Part shown: positions 1-64,000 of the stretch, in pieces
Numbering within the stretch: position 1 is the first letter of the stretch
Layout: the number at the start of each line of letters is the position of its first letter
Assembly (NCBI GenBank): GCA_032622095.1
Contig: CP136069.1
Location: forward strand, 2,391,462 to 2,455,461
Direction of reading: 5' to 3'
Length of the DNA stretch: 64,000 nt
Origin: Siphonodentalium dalli
Taxonomy: Eukaryota > Mollusca > Scaphopoda > Gadilida > Siphonodentaliidae
Notes under the pieces: model-generated
What the model saw: the letters and a program-made list of their open reading frames with translations, nothing else
The model's database searches: none
What the model was told of the DNA's origin: nothing
Position numbers and translations under genes: made by a program

Positions 1-173
1 AGAAATCAATAATCAGTACCGAGAGCCGTCGGTACTTGACATCAGAACCGGTACTGATTTAATTCCTGATTACCGCCGGTTCCGGTACCGGTACCAGTAC
101 CTATTGACAACCCTGGGGGGATCTCTATGGGTCATGAAAGGATTAAAGAAATGGTTAAGATGAAGATGCTAAC
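1..173 (-). other. CRYZ intron (partial), left edge
   Basis: Non-coding sequence downstream (in gene sense) of the 174-337 exon, starting with a GTTAGC donor read on the minus strand. Positions 30-110 carry degenerate GGTACC/CCGGTACC direct repeats. The next CRYZ exons must lie left of the window. Confidence 0.6.
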
Positions 174-337
174 CTGTTGATCATAGCTCTAACAGCCGTG
201 TAATACGGGACGCCAATTCCAGCTCCCTGTTCAAATGAAACGCCTTCAGGTAGGACACCGATATCACATTCATCAGCGACGGAGTATTCTGCATACGACC
301 CAGATTTCGATTTGAACAAATAAACTCTGTCACCTTC
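174..337 (-). CDS. cryz: zeta-crystallin / quinone oxidoreductase, third coding exon seen
   Basis: Read on the minus strand, this exon follows an acceptor (TTTCCAG, cut before 337) and ends at a donor (ACAG|GTTAGC, 174/173). It is 164 nt, starts in phase 0 and ends in phase 2. It encodes EGDRVYLFKSKSGSYAEYS and continues through VADECDIGVLPEGVSFEQGAGIGVPYYTAVRAMIN. This matches the segment of zeta-crystallin (MDR superfamily, NADPH-dependent one-electron quinone reductase) where the catalytic GroES-like domain passes toward the Rossmann domain: GDRV, GGYAEY-like and GAAIGIPYFTA-like blocks are all recognisable. The nucleotide-binding GASGGVG block is expected in the next exon, outside the window. 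The frame joins the 788-940 exon as TKFK-EGDRV with no gap, as in family members. No stop or frameshift is visible in the exon. Confidence 0.9.
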
Positions 338-339
338 CT

Positions 340-448
340 GGAAACATGAAAGATTGCCATAGCATTAAGAACACCCACGGTTAACACGGAAACATGAAAG
401 ATTGCCATATCATTAAGAACACCCACGGTTACCACGGAAACATGAAAG
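340..448. repeat. 48-bp minisatellite at the acceptor side of the CRYZ intron
   Basis: About 2.3 copies at a 48-bp period (340, 388, 436). In gene sense each unit ends with CTTTCATGTTTCC. Only the copy touching the exon is followed by AG; the others read GT, so the acceptor dinucleotide is unique to the exon-proximal copy. Confidence 0.85.
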
Positions 449-510
449 GTCAACACTTCGACTGCGGACTATGAGTTATCTTATACTTTTTGCATGTAAT
501 TGAATGGGAG

Positions 511-787
511 TTTGAATTGGTAATAGTTTGGCTGATTTACCTTGAATTTTGTAACATTTGTGCACATTCACTTGAATTTGGTAATATTGGGTCAAATTTA
601 CCTTGAATTTGGTAACATTTGAGCCAATTTGCCTTGAATTTGGTATTATTTGGGCTCATTTACCTTGAATTTGGAAACATTAGCACCAATTTACCTTTAA
701 TTTGGTAATATTGGGGCTGATTTACTATGAATGTTTAAGCATTTGAGCCGATTTACATTGAATTTGGTAATATTGGGGCTGATTTAC
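511..787. repeat. 30-31-bp minisatellite derived from the CRYZ exon end and donor
   Basis: Nine or so diverged copies of a unit that on the plus strand reads like ATTTACCTTGAATTTGGTAA then CATTTGGGCC. In gene sense this is the last ~20 nt of the 788-940 exon (CCAAATTCAAG) plus its donor GTAAAT. The exon end is the last member of the array, so the array arose by duplication across the exon/intron boundary. Confidence 0.85.
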
Positions 788-940
788 CTTGAATTTGGTA
801 ACATTTGGGCCGATTTGATGTACAGTGCCAGCAGCATCTAACCCTGGAATGTATGGTAGTTGAGGCTTCCTCACATATGTTCCTGTTCTGATGTACGTGT
901 CGACCGGGTTTACACCAGATGCTGCCACTTTAACCAACAC
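788..940 (-). CDS. cryz: zeta-crystallin / quinone oxidoreductase, second coding exon seen
   Basis: This 153-nt, 51-codon exon is bounded by an acceptor (TTATTTCAG|GTGTTGG, before 940) and a donor (TTCAAG|GTAAAT, 788/787), phase 0 at both ends. It encodes [20 protein letters not shown], then [20 protein letters not shown] and [11 protein letters not shown]. The VLIKVxACGVNPVETYIRSG, PYTPGSDVAG and GVNP-type blocks are diagnostic of the GroES-like N-terminal domain of zeta-crystallin-type quinone oxidoreductases, which lack the zinc ligands of classical alcohol dehydrogenases. Together with the flanking exons it gives about 135 residues of an expected ~330. The exon end is copied many times in the following intron (511-787), so several extra AAGGTAAAT-like donors lie downstream in gene sense; the exact family-consistent join uses the first one. 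Confidence 0.92.
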
Positions 941-1145
941 CTGAAATAATTCTCCCATTCAGTTATTAAAGTATACATTGATAATTTGAAATTGGGACTA
1001 TTTTGTCATCGAAATATGTAATTAGCATTGAGCAAGAAACACAGTATATTCCTTTAATAGATAACCTTTAACCTGATTACTCACAAGGGAGGATGCCATG
1101 CCCCTTTTCTGGTATGTGGGATTCGAGGGATTTTGAAGTTAGTGG

Positions 1146-1540
1146 TTAAAGATGCATAATCCAAATTACCATTTCCTTGGCTTCAGGTTCAAAAATGTTT
1201 TTGAAATCTACTATTTTTCACCACCAATAATGTTTAGCGGCCCAGTAAAATATTGACGAGAAGACGGTCTTGGACCAAATTGCAGATGAAGATGGATAAC
1301 TCTAAAATCGATTGGATTATTGTGTCAGATATTTGACAACTGGCAAACTTTCGTTGAACAAAAATAACATATTGATAAATAACAGCTTTTGGGCAATTTT
1401 ATACTATAGTTGACTGTGATTAGCATTATTTTTGGGCAATTAATCGGTTCTGATAACTGGAGCGGCATTTAAAAAAATGTTGTTGTTGTTGTTGGAATCT
1501 GATGCTGTGGGGACCATTGAATCAGATTGAGTACTTTTAA
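1146..1540. mobile_element. TTAA-flanked inverted-repeat element, degraded copy
   Basis: Starts TTAAAGATGCATAATCC and ends GATTGAGTACTTTTAA. Internal words (TTCCTTGGCTTCAGG, GGATAACTCTAAAATC) match the better preserved copies at 35270-35539 and 59336-59821. TTAA lies at both borders (1146-1149, 1537-1540), as for piggyBac or Kolobok-type targets. No coding capacity. Confidence 0.6.
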
Positions 1541-1576
1541 CCGGTATTCAAGATTCAACATCAAGGCTGGTATGTA

Positions 1577-1850
1577 GGTTGGTGAATTTAGTGACGCTAT
1601 AGCAGGCTAGCTAGTCAGTAGTCACGTGGATTAAGCATTTTATCTTCTGAAAATTAGGGATTTATAGAAACAGAAGTAACTAAAAACAATGTTAATTTGA
1701 GATAATGGATAATTCCCAGAAGATAAGGCCTAAGCAGAATGAGATCCCCAGAGGGAGAATATTTGGAGATGCTAGCCCACTGTGCGGGATAGCATCACTC
1801 ATTCATGGGAACCTCATTCTGTAAATGACAGAAAACTATTTCTAGGCTTG
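1577..1850 (-). repeat. GCAGAATGAGG dispersed hairpin repeat, copy 1
   Basis: 1731-1830 forms an imperfect hairpin: GCAGAATGAGATCCCCAGAG at one side and its complement ending in CCTCATTCTG at the other. 1577-1735 matches, in reverse, the body of the copies at 3389-3690 and 42375-42775. Confidence 0.6.
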
Positions 1851-1901
1851 GTGGTAATTTGTTCTTTGATAGACGCAAAGTTGCAAACATTTTTAAACTG
1901 T

Positions 1902-1974
1902 AGAGAGCCCACGTAGACTCGAGCAGACAACAGTATTCAGTGCATGCTTCCATCTGTGTGGGGCTCCCTGCGGG
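1902..1974. repeat. ~75-bp hairpin element, GAGCCCCACA type
   Basis: Arms AGAGAGCCCACGTAGACTCG and TGTGTGGGGCTCCCTG flank a core GAGCAGACAACA...GCATGCTTCC. The same core (AGTGTCGTCTGCTC on the other strand) recurs at 3053, 36634, 37406, 37709, 54013 and 54880. Confidence 0.7.
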
Positions 1975-2003
1975 ATTTACACCAGATGTTGCCACTTTAA
2001 ACA
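1971..2003 (-). pseudogene. short duplicate of the CRYZ second coding exon start
   Basis: About 30 nt matching 903-934 with a few changes. On the minus strand it reads KVATSGVNP after a TTT, compared with KVAASGVNP in the exon. It follows the hairpin element at 1902-1974 directly and then loses similarity, so it is a fragment, not a usable exon. Its acceptor region differs from the true one, though ATTTCAG-like text is retained nearby. Confidence 0.55.
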
Positions 2004-2049
2004 TTTCAGTAGATGATATACCAGCATTAACCCTTTTTATACTAATAAA

Positions 2050-2510
2050 AGGTCGCCGACCACAGTGTCCCCCGAAACGGTAGATAACTCCAAGGTTGCT
2101 AACACCGAGATTGGCAGTGTTAGGAACTTACAACAAAAAAATGGCGAAAAATTGTCAAACTAAGGGGCATAACTCAGGTAAGATAAATCGGACGAAACAG
2201 GTTTTCGAACTTGTCCAAGATATTGTGGCAACCAAATCATAAACCAAAAATTATTGCAATCGGTTAATATTTGTTCGAGTTATCGTACTTACAACAAAAA
2301 AATGGCAATAAATCATGAAAACTAAGGGGCATAACTCAGATAAGAAAAATCGGACGAAACTGGTTTTCGAACTCATCCAAGGTATTGTGGCAACGAAATT
2401 GGTTAATATTTGTTTGAGTTATTGCATTTACACCTGGATCGGACGGAAGGACAGACAACAGTGCTGATTTTTATAGTCCCCCGAAATTAATTTTCAGAGG
2501 AGTAAATATC
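2050..2510. repeat. tandem-core dispersed repeat ending in GGACGGAAGGACAGACA
   Basis: Two diverged ~165-bp units, each with TTACAACAAAAAAATGGC, AAGGGGCATAACTCAG and TTTTCGAACT, followed by GGACGGAAGGACAGACAACA and GTCCCCCGAAA. The layout (tandem core, then ACGG/ACAG microsatellite) resembles the pearl/Helitron-derived elements known from bivalves. The family assignment is inference. Confidence 0.5.
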
Positions 2511-3052
2511 CCTTAGGAAATCTCTTCACATAAAAAGTTCAACAAATGACGAAAGCCAATTATTGAACTTATTATCTGAACATTTCCCTCTATTAATTGA
2601 AAATCTTCTGAATCTGTATTATCTTTTAGTCTATTTGTTGTCTACTTATTTATTCTGAACACCCCTCCAAATGAACAATAGACCATGCCAATACATGGGA
2701 TAATCCATTAAATAATAAAAAGGTTAATTTGTTGCCACGCATCCTTGGAGTAACTATGGCTCTTTGAATTATGATATTTACAATGTTTCTGTGTGAGAAT
2801 AAAAAATTTAGCTTATTAGTGACTCTCTCTGCTGTGATTCTCCAACATTATAATAATTTTTGAAGATGGAGATCCATAATATACATTCTGCGCCAGTTTT
2901 TGAACTGTTCATTTGCAACAACATTATTGGAAAGTCAAAAGACAGCTGAGTCAGAAAAACATGATCATGAATTATATGGTTATATCTTAATAGAATACAC
3001 CAATTTTCTCATTTCCAGATGATAACTTTTGTATTCATAATATTACACCTTC

Positions 3053-3126
3053 AGGGAGCCTCACACAGATGGAAGCATGCACTGCAGAGTGTCGTCTGCT
3101 CTAGTCGATGTGGGGCTCTCTATGGG
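3053..3126 (+). repeat. ~75-bp hairpin element, GAGCCCCACA type
   Basis: GGAGCCTCACACAGATGGAA...GCAGAGTGTCGTCTGCTC...ATGTGGGGCTCTC. Arms pair imperfectly. Same core as the copies at 36634 and 37709. Confidence 0.7.
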
Positions 3127-3388
3127 TTATTAAAGACAGTACGGTAGTCCTTTGTTTATGCAACCCTTGAAATTGACATTTTTATTCCATGGCATTGCTT
3201 TAGAATTTCATGAAACTCTACATGTTTATTGCCTTCTGTGGCTTTTTCTACAGGCATTGGTTTTTGCCATGGATAATTTCAAGGGATGGTTTGTGTCAAT
3301 TATTATAAGCAAAAAACTAGTGTATTGTCAATTGGAAACTAGTATCCAAGTCTGAATTTAGTCATTTTAGTGTGTCTGACAATTGCAG

Positions 3389-3690
3389 AATGAGGTCCCC
3401 AGAGGGTGAATTTAGTGATGCTACCCTGTCATTCTGCTTAGGCCTCATCTTCCTGGAAGTATCTATAATATCAAATTAACATTGTTTTCAGTTTACCTTT
3501 TCCCTTCTATTCAGTTTCTATATCCCCTAATTTGCAGAAGATAAATTGCATAATCGAGGTGACTAATGGGTGAACATTACCAACTTCAACCTGATCCTAG
3601 GTCTCACATAGTAATTCAGGCTTAGCAGAATAAGGTCCCCAGAGGGTGAATTTGGTGAAGCTAGTCCGCTATGTCAGACACAATAAATTC
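3389..3690 (+). repeat. GCAGAATGAGG dispersed repeat, copy 2
   Basis: Begins GCAGAATGAGGTCCCCAGAG, contains TATCCCCTAATTTGCAGAAG and GATAAATTGCATAATCGAGG, then a second GCAGAATAAGGTCCCCAGAG at 3629. The same body lies at 42375-42775, and reversed at 1577-1735. Unclassified non-coding element. Confidence 0.65.
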
Positions 3691-3712
3691 AGGCTTGCTA
3701 GTATCTATATAC

Positions 3713-3847
3713 CTCACTTCCATTGACGGAAGGAATCGCCAGATCAGTTTCAAATTTGAGAACTTCCGGTCCTCCAAACTGAGATATTCTTATGGCTTTC
3801 ATTATTCGGGCAGCTGCACCACTGAATCGTCGTGATACACAGGACAT
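3713..3847 (-). CDS. cryz: zeta-crystallin / quinone oxidoreductase, first coding exon seen
   Basis: The exon spans 3713-3848 on the minus strand, after an acceptor TTTCTTTCAG and before a donor GTGAG|GTATAT. It encodes MKAIRISQFGGPEVLKFETD then LAIPSVNGSE from a Met at 3802. The MKAIRI/V-xxFGGPEVL opening is the hallmark N-terminus of the quinone oxidoreductase family. An in-frame Met at 3847, two bases inside the exon, adds MSCVSRRFSGAAARI, an arginine-rich stretch without acidic residues that could act as a mitochondrial presequence. I chose this upstream start because it is the first ATG of the exon, but a cytosolic form from 3802 is equally possible. The acceptor implies at least one more 5' exon, probably untranslated, at higher coordinates; I could not locate it. 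Confidence 0.88.
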
Positions 3848-4071
3848 TCTGAAAGAAACATTATTTATACATAGTATCAAGGCTCAATAGAAAGAGGTTC
3901 CAAATGATATCAGGTCCACCCATAGAGACCCTCATAAGATAGAAGTATAAAGATGACATCAGGTCCACAAATCCACAGATATCAAATTTTCATTAACGCC
4001 CGCGGCCCGCATCCGGTTTGGGGAAAATGGTTTTGGACTCCACCTCGAATATGCATCCTATGTTCGTGTTA

Positions 4072-4159
4072 TCTCATATATATTTTGAAGACCTCTGTCT
4101 GTATGTATGTTTGTTTGTCTGTCTGTCATTTATACAAATCTAATCGGCTCATCGGCTAG
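4072..4159 (+). mobile_element. Helitron-like element, short internal-deletion copy
   Basis: Starts TCTCATATATATTTTGAAGA after an A and ends TCATCGGCTAG before a T, with only GTATGTTTGT microsatellite-like sequence between. TC...CTAG inserted between A and T is the Helitron rule. The next element starts at the following base. Confidence 0.6.
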
Positions 4160-4668
4160 TCTCATATATATTTTGAAGACCTCTGTCTGTATGTTTGCAT
4201 GTTTGTCTGTATGTTTGTCATTTATACAAATCTACGATTCTCGACCGATCGGGACGAAACTTGGTACGTGTGTGTAGTTTGACCAGGCGGTGGACGTTGT
4301 CGTATTGGCGAGCCCGTGCGGCGCCCGCTTCGCGCATGCGCAGACAAGATCTCGGAAACGGGTGGAGCTATCGACTTGAAATTTGCTATGTGAATGTATC
4401 TTGCCCCGGATACGAATTTTATCGGGTCGGCGAGCCCGTGCGACGCCAGCTTCGCGCATGCGCAGACCAGATCTCGGAAACGGGTACAGCTATCGACTTG
4501 AAATTTGGTATGTGAATGTATCTTGCCCCGAATACGAATTTTATCGGGTCGCCAAGCCCGTGCGACGCCAGATTCGCGCATGCGCAGACCAGATCTCGGA
4601 AACGGGTGGAGCTATCGACTTGAAATTTGGTTTTTGAATAGCCCGGACAACGTCGGGCTCATCGGCTA
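4160..4668 (+). mobile_element. Helitron-like element with 122-bp tandem core
   Basis: Starts TCTCATATATATTTTGAAGA, has a TGTTTGTCTGTATGTTTGTC tract, then a 122-bp tandem core (from ~4262), a hairpin GCCCGGACAACGTCGGGC at 4641-4658, and TCATCGGCTA (final G lost). Non-coding and non-autonomous. The layout is that of bivalve pearl/HINE-type elements. Confidence 0.65.
4262..4640 (+). repeat. 122-bp tandem core with GCGCATGCGC palindrome
   Basis: Units at a 122-bp spacing (GCGCATGCGCAGAC at about 4332, 4454, 4576). Each carries GATCTCGGAAACGGGT, ATCGACTTGAAATTTG and a palindromic GCGCATGCGC. Continued at 4771-5250 in the neighbouring element and, inverted, at 9240-9480. Confidence 0.85.
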
Positions 4669-5325
4669 TCTCATATATATTTTGAAGACCTCTGTATGTT
4701 TGTATGTCTGTCATTTATACAAATCTACAATTCTCGACCGATCGGGACGAAACTTGGTACATGTGTTTATTTGACCAGGCGGTGGACGTTGTCGTATTGG
4801 CTAGCCCGTGCGGCGCCTGTGCAGTGCATGCACAGACGAGATCTCGGAAACGGGTGGAGTTATCGACTTGAAATTTGCTATGTGAATGTATCTTGCCCCG
4901 GATACGAATTTTATCGGGTCGCCGAGCCCGTGCGACGCCCGCTTCGCGCATGCGCAGACGAGATCTCGGAAACGGGTGGAGCTATCGACTTGAAATTTGG
5001 TATGTGAATGTATCTTGCCCCGGATACGAATTTTATCGGGTCGCCGAGTCCGTGCGACACCAGCTTCGCACATGCGCAGACGAGATCTCGGAAACGGGTG
5101 GAGCTATCGACTTGAAATTTGGTACGTGAATGTATCTTGCCCCGGATACAAATTTTATCGGGTCGCCGAGTCCGTGCGACGCCAGCTTCGCGCATGCGCA
5201 GACCAGATCTCGGAAACGGGTAGAGCTATCGACTTGAAATTTGGTTTTTGAATAGCCCGGACAACGTCGGGATGGGTAGAGCTATCGACTTGAAATTTGG
5301 TTTTTGAATAGCCCGGACAACGTTT
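4669..5325 (+). mobile_element. Helitron-like element, third copy, 3' end truncated
   Basis: Begins TCTCATATATATTTTGAAGA directly after the previous element, carries four to five 122-bp core units, then two GCCCGGACAACGT hairpin halves (5255, 5311). It breaks off without CTAG where minus-strand element sequence begins. Confidence 0.6.
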
Positions 5326-5431
5326 GAAGTTTGAGCTCAATCTGTACACGCGTTTTGGATTCTATGAAGTACCCACACACATATATACATATATATATAT
5401 ACGAAGTCTCAAAATATATAGTATAGATAGA
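5326..5431 (-). mobile_element. 5' end of a minus-strand Helitron-like element (type i)
   Basis: GAGCTCAATCTGTACACGCG, TATGAAGTACCCACACAC, TATACGAAGTCTC and ATATAGTATAGATAGA match the 5' ends of the fuller copies ending at 10190, 11089, 12948 and 13864. Its minus-strand 5' TC abuts a CTAG at 5432-5435. Confidence 0.6.
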
Positions 5432-5862
5432 CTAGAAGGTGACCCGACTTCGTCCGGGCTTTGACCTTGAATTATCCATTTTGAATGTCAAGGTCAAGTG
5501 GGGTCACGATTTGACCAGTCCAAAACACTACCCAGACAAAAGTACCCGACAAACGTGCCCGTCGAAATCCATCCGGCTTTACCCGATTTGACCTTGAATT
5601 GATCATTTTGAAGGTCAAGGTCAGGTCGGGGTCACGATATGACCCGTCCAAAACAATCAGTGGACAAAAGTAACCCCAGGTATCAAATTTCGTCGAAATC
5701 CCATCAAAATTGGCGATTTGACCTTGAAGTTACCCGATTTCAAGGTCACGTCGCACGGGCAAATTAATAGGCCCATGCCACCCCACGGCCGAAAATACCC
5801 CCACATACCAGCCGTTTTCGAGTTCATCGCGAACACACACACAGACAGATCTTCCAAAATAT
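5432..5862 (-). mobile_element. Helitron-like element (type ii) with ~130-bp core
   Basis: CTAG at 5432 is followed by the hairpin CCCGACTTCGTCCGGG, then about three units with TTTGACCTTGAATT at ~126-131-bp spacing (5461, 5587, 5718), then CACACACACAGACAGATC and TTCCAAAATATATA. Its 5' end was split by the LINE insertion at 5863. Confidence 0.6.
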
Positions 5863-6016
5863 ATAAGATAAGATAAGATAAGATTATTAAAACAAACCAT
5901 AAAACAATGGTGTCTGTCGTAACATAATATATATACAATATACATCTGAGAAAGAAATCATATATTTGGTGACTATAAATTGACTATAATAGGTGAAACA
6001 TCTGTGGAGGACCCTG

Positions 6017-8080
6017 TCAGTCTAGAGAGCATGCAATAAATTCACATATCAATTTTGTTTCGCGTGCTGTGTCTGGGTCAAGAAGACATCGAAAATTATT
6101 GAAAGATTCTTTTGATCCTTGTTGTAAAATTTTTGGTTCAACTTGTTGATTGAGTTTTACAAATAAATTATTTCTTTGGTTAATATTCTTCTTACAGAAA
6201 AGGAAAAAATGTTCTTCGTCTTCTAACTGAAGACATAGAGAGCAAGTTCTTTGAGATAATGTTGGTTTTGGGCGTTTCTGTCTTTCCTTTTCTATGGCTA
6301 AATTATGAGCACTGATCCTCATTGCACTCAGGTGCCTGGTGAGAGATTTAGGTATCCCTAGTGTTAAATAAGTTTGAGTTTTGAACTCCTTATATATTTT
6401 TCCAAACAAATAAAGTTTGTTATCCATTGTAACATCTTGTGAATAGGTCTGAAGTTTTTTATCTACATCCGCCTTGTAAGAATATAATATAGGGTCCTCC
6501 AAGTTGTCTGCATCCAATGTTTCTAAGTTTATGTTGAATCTTGTCAAAGAAGAATTTACAATAGAATACCAGGATGGACTGCCTTTATGGAAGAGTTCCT
6601 TGTCCAGTTCAAATATTTCTTTTAAAAAGCGATCGTTTGGCAAGTTGGTAAGTCTAAGCAGGTATTTTATAGCCAGTTTAGTAATAGAATTTGCCATTGG
6701 CTCTCTTCCAAGTTCGCATCTACTGCCCAAATTCGAGGATTTTCGATGAACCCCAAGAGTATACTTGCAAAATCTATTGTGTAATTTTTCAAAGGGTGTT
6801 TGATCATTGAAAAATGCCTTTGTAGAATAATTCCCAACCCAAATTTCAGATCCATATAACAGTATTGGTTTAATTAGGGTATCAAATAATTTCATATCTG
6901 TTTCCCTACTAGAGAAATTAAAGTCAAGAATTTTTGATTTAAGTGAAAATAGTGCTTTTGAAGCTTGTTTTGCCATGTATTGGGCAGCATGTTTTAAGTT
7001 TCCATTAAAATATAAAGGCAATCCTAGATATTTATAACTGTCAACAATTTCCACTTCATGATCCCCGATGCTAAACAACATCTTGGATTTGTTCCTCCTT
7101 GTTTTACTAAAAACTAAAGCTTTGGTTTTACCCATGTTCACCTTCAGTTTCCATTTATTACAGTAAGTAGACAGTGCATCCAAACAAGACTGTAGCCCAG
7201 ATTCACTCTCAGAAAGTAGAACCAAATCATCAGCATACATTAGAAGATTAGTTTGTGTTGATTTGAGAGTGATCGGATGTGTTATTGAAAAATCGAAAAT
7301 TTCAGTTATATCATTTGTGTATACGTTAAATAAGAGGGGACTCAGTCCATCACCCTGACGAATTCCTTTCCATGAAATTTTTGGGTATGTAACCAGATTT
7401 CCTTTTTTTACAACAAATTTTGGTTGTAAGTACATACTCTTGATGAGTTTATAAAATTTTCCACCAACTCCATGTTTGAGCAATTTTTCAAGCATTCCCT
7501 GTCGCCAGACTGAATCGAACGCTTTTGAGAAGTCAACAAAGCAGGAATAAACAGGTTTTTTATCGTGATTTATGTATTTGTTGATAATTGTTTTCATTGT
7601 AAACAAGTGATCTGAAGTTCTGTAGTCGGGACGAAATCCTGCCTGAAACTTATTGTATAATTTATTATCTTCTAAAAAATTGTGCAGTCTTTTCTGTAAC
7701 AAGGAGGTGAATAATTTTCCAAGACTACTTGTAATATTAATACAACGATAGTTATTGCATTCATTTATGTCACCACTTTTGTGGATGAATGATATTGATG
7801 ACAAGTTCCATGCCTCTGGAAAATAGCACTCAGTTAGTATTCTATTGAACAATCTGACAAGTGAAGGTAATAGGCTGTCACTGCCACACTTTAAGAACTC
7901 ATTAAGTATGTTATCAATACCTGACTGTTTATTTGATTTCATGTTATAAATTCCCTGTTTAACCTCCTTACATTTAAAAGGGAAATCTAGCGGGCTTTTG
8001 TTTTGTTGTTGTAATTCTACGGATTGCAATCTATTAGGGTCATCATTGTCATCATCATGTTTTGAATAGAGCTGTGACAT
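6017..8080 (-). CDS. LINE reverse transcriptase with C-terminal cysteine motif
   Basis: The 687-codon frame encodes the reverse transcriptase that copies LINE RNA onto nicked chromosomal DNA in the nucleus. Visible RT blocks in order: ISFIHKSGD and NNYRCINITSSLGKLF (fingers), GFRPDYRTSDHLF, SCFVDFSKAFDSVWR, GIRQGDGLSPLLFNVYTND, the catalytic MYADD (residues 281-285) and KYLGLPLYFNG. A C-terminal CSLCLQLEDEEHFFLFC is the CxxC...H...C motif typical of I/Jockey-group LINEs. The frame is open upstream except for one TAA (8135-8137) that separates it from the endonuclease frame, with which it is in phase; so the listed start at 8080 is just the first Met after that stop, and the true protein began in the endonuclease region. 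I cannot assign the clade firmly. It is probably inactive because of the stop and the 5' truncation. Confidence 0.88.
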   Translation of the reverse strand: MSQLYSKHDDDNDDPNRLQSVELQQQNKSPLDFPFKCKEVKQGIYNMKSNKQSGIDNILNEFLKCGSDSLLPSLVRLFNRILTECYFPEAWNLSSISFIHKSGDINECNNYRCINITSSLGKLFTSLLQKRLHNFLEDNKLYNKFQAGFRPDYRTSDHLFTMKTIINKYINHDKKPVYSCFVDFSKAFDSVWRQGMLEKLLKHGVGGKFYKLIKSMYLQPKFVVKKGNLVTYPKISWKGIRQGDGLSPLLFNVYTNDITEIFDFSITHPITLKSTQTNLLMYADDLVLLSESESGLQSCLDALSTYCNKWKLKVNMGKTKALVFSKTRRNKSKMLFSIGDHEVEIVDSYKYLGLPLYFNGNLKHAAQYMAKQASKALFSLKSKILDFNFSSRETDMKLFDTLIKPILLYGSEIWVGNYSTKAFFNDQTPFEKLHNRFCKYTLGVHRKSSNLGSRCELGREPMANSITKLAIKYLLRLTNLPNDRFLKEIFELDKELFHKGSPSWYSIVNSSLTRFNINLETLDADNLEDPILYSYKADVDKKLQTYSQDVTMDNKLYLFGKIYKEFKTQTYLTLGIPKSLTRHLSAMRISAHNLAIEKERQKRPKPTLSQRTCSLCLQLEDEEHFFLFCKKNINQRNNLFVKLNQQVEPKILQQGSKESFNNFRCLLDPDTARETKLICEFIACSLD

Positions 8081-8134
8081 ATATGAGTCCCAATCTGATA
8101 ATTTTATAGGGTTCTCTTGTTTTTGTTCCTGTTT

Positions 8135-9112
8135 TTAATTTGAGATCTTTTTCCAAAATGTTTTGCTATTCTTCCCTATGTTATTGTCAAGCTCTTCTAC
8201 CAGGGATCGGGAGTAATTGAATTTTGATTGTTTAATTATTTTCTTGTAATTCCTTCTGAGATTATGATAGTCTGTTCTAAAATGTGCATTATGGGGTTCC
8301 CTATGTAGCTTGTTAGCCACGGATCTAAGTTGTCTTTTCACTTCCAGGCAGTTTTGATTATACCACTTATGTTTGAATGATCTTTGTTGTTTTTGGTGAT
8401 GAAAAGTTTTGAATGTAACTGATCGGTCAGCAGCTTGTAGTATTATGTTGCTCATATTTGAAGTCAAGTCGTCGACAGTTAAGTTAGGGTTCTCGACTGT
8501 ATCACAAAAATAACTCAAGAAACCTTGTGAAATTTTGTCCCCAATGGCAGTGACATACCTCTCCTTTGACTTGTCATCCCAAATATATTTTCCTTTAAGT
8601 TTATTATATTCATTTTCTACTGGTTTGCAATTCTTTATAATGGTGGGTGTGCATTTAATAGCCATTCTCAGAGTACAATGATCAGACATCTCATTGGGTG
8701 GCAAAACATTAAAATATGAAACAGAATCAAATAAACATTCTGAAATTATAAAATAATCAATGCTGCTACTTCCTTGTGGTGTATAACAAGTGGAACATCC
8801 CATGGAGTCACCCATAGTCCTGCCATTAAGAAGTCTAAGCTTTGCCTCGATACATAAGTCTAACAAATCTTTACCTTGTTTGTTTACCTGGGAATCTTTG
8901 TTGTGTCTCCTAGGGAGACCAATATCTGTTAGATAATTGCATGTAATCCAACCGTTTGGATCCTTTGGTAAATGTGAAGTACTATCTAGTTCGATGTAGT
9001 CAGGTAAATTTTCAGTTCGGCCATTAAAATCTCCAATCAATAAAATTTTACCATTTTGGGCAAGCTTCCGTATTGTGTCCCCTATATCTTCCAAATTCTT
9101 TTCATTTTCATA
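8135..9112 (-). pseudogene. LINE apurinic-type endonuclease domain, 5'-truncated
   Basis: This frame encodes the exonuclease III-like endonuclease half of the LINE. The metal-binding and catalytic landmarks seen are LLIGDFNGR (about residues 18-26 counted from 9094), SSIDY (about 110-114) and MSDHC (about 136-140), the canonical GDFN, SxIDY and SDH motifs. The N-terminal motifs (NxxS and the catalytic Glu block) are missing, since the frame starts in mid-domain at the element boundary. It ends in FWKKISN followed by TAA; the sequence after the stop continues in the same frame into the reverse transcriptase. The conserved link between domains and the absence of other lesions suggest a fairly young copy with one nonsense change. 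Confidence 0.85.
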
Positions 9113-9126
9113 GTCTATATAATAGA

Positions 9127-9566
9127 CTAGCCGATGAGCCCGACGTTGTCCGGGCTATTCAAAAACCAATTTTCAAGTCAATAGCTCTACCCAGCCCGAC
9201 GTTGTCCGGGCTATTCAAAAACCAAATTTAAAGTCGATAGCTGTACCCGTTTCCTAGATCTGGTCTGCGCATGCGCGAAGCTGGCGTCGCACGGGCTCGG
9301 CGACCCGATAAAATTCGTATCCGGGGCAAGATACATTCACATACCAAATTTCAAGTCGATAGCTCCACCCGTTTCCAAGATCTCGTCTGCGCATGCGCGA
9401 AGCGGGCGCCGCACGGGCTCGCCAATACGACAACGTCCACCGCCTGGTCACACTACACACACGTACCAAGTTTCGTCCCGATCGGTCGAGAATCGTAGAT
9501 TTGTATCAATGACAGACAAACATACAGACAGACAGACAAACAGAGGTCTTCAAAATATATATGAGA
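9127..9566 (-). mobile_element. Helitron-like element (type iii), minus strand
   Basis: Reverse complement starts TCTCATATATATTTTGAAGA (9566) and ends with hairpin GCCCGGACAACGTCGGGC, CTCATCGG and CTAG (9127). About two 122-bp core units with GCGCATGCGC (9268, 9388). CTAG of the next element follows at 9567. Confidence 0.7.
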
Positions 9567-10190
9567 CTAGCAGGTTAGCCTGCCACTGGCGGCATTCGTC
9601 CCATGGCTTTGTTCGAAAAAGCAATTGCAACAGGTTCCGAGACACTTGTGATGCATTTGCACCAAATTTCGGCAATAGTCAGAAACATGACAATTTTAAT
9701 TAAATTTTTTGTTTTTCAATGAGTTAATTTTTGTGTTTTTCAATGAGTTAATTGTGCCTTTTTAATTTTTTAATTGAATTTTTTGTTTTTAAATTTTACC
9801 CGATTTGTTTTTGGTTTTTCAAGGAGTTAATTGTGCCTTTTTAATTTTGTTTTTCAATTTTACCCGATTTTTTTTTATTTAGCAAGTTTGAGCTCAATCG
9901 GTTCGAGTCTATAAAGGACACACACATATAGATGACACTTCCCGTATGTAGCAAGTTTGAGCTCAATCGGCATTCCCTGGAATTTCCCAGTCACCAACGC
10001 GGCGTAATTTTGGTACATATATAGAGACCAATTGTCCATCGGCTGTCATGTGTAGTAAATATGTCTTATAAGCCGACATTGCCATGGGGATGCCCGTTCC
10101 TACACGCGTTTTCGATTCTATGAAGTACCCACATATATACACACATACATATATATATATATACGGAAGTCTCAAATTATATAGTATAGA
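9567..10190 (-). mobile_element. Helitron-like element (type i), minus strand
   Basis: CTAG at 9567, hairpin CTGCCACTGGCGGC, AT-rich middle, then ACACGCGTTTTCGATTC, a TATA/CACA tract and ATATAGTATAGA ending at 10190 (5' TC on the minus strand). Confidence 0.6.
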
Positions 10191-11089
10191 TTGGCAGATT
10201 CCAGTAGCTTTATAACGGTATATCTGGGGAGAAATCTGATGCTATATTCGTGATTATCTGGGATGATTTCGGTATACCGAAGGTATATACTGTAAAAACA
10301 AAGCGGTTAATGGAGCCGTATTTATACTCGTCGTGTATATAGACGCTCAGTAAGATAACATTGTATTGAACTGAAAACAAACGCTTCCCGTCGTGAAATC
10401 ATCTCTCTGCATAATATTTTGAGGGATAAAATTGCATTGAATTGAAAACAAACGCCGGCTTCCCGTCGTAAAAATCTCTCTGCATAATATTTCGAGCGAC
10501 AGGCTACAATCTCTCTGCAGATGCTAAAAACGTTGAATGGTAAACAAAACGCGCTTTATAGCGATGCGTCAAAAACAAACGCTCATTAAATTATGACTTG
10601 ATTAACCACAGCGGTGCCGATTGCGGTAGACGCTCAGTACGATGACATTGTATTGAACTGAAAACAAAGCTTCCCGTCGTGAAATCATCTCTCTGCATAA
10701 TATTTCGAGGGATAAAATTGCATTGAATTGAAAACAAACGCCGGCTTCCCGTCGTGAAAATCTCTCTGCATAATATTTCGAGCGACAGGCTACAATCTCT
10801 CTGCAGATGCTAATAACGTTGAATGGTAAACAAAACGCTCTTTATAGCGATGCGTCAAAAACAAACGCTCATTAAATTATGACTTGATTAACCCCTGCCG
10901 TACCTTTGCGGTGATTTGGGAGTGTATAAAGGGTGCTCTGAGCTTCTCCAAAACGCGACCACGGCGGTGTCGGTGGGATTTTACACTTACATATGAGCTC
11001 AATCTGTACACGCGTTTTGGATTCTATGAAGTACCCACACACACACACACATATATATATATACGAAGTCTCAAAATATATAGTATAGA
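10191..11089 (-). mobile_element. probable type-i element with a 287-bp internal duplication
   Basis: The right end matches type-i 5' ends (GAGCTCAATCTGTACACGCG... TATAGTATAGA, 11089). 10342-10628 and 10629-10915 are direct copies (GACGCTCAGTA, CATTGTATTGAACTGAAAAC, CTTCCCGTCGTGAAATC, CTCATTAAATTATGACTTGA). I could not find the CTAG end, so the left border is a guess. Confidence 0.45.
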
Positions 11090-11738
11090 CTAGCTGGTGG
11101 ACCCGACTTCGTCCGGGCTGTTTCACCTCTGCTTTCTGGCGAAATGCGCGATTTGACCTTGAATTGACCATTTTGAAGATCAATGTCAGGTCGGGGTCAC
11201 GATTTGACCCGTCCAAAAGACTCCCTGGACAAAAGTAACCCTAGGTATCAAATTTCGTCGAAATCTGTCCGTCTTACCTGATTTGACCTTGAATTAACCT
11301 TTTTAAAGGTCACGGTCAGGTCGGGGTAACGATTTGACGCGTACAAAAGACTGCCTGTCCATAAGTAACTCTAGGTATTAAATTTCGTCGAAATCCGTCC
11401 GTTTTACCCGATTTGACCTTGAATTGACCTTTTTGAAGGTCAAGGTCAGGTCGGGGTAACGATTTGACCCATCCAAAAGACTGCCCGTCCAAAAGTAACT
11501 ATAGGTATCAAATTTCGTCGAAATCCGTCCCGTTTTACCCGATTTGACCTTGAATTGACATTTTTGAAGGTCAAGGTCAGGTCGGGGTCACGATTTGACC
11601 CGTCCAAAACCATCCCTGGAAAAAATTATCCCTAGGTATCAAATTTCGTCAAAATCCGTCAGGCAGTTTTCCCGGCCATAGCTAACAGACAAACAGACAG
11701 ACAGACAGACAAACAGAAGTCCCAAAATATATATTAGA
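11090..11738 (-). mobile_element. Helitron-like element (type ii) with ~130-bp core
   Basis: CTAG at 11090-11093, hairpin CCCGACTTCGTCCGGG, four core units (TTTGACCTTGAATT near 11153, 11283, 11413, 11543), an ACAGACAGACAGAC tract, and CCCAAAATATATATTAGA at the minus-strand 5' end. Complete by the TC...CTAG criterion. Confidence 0.7.
11150..11660. repeat. ~130-bp tandem core rich in AGGTCA half-sites
   Basis: Each unit has TTGACCTTGAATTGACC, GAAGGTCAAGGTCAGGTC, GGGGTCACGATTTGACCC and AAATTTCGTCGAAATCCGTC. The TCAAGGTCA / TGACCTTGA words match nuclear-receptor extended half-sites of the ERR/NR5A type. Confidence 0.8.
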
Positions 11739-11742
11739 CTAG

Positions 11743-12948
11743 TATAGCAGGTTAGCCCGCCACCGGCGGCGTTTGCCCGAAACATGACATTTTTTTAATT
11801 ATTTTGTTTTTATTTATATTTTTTTTTAATTTTTAATATTATGTTTTTTTTATTTTTTAATATTAATTTAATGTTTTTTAAATTTAATTTATGTTTTTTT
11901 GAATTTTTTAATATTTATTTAATTATTAATTTAATTTTTTTATAATGAAAAATTGACCCGATGAAATCCCCCCTTCCTAGGAATGACAGACAACGCATTC
12001 TTTGTTTTTCAATGTTAATTCATGGTACCCGTCCTAAACTTCCCCGTTATTTAACCTGCCCGTGGCCATTGAGATGAAATCCCCCCTTCCTAGGAACGAC
12101 CGACAGACAACGCATTCTTTGTTTGTTTTTTTTTTTAACCTGCCCGTACCCGTCCTAATAACATGAAATCTCTCTGCATAATATTTCGAGCGATAACATT
12201 GCATTGCATTGAAAATAAACGCTTGCCGTCGTGAAATCTCTCTGCGATAACATTGCATTGAAAACAAACGCTTCCCGTCATGAAATCTCTCTGCATAATA
12301 TTTCGAGTCTGCCGTACCCATCCTAATGTCGTGAAATCTCTCTGCATAATATTTCGAGCGATAACATTGCATTGAATTGAAAACAAACGCTTGCCGTCGT
12401 GAAATCTCTCTGCGATAACATTGCATTGAAAACAAACGCTTCCCGTCATGAAATCTCTCTGCATAATATTTCGAGTCTGCCGTACCCATCCTAATGTCGT
12501 GAAATCTCTCTGCATAATATTTCGAGCGATAACATTGCATTGAATTGAAAACAAACGCTTTCCGTCGTGAAATCTCTCTGCATAATTGCATTGAATTGAA
12601 AACAAACGCTTTCCGTCGTGAAATCTCTCTGCATAATATTTCGAGCGACTCCCGTCATACAGATAAGTAGATAGCGAAAACGACGCTCTTTATATAGACA
12701 CTGCGGAAAACGAACACTCTTTATATATCAACGCTATTAACCCCGAAGTGCCGATTGCGGTGATTTTGATGATTGGGAAGGGAGAAACGGTGCTCTGAGC
12801 TTCTCCAAAACGCGACCACGCCGGTGTCCGTGGGATTTTACACTTATATACGAAAAATTTGAGCTCAATCTGTACACGCGTTTTCGATTCTATGAAGTAC
12901 CCACACATATATATACGGAAGTCTCAAATTATATAGTAGATAGATAGA
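11743..12948 (-). mobile_element. Helitron-like element (type i), expanded copy
   Basis: Hairpin CCCGCCACCGGCGGC after a damaged CTAG, AT-rich block, internal array (12170-12640) and the standard 5' end finishing at 12948. It shares its right half with the next element. Confidence 0.6.
12170..12640. repeat. internal direct repeats, 168-bp higher period
   Basis: Blocks of GTGAAATCTCTCTGCATAAT, ATTTCGAG, CGATAACATTGCATTGAA and AAAACAAACGCTTCCCGTC repeat; CTTCCCGTCATGAAATC occurs at 12271 and 12439. The reading frames this creates on the minus strand are repeats of one peptide and not genes. Confidence 0.8.
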
Positions 12949-13864
12949 CTAGCAGGTTAGCCCGCCACTGGCGGCAATCGTCAGAAACATGACAATTTTT
13001 AATGTTTTTTTTTTCAATAAGTTAATTGTGCCTTTTTAATTTACTGGCTTTTTTTAATTTAATTTTTTGTTTTTCAATTTTACCTGTTGGTCAGAAACGT
13101 GACATTTTGTAATTTTAGTTTTTTTTTAATTCTGCGTTTTTTAATTTTGTTTTAATAAAAAATTTTGTTTCTGGCGTTTACCCGATGAAATCCCCCCTTC
13201 CTAGGAACCACAGACAACGCATTCTTTGTTTTTAACCTGCCCGTACCCGTCCTAATGTCGTGAAATCTCTCTGCATATAACATTGCATTGAATTGAAAAC
13301 AAACGCTTCCCGTCGTGAAATCTCTCTACAATAACATTGCATTGAAAACAAACGCTTCCCGTCATGAAATCTCTCTGCATAATATTTCGAGTCTGCCATA
13401 CCCATCCTAATGTCGTGAAATCTCTCTGCATAATATTTCGAGCGATAACATTGCATTGAATTGAAAACAAACGCTTTCCGTCGTGAAATCTCTCTGCATA
13501 ATTGCATTGAATTGAAAACAAACGCTTTCCGTCGTGAAATCTCTCTGCATAATATTTCGAGCGACTCCCGTCATACAGATAAGTAGATAGCGAAAACGAC
13601 GCTCTTTATATAGACACTGCGGAAAACGAACACTCTTTATATATCAACGCTATTAACCCCGAAGTGCCGATTGCGGTGATTTTGATGATTGGGAAGGGAG
13701 AAACGGTGCTCTGAGCTTCTCCAAAACGCGACCACGCCGGTGTCCGTGGGATTTTACACTTATATACGAAAAATTTGAGCTCAATCTGTACACGCGTTTT
13801 CGATTCTATGAAGTACCCACACATATATATACGGAAGTCTCAAATTATATAGTAGATAGATAGA
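12949..13864 (-). mobile_element. Helitron-like element (type i), complete 916-bp copy
   Basis: CTAG 12949-12952, hairpin CCCGCCACTGGCGGC, AT-rich block, GAAATCTCTCTGC repeats, then ACACGCGTTTTCGATTC and ATATAGTAGATAGATAGA. It is nearly identical to 12033-12948 at a 916-bp offset over its 5' half, so the two adjacent copies are recent. Confidence 0.7.
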
Positions 13865-14484
13865 CTAGCAGGTTAGCCCGCCACTGGCGGCAATCGTCAG
13901 AAACATGACAATTTTTAATTTTTTTTTTTTCAATAAGTTAATTGTGCCTTTTTAATTTACTGGCTTTTTTTAATTTAATTTTTTGTTTTTCAATTTTATC
14001 TGTTGGTCAGAAACGTGACATTTTTGTAATTTTAGTTTTTTTTTAATTCTGCGTTTTTTAATTTTGTTTTAATAAAAAATTTTGTTTCTGGCGTTTACCC
14101 GATGAAATCCCCCCTTCCTAGGAACCACAGACAACGCATTCTTTGTTTTTAACCTGCCCGTACCCGTCCTAATGTCGTGAAATCTCTCTGCATATAACAT
14201 TGCATTGAATTGAAAACAAACGCTTCCCGTCGTGAAATCTCTCTACAATAACATTGCATTGAAAACAAACGCTTCCCGTCGTGAAATCTCTCTGCATAAT
14301 ATTTCGAGTCTGCCGTACCCGTCCTAATGTCGTGAAATCTCTCTGCATAATATTTCGAGCGATAACATTGCATTGAATTGAAAACAAACGCTTCCCGTCG
14401 TGAAGTCTCTCTGCATAATATTTCGAGCGACAGGCTACAGACTCCCGTCGAATACAGATAAGTAGATAGCGAAAACGACCATTC
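13865..14484 (-). mobile_element. Helitron-like element (type i), 5'-truncated
   Basis: CTAG 13865 and the same hairpin and AT-rich block as 12949-13864, diverging after AGATAGCGAAAACGACCATT near 14484, where non-repeat DNA begins. Marks the end of the chain. Confidence 0.6.
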
Positions 14485-15450
14485 TTTATATTAATATAAT
14501 AACTAAATATAATATATTGATTTAATATTATTAAATAATATTTTATTCAACTAACAGTGATTCCTAGGGACTTTTCAATTCAATAAGTTTTTATTTGATA
14601 TTTATAGAATAATAACATGTTATATACAACAGGATCCCACAAAAGCTGGGCTTATGAGGGCAGGACCCTTATACAAATATATGAGATTAATATTATATTG
14701 ATATTAAAGTTGCTGTGTATATTTACAGGTGGTGCAATGGTGTGCGACAAATATAAAGATTTTGGGATGGGTATGGGAGGGGTGTGGGCAGGGGGGGGGG
14801 GGGGGGGGGGGGAGGGGTGTGGACATGTCACAGTTCACAGTACATGTTGGGTGCAATTCTGTGTTGTCATGCATCTTGACCAACATATCGGTGGATTCTC
14901 TAATAATCTTCAACAATGATGAGAAGAACCTTCCTGTTTGTTTTTTTTTTCGAATTCCACAAGTGCACATGTTTTGATGTAATTTGCAAACAAGAACTTG
15001 AAATTGAAGCGAAATTAGGTGATCTAGGTGATATAGATTGCTGGTCGCATTGACAATGGTATAGAGCAATAGGGTATGACAATAGCAACATTAACTCAAA
15101 AAAGTTAAAAGAAATTTATTAATTTGTGTGTTTAACGTTAGATTTAAATAAAAAATCTCACCGTGTCGAACCCGGAAATCAAATGCGGATGTCCGTTTAA
15201 ATAGGGTTATGTCCCTTGTTTATTTTGAGTAAACAATCTTCGGATGGAAAGGCGGGAGTCGGATGATAAGAAGGTTAAAAATACATTTGTATTAAAGCGT
15301 ACTTTTGCGGGTTTTGAATAATGTTATGTATCATAATGGGTGGATGTACTGACTGGCTATTTATGAGAGTCAGAATTCACATTTATTAACCAAAAGCCAA
15401 TCTGGATTGTGAGTCCATGTCGTCGAAACAGATCACAGCCGCAGCATTCA
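14485..15450. other. unassigned AT-rich DNA with a 22-G run
   Basis: No gene recognised. G22 at 14791-14812 within a G-rich stretch; the small frames that cross it are products of low complexity. Confidence 0.6.
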
Positions 15451-15857
15451 GCTGAATAGGTCACTCTCACGGTGAGTCTCACCGGTTTTCTGTGATAAAC
15501 TTATAAAGTTACCCAGGTTCCTGAAATTGTGATAAAGTTACCCAGGTTGGAGAAGAATATGATAAAGTTACCCAGGTTAATAATAGTTCATGTTTAGCAA
15601 CAAATTATTGATTTTTGTGATCAAAATGACGAACTACAGTACTAATATGTCTGAATTTATGCTTGATAAGGGCTATTAATTACTTGCCAAAACTGAACAA
15701 TATTTCCTTCTGTCACTTTTAAATCGAGTTGATATTGTGAGATTTGCTTAACATGGGTAACTTTATCACAAATCTCACCAACCTGGGTAACTTTATCACA
15801 AAATTAGGAACCTGGGTAACTTTATCACAGAAAATCGGTGAGAGTGACCTATTCAGC
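15451..15857. mobile_element. 407-bp foldback element with tandem units in its arms
   Basis: Inverted arms of ~110-125 bp: GCTGAATAGGTCACTCTCAC at 15451 and GTGAGAGTGACCTATTCAGC ending 15857. Each arm holds three GATAAAGTTACCCAGG units (15534, 15571 region; reversed 15752-15830). Termini are shared with the 14.2 kb element that follows. No clear target duplication. Confidence 0.8.
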
Positions 15858-16043
15858 CATAATTCAAGGCCCACTTAATTTTAAAGGCCCACTATTTGTT
15901 TTATAGTGACTTGAGAGGGGTAACAGGGGGGTACATTCCCGGAATCCCAGGAAATAAATAACCCAATCCCAGTTCACAGGACAAAAATATGCCATTTCCC
16001 AGTTCACAGGAAATAAAATATTGTTGAGTAGGCCTATTAATAA
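15858..16043. other. spacer between the two foldback elements
   Basis: Holds two CCCAGTTCACAGGA direct repeats (15967, 15998). TTAATAA at 16037-16043 is the left target-site copy of the large element. Confidence 0.6.
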
Positions 16044-16223
16044 TGCTGAATAGGTCATTGTCGCATGGTTTCTGATAAAAAGACACCCAGGATCTCTTAA
16101 ACTGTCAAAAAGACACCCAGGATCTCGTAAACTGTCAAAAAGACACCCATGATCTCAAAGTCTCGCCACAGACATGACAATTGGAACTTATTCCCTATTC
16201 CTTATTTTCAAAAATGTCGCTTT

Positions 16224-19200
16224 CGACCGATTTGACGGCATGGGTGGGTGGCCCGCCCCAAATACCACCTAGAAACACCCCGACCCCCCACCCATCACCC
16301 CCGGGGGGTGCCACCCCGAGGGGGTGAAAATGGGGTATGGACCATTTTCGAGAACGGTAAGGATTTCGACCGATTTGACGGCATGGGTGGGTGGCTCGCC
16401 CCAAATACCACCTAGAAACACCCCGACCCCCACCCATCACCCCCAGGGGTGTCACCCCGAGGGGGTGAAAATGGGGTATGGACCATTTTCGAGAACGGTA
16501 AGGATTTCTACCGATTTGATGGCATGGGTGGTGGCCCGCCCCAAATACCACCTAGAAACACCCGACCCCCCACCCATCACCCCGGGGGGTGCCACCCCGA
16601 GGGGGTGAAAATGGGGTATGGACCATTTTCGAGAACGGTAAGGATTTCGACCGATTTGACGGCATGGGTGGGTGGCCCGCCCCAAATACCACCTAGAAAC
16701 ACCCCGACCACCCACCCATCACCCCGGGGGTGTCACCCCGAGGGGGTGAAAATGGGGTATGGACCATTTTCGAGAACGGTAAGGATTTCGACCGATTTGA
16801 CAGCATGGGTGGGTGGCCCGCACCAAATACCACCTAGAAACACCCCGACCACCACCCATCACCCCGGGGGGTGCCACCCCGAGGGGGTGAAAATGGGGTT
16901 TGGACCATTTTCGAGAACGGTAAGGATTTCGACCGATTTGACGGCATGGGTGGGTGGCCCGCCCCAAATACCACCTAGAAACACCCCGACCCCCCACCCA
17001 TCACCCCCGGGTGTGCCACCCCGAGGGGGTGAAAATGGGGTATGGACCATTTTCGAGAACGGTAAGGATTTCGACCGATTTGACGGCATGGGTGGGTGGC
17101 CCGCCCCAAATACCACCTAGAAACACCCCGACCCCTACCCATCACCCCCGGGGGGTGTCACCCGAGGGGGTGAAAATGGGGTATGGACCATTTTCGAGAA
17201 CGGTAAGGATTTCGACCGATTTGACGGCATGGGTGGGTGGCCCGCCCCAAATACCACCTAGAAACACCCCGACCCCCCACCCATCAACCCCGGGGGTGCC
17301 ACCCGAGGGGTGCCACCCCGAGGGGGTGAAAATGGGGTATGGACCATTTTCGAGAACGGTAAGGATTTCGACCGATTTGACGGCATGGGTGGGTGGCCCG
17401 CCCCAAATACCACATAGAAATACCCCGACCTCCACCCATCACCCCCGTGGGGTGTCACCCCGAGGGGGTGAAAATGGGGTATGGACCATTTTCGAGAACG
17501 GTAAGGATTTCGACCGATTTGACGGCATGCGTGTGTGGCCCGCCCCAAATACCACCTAGAAACACCCCGACCCCCACCCATCACCCCCGGGGGTGCCACC
17601 CCGAGGGGGGTGAAAATGGGGTTTGGACCATTTTCGAGAACGGTAAGGATTTCGACCGATTTGACGTCATGGGTGTGTGGCCCGCCCCAAATACCACCTA
17701 GAAACACCCCGACCCCACCATCACCCCCGGGGGGTGCCACTCCGAGGGGGTGAAAATTGGGTATGAACCATTTTCGAGTACGGTAAGGATTTCGACCGAT
17801 TTGACGGCATGGGTGGGTGGCCCGCCCCAAATACCACCTAAAAACACCCCGACCCCCCACCCATCACCCCCGGGGGGGTGTCACCCCGAGGGGGTGAAAA
17901 TGGGGTATGGACTATTTTCGAGAACGGTAAGGATTTCCACCGATTTGACGGCATGGGTGGGTGGCCCGCCCCAAATACCACCTAGAAACACCCCGACCCC
18001 CCACCCATCACCCCCGGGGGGTGCCACCCCGAGGGGGTGAAAATGGGGTATGCACCATTTTCGAGAACGGTAAGGATTTCGACCGATTTGACGGCATGGG
18101 TGGGTGGCCCGCCCAAATACCACCTAGAAACACCCCGAGCCCCCACCCATCACCCCCGGGGGGGTGTCACCCCGAGGGGGTGAAAATGGGGTATGGACCA
18201 TTTTCGAGAACGGTAAGGATTTCGACCGATTTGACGGCATGTGTGTGTGGCCCGCCCCAAATACCACATAGAAACACCCCGAACCCCACCCATCACCCCC
18301 GGGGGTGTCACCCCGAGGGGTGAAAATGGGGTATGGACCATTTTCGAGAACGGTAAGGATTTCGACCGATTTGATGGCATGGGTGGGTGGCCCGCCCCAA
18401 ATACCACCTAGAAACACCCCGACCCCCACCGATCACCCCCGGGGGGTGGCAACCCGAGGGAGTGAAAATGGGGTATGGACCATTTTCGAGAACGGTAAGG
18501 ATTTCGACCGATTTGACGGCATGAGCGGGTGGCCCGCCCCAAATACCACCTAGAAACACCCCGACCCCACCCATCACCCCCGGAGGGTGCCACCCCGAGG
18601 GGGTGAAAATGGGGTATGGACCATTTTCGAGAACGGTAAGGATTTCGACCGATTTGACGGCATGGGTGGGTGGCCCGCCCCAAATACCACATAGAAACAC
18701 CCCCACCCCCACCCATCACCCCCGGGGGTGCCACCCGAGGGGGTGAAAATGGGGTATGGACCATTTTCGAGAACGGTAAGAATTTCGACCGATTTGACGG
18801 CATGGGTGGGTGGCCCGCCCCAAATACCACCTAGAAACACCCCGACCCCCCACCGATCACCCCGGGGGGTGTCACCCCGAGGGGGTGAAAATGGGGTATG
18901 GACCATTTTCGAGAACGGTAAGGATTTCGACCGATTTGACGGCATGGGCGGTTGGCCCGCCCCAAATACCACCTAGAAACACCCCGACCCCCACCATCAC
19001 CCCCGGAGGGTGCCACCCCGAGGGGGTGAAAATGGGGTTTGGACCATTTTCGAGAACGGTAAGGATTTCGACCGATTTGACGGCATGGGCGGGTGGCCCG
19101 CCCCAAATACCACCTAGAAACACCCCGACCCCACCCATCACCCCCGGAGGGTGCCACCCCGAGGGGGTGAAAATGGGGTATGGACCATTTTCGAGAACGG

Positions 19201-22200
19201 TAAGGATTTCGACCGATTTGACGGCATGGGTGGGTGGCCCGCCCAAAATACCACATAGAAACACCCCCAACCCCACCCATCACCCCCGGGGGTGCCACCC
19301 CGAGGGGGTGAAAATGGGGTATGGACCATTTTCGAGAACGGTAAGAATTTCGACCGATTTGACGGCATGGGTGGGTGGCCCGCCCCAAATACCACCTAGA
19401 AACACCCCGACCCCCCACCGATCACCCCGGGGGGTGTCACCCCGAGGGGGTGAAAATGGGGTATGGACCATTTTCGAGAACGGTAAGGATTTCGACCGAT
19501 TTGACGGCATGGGCGGGTGGCCCGCCCAAAATACCGCCTAGAAACACCCCGACCCCCACCATCACCCCCGGAGGGTGCCACCCCGAGGGGGTGAAAATGG
19601 GGTTTGGACCATTTTCGAGAACGGTAAGGATTTCGACCGATTTGACGACATGGGTGGGTGGACCGCCCCAAATACCACCTAGAAACACCCCGAACCCCAC
19701 CCATCACCCCCAGGGGGTGTCACCCCGAGGGGTTGAAAATGGGGTATGGACCATTTTCGAGAACGGTAAGGATTTCGACCGATTTGACGGCATGGGTGGG
19801 TGGCCCCGCCCCAAATACCACCTAGAAACATCCGAACCCCACCCATCACCCCCGGGGGGTGTCACCCCGAGGGGGTGAAAATGGGGTATGGACCATTTTC
19901 GAGAACGGTAAGGATTTCGACCGATTCGACGGCATGGGTGGGTGGCCCACCCCAAATACCACCTAGAAACACCCCGACCCCCACCCATCACCCCCAGGGG
20001 GTGCCACCCCGAGGGGGTGAAAATGGGGTATGGACCATTTTCGAGAACGGTAAGGATTTCGACCGATTTGACGGCATGGGTGGGTGGCCCGCCCCAAATA
20101 CCACATAGAAACACCCCGACCCCCCACCCATCACCCCCGGGGGGTGCCACCCCGAGGGGTGAAAATGGGGTATGGACCATTTTCGAGAACGGTAAGAATT
20201 TCGACCGATTTGACGGCATGGGTGGGTGGCCCGCCCCAAATACCACATAGAAACACCCCCCACCCCCACCCATCACCCCCGGGGGTGCCACCCGAGGGGG
20301 TGAAAATGGGGTATGGACCATTTTCGAGAACGGTAAGAATTTCGACCGATTTGACGGCATGGGTGGGTGGCCCGCCCCAAATACCACCTAGAAACACCCC
20401 GACCCCCCACCGATCACCCCGGGGGGTGTCACCCCGAGGGGGTGAAAATGGGGTATGGACCATTTTCGAGAACGGTAAGGATTTCGACCGATTTGACGGC
20501 ATGGGCGGTTGGCCCGCCCCAAATACCACCTAGAAACACCCCGACCCCCACCATCACCCCCGGAGGGTGCCACCCCGAGGGGGTGAAAATGGGGTTTGGA
20601 CCATTTTCGAGAACGGTAAGGATTTCGACCGATTTGACGACATGGGTGGGTGGACCGCCCCAAATACCACCTAGGAACACCCCGAACCCCACCCATCACC
20701 CCCAGGAGGTGTCACCCCGAGGGGGTGAAAATGGGGTATGGACCATTTTCGAGAACGGTAAGGATTTCGACCGATTTGACGGCATGGGTGGGTGGCCCGC
20801 GCCAAATACCACCTAGAAACACCCGAACCCCACCCATCACCCCCGGGGGGTGTCACCCCGAGAGGGTGACAATGGGGTATGGACCATTTTCGAGAACGGT
20901 AAGGATTTCGACCGATTTGACGGCATGGGTGGGTGGCCCGCCCCAAATACCACATAGAAACACCCCGACCCCCACCCATCACCCCCGTGGGGTGTCACCC
21001 CGAGGGGGTGAAAATGGGGTATGGACCATTTTCGAGAACGGTAAGGATTTCGACCGATTCGACGGCATGGGTGGGTGGCCCACCCAAATACCACCTAGAA
21101 ACACCCCGACCCCCACCCATCACCCCAGGGGGTGCCACCCCGAGGGGGTGAAAATGGGGTATGGACCATTTTCGAGAACGGTAAGGATTTCGACCGATTT
21201 GACGGCATGGGTGGGTGGCCCGCCCCAAATACCACCTAGAAACACCCCGACCCCCCACCCATCACCCCCGGGGGTGCCACCCCCGAGGGGTGAAAATAGG
21301 GTATGGACCATTTTCGAGAACGGTAAGGATTTCGACCGATTTGACGGCATGGGTGGGTGGCCCGCCCCAAATACCACATAGAAACACCCCCACCCCACCC
21401 ATCACCCCCGGGGGTGCCACCCCGAGGGGGTGAAAATGGGGTATGGACCATTTTCGAGAACGGTAAGAATTTCGACCGATTTGACGGCATGGGTGGGTGG
21501 CCCGCCCCAAATACCACCTAGAAACACCCCGACCACCCACCGATCACCCCGGGGGTGTCACCCCGAGGGGGTGAAAATGGGGTATGGACCATTTTCGAGA
21601 ACGGTAAGGATTTCGACCGATTTGACGGCATGGGCGGGTGGCCCGCCCCAAATACCACCTAGAAACACCCCGACCCCCACCATCACCCCCGGAGGGTGCC
21701 ACCCCGAGGGGGTGAAAATGGGGTATGGACCATTTTCGAGAACGGTAAGGATTTCGACCGATTTGACGGCATGGGCGGGTGGCCCGCCCCAAATACCACC
21801 TAGAAACACCCCGACCCCACCCATCACCCCCGGAGGGTGCCACCCCCGAGGGGGTGAAAATGGGGTATGGACCATTTTCGAGGACGGTAAGGATTTCGAC
21901 CGATTTGACGGCATGGGTGGGTGGCCCGCCCCAAATACCACATAGAAACACCCCCACCCCACCCATCACCCCCGGGGGTGCCACCCCGAGGGGGTGAAAA
22001 TGGGGTATGGACCATTTTCGAGAACGGTAAGAATTTCGACCGATTTGACGGCATGGGTGGGTGGCCCGCCCCAAATACCACCTAGAAACACCCCGACCCC
22101 CCACCGATCACCCCGGGGGGTGTCACCCCGAGGGGGGTGAAAATGGGGTATGGACCATTTTCGAGAACGGTAAGGATTTCGACCGATTTGACGGCATGGG

Positions 22201-25200
22201 CGGGTGGCCCGCCCCAAATACCACCTAGAAACACCCCGACCCCCACCATCACCCCCGGAGGGTGCCACCCCGAGGGGGTGAAAATGGGGTTTGGACCATT
22301 TTCGAGAACGGTAAGGATTTCGACCGATTTGACGACATGGGTGGGTGGACCGCCCCAAATACCACCTAGAAACACCCCGAACCCCACCCATCACCCCCAG
22401 GGGGTGTCACCCCGAGGGGTTGAAAATGGGGTATGGACCATTTTCGAGAACGGTAAGGATTTCGACCGATTTGACGGCATGGGTGGGTGGCCCGCCCCAA
22501 ATACCAACTAGAAACACCCGAACCCCACCCATCACCCCCGGGGGGTGTCACCCCGAGGGGGTGAAAATGGGGTATGGACCATTTTCGAGAACGGTAAGGA
22601 TTTCGACCGATTCGACGGCATGGGTGGGTGGCCCACCCCAAATACCACCTAGAAACACCCCGACCCCCACCCATCACCCCCAGGGGGTGCCACCCCGAGG
22701 GGGTGAAAATGGGGTATGGACCATTTTCGAGAACGGTAAGGATTTCGACCGATTTGACGGCATGGGTGGGTGGCCCGCCCCAAATACCACCTAGAAACAC
22801 CCCGACCCCCCACCCATCACCCCCGGGGGGTGCCACCCCGAGGGGTGAAAATGGGGTATGGACCATTTTCGAGAACGGTAAGAATTTCGACCGATTTGAC
22901 GGCATGGGTGGGTGGCCCGCCCCAAATACCACATAGAAACACCCCCACCCCCACCCATCACCCCCGGGGGTGCCACCCCGAGGGGGTGAAAATGGGGTAT
23001 GGACCATTTTCGAGAACGGTAAGAATTTCGACCGATTTGACGGCATGGGTGGGTGGCCCGCCCCAAATACCACCTAGAAACACCCCGACCCCCCACCGAT
23101 CACCCCGGGGGGTGTCACCCCGAGGGGGTGAAAATGGGGTATGGACCATTTTCGAGAACGGTAAGGATTTCGACCGATTTGACGGCATGGGCGGGTGGCC
23201 CGCCCCAAATACCACCTAGAAACACCCCGACCCCACCATCACCCCCGGAGGGTGCCACCCCGAGGGGGTGAAAATGGGGTTTGGACCATTTTCGAGAACG
23301 GTAAGGATTTCGACCGATTTGACGACATGGGTGGGTGGACCGCCCCAAATACCACCTAGAAACACCCCGAACCCCACCATCACCCCCAGGGGGTGTCACC
23401 CCGAGGGGGTGAAAATGGGGTATGGACCATTTTCGAGAACGGTAAGGATTTCGACCGATTTGACGGCATGGGTGGGTGGCCCGCCCCAAATACCACCTAG
23501 AAACACCCGAACCCCACCCATCACCCCCGGGGGGTGTCACCCCGAGGGGGTGACAATGGGGTATGGACCATTTTCGAGAACGGTAAGGATTTCGACCGAT
23601 TTGACGGCATGGGTGGGTGGCCCGCCCCAAATACCACATAGAAACACCCCGACCCCCACCCATCACCCCCGTGGGGTGTCACCCCGAGGGGGTGAAAATG
23701 GGGTATGGACCATTTTCGAGAACGGTAAGGATTTCGACCGATTCGACGGCATGGGTGGGTGGCCCACCCAAATACCACCTAGAAACACCCCGACCCCCAC
23801 CCATCACCCCAGGGGGTGCCACCCCGAGGGGGTGAAAATGGGGTATGGACCATTTTCGAGAACGGTAAGGATTTCGACCGATTTGACGGCATGGGTGGGT
23901 GGCCCGCCCCAAATACCACCTAGAAACACCCCGACCCCCCACCCATCACCCCCGGGGGTGCCACCCCGAGGGGTGAAAATAGGGTATGGACCATTTTCGA
24001 GAACGGTAAGGATTTCGACCGATTTGACGGCATGGGTGGGTGGCCCGCCCCAAATACCACATAGAAACACCCCCACCCCACCCATCACCCCCGGGGGTGC
24101 CACCCCGAGGGGGTGAAAATGGGGTATGGACCATTTTCGAGAACGGTAAGAATTTCGACCGATTTGACGGCATGGGTGGGTGGCCCGCCCCAAATACCAC
24201 CTAGAAACACCCCGACCACCCACCGATCACCCCGGGGGTGTCACCCCGAGGGGGTGAAAATGGGGTATGGACCATTTTCGAGAACGGTAAGGATTTCGAC
24301 CGATTTGACGGCATGGGCGGGTGGCCCGCCCCAAATACCACCTAGAAACACCCCGACCCCCACCATCACCCCCGGAGGGTGCCACCCCGAGGGGGTGAAA
24401 ATGGGGTATGGACCATTTTCGAGAACGGTAAGGATTTCGACCGATTTGACGGCATGGGCGGGTGGCCCGCCCCAAATACCACCTAGAAACACCCCGACCC
24501 CACCCATCACCCCCGGAGGGTGCCACCCCGAGGGGGGTGAAAATGGGGTATGGACCATTTTCGAGGACGGTAAGGATTTCGACCGATTTGACGGCATGGG
24601 TGGGTGGCCCGCCCCAAATACCACATAGAAACACCCCCACCCCACCCATCACCCCCGGGGGTGCCACCCCGAGGGGGTGAAAATGGGGTATGGACCATTT
24701 TCGAGAACGGTAAGAATTTCGACCGATTTGACGGCATGGGTGGGTGGCCCGCCCCAAATACCACCTAGAAACACCCCGACCCCCCCACCGATCACCCCGG
24801 GGGGTGTCACCCCCGAGGGGGTGAAAATGGGGTATGGACCATTTTCGAGAACGGTAAGGATTTCGACCGATTTGACGGCATGGGCGGGTGGCCCGCCCCA
24901 AATACCACCTAGAAACACCCCGACCCCCACCATCACCCCCGGAGGGTGCCACCCCGAGGGGGTGAAAATGGGGTTTGGACCATTTTCGAGAACGGTAAGG
25001 ATTTCGACCGATTTGACGACATGGGTGGGTGGACCGCCCCAAATACCACCTAGAAACACCCCGAACCCCACCCATCACCCCCAGGGGGTGTCACCCCGAG
25101 GGGTTGAAAATGGGGTATGGACCATTTTCGAGAACGGTAAGGATTTCGACCGATTCGACGGCATGGGTGGGTGGCCCACCCCAAATACCACCTAGAAACA

Positions 25201-26345
25201 CCCGAACCCCACCCATCACCCCCGTGGGGTGTCACCTAGAGGGGGGTGAAAATGGGGTATGGACCATTTTCGAGAACGGTAAGGATTTCGACCGATTCGA
25301 CGGCATGGGTGGGTGGCCCACCCCAAATACCACCTAGAAACACCCGAACCCCACCCATCACCCCCGGGGGTGTCACCCCCGAGGGGGTGACAATGGGGTA
25401 TGGACCATTTTCGAGAACGGTAAGGATTTCGACCGATTTGACGGCATGGGTGGGTGGCCCGCCCCAAATACCACATAGAAACACCCCGACCGCCACCCAT
25501 CACCCCCGTGGGGTGTCACCCCGAGGGGGTGAAAATGGGGTATGGACCATTTTCGAGAACGGTAAGGATTTCGACCGATTCGACGGCATGGGTGGGTGGC
25601 CCACCCCAAATACCACCTAGAAACACCGCGACCCCCACCCATCACCCCCAGGGGTTGCCACCCCGAGGGGGTTAAAATGGGGTATGGACCATTTTCGAGA
25701 ACGGTAAGGATTTCGACCGATTTGACGGCATGGGTGGGTGGCCCGCCCCAAATACCACCTAGAAACACCCCGACCCCCCACCCATCACTCCCGGGGGGTG
25801 CCACCCCGAGGGGTGAAAATGGGGTATGGACCATTTTCGAGAACGGTAAGGATTTCGACCGATTTGACGGCATGGGTGGGTGGCCCGCCCCAAATACCAC
25901 CTAGAAACACCCCGACCCCCACCCATCACCCCAGGGGGGTGTCACCCCGAGGGGGTGAAATGGGGTATGGACCATTTTCGAGAACGGTAAGGATTTCGAC
26001 CGATTCGACGGCATGGGTGGATGGCCCGCCCCAAATACCACCTAGAAACACCCCGACCCCCACCCATCACCCCCGGGGGGTGCCACCCGAGGGGGTGAAA
26101 ATGGGGTTTGGACCATTTTCGAGAACGGTAAGGATTTCGACCGATTTGACGGCATGGGTGGGTGGCCCGCCCCAAATACCACCTGGAAACACCCCGATCC
26201 CCACCCATCACCCCCGGGGGGTGCCACCAACGACGGGGTGAAAATGTGGTATGGACCATTTTCGAGAACGGTAAGGATTTCGACCGATTTGACGGCATGG
26301 GTGGGTGGCCCGCCCCAAATACCACCTAGAAACACCACGACCCCC
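16224..26345 (+). repeat. 142-bp satellite, about 71 direct copies
   Basis: Unit: ATGGGGTATGGACCATTTTC, GAGAACGGTAAGGATTTCGA, CCGATTTGACGGCATGGGTG, GGTGGCCCGCCCCAAATACC, ACCTAGAAACACCCCGACCC, then a C/G-rich tail with two palindromes (CACCCCCGGGGGTG and CACCCCGAGGGGGTG). Unit length varies 140-143 bp, mostly in the C and G runs, so the frame changes from unit to unit. Confidence 0.95.
19420..24800 (+). repeat. higher-order repeat of ~2,684 bp (19 monomers)
   Basis: Rare variants recur at one offset: AAAATAGGG at 21293 and 23977 (2,684), CGAGGACGG near 21880 and 24563 (2,683), GGGTGACAATGGGG near 20865 and 23550, GGCCCACCCAAATACC near 21078 and 23762. Two adjacent higher-order units therefore cover about 19.4-24.8 kb. 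Confidence 0.8.
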
Positions 26346-26351
26346 CCCCCA

Positions 26352-28068
26352 CGTGTTATAATTGGGCGTGGCACTTTTTCAGTGCAGCGTGTGCTATAAG
26401 TGGGTGTGGCACTTTTTCAGTGCAACGTATGTTATAAGTGGGCGTGGCACTTTTTTATTTCAGCGTGTGTTATAACTGGGCGTGGCACTTTTTCAGTGCA
26501 GCGTGTGCTATAAGTGGGTGTGGCACTTTTTAAGTGCAACGTGTGTTATAAGTGGGTGTGGCACTTTTTAAGTGCAGCGTGTGCTATAAGTGGGTGTGGC
26601 ACTTTTTCAGTGCAACGTATGTTATAAGTGAGCGTGGCACTTTTTTTTATTTCAGCGTGTGTTATAAGTGGGCGTGGCACATTTTTAGTGCAGCGTGTGC
26701 TATAAGTGGGCGGGGCACTTTTTTAAGTGCAGCGTGTGTTATAAGTGGGCGTGGCACTTTTTAAGTGCAGCGTGTGTTATAAGTGGGCGTGGCACCTTTT
26801 TTATGCAGCGTGTGTTATAAGTGAGCGTGGCATTTTTTAAGTGCAGGGTGTGTTCTACGTGGGCGTGGCACTTTTTATGTGCAGTGTGTTATAAGTGGGC
26901 CTGGCACTTTTTTAATGCAGCGTGTGTTATAAGTGGGCGTGGCACTTTTTAGTGCAGCGTTTGTTATAAGTGGGCGTGGCACCTTTTCAATGCAGCGTGT
27001 GTTATAAGTGGGCGTGGTACTTTTTCAATGCAGCGTATGTTATAAGTGGGCGTGGCATTTTTTTAGTGCATAGTGTATTATAAGTGGGCGTGGCACTTTT
27101 TAGTGCAGTGTGTGCTATAAGTTGGCGTGGCACTTTTCAGTGCAGCGTGTGTTATAAGTGGGCGTGGTACTTTTTCAGTGCAGCGTATGTTATAAGTGGG
27201 CGTGGCATTTTGTCAGTGCATCGTGTGTTATAAGTGGGCGTGGCACCTTTTAAGTACAGCGTGTGTTATAAGTGGGCGTGGCACTTTTTAAATGCAGTGT
27301 GTGTTATAAGTGGGTGTGGCACTATTTCAGTGCAACGTATGTTATAAGTGGGCGTGGCACTTTTATTTCAGCGTGTGTTATAAGTGGGCGTGGCACTTCT
27401 TCAGTTCAGCGTGTGCTATAAGTGGGTGTGGCACCTTTTCAGTGCAACGTATGTTATATGTGGGCGTGGCACTTTTTTATTTCAGCGTGTGTTATAAGTG
27501 GGTGTGGCACTTTTTCAGTGCAACGTGTGCTATAAGTGGGCGTGGCATTTTTTAAGTGCAGTGTGTGTTATAAGTGGGCGTGGCACTTTTTAAGTGCAGC
27601 GTGTGTTATAAGTGGGCGTGGCACTTTTTCAGTGCAACGTATGTTATATGTGGGCGTGGCACTTTTTTATTTCAGCGTGTGTTATAAGTGAGCGTGGCAC
27701 TTTTTTTATTTCAGTGTGTGTTATAAGTGGGCGTGGCACTTTTTCAGTGCAGCGTGCGCTATAAGTGGGCGTGGCACCTTTTCAGTTCAGCGTGTGTTAT
27801 ATGTGGGCGTAGCACTTTTTAAATGCAGCGTGTGTTATAAGTGGGCGTGGCACTTTTTTGATGCAGCGTGTGTTATAAGTGGGCGTGACACTTTTTAGTG
27901 CAGCGTGTGTTATAAGTGGGCGTGGCATCTTTTCAATGCAGCGTGTGTTATAAGTGGGCAATGCACTTTTTTAATGCAGCGTATGTTATAAGTGGGCGTG
28001 GCATTTTTTCAGTGCAGCGTGTGTTATAAGTGGGCGTGGCATTTTTTCAGTGCAGCGTGTGTTATAAG
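26352..28068 (+). repeat. 39-bp satellite, about 43 direct copies
   Basis: Unit GTGTTATAAGTGGGCGTGGC then ACTTTTTCAGTGCAGC, 38-41 bp. Each has a GTGGGCGTGGC box and a small hairpin GCACTTTTTCAGTGC. Confidence 0.9.
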
Positions 28069-28073
28069 TGTGT
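28069..28073. other. centre of the large palindrome
   Basis: CGTGTGTTATAA on the left and TTATAACACACG on the right, separated by three bases, mark the strand switch between the direct and inverted 39-bp arrays. Confidence 0.85.
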
Positions 28074-28753
28074 TATAACACACGCTGAACTAAAAAAGTG
28101 CCTCGCCCACTTATAACACAAGCTGAACTGAAAAAGTGCCACGCCCACTTATAACACACGCGGCACTAAAAAAGTGCCATGCCCACTTATAACACACGCT
28201 GCACTACAAAAATGCCACGCCCGCTTATAACACACGCTGCTCTGAAAAAGTGCCACGCCCACTTATAACACACGCTGCACTGAAAAGTGCCACACCCACT
28301 TATAACACACGCTGCACTAAAAAAGTGCCACGCCCACTTATAACACACGCTGCGCTGAAAAAGTGTCACGCCCACTTTTAACACCCGCTGCACTTAAAAA
28401 GTGCCACGCCCACTTATAACACACGCTGCACTGAAAAAGTGCCACGCCCAATTATAACACACGATGCAATTAAAAAGTGCCACGCCCACTTATAACACAC
28501 GCTGCATTAAAAAAGTGCCACGCCAACGTATAACACACGCTGCACTAATAACACACGCCCACTTATAACACACGCTGGACTAAAAAAGTGTCACGCCCAT
28601 TGTAACACACGCTGCACTGAAAAAGTGCCACGCCCGCTTATAACACACGCCCACTTATAACACACGCTGGATTAAAAAGTGCCACGCCGACTTATGCACA
28701 CACTGCACGGAAAAAGTGCCACGCCCGCTTATAACACACGCTGCACTGAAAAA
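28074..28753 (-). repeat. 39-bp satellite, inverted, about 17 copies
   Basis: Same unit as 26352-28068 on the opposite strand (GTGCCACGCCCACTTATAAC, ACACGCTGCAC). More irregular than the left array, with shortened units near 28530-28740. Confidence 0.9.
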
Positions 28754-29900
28754 TCGGTCGAAATCCTTTCCGTTCTCGAAAATGGTCCATACCCCATTTT
28801 CACCCCCTCGGTGTGGCACCCCCCGGGTGATGGGTGGGGGTCGGGGTGTTTCTAGGTGGTATTTGGGCGGGCCACCCACCCATGCCGTCAAATCGGTCGA
28901 AATCCTTACCGTTCTCGAAAATGGTCCATACCCCATTTTCACCCCCCTCGGGGTGACAGCCCCCGGGGGTGATGGGTGGGGGGTTGGGGTGTTTCTAGGT
29001 GGTATTTGGGGCGGGCCACCCACCCATGCCGTCAAATCGGTCGAAATCCTTACCGTTCTCGAAAACGGTCCATACCCCATTTTCACCCCCTCGGGGTGGC
29101 ACCCCCCCCCCCGGGGGTGATGGGTGGGGGTCGGGGTGTTTCTAGGTGGTATTTGGGGCGGGCCACCCACCCATGCCGTCAAATCGGTCGAAATCCTTAC
29201 CGTTCTCGAAAATGGTCCATACCCCATTTTCACCCCCTCGTGGTGGCACCCCCCGGGGGTGATGGTGGGGGGGGTCGGGGTGTTTCTAGGTGGTATTTGG
29301 GGCGGGCCACCCACCCATGCCGTCAAATCTGTCGAAATCCTTACCGTTCTCGAAAATGGTCCATACCCCATTTTCACCCCCTCGGTGTGGCACACCCGGG
29401 GGTGGTGGGTGTGGGGTCGGGGTGTTTCTAGGTGGTATTTGGGGCGGGCCACCCACCCATGCCGTCAAATCGGTCGAAATCCTTACCGTTCTCGAAAACG
29501 GTCCATACCCCATTTTCACCCCCTCGGGGTGGCACCCCCGGGGGTGATGGGTGTGGGGTCGGGGTGTTTCTAGGTGGTATATGGGGCGGGCCACCCACCC
29601 ATGCCGTCAAATCGGTCGAAATCCTTACCGTTCTCGAAAACGGTCCATACCCCATTTTCACCCCCTCGGGGTGACACCCCCGGGGGTGATGGGTGGGGGG
29701 TCGGGGTGTTTCTAGGTGGTATTTGGGGCGGGCCACCCACCCATGCCGTCAAATCGGTCGAAATCCTTACCGTTCTCGAAAATGGTCCATACCCCATTTT
29801 CACCCCCTCGGGGTGACACCCCCGGGGGTGATGGGTGGGGGGTCGGGGTGTTTCTAGGTGGTATTTGGGGCGGGCCACCCACCCATGCCGTCAAATCGGT
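28754..29900 (-). repeat. 142-bp satellite, inverted, 8 copies
   Basis: Same monomer as 16224-26345 in reverse (GGTCGAAATCCTTACCGTTC, CCACCCACCCATGCCGTCAA). Eight copies against about 71 in the other arm. Confidence 0.95.
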
Positions 29901-29958
29901 CGAAAGCGACATTTTTGAAAATAAGGAATAGGGAATTAGTTCCAATTGTCATGTCTGT

Positions 29959-30145
29959 AGTCTCGCCAAACAACTGGGATTTTGTTTAGTCCTCTGCTAT
30001 AATTATTTGTTTGTGATCGGAGTGAAATATCAACGGAATTTAATTCGGCTTTGAGTCTGACTGACAGCGCAATTCCGCATCCTTGATAGTTGGACCAATA
30101 TTAATAGCAGACGACTAAACAAAATTCCCGTTGTTTGGTGAGACT
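29959..30145. repeat. 187-bp inner foldback in the right terminus
   Basis: Inverted ends AGTCTCGCCAAACAACTGGG and CCGTTGTTTGGTGAGACT, followed by TTTTGTTTAGTC on one side and GACTAAACAAAA on the other. The left terminus of the 14.2 kb element keeps only AGTCTCGCC at the matching place, so this segment is present in one arm only. Confidence 0.75.
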
Positions 30146-30237
30146 TTGAGATCCTGGGTGTCTTTTTGACAGTTTAAGAGATCCTGGGTGTCTTTTTGAC
30201 AGAAACCACGCGACAATGACCTATTCAGCATTAATAA

Positions 30238-30553
30238 TGAACAATATTCACAAATATGTATATATATTGTATTCTAATGCAATTTCATTATTTGCTGGTC
30301 GCTGGTCAATTATATGACATAAAAAGGGAATATAATGACGTAGCAAATTGGTGGACGAGACCACTCTGCACATTAATACATAATATATACACCAGGATAT
30401 ATACTCTATCTTGTTGTAGAAACAAACATACACAAGTGCATATAATTTATTATTATGAACGGGAAAATACGAGTCGACGAGTTCTCTTCAAAATTCCATG
30501 TGCACATATTTGTATTTTGGCTCAAATACTCTCATACAACTGTATATACAAGT
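30238..30553. other. unassigned AT-rich spacer
   Basis: Lies between the right target-site copy of the large element and the 53-bp satellite. No gene or repeat recognised. Confidence 0.5.
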
Positions 30554-32033
30554 GAATACATGCTGAATAGGGGTGATGGGTCCCGAGGTATAGCTCTGCC
30601 TATAGTGAATACATGCTGAATAGGGGTGATGGGTCCCGAGGTATAGCTCTGCCTATAGTGAATACATGCTGAATAGGGGTGATGGGTCCCGAGGTATAGC
30701 TCTGCCTATAGTGAATACATGCTGAATAGGGGTGATGGGTCCCGATGTATAGCTCTGCCTATAGTGAATACATGCTGAATAGGGGTGATGGGTCCCGATG
30801 TATAGCTCTGCCTATAGTGAATACATGCTGAATAGGGGTGATGGGTCCCGATGTATAGCTCTGCCTATAGTGAATACATGCTGAATAGGGGTGATGGGTC
30901 CCGATGTATAGCTCTGCCTATAGTGAATACATGCTGAATAGGGGTGATGGGTCCCGATGTATAGCTCTGCCTATAGTGAATACATGCTGAATAGGGGTGA
31001 TGGGTCCCGAGGTATAGCTCTGCCTATAGTGAATACATGCTGAATAGGGGTGATGGGTCCCGATGTATAGCTCTGCCTATAGTGAATACATGCTGAATAG
31101 GGGTGATGGGTCCCGAGGTATAGCTCTGCCTATAGTGAATACATGCTGAATAGGGTTGATGGGTCCCGATGTATAGCTCTGCCTATAGTGAATACATGCT
31201 GAATAGGGGTGATGGGTCCCGAGGTATAGCTCTGCCTATAGTGAATACATGCTGAATAGGGGTGATGGGTCCCGAGGTATAGCTCTGCCTATAGTGAATA
31301 CATGCTGAATAGGGGTGATGGGTCCCGATGTATAGCTCTGCCTATAGTGAATACATGCTGAATAGGGGTGATGGGTCCCGATGTATAGCTCTGCCTATAG
31401 TGAATACATGCTGAATAGGGGTGATGGGTCCCGATGTATAGCTCTGCCTATAGTGAATACATGCTGAATAGGGGTGATGGGTCCCGATGTATAGCTCTGC
31501 CTATAGTGAATACATGCTGAATAGGGGTGATGGGTCCCGAGGTATAGCTCTGCCTATAGTGAATACATGCTGAATAGGGTTGATGGGTCCCGAGGTATAG
31601 CTCTGCCTATAGTGAATACATGCTGAATAGGGGTGATGGGTCCCGATGTATAGCTCTGCCTATAGTGAATACATGCTGAATAGGGGTGATGGGTCCCGAT
31701 GTATAGCTCTGCCTATAGTGAATACATGCTGAATAGGGGTGATGGGTCCCGATGTATAGCTCTGCCTATAGTGAATACATGCTGAATAGGGGTGATGGGT
31801 CCCGATGTATAGCTCTGCCTATAGTGAATACATGCTGAATAGGGGTGATGGGTCCCGATGTATAGCTCTGCCTATAGTGAATACATGCTGAATAGGGGTG
31901 ATGGGTCCCGATGTATAGCTCTGCCTATAGTGAATACATGCTGAATAGGGGTGATGGGTCCCGATGTATAGCTCTGCCTATAGTGAATACATGCTGAATA
32001 GGGGTGATGGGTCCCGATGTATAGCTCTGCCTA
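30554..32033 (+). repeat. 53-bp satellite, 28 near-identical copies
   Basis: Unit GAATACATGCTGAATAGGGG, TGATGGGTCCCGATGTATAG, CTCTGCCTATAGT, exactly 53 bp. Variation is almost confined to GATG/GAGG and a few GGGTTGATG units. Each unit contains TGCTGAATAGG, the terminal sequence of the adjacent foldback element. Confidence 0.95.
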
Positions 32034-34149
32034 TATTTATAGAAGTTCGAACGTATCGATCGGGTGGGAGATAATTTCATATTTTATTTTCCCAAAAGTC
32101 ACAAAATCCTTGACTCTAAGGAAATTCAAGTAAAGGGCAGGGGGGACTGGAAGTAAAAGAGTTATCTGGAATTAGGACCTATCGGGCCGACCATGGTTCG
32201 GCCTGGTGGGAGAATTTTTTTTAATTCCGACTAAAAAGACGCGAAATCCTGAGACTTTTTAGGACATCCTAAAGACCATGAAAATTAGTGTCTTCTGTAT
32301 GTTGCTTGGTATTATTAATCTTATCAAAGACTGAAAGAGGAATATTTATGTCATGCACTCGATCAATTTTATGGAAGTAAAATATGTACTACGGTTAAGA
32401 CTTAACTGGTCTTGCAACAGGAGGAAATAACTGTTCTTACAATTGACAGATACGGCGAAATTCCGACTATACCAAGATGCAACATCCTAGCATCTGAGAC
32501 TTTGCATACAGGCCATTCCTGGCTCGAGGTCCTTGAGATTTGGAACATCGTATGGCCATCATGCAGTGTCTGTGTCCGTACCTCAAGTGGGGTTGGGCAC
32601 CGCCATATATCGGGAGTTCCATGGTTAACCCGGACAATTAACCGGGCCTACCCCACTGGCTAGGCGCCACTGGTGTATCGGCCCCGGCTAACACGGATAA
32701 TTTCAACAATAAATTTGAGCATTTACGCCGCCAAACATAAAAAGACGTAAGAACAAGACATTGAATGGACATCGAAGTATTGAAACCAGTTCAAACAATT
32801 CTGATCACAAATACTGAGATCAACTAGATGAAGAACGAGAGGCCGATCAATATCGGCAGATGTTTAACCCATACCTTGGCGATAGCAATTAGCTATAACT
32901 GATAATTGGTCAAAGATATTATCACAGTAATCCATATATCAGTACCTAACTTAAAATCAAAAGCTAAAATAATTTGTCTTAAGAAGGGGTTAAAGTATTT
33001 GGGGTGGGAGAGGAGTCGTTTTAAATCTCATAACTCTGTCCCTATTCACACAGGGACCTCTCACTGTGAGATCCAATGGTTTAGCCATTAATCAATTTGA
33101 CAGATAGGATAAACAATTATCCAGCCAGCAGGTTGTTTATCTTTACCTTCATACAACCACCCTAGAGCTCTGTAACATATGTCATCACTCAATTAATAAC
33201 AGATTTCGCTTGGAATGACATATATTAATTTAAAGGTACTCTCATATACTCTGGATATTGGATGTTCACATGGTAATTTATTGATATCATTATATTACAT
33301 GCAACTATTGCAATAAAATCTTCATATTTTCAAAACAGGACATCACACCTAATTAATGGTTTTAAATATTTGTGTGTGTTAAATTGGGCGAGGAGTTCAA
33401 TCTAAAAAAATAATTCAAAAATAATTTATTTTTTTCAAAACCAGAACTATAAACATAATCAATAGAAATATTTGAGTCATCAAATCGGATAGTACGGGGT
33501 TACTCTTAACTAAAATAATGAACTGATAAACACAAAATAGTCAACAAAAAGCATGTCATTGGATTTAGAAACCCATACAATAAGTCATTCTCAAGAATCC
33601 CAGCACCCTTCATATTATCCTGCAGCCCAAATTCAATTGAGGGAATTTCAAAATAAGACATTTCCTCTAATGATGAATATATTTATTGAAAAACTGACTG
33701 AACCTGGCTCAAAGTGAAAGCGATAATTTAATATATGTCTATCGGATAATATGTGTCTATGGAATGGGTTAATTTTAATCCCAAATCCATGTAAGTGAAA
33801 AGTGGATCACCATCAATCTGTTCACAGAATAGGAGAATGATCAAATGAAAAACACCAGAAGACCATATTAACCCCGGGTTAATCATTTCCAATGACATCA
33901 TATGATGGAACTAAGAGTCTTATAGAGTGTACATTAATTAATGCCATTGACCTGATTCAACAGAGGATTAATTAACTTAATATTGCACAGAAGACAGAAC
34001 TGGAATAAAGAGTCACAGTTTGACAGATGAGATAAACAGGTCTGTCAGGCACCAGTGTATTGGGTGTCCAATAGCTTTTAATTGTCTCATTCTAATAACA
34101 CAGTTCTGTGTGGATTCATTTTCTCTTCAAATTGCACAGTGCATCTGAG
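32034..34149. other. unassigned region with minor direct repeats
   Basis: No gene recognised. 32058-32120 and 32205-32270 are diverged copies (GGTGGGAGA... AAATCCT), the second next to the near-palindrome GGCCGACCATGGTTCGGCC, found again near 45080. The remainder is AT-rich without recognisable content. Confidence 0.5.
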
Positions 34150-34700
34150 TGCATGGCAAATAGGTATGAATAATAAAGGGCCATAACTCTGTTAAAATAA
34201 ATCGGATCAAACCCATATTCGAACTTGATCTATATTTAGGGGTCAGAAATTGATATGCCAAATTTGGTGTCAATCAGATGGAAATTTTTTGAGTCATCCT
34301 GGTTTGGATGAATACTATTTAAAAACAAGAGTGGAAAGGGTTAACTAAACACTATCAAAATCCATACAGATGAAGAACGTGCTAAGAAAGACCTAGGTAA
34401 GAAATATGAGGCAGATCAGAAGAAAATTATTTGACTTAAATGCATCAGATAGCATTTGTGTGCAGGGTTAATTATTCTCTAAATCGATCAACCAATCGAT
34501 ACCAAAAACTATACAGGTGAGGGGTGTGTCATCATAAACCTACATATCAAATATGAACACAATCGGACAAAAAATACTTTGGTTACAGCATCGGATAGCT
34601 CATGCCTATGTGCGGATGCAAAGTGTAAATAATTTCTAAACCGATCAACCGATCGATTCCAAAAACTATAGAGTGTGTCATCATAAACATGCACATAAAA
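34150..34700. repeat. dispersed repeat, inverted copy of 60470-60920
   Basis: Shared words in reverse order include ATAACTCTGTTAAAATAAAT, CCATATTCGAACTTGATC, AGAAAGACCTAGGTAAGAAA, CATCAGATAGCATTTGTGTG and CAGGTGAGGGGTGTGTCAT. No coding potential. Confidence 0.75.
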
Positions 34701-34702
34701 TT

Positions 34703-34733
34703 TGAGTTATCTCCCATCGCTCCGCTGAGATAT
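34703..34733 (+). repeat. 31-bp dispersed motif, inverted copy near 53626
   Basis: GAGTTATCTCCCATCGCTCC then GCTGAGATATC; its exact reverse complement lies at about 53626-53656, and a TAGAGGGCGCTG / CAGCGCCCTCTA pair flanks both at different distances. Confidence 0.6.
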
Positions 34734-35269
34734 CACTGCCATCTTGGACATTTGGTAAGGATTTCTTACGTGTTCTTAGTTCTTACGTTTTAGGATTAAA
34801 ATTGTCTATGTCTGGCTCAGTTCATATTGTTCTTATCAAAACCGAAAGAATTACCATTATAGCAAACTGTTGGTGGTCAAAATAAGATAATAGGTGACTA
34901 AATATAGTTCCGACGATATGTAAAAATAGATGTATCGGTCCGCGAAGTACCATCATTGTGGCAGTGCTATATCGCAGTGATAACATAGAGGGCGCTGCAT
35001 GGAGTTTGTCTTATAGTTGTTGTCTGTTGCTTAACAATGTACTGCACTGCGATCCGGTCATAAAAGCCGAACATAGCCGAACATATAGCCGAACACAAGT
35101 TCAAATAATGGGACATTTTACAAATAAAGTTCATAGGCATATGTATTCATGTTCAAGATATATTGCTATACGAAGTTTGGTGGAGTTTGGATCAATAAAG
35201 AGTGTTTTATTAGATGTTTTGTATAACGCGTTTGTTTGATAGGTGATAATTAATATCTTCCATGTGGGA

Positions 35270-35539
35270 TTAAAGGTACTCAATCCGATTAGACGCTCCC
35301 AAATTACTATTTCTTTGGCTTCGGGGGTAAAAAATATTTGATTCGAGTCGAGGAACATACCCATCAAAGCTCAGATTGATCAGATATCGATTTTGGAAGT
35401 TTGTTATTTCAATTGTTTCTGGGCCAGAAACACGAGCTCAAACGGACGGTCTTGCAGATAAAGATTGATAACTCTAAAATCAGGTGGTAATAATAACCAC
35501 TTTATTTAGGAGCGTCTGATACAGATTGAGTATGTTTAA
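35270..35539. mobile_element. TTAA-flanked inverted-repeat element, short copy
   Basis: TTAAAGGTACTCAATCCG at the left; GATTGAGTATGTTTAA at the right. Internal TATTTCTTTGGCTTCGGGGG and AATATTTGATTCGAGTCGAG match 59336-59821. Confidence 0.65.
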
Positions 35540-35981
35540 GTCACCAGCCGACAGGCTTTAATGTTGTCGGTGGCTGTCTCTCGCCTATGATCTTTAAAGT
35601 TATGTGAAACACTCCGATAGGTTGATCAAAAAAATAGAAATGGAGAATAATCTTGCTCAAAGTAGTTATTTTTACAAATATTAATCCAAATTTACAGGCA
35701 ACACACACAGCCATTCTTAGATATTACATGTAAATAAATGCAATGACTTTCGATGACGAAATCGTTTGCGTTGGTTTATCGCCGATAGTTGCGTCCCGAA
35801 TCGAGTTGTAAATATTTACAATTGCGCATAGTTCAGACGATGTTTTCTATGGAGTGGTATGGTCGATTTCTTGGAGATTTTCGATCTATGTCAGTAGAAT
35901 GCTGCATTCCTGCAGTTGGCATAGCGCCTGAATACTAACATATCAGTTTCATACACCCGCACAAGTCCATAATATGGCTTT
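35540..35981. other. unassigned DNA
   Basis: No gene or repeat recognised; moderately AT-rich. Confidence 0.4.
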
Positions 35982-35995
35982 AAGTGTTTTGTTGC

Positions 35996-36275
35996 TGTTT
36001 GTTTGTTTGTTTGTTTGTTTGTTTATTAGGCCACACACGACGTTGTCAAATTTACGGGTGGAGAAAAGACCACACAGAGGCTTAATTTCACCGGGAAATT
36101 GTTCCACTGCGTGTAGAAATCACCGACCCCCGGAAAGCAACTGACAAACTTGCCCAGATACACGATTCCGGCCACCCTCCCTATGACGGTGTTCGAACCA
36201 GCTTCGTCAGCGCTGGACGGCCTGTGACGGCGTAATTCACCTGGCACACTACCGACTGGACCACCGGGGGCCCCC
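35996..36275 (-). mobile_element. tRNA-derived SINE with 14-bp target duplications
   Basis: On the minus strand it starts GGGGGCCCCCGGTGGTCCAG. GTGGTCCAGTCGGTAGTG fits a polymerase III A box and GGTTCGAACACC fits a B box; a ~200-bp unrelated body and a 3' AATAAACAAACAAACAAAC tail follow. AAGTGTTTTGTTGC occurs exactly at 35982-35995 and 36276-36289. The length and tail suit a SINE mobilised by a LINE with a repeated tail; which LINE is not visible. Confidence 0.88.
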
Positions 36276-36478
36276 AAGTGTTTTGTTGCAATCATTGTTA
36301 TCTATAAATTTAAACCGTAAACGGAACTAAACCAGGCTATTTTTTTTGTAAATCGGTTTATTGCAAATAAATAGACCATGGGATGAAAATCCTAAGACGC
36401 ACATGGAATGTAAGACTCGATATTCTTATAGTACTTGCTTTTCTTAATTAGACCCTGGAGAGTGGGTTCAGTCCGATT

Positions 36479-36846
36479 GTTTACCCTGTGCCAATGCATT
36501 TTCTTATATATGCGAGTCGACCATAGGTCGCCTCGCATATATAAGAGAATGCATTGGCCTAACAATTTTTTATCATTTTTTTAATAAATTTTTCTTACAA
36601 TTTTTAGGACATAAAATAAAAAACATCCATTACCCTGCAGGGAGCCCCACACATATATAGAAGCATATAGAAGAGTGTCGTCTGCTCATGTTTGTCTGGG
36701 GCTCTGTATGGGTGAAATTATAAAATTGTTAAAGAATACAAGACAAAATTGTAAAAAAAATGTTAGGCCAATGCATTCTCTTATATATGCGAGGCGACCT
36801 ATGGTCGAGTCGCATATATAAGAGAATGCATTGGCACAGGGTAAAC
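36479..36846 (+). mobile_element. nested hairpin MITE, copy 1
   Basis: Ends GTTTACCCTGTGCCAATGCA / TGCATTGGCACAGGGTAAAC. Each end is followed by a second palindrome (ATATATGCGAGTCGACC... GGTCGCCTCGCATATAT), and the centre carries the ~75-bp GAGCCCCACA hairpin (36634-36713). Three levels of inverted repeat in 368 bp. No coding capacity. Confidence 0.8.
36634..36713 (+). repeat. ~75-bp hairpin element inside the MITE
   Basis: CTGCAGGGAGCCCCACACAT ... AGAGTGTCGTCTGCTC ... GTCTGGGGCTCTGTATGGG. Same family as 1902 and 3053, where it stands alone. Confidence 0.75.
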
Positions 36847-37380
36847 TTAGAATCGTAGAAAATTGATATAAAAAAGTTTGTCAGCCACTGTTAGGATACT
36901 ACAAGAATATGTAACATAATGCAAAAGTTCTGGTTTCTGGAGTTGTAAATGCGTGAGAAAAACTTGTTTTGTCAGCCGTTTTCGTGTACATCATTCTCAC
37001 TAAAATATATATTTAAAAATCGTTTTATTATTACAAGTTCATTCAGACAGTTTGGTGATTTTTCTAAATGGAATATGTCGAAATCTTTCAATAAATACCC
37101 TGGAATTTCAAAATTTCCGAACTGGCATCTGACAGCCTTGATTTTAGTTTATTTTAATGAATATTAGTCTTTGACTGACTACCGAGGAGGGAAGATGACC
37201 CATTGGGCCGACCCAAGCTCACGAGAAAAATAGACCTTGAAATTATCATCCTTATGTTTTTTTTACAATTATTCTGAGTTGTGAATTTTCACGTGATTTC
37301 TTATGAGAAATGCAGACTGAAATGTTTCCACAAAGAAGTTATTGGATATTTTCAAAGTCAGAATTCTCACGTTAGATCTC
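36847..37380. other. unassigned AT-rich DNA
   Basis: No gene recognised. Confidence 0.4.
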
Positions 37381-37405
37381 TTAACCCTTTACCCAACAAA
37401 ACCCC

Positions 37406-37482
37406 TTATAGAGCCCCACATAGACTGGAGCAGACGACACTCTGCAGTGCATGCTTCCATATGTGTGAGGCTCCCTGTGGGA
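37406..37482 (-). repeat. ~75-bp hairpin element, free copy
   Basis: TAGAGCCCCACATAGACTGG, AGCAGACGACACTCTGCAGT, GCATGCTTCCATATGTGTGA, GGCTCCCTGTGGG. Preceded at 37387 by CTTTACCCAACAAAAC, the same word that borders the next element. Confidence 0.7.
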
Positions 37483-37499
37483 TAAATCTCTTAATTAAA

Positions 37500-37943
37500 C
37501 CTTTACCCAACAAAACGGCCAAAAACGCCCAAATAAAGCTTCAACAGCCTAAAATACCATTTGCCAATGCATTCTCTTATACATGCGAGTCGACCATAGG
37601 TCGCCTCGCATATATAAGAGAATGCATTGGCCTAACAATTTTTTATCATTTTTTTTAAATAAATGTTTCTTACGATTTTTAGGACATAAAATAAAAAACA
37701 TCCATTACCCTGCAGGGAGCCCCACACATATATAGAAGCATATAGAAGAGTGTCGTCTGCTCATGTTTGTCTGGGGCTCTGTATGGGTGAAATTATAAAA
37801 TTGTTAAAGAATACAAGAAAACATTATTAAAATTGTAAAAAATTGTTAGGCCAATGCATTCTCTTATATATGCGAGGCGACCTATGGTCGACTCGCATAT
37901 ATAAGAGAATGCATTGGCACAGGGCCGTTCTGTTGGGTAAAGG
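37500..37943 (+). mobile_element. nested hairpin MITE, copy 2, inside a different outer inverted repeat
   Basis: The inner part (37562-37923) matches copy 1 including the central hairpin (37709-37790). Outer ends are CCTTTACCCAACAAAACGG (37500) and CCGTTCTGTTGGGTAAAGG (to 37943), not found around copies 1 and 3. Confidence 0.75.
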
Positions 37944-38311
37944 GCTAAGAAATAGAAGGATTTAAAATTGCATGGTCTCGAATTCCAGAAAAGTAAGCTA
38001 AGTGTGATTTTCTAACATGAGAATATGTTAGAAATAGGGTAGAAATTTCTAAGTCAGATTTCAATGGGTGCAAAATTATTACCCAGCACATGTGGCAGAT
38101 AAATCTGATCTGGTGTATGCTGGATAATTCAAACTATAAAATGCGCCAAAACAGTTACTGGAGGTAACCTGTGCATGTCAGTTGATATGCACAAATTAGA
38201 CTGTAAAATCTTTATTTCTGTGTTAGAAGTTGTATTATATTCATGAGAAGGAAACATGGAGTTATATTGTGGTATTTGTGGATATTCTTTAATGATAAGT
38301 TCCACAACATG
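37944..38311. other. unassigned DNA
   Basis: No gene recognised between the two inverted-repeat elements. Confidence 0.4.
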
Positions 38312-38370
38312 GAATTCTATGGAAGCGTATTGGTGCCATTTTGAAAAAAATAAATTGGCACAGTAAGTGC

Positions 38371-38870
38371 TAATTAGCACATACGTATAAGCTAATTAGC
38401 TGATAATAACAGCTAATTAGCACATAGTAAGTGCTAATTAGCACATACATATCAGCTAATTAGCTGATAATAACAGCTAATTAGCTGATACTATCAGCTA
38501 ATTAGCGCATACGTATCAACTAATTAGCACATGCATATCAGCTAATTAGCACATGCGTATCAGCTAATTAGCTGATAACAACAGCTAATTAGCTGATAAC
38601 AACAGCTAATTAGCTGATAACAACAGCTAATTAGCACATAGTAAGTGCTAATTAACACATACTCATCAGCTAATTAGCTGATAATAACAGCTAATTAGCT
38701 GATACTATCAGATAATTAGCGCATACGTATCAGCTAATTAGCACATGCATATCAGCTAATTATCACATACGTATCAGCTAATTAGCTGATAACAACAGCT
38801 AATTAGCTGATAACAACAGCTAATTATCACATAGTAGGGGCTAATTAGCACATACATATCAGCTAATTAT
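38371..38870. repeat. AGCTAATTAGCT palindrome array, long arm
   Basis: AGCTAATTAGC units every ~20-22 bp, alternately separated by TGATAACAAC or ACATACGTATC. Many tens of TAATTA cores. Confidence 0.9.
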
Positions 38871-39717
38871 CTCCCATTGAGTGCTAACTTAAGTAATAAC
38901 TCAACTCAAAAATAACAGATTTCATTTTTTGGGAAATTTTTCTACAAAATATGGTGTCACACCCACAACAAGAGCAACGCTGGTGCGTCGGCTTAATACG
39001 CCCGTGTTTGCGCATAAAAAGTGACAAAACAAGGATGCAACTTTAATAAAAAATCAGCTGTCTGGGCCCAAATTCGAACTTGACCGGCATTTTGATATTA
39101 TTTTGTCATATACCAAGTTTGGTTGTGATAAAGTAATCATGACTCAAGTTATCGATCGGAAACCATAAATTTGGGAAATTCAAAGTCAAAATCAGGACGT
39201 AATTCAATAAAAAAAACATCAGAACGTAACTTTAACAAAAATCATCGAACCGCGCCCATTTTCGAACTTGACCTGTATTTTGATATTATTGCGTCACATA
39301 CCAAGTTTTATTGTGATAGTGTAATACTTACTCAAGTTATCGATCGGAAACCATAAATTTGGGAAATGCTAAGTCAAAATCAGAACGTTACTTTAACAAA
39401 AATCATCGGACCGCGCCCGTTTTCGAACTTGACCTGTATTTTGATATGATTGAACCACAAACCAAGTTTGGTTGTGATAAAATTATCCCTACGCAAGTTA
39501 TCGATCGGAAACCAAAATGTTAACGGACGGACAGACAGACGGACGCGCGGACGGACAGACGGACGGACGAACTGATTACATAATAGTCTTTTGAAAAGAA
39601 ATCCACGAGGTTCATGTTGACCCGGAAGTAGTTCCAGTTTTGAGTCACGTGTCGAAATTTCTGATGAAACAGACGTGACGATTGGATAACTTTTCAGGCC
39701 TATATAACAGTATTAAA

Positions 39718-39970
39718 TTATCAGCTAATTAGCTGATAGTATCAGCTAATTAGCTGATATGTATGTGCTAATTAGCACTTATTATGTGCTAATTAGCTGT
39801 TATTATCAACTAATTAGCTGATACGTATGTTCTAATTAGCTGATATTATCAGCTAATTAGCTGTTATATCAGCTAATTAGCTGATATGTATGTGCTAATT
39901 AGCACTTACTATGTGCTAATTAGCTGTTATTATCAGCTAATTAGCTGATACGTATGTGCTAATTAGCACT
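39718..39970. repeat. AGCTAATTAGCT palindrome array, short arm
   Basis: Same units as 38371-38870 in inverted order, about half the length. Confidence 0.9.
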
Positions 39971-40024
39971 TACTGGGCCAATTTTTTTTCTTCAAAATGG
40001 CACCAATACCCTTCCATAGAATTC

Positions 40025-41118
40025 ACACTATAGGTATGTGTAATATTTATAGAAATGACAGAGGGCTTTAGACTTTATGCACCTGGTATAATGGCTGTCC
40101 CTACACCCTATAGTGTTGCCTTTACTTCAGGTTCTAGTATGTAATTTATCAACCGGGTAGACTACATGTATATATAAAAGTTGTCTCGATGTCGGTTCTT
40201 AGTACTGTCACAACATTGTTTCAACATGCGTTGATGTCCCAAACTATCGTCAAAACACTCTTCCATGTTTGTCAAAACACTCTTTCATGTTTTTCAAAAC
40301 ATTACATCGGCTGAGGTGACATCGCTTGAGATGGCCTCACTGACCAGGCTTCACAACAGTACAAACATTCTTTGATGTCAGCGAATTTATTAGCAGGGTG
40401 GGTAAATGTCCCTTTGTCATTTCACCGGCGGGGTGGGGAAATGTCCGGTGGGTAAATGTCCGGGTGGGGAAATGTCCGGTGGGTTAATGTCCTGGTGGGG
40501 AAATGTCCGCTTTTGAAAGTGGGGAAATGTCCGGTGGGGAAATGTCAGGTTACCCCCTAAAACGCTAATCTGCGTGCCGGAACTGCTGCTCTGCGTGCTA
40601 AATATAAAATTTTGTTGTTGACGACGTCAGTTTTCAAGTAGTACCACGCCGGTAAGTATGTGCTTTTATTTTCTTAGTTAATGCGCGTTAGTTAGAGTGA
40701 TATTAACGTACTCTTTGTGCAAATGCGTGTGGTTGGAAGAAATTTGGAAGTGTATGGAATGTGTCACACAAAATTACAACATGCCTGTTTTTTCATCATT
40801 TTTCATGCCACGATACTAGCATTGTCGTTAATTCCGAAGAAATTTACAGCTATTACCCTCTGTTCACAACGAATACCTCTTTCTGAATTTTTTATGTACT
40901 TCATTTGTTGATATCAGTAAAAACAAGATCGAATTTCATCACTTTGCATGGGCGATATTGTTTCTGACAACTCTGGTGCGCATATTTGACAACGTCTGAT
41001 CTGCGATGTTGACAACTCCTTATCCGAGAGTAAGGAAATTGACCTTTTCACGACTTTACAAACTTAAAACTTACAAAGCTGTCCCAGTTTGTGGCAAAAT
41101 AATAAGGACGTGGCAACG
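40025..41118. other. unassigned DNA with a GGTGGGGAAATGTCC minisatellite
   Basis: 40396-40552 holds about eight 15-20-bp units of GGTGGGGAAATGTCC. The rest shows no recognisable gene. Confidence 0.5.
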
Positions 41119-41130
41119 TGGTCTTTATAT

Positions 41131-42200
41131 TTTTTTTGTATAAATAGGTTTATTGCAAATAAAATTGCAAAGAGCCAGACAACAGGTCCGAAGACCTATA
41201 TAAGTCCGACTCAACAAAATATAAATTACAAAATAATATTCACGTGATCAACAAAACAAAACAAAAAACAAAATTAAGTGCATATGGTGATACTGTACAG
41301 TTGATTCAGGAGTCCTTGGGTGGTAAGAAGCTACATATTCCATAATTTTCAAATTTTAATCGATTTGAGGCTATGTGCATCGGTTTGGGTAATTGGCTAA
41401 ATAGATCTTTTAGACACCAGAAAAATCATATAGGATTACGCTTTATATAATATTATCTAATTGCATCCTCACCAAAAGAAAATGAAAGATTAATAATTCA
41501 ACTTGTAACTTGTAACTATATAAAAAGTTATGCATTTTTGAATCTGGATGTTGCTTCAACATAAATATGAACTGCTTTTACAATTTCTGAATTTATAGTG
41601 GTACTCAAGCGATTATCTCCATAAAGTAATAGATGAGTTTTGATATCAACTTCCAATAATCCCAATGCAGTAAAGAGTTCGAATCGCTCCAATACATATA
41701 GCGGACAGTACATAAAATAATGTTCAGTATCTTCATATATATTCCCACAAATACATTTTGGATCATCAGTCAGGAATCGCTCAAACTTATGTGCTTTTAA
41801 ATCACTACAGCCTAGGCGCATTCTCGCATGTACTATCTGTGTCTCTCTTTTTCCTTCATAAAAGTAAACTGGAATAATTGAATCACCCCGTTTCAGAGTG
41901 TATTTCAACAACGAAATTGATTTTGATATCTTCAGTTCCTCTTCCAAACAGTTCCATAATCTAGGACCTGATTGAAAGAATGAATTCAAGAAACTTTTAA
42001 TCGGATTTTGAGAGTATACATAGCTCAAATTAGTTGCTGTTCTCATTTCGTAGTCACTTATATCTGATACGCGTCTTGGAATTTGAAGGGAAATATAGTT
42101 GGGAGCCATTTTGTGGACTGCCTTATGAATCGTAACCACTTTCCTTCTAGACCTTCTATCAGCTAGTGGTATATACCCCGTTTCCTTGTAAAGTAAAATA
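41131..42200 (-). mobile_element. 5'-truncated LINE copy with 12-bp target duplications
   Basis: TGGTCTTTATAT lies at 41119-41130 and again at 42201-42212. Between them is the 3' third of a LINE on the minus strand with 3' UTR, an AATAAA (minus strand, near 41150) and a short A tail (TTTTTTT on the plus strand). A textbook truncated retroposition. Confidence 0.88.
41528..42198 (-). pseudogene. LINE reverse transcriptase C-terminal fragment
   Basis: An open frame of about 220 codons on the minus strand that begins at the insertion boundary, so it has no start of its own. It carries the region after the RT catalytic core: IHKAVHKMAPNYISL, FFQSGPRLWNCL, HARMRLGCSDLKAHKF, and a C-terminal CICGNIYEDTEHYFMYCPLY with the CxC...H...C cysteine motif, ending ...ATSRFKNA. 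The HxRMRLGCSxL and cysteine blocks align with the end of the LINE protein encoded at 47253-50084, so both belong to the same broad clade, though they are clearly different families. The catalytic FADD/YADD block is absent. A dead fragment with no lesion in what remains. Confidence 0.85.
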
Positions 42201-42262
42201 TGGTCTTTATATTGAGTGCACCTATATTCTCGCCATCTCTCTCTGTATTCTATCTCAGATTA

Positions 42263-42331
42263 TATTCTCTCTCTCCTCTCTCTCCTCTCTCTCCTCTCTC
42301 TCCTCTCTCTCCTCTCTCTCTCCTCTCTCTC

Positions 42332-42371
<40 letters not shown>
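42263..42371. repeat. CT-rich microsatellite
   Basis: CTCTCTCC/CTCTCT run; the reading frames across it are poly-Ser/Leu artefacts. Confidence 0.95.
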
Positions 42372-42372
<1 letters not shown>

Positions 42373-42374
42373 AC

Positions 42375-42775
42375 CCTCTGGGGACCTTATTCTGCTTAGG
42401 CCTTGTATTCTGGGAAGTATGTCTCAAATCAACATTGTTTTTATTACGTTTTCCATTCTGGGAACTTTATATATCCCCTAATTTGCAGAAGATAAAATGC
42501 ATAATCGAGGTGCCCAATGGGTGAACATCATCAACTTCAACTGGGAAATTTCAATCTATATCTAGGTCTACCATAACAGTTGAGGGCCCAAGAAGAATGA
42601 GGTTTCCAGAGGGTACATTTTGACTCAGGGACGCCGGATAAGGGGGCATGCGGCGGCACTCGCCCCTTGCCCTGGTCCAGTGGGTACCCGAAAAGTGCCC
42701 TCGTGACTGGTTTTCCCCTCTTGCTCTTTGGTGCTTCCGGCATCGCTGAATTTGGTGATGCTAGCCCGCTGCATT
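42375..42775 (+). repeat. GCAGAATGAGG dispersed repeat, copy 3, interrupted
   Basis: Contains TATCCCCTAATTTGCAGAAG and GCATAATCGAGG as at 3520-3570. Its GAGGGT...GAATTTGGTGATGCTAGC end is split by ~135 bp (42617-42750) of GC-rich sequence containing GGGTACCCGAAAAGTGCCC. Confidence 0.6.
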
Positions 42776-43080
42776 ACCATGGACGCAGTGCTTTGTGGTA
42801 GCATGCATATGCTGCGGCACGGTATACAGTAAATCTATACATGTTTCTGGCATGAGCTTCTCATATAGGGTAACTAATTGTAACCCTAGCCACCACATCT
42901 TTGTTTTAATTTTGTGAGTTTTGCTATACAATCACTGTACACGAATCCCGGTGTTTGTAGTAACACGCAGGAGGTGTGGGCATGATACAGTAACACCGTA
43001 CATGTTTCTGGCATGAACTGATCATATCGGTAACTAATTGTAAACCCACGCACACTCAGTGTATTGAGTTTATTTATTCC
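42776..43080. other. ~160-bp direct duplication
   Basis: ACATGTTTCTGGCATGA and GTAACTAATTGTAA recur at 42839-42885 and 43000-43047. No gene. Confidence 0.6.
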
Positions 43081-43476
43081 CCTCACTGTTTAATGCATTT
43101 AACGGAAACGAGAGAAGCAGATCTCGACAAACATCGTTTATTTATAGCATCGAGAGCTTTAAAGCTCTATCTCTGCGCTCGCTCTCCACCAGAACTCTTC
43201 AGCTTTCCCCGACGCTTAACGGACTACACTAAACTCAAGGACTATCAAAATGCCACCAAAATTCGTAAGTACCTGCGTTGTTTTGGTCTTGATATTCACA
43301 CCTATGTTATCTATTGGACATTTCCGTATGTTATCAAACAAACATATTCTCAACATGATACCAGCAATTTATGTTTCAATATAAATATTATAACTTGACG
43401 GCAGATTAAAAAAACACTACATATTAAAATTGTACCTTTTCACCACAAATGAGATCTTGTCGCCACATATATATCG

Positions 43477-43985
43477 ATGGGATATTTCGATTTGTTATCA
43501 AACATACATATGCATACCATATTAAATCTAAAATTTCCATTATTGCCCCGTTCGAAGTTGACAGCCACCTTAGCTATAGCTTTTGTCATATCATTATTAC
43601 TGCTTTTAAGTGGAGACATACATGAGAATCCGGGTCCTGTTGGCGAAGTCACTATCGGTAAAAATTGTTCAATGATGCAACTTAACACCCAAAGTATGAA
43701 ACACAAGATATCGCAAATAGATGCCGAAGCCACACATTTTGATATATGCATCTTCACAGAAACATGGCTTGATAACTCAGTTAGTAATTCGGACATAATG
43801 TTCCACGGATTTCATGAACCGATAAGGAATGATAGAAAGACCGAAACAACAGGAGGGGGGTGTCAGCATCTACATTCGAAATAGTATTCCGTATAAACTT
43901 CGCGAAGACTTAATAGTACCTGATCTGGAATCAGTATGGGCTGAAGTCACCATATGCTACAAAAAAATTCTACTTGGATGTATAT
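43477..43985 (+). pseudogene. LINE N-terminus with 2A-like motif and endonuclease start, frameshifted
   Basis: The frame from the ATG at 43477 has a hydrophobic run (LAIAFVISLLLLLSG, about residues 32-46) directly followed by DIHENPGP (residues 47-54, nt 43615-43638), then the start of an apurinic-type endonuclease: MMQLNTQSM, DICIFTETWLD. DxExNPGP is the 2A ribosome-skipping consensus; here His replaces the Glu, so skipping may be weak or absent. 2A-like sequences at this position are known from several APE-type LINE clades in invertebrates. At 43855-43860 a run of six G puts the downstream GVSIYIRNSIPYKLREDL block in another frame; five G would keep it. The endonuclease then stops at LLGCIY, where the 43986-47242 insertion begins. 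Confidence 0.82.
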
Positions 43986-43997
43986 ATGGAATCCTAT

Positions 43998-44344
43998 TAC
44001 GGCCACTTGCTAATGGCGCTTTCGGCGCTTTCGGCGCGATGCGCCGAAAGCGCCGAAAGCGACAAAAAGTGCGCCATTAGTAACGCGCCGAAAGCGCCGA
44101 AAGCGACAAAAAGTGCGCCGTAACGGCGCACTATTTGTCGCTTTCGGCGCTTTCGGCGCTTTCGGCGCTTTCGGCGCGGTGCGCCGAAAGCGACAAAATG
44201 TGCGCCATTAGCGTTATTTCGGCGCGCGCCGAAACAACGCTAATGGCGCACTTTTTGTCGCTTTCGGCGCGCGCGCCGAAAGCGCCGAAAGCGACAAAAA
44301 GTGCGCCGAAAGCGCCATTAGCAAGTGGCCGTAATAGGATTCCA
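43998..44344. repeat. GCGCCGAAAGCG palindrome block, left
   Basis: Built from GCGCCGAAAGCGCCGAAAGC, GACAAAAAGTGCGCC and their complements, ending in a second complete TIR (GGCCGTAATAGGATTCCAT) at 44326-44344. The left block alone has both termini, so it could be an element in its own right. Confidence 0.85.
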
Positions 44345-46652
44345 TAGTAACTTCTGTATGCCATTAAAATGGAGGCGTTTATTGTTGACAATTTTTTTCT
44401 AAATTTTACACACCGTGAAATTATCTATAAGTTTTATCAGAAATATGGAATTACAATTAGGTGAGTGAACTTCAAAAGCCACAGCTCCTGAACCCCCCCC
44501 CCCCATTCGCATGGATGCAGGGATGTGGTAACGGAGAGTCCAACATGTTCTCTGCCTTGTTTGTTCAATGTTATAAAGTTCCATGTTAGAACATAAAAAA
44601 AGTTCCCATGTTTTGCACTGATGGAATAATATCTCTACAAGCACTATGCAGAGTAAAGTTTCATGGCACAATCTGGGGGGAGGGGTTCTTCTGACTTCAA
44701 TTTCAACTACATGTTTGGGGGGGGGTGTCCACCTTGGGAAATTCCAACTGCATCCCCCCTTTAGTCAGAATCAGACCAACACAAGTTTTTGAATAATTCC
44801 ATTTGCACCCCCCCCTTGAACCTCAGTCAGGCCTAATTTCTAATATATTCATAAGCCATGGTTTTATATTTCTATATTCCTGGTATGAGAACATTGACAG
44901 ATATTTTAACCTGAACATTTATTAGTTATTTGAAAATTTCAAACCTCATACTCCCCTCAGGTTGGAAGTGATGACCATTTCTGTCCACAAATTTGACCAA
45001 ATGTAGTAAAATATTGTTTTGCTAAACTAATTAGCAGTTTTGTATTGGCCATGTGGATGTGGGGCAATGACACACCGGGCCGACCATGGTTCGATCCGGT
45101 GTGCGAAAATTTAGAAATCTTAACAAGAAAATTTTGAAATCGTAACATCTACACTAGCCTCAAGCCTTCCTACCGTTGTAAATTTAAACCCTACACCCCC
45201 CACTTAGGTTGGAAAATTTTCAACTGATGACAATTCCAATGACAATGTTGACCAAATGTATGACAATATTGTTTTCTTAAATTAACTAGAAGTTTTTGAC
45301 TGGCCACGGGGGAGGGACCAGGACACAAGCTTTCCAAGTGTTGGAAATTTCCAATCTGTTACCCCCCCTAAGGTTGGAAAATTTCCAACTGATGACCATT
45401 TCTGTCCAAAGTTTTTACCAAACATAGGAACATTTCCCCCCCCCCCCAATAAATTGTTTTATAATCAAACTACAAGAACATATTTCACCTATTGTTGGTG
45501 TGAAATTTCCAACTAATGTTTTGGCAAGTATGAAATTTCCAACTGTTATACTTTTGACCAAAGTTGGGGGGCTAACTACTAGTATACGTGCGAAATAAAT
45601 CTCTGTAGTTCCACTGGTAACGATGCTACCGGAATTTGCCTGTAAATATCATGCAAATTATCTCACAAGAATAAATCATACAGGTATTTGGAGGTAGCAC
45701 TGGTAGTACAAGTGGAACTATATAAATGTTACTTCCGATGTCTTTCGCTCTGGTAAAGATGCATGTTAGGTGCATATTTCCGTTCATATTCTGGCACCAT
45801 GTGGTTTTCTATGACGAAATGCCCACAAAAATGTACCTTGCAAACTTGCCAGCGTATGAACGTACCCTGAATCATGCCAGAAGCTGGGGTTTGTCCCACA
45901 AAAATATTCATGATTGCCAATTACTCAATCAATATATTCACTGCAAGTCTATCACAGCTAGTGACAGTCAGTTGTGGTGTTCAATTATTAACAGACTTTT
46001 TCATTATATTACATTTAATTACATGCGGCAACACTCACTTAAAAAGTTGCTCAAATGTATGCATACTAATCACTTGACTATATTTAGACTCATTTATAGT
46101 GAAAATTCATACATGTGTTAAGTACCATATTAATAAATAATTTTAAATCTGAATAATGACAAATTATAGCATTTAGAGGTGTATCTACAGCAAAATTCAG
46201 CCCCTCCCTTTTAAAATTGATACATAGGCCTATACATTGTACACATATGGCCATGTCCGATCTGCACTGAGGTGCCGGGAGCATCCAAGGGCATCGGGGG
46301 GGGGGGGGGGGGGAAGAGCCTACAAAAATGGCACTTTTCTGCCCAAAAAAGGGAATTTTCTCCGCAAACTCGGAAAAAACAACCATAAATTCATTGTGGC
46401 AAAAATCCCTATTTTAAAGGTATTTGTCGGTTTTTATGGCCGTTTTTGACAAAAAATTAATATTCCTTGTGAAATTGGTGGTATTTGGACCCAAAAAGTT
46501 ACATTTTGCTATAAAAACACGAGATTAAACACAGCATTTTCAGTCTCCAGAAAAAGGGCAAGTCCTGCCCCCTTGGTCAAGGGCAGGGGATCAGCTGCCC
46601 CCTCTTCCGGCACCCCTGCTGGGCTGATCACATACTTAATTGTATACATGCC
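44345..46652. other. interior of the 3.26 kb insertion, unassigned
   Basis: No transposase or other gene recognised. Features seen: C14 at about 44495, repeated GGTTGGAAATTTCCAAC segments (44960-45560), a near-palindrome GGGCCGACCATGGTTCGATC near 45080, and G18 at 46296-46313. Confidence 0.5.
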
Positions 46653-47225
46653 CTAATGGCGCACCGCGCTAATGGCGCACTTTCTGTCGCTTTCGGCGCG
46701 GTGCGCCGAAAGCGCCGAAAGCGACAAAAAGTGCGCCGATCGGCGCACATTTTGTCGCTTTCGGCGCTTTCGGCGCTTTCGGCGCGCGCCGAAACAACGC
46801 TAATGGCGCACTTTTTGTCGCTTTCGGCGCGCGCGCCGAAAGCGCCGAAAGCGACAAAAAGTGCGCCGATCGGCGCACATTTTGTCGCTTTCGGCGCTTT
46901 CGGCGCTTTCGGCGCGCGCCGAAACAACGCTAATGGCGCACTTTTTGTCGCTTTCGGCGCGCGCGCCGAAAGCGCCGAAAGCGACAAAAAGTGCGCCGAT
47001 CGGCGCACATTTTGTCGCTTTCGGCGCTTTCGGCGCTTTCGGCGCTTTCGGCGCGCGCCGAAACAACGCTAATGGCGCACTTTTTGTCGCTTTCGGCGCG
47101 CGCGCCGAAAGCGCCGAAAGCGACAAAAAGTGCGCCGATCGGCGCACATTTTGTCGCTTTCGGCGCTTTCGGCGCGATGCGCCGAAAGCGACAAAAAGTG
47201 CGCCGAAAGCGCCATTAGCAAGTGG
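46653..47225. repeat. GCGCCGAAAGCG palindrome array, right, 130-bp period
   Basis: The perfect palindrome GTGCGCCGATCGGCGCAC occurs at 46731, 46861, 46991 and 47130. Units include CGAAACAACGCTAATGGCGC and TTTTTGTCGCTTTCGGCGC. Frames through it give Ala/Lys/Ser-rich peptides on both strands and are not genes. Confidence 0.9.
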
Positions 47226-47252
47226 CCGTAATAGGATTCCATATGTATATAT

Positions 47253-50084
47253 AGACCCCCAACTTCGCCGTTATCTTACTGGGACGCTATCGAATTGAAT
47301 ATAAAAAAAGCGATTGATGATACCAATGACATAATAATTGGAGGCGACTTTAATGAGAATTATGTAGATGGATCTAATGGTAAAATTAATGGTATTTGTG
47401 CGCGCTGTGGTCTCTCCCAGTTAGTGCATTCTCCCACTCATTTCACAGAGACGTCTTCGACAATTCTTGACTTATTTTTGACTAATTGTCCGGATTACAT
47501 TGATAACACAGAGGTTATAAGCCCATTTTTCGAAGACAAAATTAGATATCACTCACCTGTTAAAATTAACATCACACTACCTACACCAAATCATTCAGTA
47601 ACTAGAAGACTTATTTGGGACTATAACCGAGCCGACTATGATGGAATGAACAACGTATTTAATAATTGGAACTTTCGCAATAATAGACTGAATTTGGATA
47701 ACACCACGATAACCAGTGAAATAACTGATATGATTATGAACGCATGTAAGAGATATATTCCAAACAAAAATGTATGCATAAGAAGGAACATTCCACCGTG
47801 GCTCACTTGTAGTATTAGGAAACTAATGCGTCAACGGAATAGACTCCATAGGATTGCAAAATGTAAAGGTACTGACACAGCGTGGACAAACTTCCGTAAA
47901 AAACGAAACCAATGCGTGTCCGCCGTAAGGAAAGCAAAAATAGACCATGATACTAAAATCGACAAATTATTGGCAGACCCAAAAACAGACATATCTACGT
48001 GGTGGAAACAACTTCAGAAACTCTTATTTCCAAATAATAACAGAACCGTACCACCTATTGCAAGTGGGGAAAATTATATGGTCTCACCAGATGAAAAGGC
48101 GAATGCTTTAAACGACTACTTTTGTGCAATATCAAACCTAGACGATAGATTACATAGCATACCACAGTATAACCACGAATGCAGATCAAATGTTGATACT
48201 GAATTAACAGAAATTAGTATCACGTCAGTTGACGTATATAACGCACTGAAGGCACTAAAAGTGTCCAAAGCGAGTGGCCCTGATAATACTAGCCCCCGTG
48301 TATTAAAAGTATGTGCGTCCTCCCTATGTGAACCTCTTGCATATTTCTTCAACAAATTTACCGATGACGGTTATTATCCATCAGAGTGGAAGCGATCTAA
48401 TGTAACCCCTGTCTTCAAGAGTGGTGATCCTAGTGTCATATCTAACTACCGCCCAATCTCACTATTGAGCTGCGTATCAAAAACATACGAAAAGTGCATA
48501 TATAAATACCTCTCGTCGTATCTTGACAAACGCAATAAGCTTTCTATTTACCAATCTGGGTTCACTAAAGGTGATTCTGCCGTATACCAACTTGTTGATG
48601 TATATGATTATATTAGCAGATCACTCGATGAAGGTAAAGATGTGCGTTGTATCTTTTGTGACATCAGTAAGGCTTTTGATAAAGTGTGGCATAAGGGGCT
48701 TCTACATAAACTCTCGAAAATGGGTATCAATGGCAAGGCATATAACTTGATTAAATCATATTTACAATCCAGACAACAGAGAGTCCTAATTGACAATGCT
48801 AGCTCAGATTGGCATGATGTTTCAGCAGGCGTACCACAGGGATATATCTTAGGTCCACTCCTATTTCTTGTATACATTAATGATATAACTGAAAATATTA
48901 TATGTAATATACGACTTTTTGCCGACGATACTTCAATATATTTATGTGTTGAAAATCCAACGCTAGCTGCAGAAATCATGAACAATGACATTCAAACTAT
49001 TGTGAACTGGTCAAAAATGTGGTTAGTAAAATTTAATCCTTTAAAAACGGAAGCGTTAATAGTATCAAGGATGAATTCTGCTATTGTTCACCCACCATTA
49101 ATTATGGCGGCATCGCAAGTTACAGAGGTAAGTTCTCATAAACATCTAGGTGTCTCTTTCGATAACAACGGATCCTGGGAAACTCACATACAAACGATAA
49201 CCGAAAAGGCCTGGAAAAGAGTAAATCATATTCGGAGACATAAATTCCGACTGAGCAGGACAACACTTGAAAAATCCTATTTCTCAAATGTAAGGCCGAT
49301 ACTCGAATATGCGTCACCTGTTTGGAATAATATACCAATTTATAAGAGTGACAAAATTGAAGATATTCAATATGAGATGGCGAGGATTGTTACTGGGGCT
49401 ACCAGAAGTGTCAGTGATAAAAACTTATTATTTGAAACTGGTTGGGAAACCCTTTCATCCAGGAGACATACTCAACAAATGATATTATTTTACAAGATGC
49501 ATAGAAATCAGACCCCATCTTATCTTTCAACCATGATCCCACCCGATTCGACATCTTCTGGATATAATCACAGACGCGTAAGTATTCACCCTCCAAAAAG
49601 TAACAGAAATAAATATATGGATACGTTCTTACCGTCAGCAATACGCGCATGGAATAATATACCTGTCTCAATAAAAGCATCATCAACCGTGGAAGAATTC
49701 AAGCGTCTTCTGAAGGTCGGTCATACTAAGTTAGCTAAGTTTTATTATCATAGTCACTCTCGTAGAGGCCAAGTATATCACACAAGAATGAGACTGGGGT
49801 GCAGCCATCTGAACAAAGATCTTGTTGTAAATTACGTAAGAGATTCCCCATTTTGCTCTTGTGGGGAATTTGTAGTTGAATCCGCGTACCACTTTCTTTT
49901 GCAATGTCCCCAATATAGTCAAATTAGAGCTGATATGATAGCCGCTCTGCCATTTTCGCCAGCAGATGTGAACATTGATGTCCTATTATATGGGTCTAAT
50001 GAGATGTCCGATGAAACAAATTCTATAATATTTGAAGCTGTACAACTGTTTATTATCCAAAGTCGACGTTTCGATAATGTGTGA
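47253..50084 (+). CDS. LINE endonuclease (C-terminal part) and reverse transcriptase
   Basis: After the insertion the LINE frame continues from RPPTSPLSYWD (47253) to DNV (50084) with no stop; the first Met-coded start at 47295 is not the real one. Endonuclease part: IIIGGDFNENY and STILDLFLTNCPDY; the usual SDH box reads YHSPV. RT part in order: SNVTPVFKSGD, SNYRPISLLSCVSKTYEKC, QSGFTKGDS, CIFCDISKAFDKVWH, SAGVPQGYILGPLLFLVYIND, catalytic FADD (residues 542-545 from 47295), HKHLGVSFDNNGSW. C-terminal: HTRMRLGCSHL and FCSCGEFVVESAYHFLLQC, a CxC...H...C motif. The RT blocks look like the CR1/Jockey assemblage; I cannot place the clade more finely. The protein would nick DNA and reverse-transcribe LINE RNA. 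The RT half is intact, so this copy was recently mobile before the insertion and the upstream frameshift. Confidence 0.9.
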   Translation, partial: RPPTSPLSYWDAIELNIKKAIDDTNDIIIGGDFNENYVDGSNGKINGICARCGLSQLVHSPTHFTETSSTILDLFLTNCPDYIDNTEVISPFFEDKIRYHSPVKINITLPTPNHSVTRRLIWDYNRADYDGMNNVFNNWNFRNNRLNLDNTTITSEITDMIMNACKRYIPNKNVCIRRNIPPWLTCSIRKLMRQRNRLHRIAKCKGTDTAWTNFRKKRNQCVSAVRKAKIDHDTKIDKLLADPKTDISTWWKQLQKLLFPNNNRTVPPIASGENYMVSPDEKANALNDYFCAISNLDDRLHSIPQYNHECRSNVDTELTEISITSVDVYNALKALKVSKASGPDNTSPRVLKVCASSLCEPLAYFFNKFTDDGYYPSEWKRSNVTPVFKSGDPSVISNYRPISLLSCVSKTYEKCIYKYLSSYLDKRNKLSIYQSGFTKGDSAVYQLVDVYDYISRSLDEGKDVRCIFCDISKAFDKVWHKGLLHKLSKMGINGKAYNLIKSYLQSRQQRVLIDNASSDWHDVSAGVPQGYILGPLLFLVYINDITENIICNIRLFADDTSIYLCVENPTLAAEIMNNDIQTIVNWSKMWLVKFNPLKTEALIVSRMNSAIVHPPLIMAASQVTEVSSHKHLGVSFDNNGSWETHIQTITEKAWKRVNHIRRHKFRLSRTTLEKSYFSNVRPILEYASPVWNNIPIYKSDKIEDIQYEMARIVTGATRSVSDKNLLFETGWETLSSRRHTQQMILFYKMHRNQTPSYLSTMIPPDSTSSGYNHRRVSIHPPKSNRNKYMDTFLPSAIRAWNNIPVSIKASSTVEEFKRLLKVGHTKLAKFYYHSHSRRGQVYHTRMRLGCSHLNKDLVVNYVRDSPFCSCGEFVVESAYHFLLQCPQYSQIRADMIAALPFSPADVNIDVLLYGSNEMSDETNSIIFEAVQLFIIQSRRFDNV

Positions 50085-50815
50085 GCTCCGTGCGCAGGGG
50101 GTCGTGTATGCGAACATGAGGTGCATAACTTGTATGTATAAATATGTAAGTCGCGTTTCTGCACATTGTGTTCGGGCATATCCGCCTGTCTGCCCACGGA
50201 GTGCGTGCTCAATCGTGCTGACCTTGTCATATTAATGGACTTACTACTGATTGTACTTACATGTACTAATTGTATCTAGATTATATTGATACGCACTACA
50301 AGTATAACAATTATCCTAATATATACTTATTTTCATGCATCATCTCTCCTGGGTGCCGAGACGTATTTGGGGTCTAATTCCGTTTCTATATTGGACAACA
50401 CACCATGATTTAACGCCATAATGTAAAATTTAGATTATGACAGGGATTATTGTATACAGCATTTATCACACTTCTTTTCCACCTACTTTATTATCTTTCT
50501 TGTCTATTTCATAATCTCCTCCCTTCTATCACTCCTCCATCTTTCTGATCCCTGCACTCGCTTAACTAACTTCCCAACATTTATTTGAAAACACAGAACA
50601 ATATTCAAATTCCCGTCCTTTTTACCCTGTAGCTGTCTGTATTGACACTCGGGGTAACATTTTTGGAGGAAAAGATTTTTATAAAAGCCATAGGCTCATG
50701 GCTTGTTATCTAATCCTCATTTGAACTATGTTTTTTTACTCAATATGTATAATTGTCAATGTGTTGTTCTGTTCTTTTGTTCAAATAAATATTGTTTACA
50801 CTAAATCTAAACCCC
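50085..50815 (+). other. LINE 3' UTR with polyadenylation signal
   Basis: Non-coding, AT-rich, with AATAAA at 50784-50789. I saw no clear tail or target duplication; the right border is approximate. Confidence 0.6.
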
Positions 50816-50839
50816 CTCGTTCAATATCAATGATGTGAC

Positions 50840-50973
50840 TAGTCCAACAAATTAGACTTTCGGATTTAGACCTATTTTAATATTTGGACATTTATGTGGC
50901 CTTAATTAATACAATCGTAAATGTCCAAATATTAAAATATGTATTAATCCAAATAGTCTAATTTGTTGGACTA
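50840..50973. mobile_element. 134-bp hairpin MITE with 9-bp target duplications
   Basis: Ends TAGTCCAACAAATTAGACT and AGTCTAATTTGTTGGACTA; inner stem AATATTTGGACATTTA / TAAATGTCCAAATATT. TGATGTGAC flanks it at 50831-50839 and 50974-50982. Nine bases suggests the Mutator group, which is inference. Confidence 0.88.
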
Positions 50974-50982
50974 TGATGTGAC

Positions 50983-51479
50983 CATAAAAACAAAAATTAC
51001 AACAAATTTCAAATTTTATTAGAATTTTATATTTGTACCAAAAAAAACCCCACCACAACTTGGGTATTTCCGCCACATGTAGCCATCGATTGGGTATTTC
51101 CGCCACATGTAGCTATCGATCGGGCATTTTGATACAAAGCACATAATCATGACCACTGCACCTTACGTTAAAAACTTTTGTATTACAATTTGTCTGAGTA
51201 CTGGCTTACTTTCCGGCTGCATTATCTGCACTATATATGTATCATTCGAATTTTCATCTGTGGTAAACTTGTTATTATTTAGAGATAGTGATTAATTAAA
51301 GACATATTATGGATTTGTTTCGGTATATACATAATGATAAATTAGTACCAAAAACACTCTCTCTGTCGGCAGAAATTATAGCAATCAACGTAGATTGTCC
51401 AAAAGTCAAATCTATTCCAGTACTAGTTCAGTGAACACCACGAACTGTGTACCAGTAAATATTTACTCCTTTTATATTC
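50983..51479. other. unassigned AT-rich DNA
   Basis: Holds a short direct repeat ATCGATTGGGTATTTCCGCC (51065-51125). No gene. Confidence 0.4.
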
Positions 51480-51750
51480 GGGCCGAATTATAAGCGAGAT
51501 CGCTAAGTATAGCGGCCATATTGGAATCATCCAGCTCCGTTCCGTGGTTTCAGAGATTCGTCGAGCCCCGGTTCCGCGGTTTTTGTGCTACATGTCAAAG
51601 TTCTAGAGTATACAGCTTTTCCATATATGCAGCTTTTTATTATTCATAACTTCCATATATGGAAATGCTACTCAAGAACTTTCACCTGTGGCACTAAAAC
51701 CACGGAACCGGGCCTGGTATATCAAATATGGCCGCGAGTTAGTGACAGGG
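51480..51750. repeat. inverted-repeat element, diverged, related to 51809-52021
   Basis: GCGGCCATATTGGAATCATC and GGTTCCGCGGTTTTTG on the left; CTAAAACCACGGAACCGGGC and AAATATGGCCGCGAGTTAGT on the right. Confidence 0.6.
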
Positions 51751-51808
51751 CTTATTGTGTGATAAACATAAGGTACTGTTTCCGCCAATAATATCCACTG
51801 GGTTATTC

Positions 51809-52021
51809 AATACGCCATGTCACTAACTCGTGGCCATATTGGATCCACCAGGTCCGGTTCCGTGGTTTTATTTAGCTTTCCATAAATTGGAATAATTCAA
51901 AAGCTCCATATATGGAAATGCTACTCCAAAACTATTATCTGTATAGCACTAAAACCACGGAACCGGACATGGTGGATCCAATATCGCCGCGAGTTAGTGA
52001 CAGGGCGTATTGACACTCTTC
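51809..52021. mobile_element. 213-bp MITE with ~60-bp inverted ends
   Basis: AATACGCCATGTCACTAACT ... GGTCCGGTTCCGTGGTTTTA at the left, with the inverted copy ending CAGGGCGTATT at 52021. No convincing target duplication. The loop holds TCCATATATGGA. Confidence 0.8.
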
Positions 52022-52189
52022 TAAGTCGCTACCTATCATCGTTCAACCCTTTCTATTAAATGGATTATCCCACCAAGTTAAAAATGAAAGTGTCAATGAC
52101 ACTGTAGCTCAACTTGGAAAGGGAATAATTTAATGTATTACAGTCAATGGAGCGATTAGAAATGTGGAAAGTTGAATGTCTAATACTAG

Positions 52190-53270
52190 TTTATAGACAT
52201 GACGAGAAAAGTAAAATCCAAGATGGCTGCTGGTGGCCATGTTTTCGGCCGAATGACCCCAAAATGAGTCGTTCCCATCTACATGTCATCGTTAACATCC
52301 ATGACAAATTTCATGACGATCAGACTAAAGGTACGACCTGTAGCCCATGCTAAAGGATTTAGTCATACAAAGAGTAAAATCCAAGATGGCTGCTGGCGGC
52401 CATGTTTTTTGGCCGAATGACCCCAAAATGACTCGTTCCTATCAACATGTCATTATTAACATTCCTGACAAATTTTATGATGATCAGACTAAAAGTAGGA
52501 CCTGTAGCCCGTGCTAAAGGATTTAGTCATACAAAGAGTAAAATCCAAGATGGCTGCTGGCGGCCATGTTTTTTTGGCCGAATGAACCCAAATTTACTCG
52601 TTCCCATCTACATGTCAATATTATCATTCATGACAAATTTCATGATGATCAGACGAACAGTACGACCTGTGGCCCGTGCTAATGGATTAAATTTTGAAAT
52701 CCAAGATGGCCGCTGGCGGCCATGTTTTTTGTCCGAATGACCCCAAAATGACTCGTTCCCATCTACATTCCAATTTCAACAGTCATGACAAATTTTATGA
52801 TGATCAGACTAAATGTACGACCTGTAGCCCGTGCTAAAGGATTTAGTCATACAAAGAGTAAAATCCAAGATGGCTGCTGGCGGCCATGTTTTTTGGCCGA
52901 ATGACCCCAAAATTACTCGTTCCCATCTACATGTCAATATTAACATCCATGACTAATTTCATGATGATCAGACAAACAGTACGGCCTGTAGCCCGTGCTA
53001 ATGGATTGAATTTTGAAATCCAAGATGGCCACTGGCGGCCATGTTTTTTTTCCGAATAACCCCAAAATTAATCATTCTGGTCTAAATGTTGATGTCAATA
53101 GCTATGACAAATTTCAAAATGATCCGACCAAAGGTACGACCTGTAGCCTGCATTGTTGACGCCTTACACACACGCACGCACACACACACGCACACACACA
53201 CGGACGACGGACGACAAAGCCATGACAATAGCTCAAACTTTACAAAGTAAAGTTGAGCTAAAAATGTACA
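52190..53270. mobile_element. tandem-core element: six ~163-bp units, CA/ACGG tract, terminal hairpin
   Basis: AAGATGGCTGCTGG occurs about every 156-165 bp (52220, 52383, 52547, 52703, 52867, 53032). Each unit has GTTTTTTGGCCGAATGACCC, ACTCGTTCCCATCTACATG and GTACGACCTGTAGCCCGTGC. A CACACACACG/GGACGACGG tract (53168-53215) and a hairpin AGCTCAAACTTTAC...GTAAAGTTGAGCT (53230-53261) close it. The same layout as pearl/Helentron-type elements. Confidence 0.7.
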
Positions 53271-53274
53271 CCGG

Positions 53275-53830
53275 AATGGTCAATTATTGAATTGGAGGGA
53301 TGTACATATAACAAAAGTACAGAAGGAGTCCTATTTATTGAGGGAGATGTTCATATATATAATAACGTTTGTTGAACTTATTATCTGAACATTTCCCACC
53401 GGATAACTAACTACCCATCATCACAGGGGCATGTAACGCGCTCCGCTGCCCGCCCCCTTTTGCGCTGCCCATATACGCCGCGGCTATATACGCGCCTGCT
53501 TCACGTTAATGGTAGTAATATAGGGATTAACTGCCCATCATTGAGTGTTTATGGTATGACAAAGGTTCCTTTATACAACACTCCCGTCAAACTCCACACA
53601 GCGCCCTCTACGCTATCGCTGCGATATCTCAGCGGAGCGATGGGAGATAACTCTGCCTGGAGTTTGCACTCCCGAGTTTGCACTCCCGTATGGAGCCTCA
53701 CGTGGAACCAAGTGCATCGTTATGGCTGTCTGGGGCTCCATACAGGTGTCGTCAAGGGTTAACATGGACTACACAAAGCTCAATAATGGTGTTTGTGTTC
53801 ATGATTTCCAATGATTGTGTTAGTACATTT
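53275..53830. other. unassigned DNA with one weak hairpin and one dispersed motif
   Basis: 53626-53656 is the inverted copy of the 34703-34733 motif. 53688-53750 (GTATGGAGCCTCACG...CTGTCTGGGGCTCCATAC) is a diverged GAGCCCCACA hairpin. No gene. Confidence 0.5.
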
Positions 53831-54288
53831 GTGACCCGTCATATCAAATCCAGTCGTTAGTCGGGATTTTTTTACCCTGTTCCAATGCATTCTCTTATAT
53901 ATGCGAGTCGACCATAGGTCGCCTCGCATATATAAGAGAATGCATTGGCCTAACAATTGTTTACAATTTTAATAATTTTTTCTTGTATTCTTTAACAATT
54001 TTATAATTTCACCCATACAAAGCCCCAGACAAACATGAGCAGACGACACTCTTCTATATGCTTCTATATATGTGTGGGGCTCCCTGCAGGGTAATGGATG
54101 TTTTTTATTTTATGTCCTAAAAATTGTAAGAAACATTTATTTAAAAAAAAATGAAAAAAAATTGTTAGGCCAATGCATTCTCTTATATATGCGAGGCGAC
54201 CCATGGTCGACTCACATATATACGAGAATGTATTGGCACAGGGTAAAAAAAATCCCGACTTACGACTGGATTTGATATGGCGGGTCAC
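53831..54288 (-). mobile_element. nested hairpin MITE, copy 3, inside a third outer inverted repeat
   Basis: The inner 360 bp matches copies 1 and 2 in the opposite orientation, including the central hairpin (54013-54092). The outer ~45-bp arms GTGACCCGTCATATCAAATC... / ...GATTTGATATGGCGGGTCAC are unique to this copy. ATTT flanks it at 53827-53830 and 54289-54292. Confidence 0.8.
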
Positions 54289-54429
54289 ATTTAGATATTT
54301 ATACCCGAGAACAGAAGATAACTTGAACATTGACTTTACTGGAAGTGGTCTGTCTTTAAAGGGATATATACTATATTCAAATGTTGTTGTTGATTTCTAT
54401 AGTCTCTGAGTCGTAGCATAAGTCGTAGC

Positions 54430-54553
54430 ATCCCCATCTCTCTCTCGCTCTTTCTCTCTCTCTCGCTCTTTCTCTCTCTCTCTCTCCCTCCCCCCTCTCT
54501 CCCCCTCTCTCTCTATCTCTCTACCTCTCTCTCTCTCTCTCTCTCTCTCTGTG

Positions 54554-54593
<40 letters not shown>

Positions 54594-54643
54594 TCTCTCT
54601 CTCTCTCTCCCCCTCTCTCTCTCCCTCTCTCTCTCTCTCTCTA
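54430..54643. repeat. CT-rich microsatellite
   Basis: CTCTCT with TCGCTCTTT and CCCC interruptions. Confidence 0.95.
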
Positions 54644-54879
54644 GCCACGTCACTGGACACACCCATTTCATACCACAAATTACGTGCACTTTATATATAT
54701 ACACTTATATCACATCAGCATATTGAGATGAAGGACACGACGCGGAAACGATTCGCTCACACCTTCAGAACTTCCTCTATGTTCGATAAATCATGTATAC
54801 CTGTCAAACGTTTGGTGCATTCGATATTTAAATTGTTCGGTCAAATGAGGCGTGTTCGGTGCTAGGGTATTGATTGTAC
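54644..54879. other. unassigned DNA
   Basis: No gene recognised. Confidence 0.4.
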
Positions 54880-54970
54880 CCCACGGGGCGCCTCACACAT
54901 ACCGGAGCATGAAGTGCGGAGTCACGCCGGAGTGTCGTCTGCTTCAATCTATATGGGGCGCTCCGTGGGT
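54880..54970 (+). repeat. ~90-bp hairpin element, GAGCCCCACA type, GC-richer variant
   Basis: CACGGGGCGCCTCACACATA ... GGAGTGTCGTCTGCTTC ... TATGGGGCGCTCCGTGGG. Core as at 3090, arms altered on both sides with pairing kept. Confidence 0.65.
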
Positions 54971-55189
54971 TTAAATGTGGCGTGTTCGACTCCAGGGTAT
55001 CGATTGTACACTATATGGATTGCAAATAGCTTCCACAGCAATTAACCTATATTATTCATCGTATTATACATCCTCATAGGGCCCAGCGGGTGCCTGTGTG
55101 TGTGTGCATGCATGGTGAAAAGAAATTGTACGCATATACTGAGCTTGCTATAAATGTATAGGGCTATCACATCGTATAGCAATATATAT

Positions 55190-55580
55190 ATATGTTACGG
55201 CCATGTTACGACCATCGTATATATATGTTACGGCCATGTTACGGCCATCGTATATATATGTTACGGCCATGTTACGGCCATCGTATATATATGTTACGGC
55301 CATGTTACGGCCATCGTATATATATGTTACGGCCATGTTACGGCCATCGTATATATATGTTACGGCCATGTTACGGCCATCGTATATATATGTTACGGCC
55401 ATCGTATATATATGTTACGGCCATGTTACGGCCATCGTATATATATGTTACGGCCATGTTACGGCCATCGTATATATATGTTACGGCCATGTTACGGCCA
55501 TCGTATATATATGTTACGGCAATGTTACGGCCATCGTATATATATGTTACGGCCATGTTACGGCCATCGTATATATATGG
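55190..55580 (+). repeat. 33-bp satellite of TTACGGCCATG and CGTATATATATG
   Basis: About 12 units: CGTATATATATGTTACGGCC then ATGTTACGGCCAT. The 33-bp period keeps all plus-strand frames open, giving YGHVTAIVYIC-type repeats. Confidence 0.95.
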
Positions 55581-55689
55581 ATACATTTAATTGTATAATA
55601 TAAATAATATAATGTATGGGGAAGAGCGAAGCTCAGTATATCAGATATCAATGCATTGTTCACGTACATGTATGCAGGGACAAAAATCG

Positions 55690-57475
55690 TATCGAAATGG
55701 CCATGTTACGGCTATGCTATATACGACAATCGTATATACGGCCATGCTACGGCCATGTTACGGCCATCGTATATACGACCATGTTACGGCCATGTTATGG
55801 CCATCGTATATACGGCCATGTTACGACCATCGTATATTATACGACCATGTTACGGCCATGTTATGGCCATCGTATATACGACCATGTTACGACCATCGTA
55901 TATACGACCATATTACGGCCATGTTACGGCCATCGTATATACGGCCATGTTATGACCATGTTACGACCATCGTATACACGGCCATGTTGCGGCCATGTTA
56001 CGGCCATGTTACGGCCATCGTATATACGACCATGTTACGGCCATCGTATATACGGCCATGTTATGGCCATCGTATATACGACCATGTTACGGCCATGTTA
56101 CGACCATCGTATATATGGCCATGTTACGACCATCGTATATACGACCATGTTACGGCCATCGTATATACGGCCATGTTACGACCATGTTACGGCCATCGTA
56201 TGTACGGCCATGTTACGGCCATCGTATATCCGGCCATGTTACGACCATGTTACGACCATCGTACATACGACTATGTTACGGCCATCGTATATACGGCCAT
56301 CGTATATACGGCCATGTTACGGCCATCGTATATACGGCGATGTTGCGGCCATGTTATGGCCATCGTATATACGGCCATGTTACGGCCATGTTATGGCCAT
56401 CGTATATACGACCATGTTACGGCCATGTTACGACCATTGTATATACGGCCATGTTACGGCCATGTTACGGCCATCGTATATACGACCATGTTACGGCCAT
56501 GTTACGACCATCGTATATACGGCCACGTTACGACCATCGTATATACGGCCATGTTACGGCCATGTTATGGCCATCGTATATACGGCCATGTTACGGCCAT
56601 CGTATATACGACCATGTTACGGCCATGCTACGGCCATCGTATATACGTCCATGTTACAGCCATGTTACGGCCATCGTATATAAGGCCATGTTACGGCCAT
56701 GTTACGACCATCGTATATACGGCCATGTTACGGCCATCGTATATACGGCCATGTTACGGCCGTGTTACGGCCATCGTATATACGACCATGTTACGGCCAT
56801 GTTACGGCCATCGTATATACGGCCATGTTACGGCCATCGTATATACGGCCATGTTACGGCCATCGTATATACGGCCATGTTACGACCATGTTACGGCAAC
56901 CGTATATACGACCATGTTACGGCCATCGGATATACGACCATCGTTTATACGACCATGTTACGGCCATGGTACGACCATGTTACGGCCATGTTACGGCCAT
57001 GTTACGACCATGTTACGGCCATCGTATATGCGGCCATGTTACGGCCATGGTACGACCATGTTACGGCCATGTTACGACCATGTTGCGGCCATCGTATATA
57101 CGGCCATGTTACGGCCATGTTACGGCCATCGTATATACGGCCATGTTACGACCATATTACAATCATCGTATATACGGCCATGTTACGGCCATCGTGTATA
57201 CGGCCATGTTAAGACCATGTTACGGCCATCGTATATACGACCATGTTACGGCCATCGTATATACGACCATGTTACGACCATCGTATATACGACCATGTTA
57301 CGACCATGTTACGGCCATCGTATATACGGCCATGTTACGGCCATCGTATATACGGCCATGTTACGGCCATGTTACGGCAATCGTATATACGGCCATGTTG
57401 CGGCCATGTTACGGCCATCGTATATACGGCCATGTCACGGCCATCGTATATACGACAATATTGCGGCCATGTTAC
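55690..57475 (+). repeat. irregular TACGGCCATG / CGTATATACGGCC satellite
   Basis: Mix of 11-bp (CATGTTACGGC) and 15-bp (CATCGTATATACGGC) modules with ACGACC variants. A 637-codon open frame (55591-57504) and others overlap in all plus frames because no module order creates stops; not a gene. Confidence 0.92.
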
Positions 57476-57696
57476 GAATGGAATTCAACTCAGATCAAGC
57501 TTGAAAATCAGTTCCGATTTCCGCCCATGTCGGAATTTGAACCCCACAATTATTATCAGCCTTGATTTGTTGTTTGTTTCTAGAGAGTTTTTATTTAATA
57601 ACATTACCATGTGTTATATCCCAGTTGCTATTCAATACAATTTGTGCGTTTTTATTTGTGCTCAAGTCTTGAAATAGTGAGCCTGTCATTTTCAGA

Positions 57697-57895
57697 ATGA
57701 GGTCCCCAGAGGGTGAATTTAGTGATGTTATCCCGCACAGTGGGAGCCTCATTCTGCTAAGGCCTAATTATAAGCAGAATGAGGTCACCAGAGGGTGAAT
57801 TTGGTGATGTTAGCCCGCTATGCAGGATAGCATCACTAAATTCACCCTCTGGTGAACTCATTCTGCAAATGACAGACACACTATTTCAAGGCTTG
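57697..57895. repeat. GCAGAATGAGG hairpin repeat, copy 4
   Basis: 57774-57867 is an almost perfect hairpin: GCAGAATGAGGTCACCAGAG, GGTGAATTTGGTGATG and the inverted CATCACTAAATTCACCCTCT, GGTGAACTCATTCTGC, with a short loop around AGCCCGCTATGCAGGAT. Confidence 0.8.
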
Positions 57896-58184
57896 TTTGC
57901 TCTCTCAATTAAGTTGCTATATATGGATCATATATGTGATATATCATGATATTGAATGCAATTGCATTCAGGTATAAGCTCACGGCGCCCATCGATACCT
58001 TCAAAGTGCGGCTGGGTTAATTAGCAATAAACCAGTTACATGTAAACACACACCTCAAAACTCCCACATTTACATACAGAATTATGTTCAATGTGAAATC
58101 TCGAGTAAACAGGTGTTGTGTGGGGCCATAAACATCCTCTGAATCGGTAGACTCGCGAGCGCATGTGGTGAAATATTATCTGTT
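57896..58184. other. unassigned DNA
   Basis: No gene recognised. Confidence 0.4.
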
Positions 58185-58352
58185 GGAGATAAGCCGAGTT
58201 TTTGCCTGCATGTGTTTCCGACGATCTCCGGCATGGACCGAGGCATGCCGAGAAATATCTATGATTTAAGCATAGTTTTTACCTCGGGTGTTTCCTGCCA
58301 TTTCCGGCATGGACCGGCTTACCGGGGCATGTCGTGAAATATCTATGATTTA

Positions 58353-58937
58353 GAGGGGTACTGTACGCCATTTTCAATAAATTCCCGGTGATAACAACGA
58401 CCTATTATCGATACTATATAGAAATATAAGTAATTTGAGTCGAAGATGTATTTTGTAAACGCTCAGGTTAATAGGCTATCTTAAAATTTAATAATTTAAA
58501 AGTTAATAATTTAATATAAATTGATTTTATGGCTCCAGCCATAAAATGGCGTCTCTTAAAATTCGAATTTCCGTGTACAAAACGTAATCAAATTATAATT
58601 GAGGGATACTGGATTATTAAAACAATTGCACACACGATCGTTTGAAACATTATGCTTATACGGGGAGAAAACCCAAGCCACTCATTGACTAGTGACGATA
58701 CACTAATTTAAATGAGTATATGGGACTACTAAGCAAATAATATAATGTTTATTTGATTCATTTGGTTGAAAACTGTAAAAAAAAAACGACAATTTGTATT
58801 TTTGCATTCCGGTAAATTTACCATCCGTAACAATACTTCGTACTCAACAGATTTTCAAAAAATGGAAAAGTTGTTACCTTATTCTACGACTCGGGGATTA
58901 TAGAAACCAACAACAACATATTGGGTACAGTACCCCT
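58353..58937. mobile_element. 585-bp element with GGGGTACTGTAC ends in a TTA target
   Basis: GAGGGGTACTGTACGCC at the left and GGGTACAGTACCCCT at the right. TTA at 58350-58352 and 58938-58940 is present once in uninterrupted units (GATTTAAGCATAG), so it is the duplicated target. A 3-bp TWA target suits PIF/Harbinger; no transposase. Confidence 0.75.
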
Positions 58938-59339
58938 TTAAGCATAGTTTTTACCTCGGGTGTTTCCGGTCATTTCCGGCATAAACCGGCTTACCGGGGC
59001 ATGTGGGAAATATCTATGATTTAAGCATAGTTTACACCTCGGCGTTTCCGGTCATATCCAACATGAACTGGCTTACTGGGGCATATCGTGAAATATCTAT
59101 GATTTAAGCATAGTTTTACCTCGGGTGTTTCCGGTCATCTCCGACATGGACCGACTTACCGCGGCATGTCGTGAAATATATATGATTTAAGCATATTATT
59201 ACCTCGGTTGTTTCCGGCCATTTCAGGCATGGACTGGCTTACCGGGACATGTGAAATATCTATGATATTTAAGCATAGTTTACACCTCGTGTGTTTCCGG
59301 CCATCTCATGGACCGCCTTATTCGGGCGTATGTGGTTAA

Positions 59340-59817
59340 AGGTACTCAACCCGTAAAGAGGGTCCCCATCTCAACAGATTCCAACAACAACAATCCGATC
59401 AGAGGGTCCTTTATTACTATTTCTTTGGCTTTGGGTAAAAAATATTTGATTCGAGTCGAGGAACCCATCAAACAAAGCTCAGAGTTATTAGATATTGATT
59501 TTTGAAAATTCTTATATTCTCGAGATAAGTACTTATAACTGCCGTCAATTTGCTAACACGCTCGAGATTTTACGCCAAAATTCTATTCAAACAGACAAGG
59601 ATGGATAACTCTATAATCAAGTGGGTAATAATAACGAATTTTGTACTGTCTACTGGGCCAGAAAGAATTCCCGATAATGAAAAATAATAGATTTCTAAAA
59701 TCGATATCTAACAAATCTGAGCTTTGATGGGTGACTTCCTCGACTCGAATCAAATATTTTTGACCCCGGAAGCCATTGAAATAGTAATTGAGAGGAGTTT
59801 TATCGGGTTGAGTACCT
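59340..59817. mobile_element. 478-bp TTAA-flanked inverted-repeat element, best copy
   Basis: AGGTACTCAACCCG / CGGGTTGAGTACCT ends, TTAA at 59336-59339 and 59818-59821. Inverted similarity extends inward ~150 bp (AAAAAATATTTGATTCGAGT / ACTCGAATCAAATATTTTTG). Family also at 1146 and 35270. Confidence 0.8.
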
Positions 59818-59935
59818 TTAAATTTATAGATTTAAGTGTAGTTTTTACCTCGGGTGTTTCCGGCAATCTCCGGAATCGGTCGGCCCATGGACGCATATAG
59901 TGAAATATCCATGGAAGAGCGTGGTTTTTAGCTCA

Positions 59936-62900
59936 CCTGAGACGAAGTCTCCGGTGGAGCTATAGTCATCACTCGTCGTCCGTCCGTCTGTCTGTCTGTC
60001 CGTCTGTCCGTCCGTCAACTTTTTAAAAAACATCTTCTCCACTGAAACCATCATACCGAATTGGTTCATATTTGGTGTGGATGTTCCCTAGGTGACTCTC
60101 ATTCAGATTTGTTCAAATGAGGTCACCAAGTCAAATAGTCTTGATGTCAGGACCATAACTATTTTTCCACATAGTAATTCTTAAAACGACTTCTTTTCTG
60201 AAGTTGTCGGGCCGAATGGGTTCATATTTGGTATTAGGGTACCTTGGGTGACTGTGGTTCATATTTGAGAAACCAGAGCCATAACTCTATTCCTCCATAG
60301 TAATTCTTAAAATGACTTCTTTTCAGAAAACATTGGGTCGATTTAGCTTATATTTGGTACGGAGGGACATTGGGTGACTGGGGTTCAGATTTGTTCAAAT
60401 TGGGTGACTGGGTCAAATAGGCGCAGAGCCAGGTACATAACTCTAAAAACAAAAAACCACACATAGGCATGAGCTATCCAATGCTGTGACCTAAGTATTT
60501 TTTGTCCGATTGTGTTCATATTTGATATGTAGGTTTATAATGACACACCCCTCACCTGTATAGTTTTTGGTATCGATTGGTTGATCAGTTTAGAACATAA
60601 TTAACCCTGCACACAAATGCTATCTGATGCATCTCAGTCAAAACAATTTCTTCTAATCTGCCTCATATTTCTTACCTAGGTCTTTCTTAGCACTTTCTTC
60701 ATCTGTATGGATTTTGGTATTGTTTATTTAACCCTTTCCACTCTTTTTTAAAAATATAATTCATCCAAGCCAGGATGACTCAAACATTTTTCATCTGATC
60801 GACACCAAATTTGGTATATAAATTTCTGACCCCTAAATACAAATCAAGTTCGAATATGGGTTTGATCCCATATATTTTAACAGAGTTATGACCCTTTATA
60901 ACTCATCTGTTTGTCATGTGCTATGAAAGTCTTTAAGAGAAGATTTCTCCATTGAGCACCAACTATGTTATTGAATGAGATGATATAGCTACTGACACCT
61001 GATTCTATTAAGGCCACAATGTTATCTCAAGCTTCTCTGCCTGCCATCAGAGATAATATATACTACATGGCCATGCTATAATGTCTACTGTGTATGAAAT
61101 GGGACCTTATCTTAGCTGACAGCTGTTGATAAATACATAACAGATAATGTTTATTTGTTTCATTCATTTCAATTTAAATTATATTAATTCCCATGTGCTG
61201 TATTCTAGGCAAGTGTTATATTATGTTTATCTAGGCTATTAACTTCTTTTCATCTGTGATAATGATGTGTGATATTTATGATTTCAAGGAACAATTATCA
61301 CAGATCAATGAATCTCATAGATTGGCATTTACATTTGGTTCAAATAGGGGCAGAGATAGGAGATTTGAAACTCCTGCACCCACCCTGTCTATGCTATGAA
61401 TTCATGTTTGGTACTCATAATTTTGATATAAACTGGTATGATCAGTAAGGTTTTGATAAATTTCCAACAGTTGATGATCTTTTGTTCAGATAGGGTCAAA
61501 TAGGGGAAATGCCAGGGTCATACTTTCCCTCTATAGTAACCCTTGAAAAGTTTTCTTTGAAAGAATTGCCAGGTCTATTTTGATAGCTCACATTTAATAT
61601 TGAGGCTCCTTTGGTAATTCATGATATGTCTTGGCAAGAACCAAATGGCCTACATGTCTTGCATATATTTGGTATGAAATGATCTTGGGTGACAGGAATT
61701 CATATTTGTGAAAATGTGATCACAGAATCAATTGAGGGCAGACTAAGGGACATAACTCTCTATACTAATTCTTAAAATGTGTTTGCAAGAATTAGTTGGC
61801 TTATTTAGCATGGAATGTTCTTGTTTGATTGAAATTCAGATTTGTTAAAATGGGGTCACCAGGTCAAGTAAGGCCCAAGCGAAAGTCTGTTTCCCGTCAT
61901 AATAATTCTTAATATGCTTCCTTCACAAGAACCCCCATCAGGTCTATTTTACTGATAATTAGTATGAAGGGTTCTTTGGTGACTGGGATTCAAATTTTGA
62001 TATAAACTGGTATTATCAGTAAGGTTTTGATAAATTTCCATAGTTGGATATCTTTTGTTCAGATAGGGTCAAATAGAGGAAAGGCCAGGGTCATACTTTC
62101 CCTCTATAGTAACCCTTGAAAAGTCTTCTTTGAAAGAATTGCCAGGTCTATTTTAATAGCTCACATTTAATATTCAGGCTCCTTTGGTAATTCATGATAT
62201 GTCTTTGCAAGAACCAAATGGCCTACATGTACATGTCTTTTGCTTATATTTGGTATGAAATGACCTTGGGTGACACAAATTCAGATTTGTGAAAATGGGA
62301 TAACAGAATCAAATAAGGGCAGAGTAAGGGACACATCTCTCCATAGTAATTCTTAAAACGTGTTTGCAAGAATTGGTTGGCTTATTTAGCATGGAATGTT
62401 CTTGTTTGATTGGAATTCAGATTGGTTAAAATGGGGTCAAGAGGTCAAGTAAGGCCCAAGCGAAAGACTGTTTCCCTTCATAATAATTCTTAATATGCTT
62501 CCTTCACAAGAACCATCAGGTCTATTTTACTGATAATTAGTATGAAGGGTTCTTTGGTGACTGGGATTCAAGTTTATTCAGATTTGGTCACCAGGTTATA
62601 ACAGGCAGGACCAGGGACATAACTATTTGTCTCTGCAGTAATTCTTTAAATTTCTTCATGAGAGGTTGGACTATATAGCTTACATATAGTATGGAAGGTC
62701 CTTTGGTGACTGAGATACATATTTGTTAAAATGAGGTCAACCTGTCAAGAAATGGCGGGCTATGGGGACTTAACACTTATGTGTCTAATAAAATCATTAA
62801 AATATAAAATTCTTTAAAGCACCTACCTTGGAACTACCTGACTGATTAATCTGGGTGTTTTGGGTCCATGGATATTTGGGCTTCAACATGTCTAAATAGT

Positions 62901-62990
62901 TTTATAAACAGGCACTTGTGAGATTGGAAATTTCCAACAATTGAGAAAGTTGGAGATGTCAGTTGTGAAATTCCAACTTAAGACTTGGGA
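59936..62990. repeat. long degenerate tandem-core element with terminal hairpin
   Basis: Opens with TTTAGCTCACCTGAGACGAA, pairing to GTCTCCGGTGGAGCTA, then CGTCGTCCGTCCGTCTGTCT microsatellite, then 3 kb of diverged units (TTCATATTTGGTATGAA, GGTGACTGGGATTCA, GGTCA, ATAGTAATTCTTAAAATG). The AGCTCACCTGAG hairpin plus CCGTCTGTC start is, to my recollection, a widespread molluscan repeat. No gene. Confidence 0.65.
61422..62568. repeat. 572-bp tandem duplication inside the degenerate element
   Basis: 61422-61993 and 61994-62568 share long identical runs (GATATAAACTGGTAT, AAAGAATTGCCAGGTCTATT, CAAGTAAGGCCCAAGCGAAA). Confidence 0.85.
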
Positions 62991-63699
62991 GTCTGGAGCC
63001 CGGTCGGGAGGGGGCATGAGCTGGATGAGGGGGGGGGGTGATCAGTAGTGTACAGTTGGTAATTTGAAAGGAGATATTCACCGATCTAAATACATGAAGC
63101 CTCTCTATCCACATATCCTGTATAGATCTACTTCTTTTAAAGTGATTTTGAAAAGTTCTGACTGTTATGGTCTCCAGAGTCCTGGTCTTATCAGTCTTTG
63201 CAGTCTGGTGAGCGACCCCACAGTCTTTGACTGTCTTGTTTACATCGAATGATCTCTTGGGGCCAGCATGTGTTTGCCGTATACTTTAGACAATTGTTAA
63301 TTGTGGTTCTCCAGATTCAGGAATATTCGTAAGCTTACAGATATTTCTGGCACTGCTCTCTAAATGTTGATTGTGTAAATCCCTGAAGACTAATATGATT
63401 GCATGCCTGCGTGCCAAGATGAACACGTTATCGCTGAGTGCACCACGGGGGCTTAGGTACATTTCTTGGTTTTCCTCTGCTTTGTTTGATGAGAATGTAT
63501 TATTCAAAGCGAATCGTAAACATTGTCATTAAAATTTCATGTTCATACATAATAAATTGTATCTAATACTTATATAAGTATATCATATGTATATTGTATA
63601 CATATATTTGCACACGAGAATATATATATATATATATATGTATACAGAAATATGTGTATATAAATTCACATGGAAAACTCCATAGATCAGTGTACTATC
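62991..63699. other. unassigned DNA with TA microsatellite
   Basis: G10 near 63031; TA-rich run 63610-63640. No gene recognised; it may include the 3' UTR of the LINE fragment to its right. Confidence 0.5.
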
Positions 63700-64000
63700 T
63701 TAGTTGTATTCTTTAAAAAAATGTTTCAAATAAATGCTAACGTTGTTCTTCAATATTGATATATTTTCAATCGCAAGGAGGCCATATAACTTTTCTAGTG
63801 AAGGGTTCAACCAGTAATAGTCAGGAATGTATTTTCTTCTGAGTGTGACCAAACTATCGCAGATCAAAAGAATATGATACTCGTCACATGTTTCCGAACC
63901 GCACATTTTGCATTGTAAACTCTCGTGTTTTCGGCAACTTTTCGCCATCTTGAAAGCTCGTTTGGCAGTCTATGGTTTGTTGTCCTAAATTTCAACAGAG
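63700..64000 (-). pseudogene. LINE C-terminal fragment, frameshifted, leaving the window
   Basis: On the minus strand, 63700-63948 encodes LQCKMCGSETCDEYHILLIC and RRKYIPDYYWLNPSLEKLYG, ending HFFKEYN. CxxC...YH.LL.C followed by LR.KYI..YY...PS..K is the C-terminal cysteine motif of many invertebrate LINE proteins. Upstream to 64000 a different frame reads LKFRTTNHRLPNELSRWRKV, which is the block that normally precedes the cysteines (FRxxNHRLPxExxRW), so a frameshift lies near 63925-63950. The remainder of the LINE lies beyond the right edge. Family distinct from the other three LINE copies in the window by sequence. Dead fragment. Confidence 0.75.

Follow-up and report, generated by a model that had tools for sequence, protein, structure and literature searches.

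The window, a stretch of 64,000 nucleotides from Siphonodentalium dalli, carries four satellite arrays in the order A-B-B'-A' at positions 16044..30230, where primes denote inverted arrays. This mirror order is seen directly in the sequence, and a first-pass annotation of the same DNA had placed it correctly; the unit counts given there (71, 43, 17 and 8) come close to our recount (Table 1). The annotation also enclosed the arrays in a single pair of termini of about 180 bp, and this part did not stand: the outer 124 bp or so belong to a separate MITE, and the ends of the satellite element lie further in. The 14-kb mirror stretch is two nested elements, a MITE of about 0.4 kb that hosts a satellite foldback element. 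All genome searches covered the 2.23-Gb genome, in nine contigs, that contains the window.

Table 1. Features of the two nested elements (positions within the window)
Feature	Position	Strand	Basis
MITE target duplication ATTAATAAT, left copy	16036..16044	.	Sequence match
Outer MITE, left part, terminus GCTGAATAGGTCATTG with 30-bp subrepeats	16045..16167	+	40 loci scored for terminus; L003-L008
Inner target duplication AGTCTCGCC, left copy	16159..16167	.	L003-L008 carry uninterrupted site
Inner satellite foldback element, 13,791 bp	16168..29958	.	Ends, duplication, empty site, family
Left terminal inverted repeat ACAGACATGACAATTGGAACTTATTCCC...	16168..16221	+	20-mer: 565 matches against 15 for reversed control
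A array, 142-bp unit, 71 full units and a part	16221..26349	+	Unit count; 30-base pattern with 9113 genome matches
A sub-block, 19 units (2.7 kb) repeated ~2.4 times, 98-100% identity	18651..25151	+	Self-comparison
B array, 38-bp unit, 45 units	26353..28070	+	Unit count
B/B' dyad, 31 bp, short palindrome at centre	28055..28085	.	15 genome places, reversed control 0
B' array, 18 units (one of 17 bp)	28073..28750	-	Unit count
B'/A' junction, 25 bp	28741..28765	.	14 genome places, reversed control 0
A' array, 8 units	28751..29905	-	Unit count
Right terminal inverted repeat	29906..29958	-	Sequence comparison
Inner target duplication AGTCTCGCC, right copy	29959..29967	.	Sequence match
Outer MITE remainder (centre and right terminus)	29968..30229	.	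L003-L008 comparison
MITE target duplication ATTAATAAT, right copy	30230..30238	.	Sequence match

Satellite arrays and the mirrored B core

The 30-base pattern taken from the A unit matches the genome 4580 times in forward and 4533 times in reverse orientation. In the window, arm length has changed through repetition of a 19-unit block, whose copies take up units 17-62 of the A array; no signal of a comparable multi-unit block was found in the 40 A units of a segmental duplicate of the locus, described below. Unit order in the window's B array does not mirror that in B' (p 0.91, and p 0.83 in a second comparison), and mirroring between A and A' is weak (p 0.034), which speaks against arm copying as an origin that the sequence would still show; as a proof of arm copying, unit-order symmetry is unsupported for the window. 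At a second locus with B and B' arrays, L092, mirroring of unit order is not significant overall (p 0.16), and the outermost four units alone agree closely (0.94-1.0), an agreement noticed post hoc. Comparisons between the two loci gave p 0.07 for the left arm of L092 and the right arm of the window, p 0.20 for the two right arms, p 0.99 for the two left arms, and p 0.022 for the window's left arm and the right arm of L092, all unit-order tests being blurred by short pieces of odd length.

The B/B' dyad (found with 0 to 2 mismatches) and the B'/A' junction lie within 4 kb of each other at seven loci, the window counted, on C3, C4, C5, C6 and C9. L092 (C4) runs A-B-B'-A'-right end, its left end falling outside the stretch read; it has the window's dyad, and its A/B junction is the mirror image of its B'/A' junction. 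L094 (C5) and L095 (C3) share the junction and have similar first B variants. Since dyad and junction recur at many loci, the two-satellite element has been copied as a unit to several of them, and the earlier proposal of a transposed foldback unit whose two satellites belong together is borne out.

The locus at C9:805826 is an inverted, diverged segmental duplicate on the same chromosome, in which C9 ~790-807 kb corresponds to window ~15.3-40.1 kb, pieces of the right flank are 92-95% identical, and half of the foldback is kept. Still present in it are 40 A units and some 31 B units in one block, together with the left terminus, the B/B' dyad and the A/B junction; most of B', the whole of A' and the right end have been lost. 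The left A/B junction of the window is unlike the right one. A pattern made from this left junction matched the segmental duplicate alone; the window's own copy, which has a longer run of C, escaped it, and other copies may have escaped it as well. As the left junction differs from the right one and was otherwise found in the duplicate alone, the left arm of the window was probably rearranged before the segmental duplication.

The B satellite has 11,070 genome matches, and its arrays also occur outside foldback elements. Among the 100 B matches listed, all on C1, there are three blocks with spacings of several kb and above; B occurs in long-period arrays at C1:729654-918302 and C1:228630061-228658328, with spacings near 11,175 and 7,011 bp. 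B may have arisen inside the foldback, in which case the free arrays would be escapees, a derivation that we rate at somewhat below an even chance. The tie of B/B' dyads to A junctions at seven loci speaks for it, as does the report that Tetris repeats have seeded satellite arrays (PMC4079207); against it, B was not found in the 20 family members read (all of 7.1 kb or less), and the C1 block at 0.73-0.92 Mb has no exact A match nearby, the first exact A on C1 lying at 16.3 Mb.

A genome-wide family of foldback elements

The 20-base end of the inner element matches the genome 270 times in forward and 295 times in reverse orientation with up to two mismatches, as opposed to 8 and 7 matches for the reversed control; half of the 565 ends gives an estimated family size of about 280 copies. 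The 100 exact termini listed lie between the start of the listing on C1 and C3:104 Mb; 68 of them can be joined into 34 facing +/- pairs, with distances from 644 bp up to 27,408 bp and a median of 3.4 kb, seven of the 34 exceeding 10 kb. Termini were paired by hand, and other insertions may sit within a pair. Twenty of the 34 paired copies were read, each of 7.1 kb or less; the large-copy interiors read are those of the window and, in part, of L092.

The order end-A-A'-end, with A forward and then inverted, was found in all 20 complete copies read, which had been selected by their inner ends; small copies with few satellite units, for which the first-pass annotation had suggested a search, do exist. 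Exact target duplications of 8-10 bp flank 14 of the 20 when a one-base shift of frame is allowed. In a fixed frame, 9/9 positions match in ten copies, and a match of at least 8/9 occurs in two of 380 mixed pairs. A clear duplication is absent from six copies (L071, L074, L077, L083, L086 and L087). At L074 (C1:90349301-90350880), scored as having no duplication, the target repeat AGGTGGCAG lies about six extra bases from the right end. L080 and L081 have common flanks, as have L086 and L087, and each pair represents duplicates. The arms are at least twofold unequal in 11 of the 20 copies. The inner element belongs to a large mobile family whose copies consist almost entirely of tandem repeats, and it has the features of the foldback class, namely tandem repeats in long inverted arms (the 20 copies and the window) and target-site duplication (14 of the 20 copies, with an empty site for the window).

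A meets A' with little or no intervening sequence in 14 of the 20 copies. L078, L082 and L090 have genuine mirror centres at the A unit's own hairpin or palindrome, in GAAAATGGGGTATGGACCATTTTC. In the ten remaining A/A' copies, of which L080 and L081 are one case, the phases differ between the two sides, which fits the outcome of a deletion. Near the centre of L083 (C1:244375147-244381789, ~3090-3300) the A unit is inverted more than once.

Inner repeats of 84 bp are present in six copies (L072, L076, L077, L085, L086 and L087). They stand in both orientations solely in L072, where they flank an AT-rich loop; L077 keeps the left-hand orientation together with the start of the loop, and the other four copies have the right-hand orientation. 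Such one-sided cores fit, but do not prove, deletion from a mirrored parent. One strand of the 84-bp repeats reads as a series of C2H2 zinc-finger units, such as TGDRPYECDVYQKEFSYIWSLTMHKRTN, and the L077 frame matches Pfam zf-H2C2_2 with an E value of 1.1e-20. The second cysteine is mostly replaced by tyrosine, the first often by arginine and the last histidine mostly by asparagine, which leaves few of the usual zinc ligands in place. The junction between A and the zinc-finger repeats occurs at 31 or more genome places, a lower bound because of G runs. Part of the AT-rich loop is dispersed (40 loci scored of 579 candidates, 19 of those scored matching along 357 or more of 361 bases). At C9:134688861-134697729 the loop recurs five times at a spacing of 2.0-2.4 kb, which suggests a tandem array of the element core.

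Two unrelated satellites mirrored by chance, or an inverted misjoin in the assembly, could also produce the order seen in the window, where the arms are unequal in length and unit order is not symmetrical, and arrays are difficult to assemble. The A...A' structure at 20 loci, 14 of them with duplications, the recurrence of one B/B' dyad at 15 places, and the left terminus, A/B junction and dyad shared with the diverged duplicate (C9:0.8 Mb) make both very improbable.

Insertion into a MITE

The inner element starts with ACAGACATGACAATTGG and finishes with its inverse; its inverted ends (ACAGACATGAC...) measure 53/54 bp, and the 9-bp sequence AGTCTCGCC stands at both sides. Removal of 16168-29958 together with one AGTCTCGCC leaves a MITE of 389 bp that is 95% identical to L003 over 372 bp, and AGTCTCGCCAAA is uninterrupted in all six MITE loci viewed (L003-L008, among them the duplicate pair L006 and L007). 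The inner element is an exact insertion into a MITE with an empty site, and the boundaries drawn in the first-pass annotation are therefore off by one element. An origin of the A unit from the element end, as proposed for Tetris, is unsupported, the longest stretch shared by the 54-bp end and the A unit being at most 7 bp.

The outer termini, GCTGAATAGG... with ATTAATAAT repeats, belong to the ~0.4-kb MITE, which served as the target. A search with the 180-bp terminus gave 68 matches at 40 loci scored from 2231 candidates, that is, at least 40 loci: the window, its segmental duplicate and 38 others. At these 38 the matches are confined to bases 1-125, and in 26 of them facing matches lie about 0.3 kb apart, a distance into which the arrays would not fit; no A unit was found in the 3 kb of each of the six MITE loci read (L003-L008). 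These observations identify the outer ends as MITE ends. Among the 40 scored loci, the whole 180-bp terminus has one further place besides the window, C9:805826-806005 (98%), in the segmental duplicate, and no independent locus pairs the 16044-16223 terminus with the 142-bp unit, which was the refutation test put forward in the first-pass annotation. The outer direct repeats described there are genuine, although longer than the 7-bp TTAATAA: the full match is the 9-bp ATTAATAAT, and L003 likewise has a 9-bp duplication, CCAAGTTAT.

A single element with TGCTGAATAGG termini as its ends and TTAATAA as its target duplication, the original reading of the locus, would agree with outer ends that are inverted and both flanked by ATTAATAAT. 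It is extremely unlikely in view of the recurrence of the outer terminus at 38 or more other loci, and the inner ends (found on all 20 complete copies, which were selected by them), the 9-bp duplication and the empty site set the boundary inside the outer termini. As ends of the satellite element, the outer termini are refuted by the empty site.

A second MITE-like sequence at 15503-15856 bears subrepeats of ~30 bp of the AACCTGGGTAACTTTATCAC type, and its end, GACCTATTCAGC, has GCTGAATAGGTCA in common with the outer MITE. On the other side of the nested elements, at 30551-32035, a 53-bp unit that includes GCTGAATAGGG is repeated 28 times at 99% identity; in the segmental duplicate, the array adjoining the element differs from this one in unit arrangement.

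Mechanism and relation to known elements

We consider it highly probable that a MITE was the target of a non-autonomous foldback element with 54-bp ends and a 9-bp duplication, moved in trans, with arms that grew and centres that were rebuilt. A transposase supplied in trans would recognise the short ends and carry along any sequence enclosed by them, so that the unit moves complete. In the copies read no transposase was found, and the element is most likely non-autonomous. Target duplications of 9 bp fit Mutator-like enzymes, and the duplication found here falls within the range of the Mutator superfamily (9 bp; 8-10). On this basis a Mutator-like enzyme would be our best guess, held with about even confidence. 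MULE domains are common in the genome (150 scored matches of 813 candidates); 46 of the 150 lie within the region of the listed termini (C1, C2, and C3 below 105 Mb), the nearest at 31.9 kb from a terminus, most termini being outside those listed. The duplication does not agree with the 7 bp of the P superfamily, to which Galileo belongs. Helitron-type elements are not known to have terminal inverted repeats or target duplications, nor are the two together a known mark of oyster Helentrons; both are present here. A Helentron- or Helitron-type carrier, with satellite arrays in mid-element as in oyster Helentrons (PMC7492417), can hardly be correct, given 9-bp target duplications and terminal inverted repeats that extend as far as the outermost base.

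In the scheme that we prefer, the insertion of a foldback moved in trans, arm lengths may change independently by unequal exchange or slippage of multi-unit blocks. Centres may be rebuilt in repair, either by copying that turns back at a short palindrome or hairpin or by a joining of arms with deletion, and A/A' centres would then differ widely in phase. The 38-bp B satellite and a fragment of a zinc-finger gene would be foreign inputs that were turned into inner arrays and inherited by later copies. B is mirrored, and the zinc-finger repeats are mirrored in L072, which retains both sides; for mirrored cores the best explanation is repair in which copying folds back at palindromes. The family may even act as a capture-and-mirror machine, in which sequences entering the core are copied to both arms, expanded to mirrored satellite arrays and transposed together. 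We offer this extension tentatively and lean against it, as zinc-finger repeats are mirrored in just one of the six copies read.

Inverted arms of short tandem repeats are known from the FB elements of Drosophila and the TU elements of sea urchins. The inner element represents a new family within the known foldback class, to which Tetris, Tm1 and Galileo belong, and is an extreme variant of that class, Tetris being compared by description; it does not constitute a new class. Because Tetris, Tm1, Galileo and the reviewed array carriers are published, the kind is already known, and the undescribed element class suggested in the first-pass annotation falls away with Tetris, which is described with satellite-like arrays in foldback arms (PMC4079207). 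Tetris of Drosophila virilis is a non-autonomous foldback with ~220-bp tandem repeats inside inverted ends and 8-10-bp duplications; arrays hold up to 66 repeats, fibre-FISH shows long arrays between both outer end domains, and an autonomous source is reported as not found (PMC4079207). The likeness lies in foldback form, repeats in the ends and 8-10-bp duplications, and is one of description. Three structurally complete Tetris copies were sequenced, with ends of at most 1,735 bp, the long arrays coming from contigs and FISH (PMC4079207), whereas here complete copies with duplications are sequenced, arms reach about 10 kb (in the window), and there are extra core repeats unrelated to A.

Tm1, a Mutator/Foldback family of root-knot nematodes, ties such elements to Mutator, with which the 9-bp duplication fits; unlike the inner element, it has ~14-bp units and a known transposase-encoding member (PMC3169594). 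Galileo has long, internally repeated ends and chimeric copies, and its arms grow via tandem repeats and via inner sequence recruited as inverted duplications (PMC3573991). The inner element resembles it in its internally repeated long ends and in arms lengthened by repeats, in contrast to which Galileo belongs to the P superfamily, makes 7-bp duplications and, in D. mojavensis, has ends of at most ~1.3 kb with two or three repeat copies (PMC3573991). The oyster Helentron Cg_HINE carries satellite-like arrays, at times two kinds consecutively; it is like the inner element as a mobile carrier of satellite arrays and unlike it as a rolling-circle element of the Helentron superfamily (PMC7492417). 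According to a review, a single element may hold arrays of differing directions and types, there are oyster elements with several array types, and a MITE is thought to have captured a tandem repeat (PMC12628747).

What appears new, as far as we have seen, is that complete copies with duplications and with satellite arms on the kilobase scale have been sequenced, that a core repeat derives from a zinc finger, and that a B core is mirrored and passed on as one unit; nothing on such a case was found in a search of mostly open-licence literature. Satellite jumps between chromosomes have so far mostly been inferred from remnants. The complete copies described here, of graded size and with target duplications, inherited internal junctions and, in one case, an exact empty site, show that arrays of satellite DNA are moved as part of a DNA transposon. 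A route from coding sequence to satellite is suggested by the zinc-finger core, and capture and mirroring, if true, would lead directly from a gene exon or a single satellite to satellite DNA that is mobile and reaches up to tens of kb. With an estimated ~280 copies, it would be possible to date and test how arms grow, how centres form and how repeats escape into free arrays.

The window also contains GC-rich palindromic tandem repeats of the CGCTTTCGG type at 46667-47175 and a 1.7-kb array of TACGGCCATGT-type units at 55737-57476.
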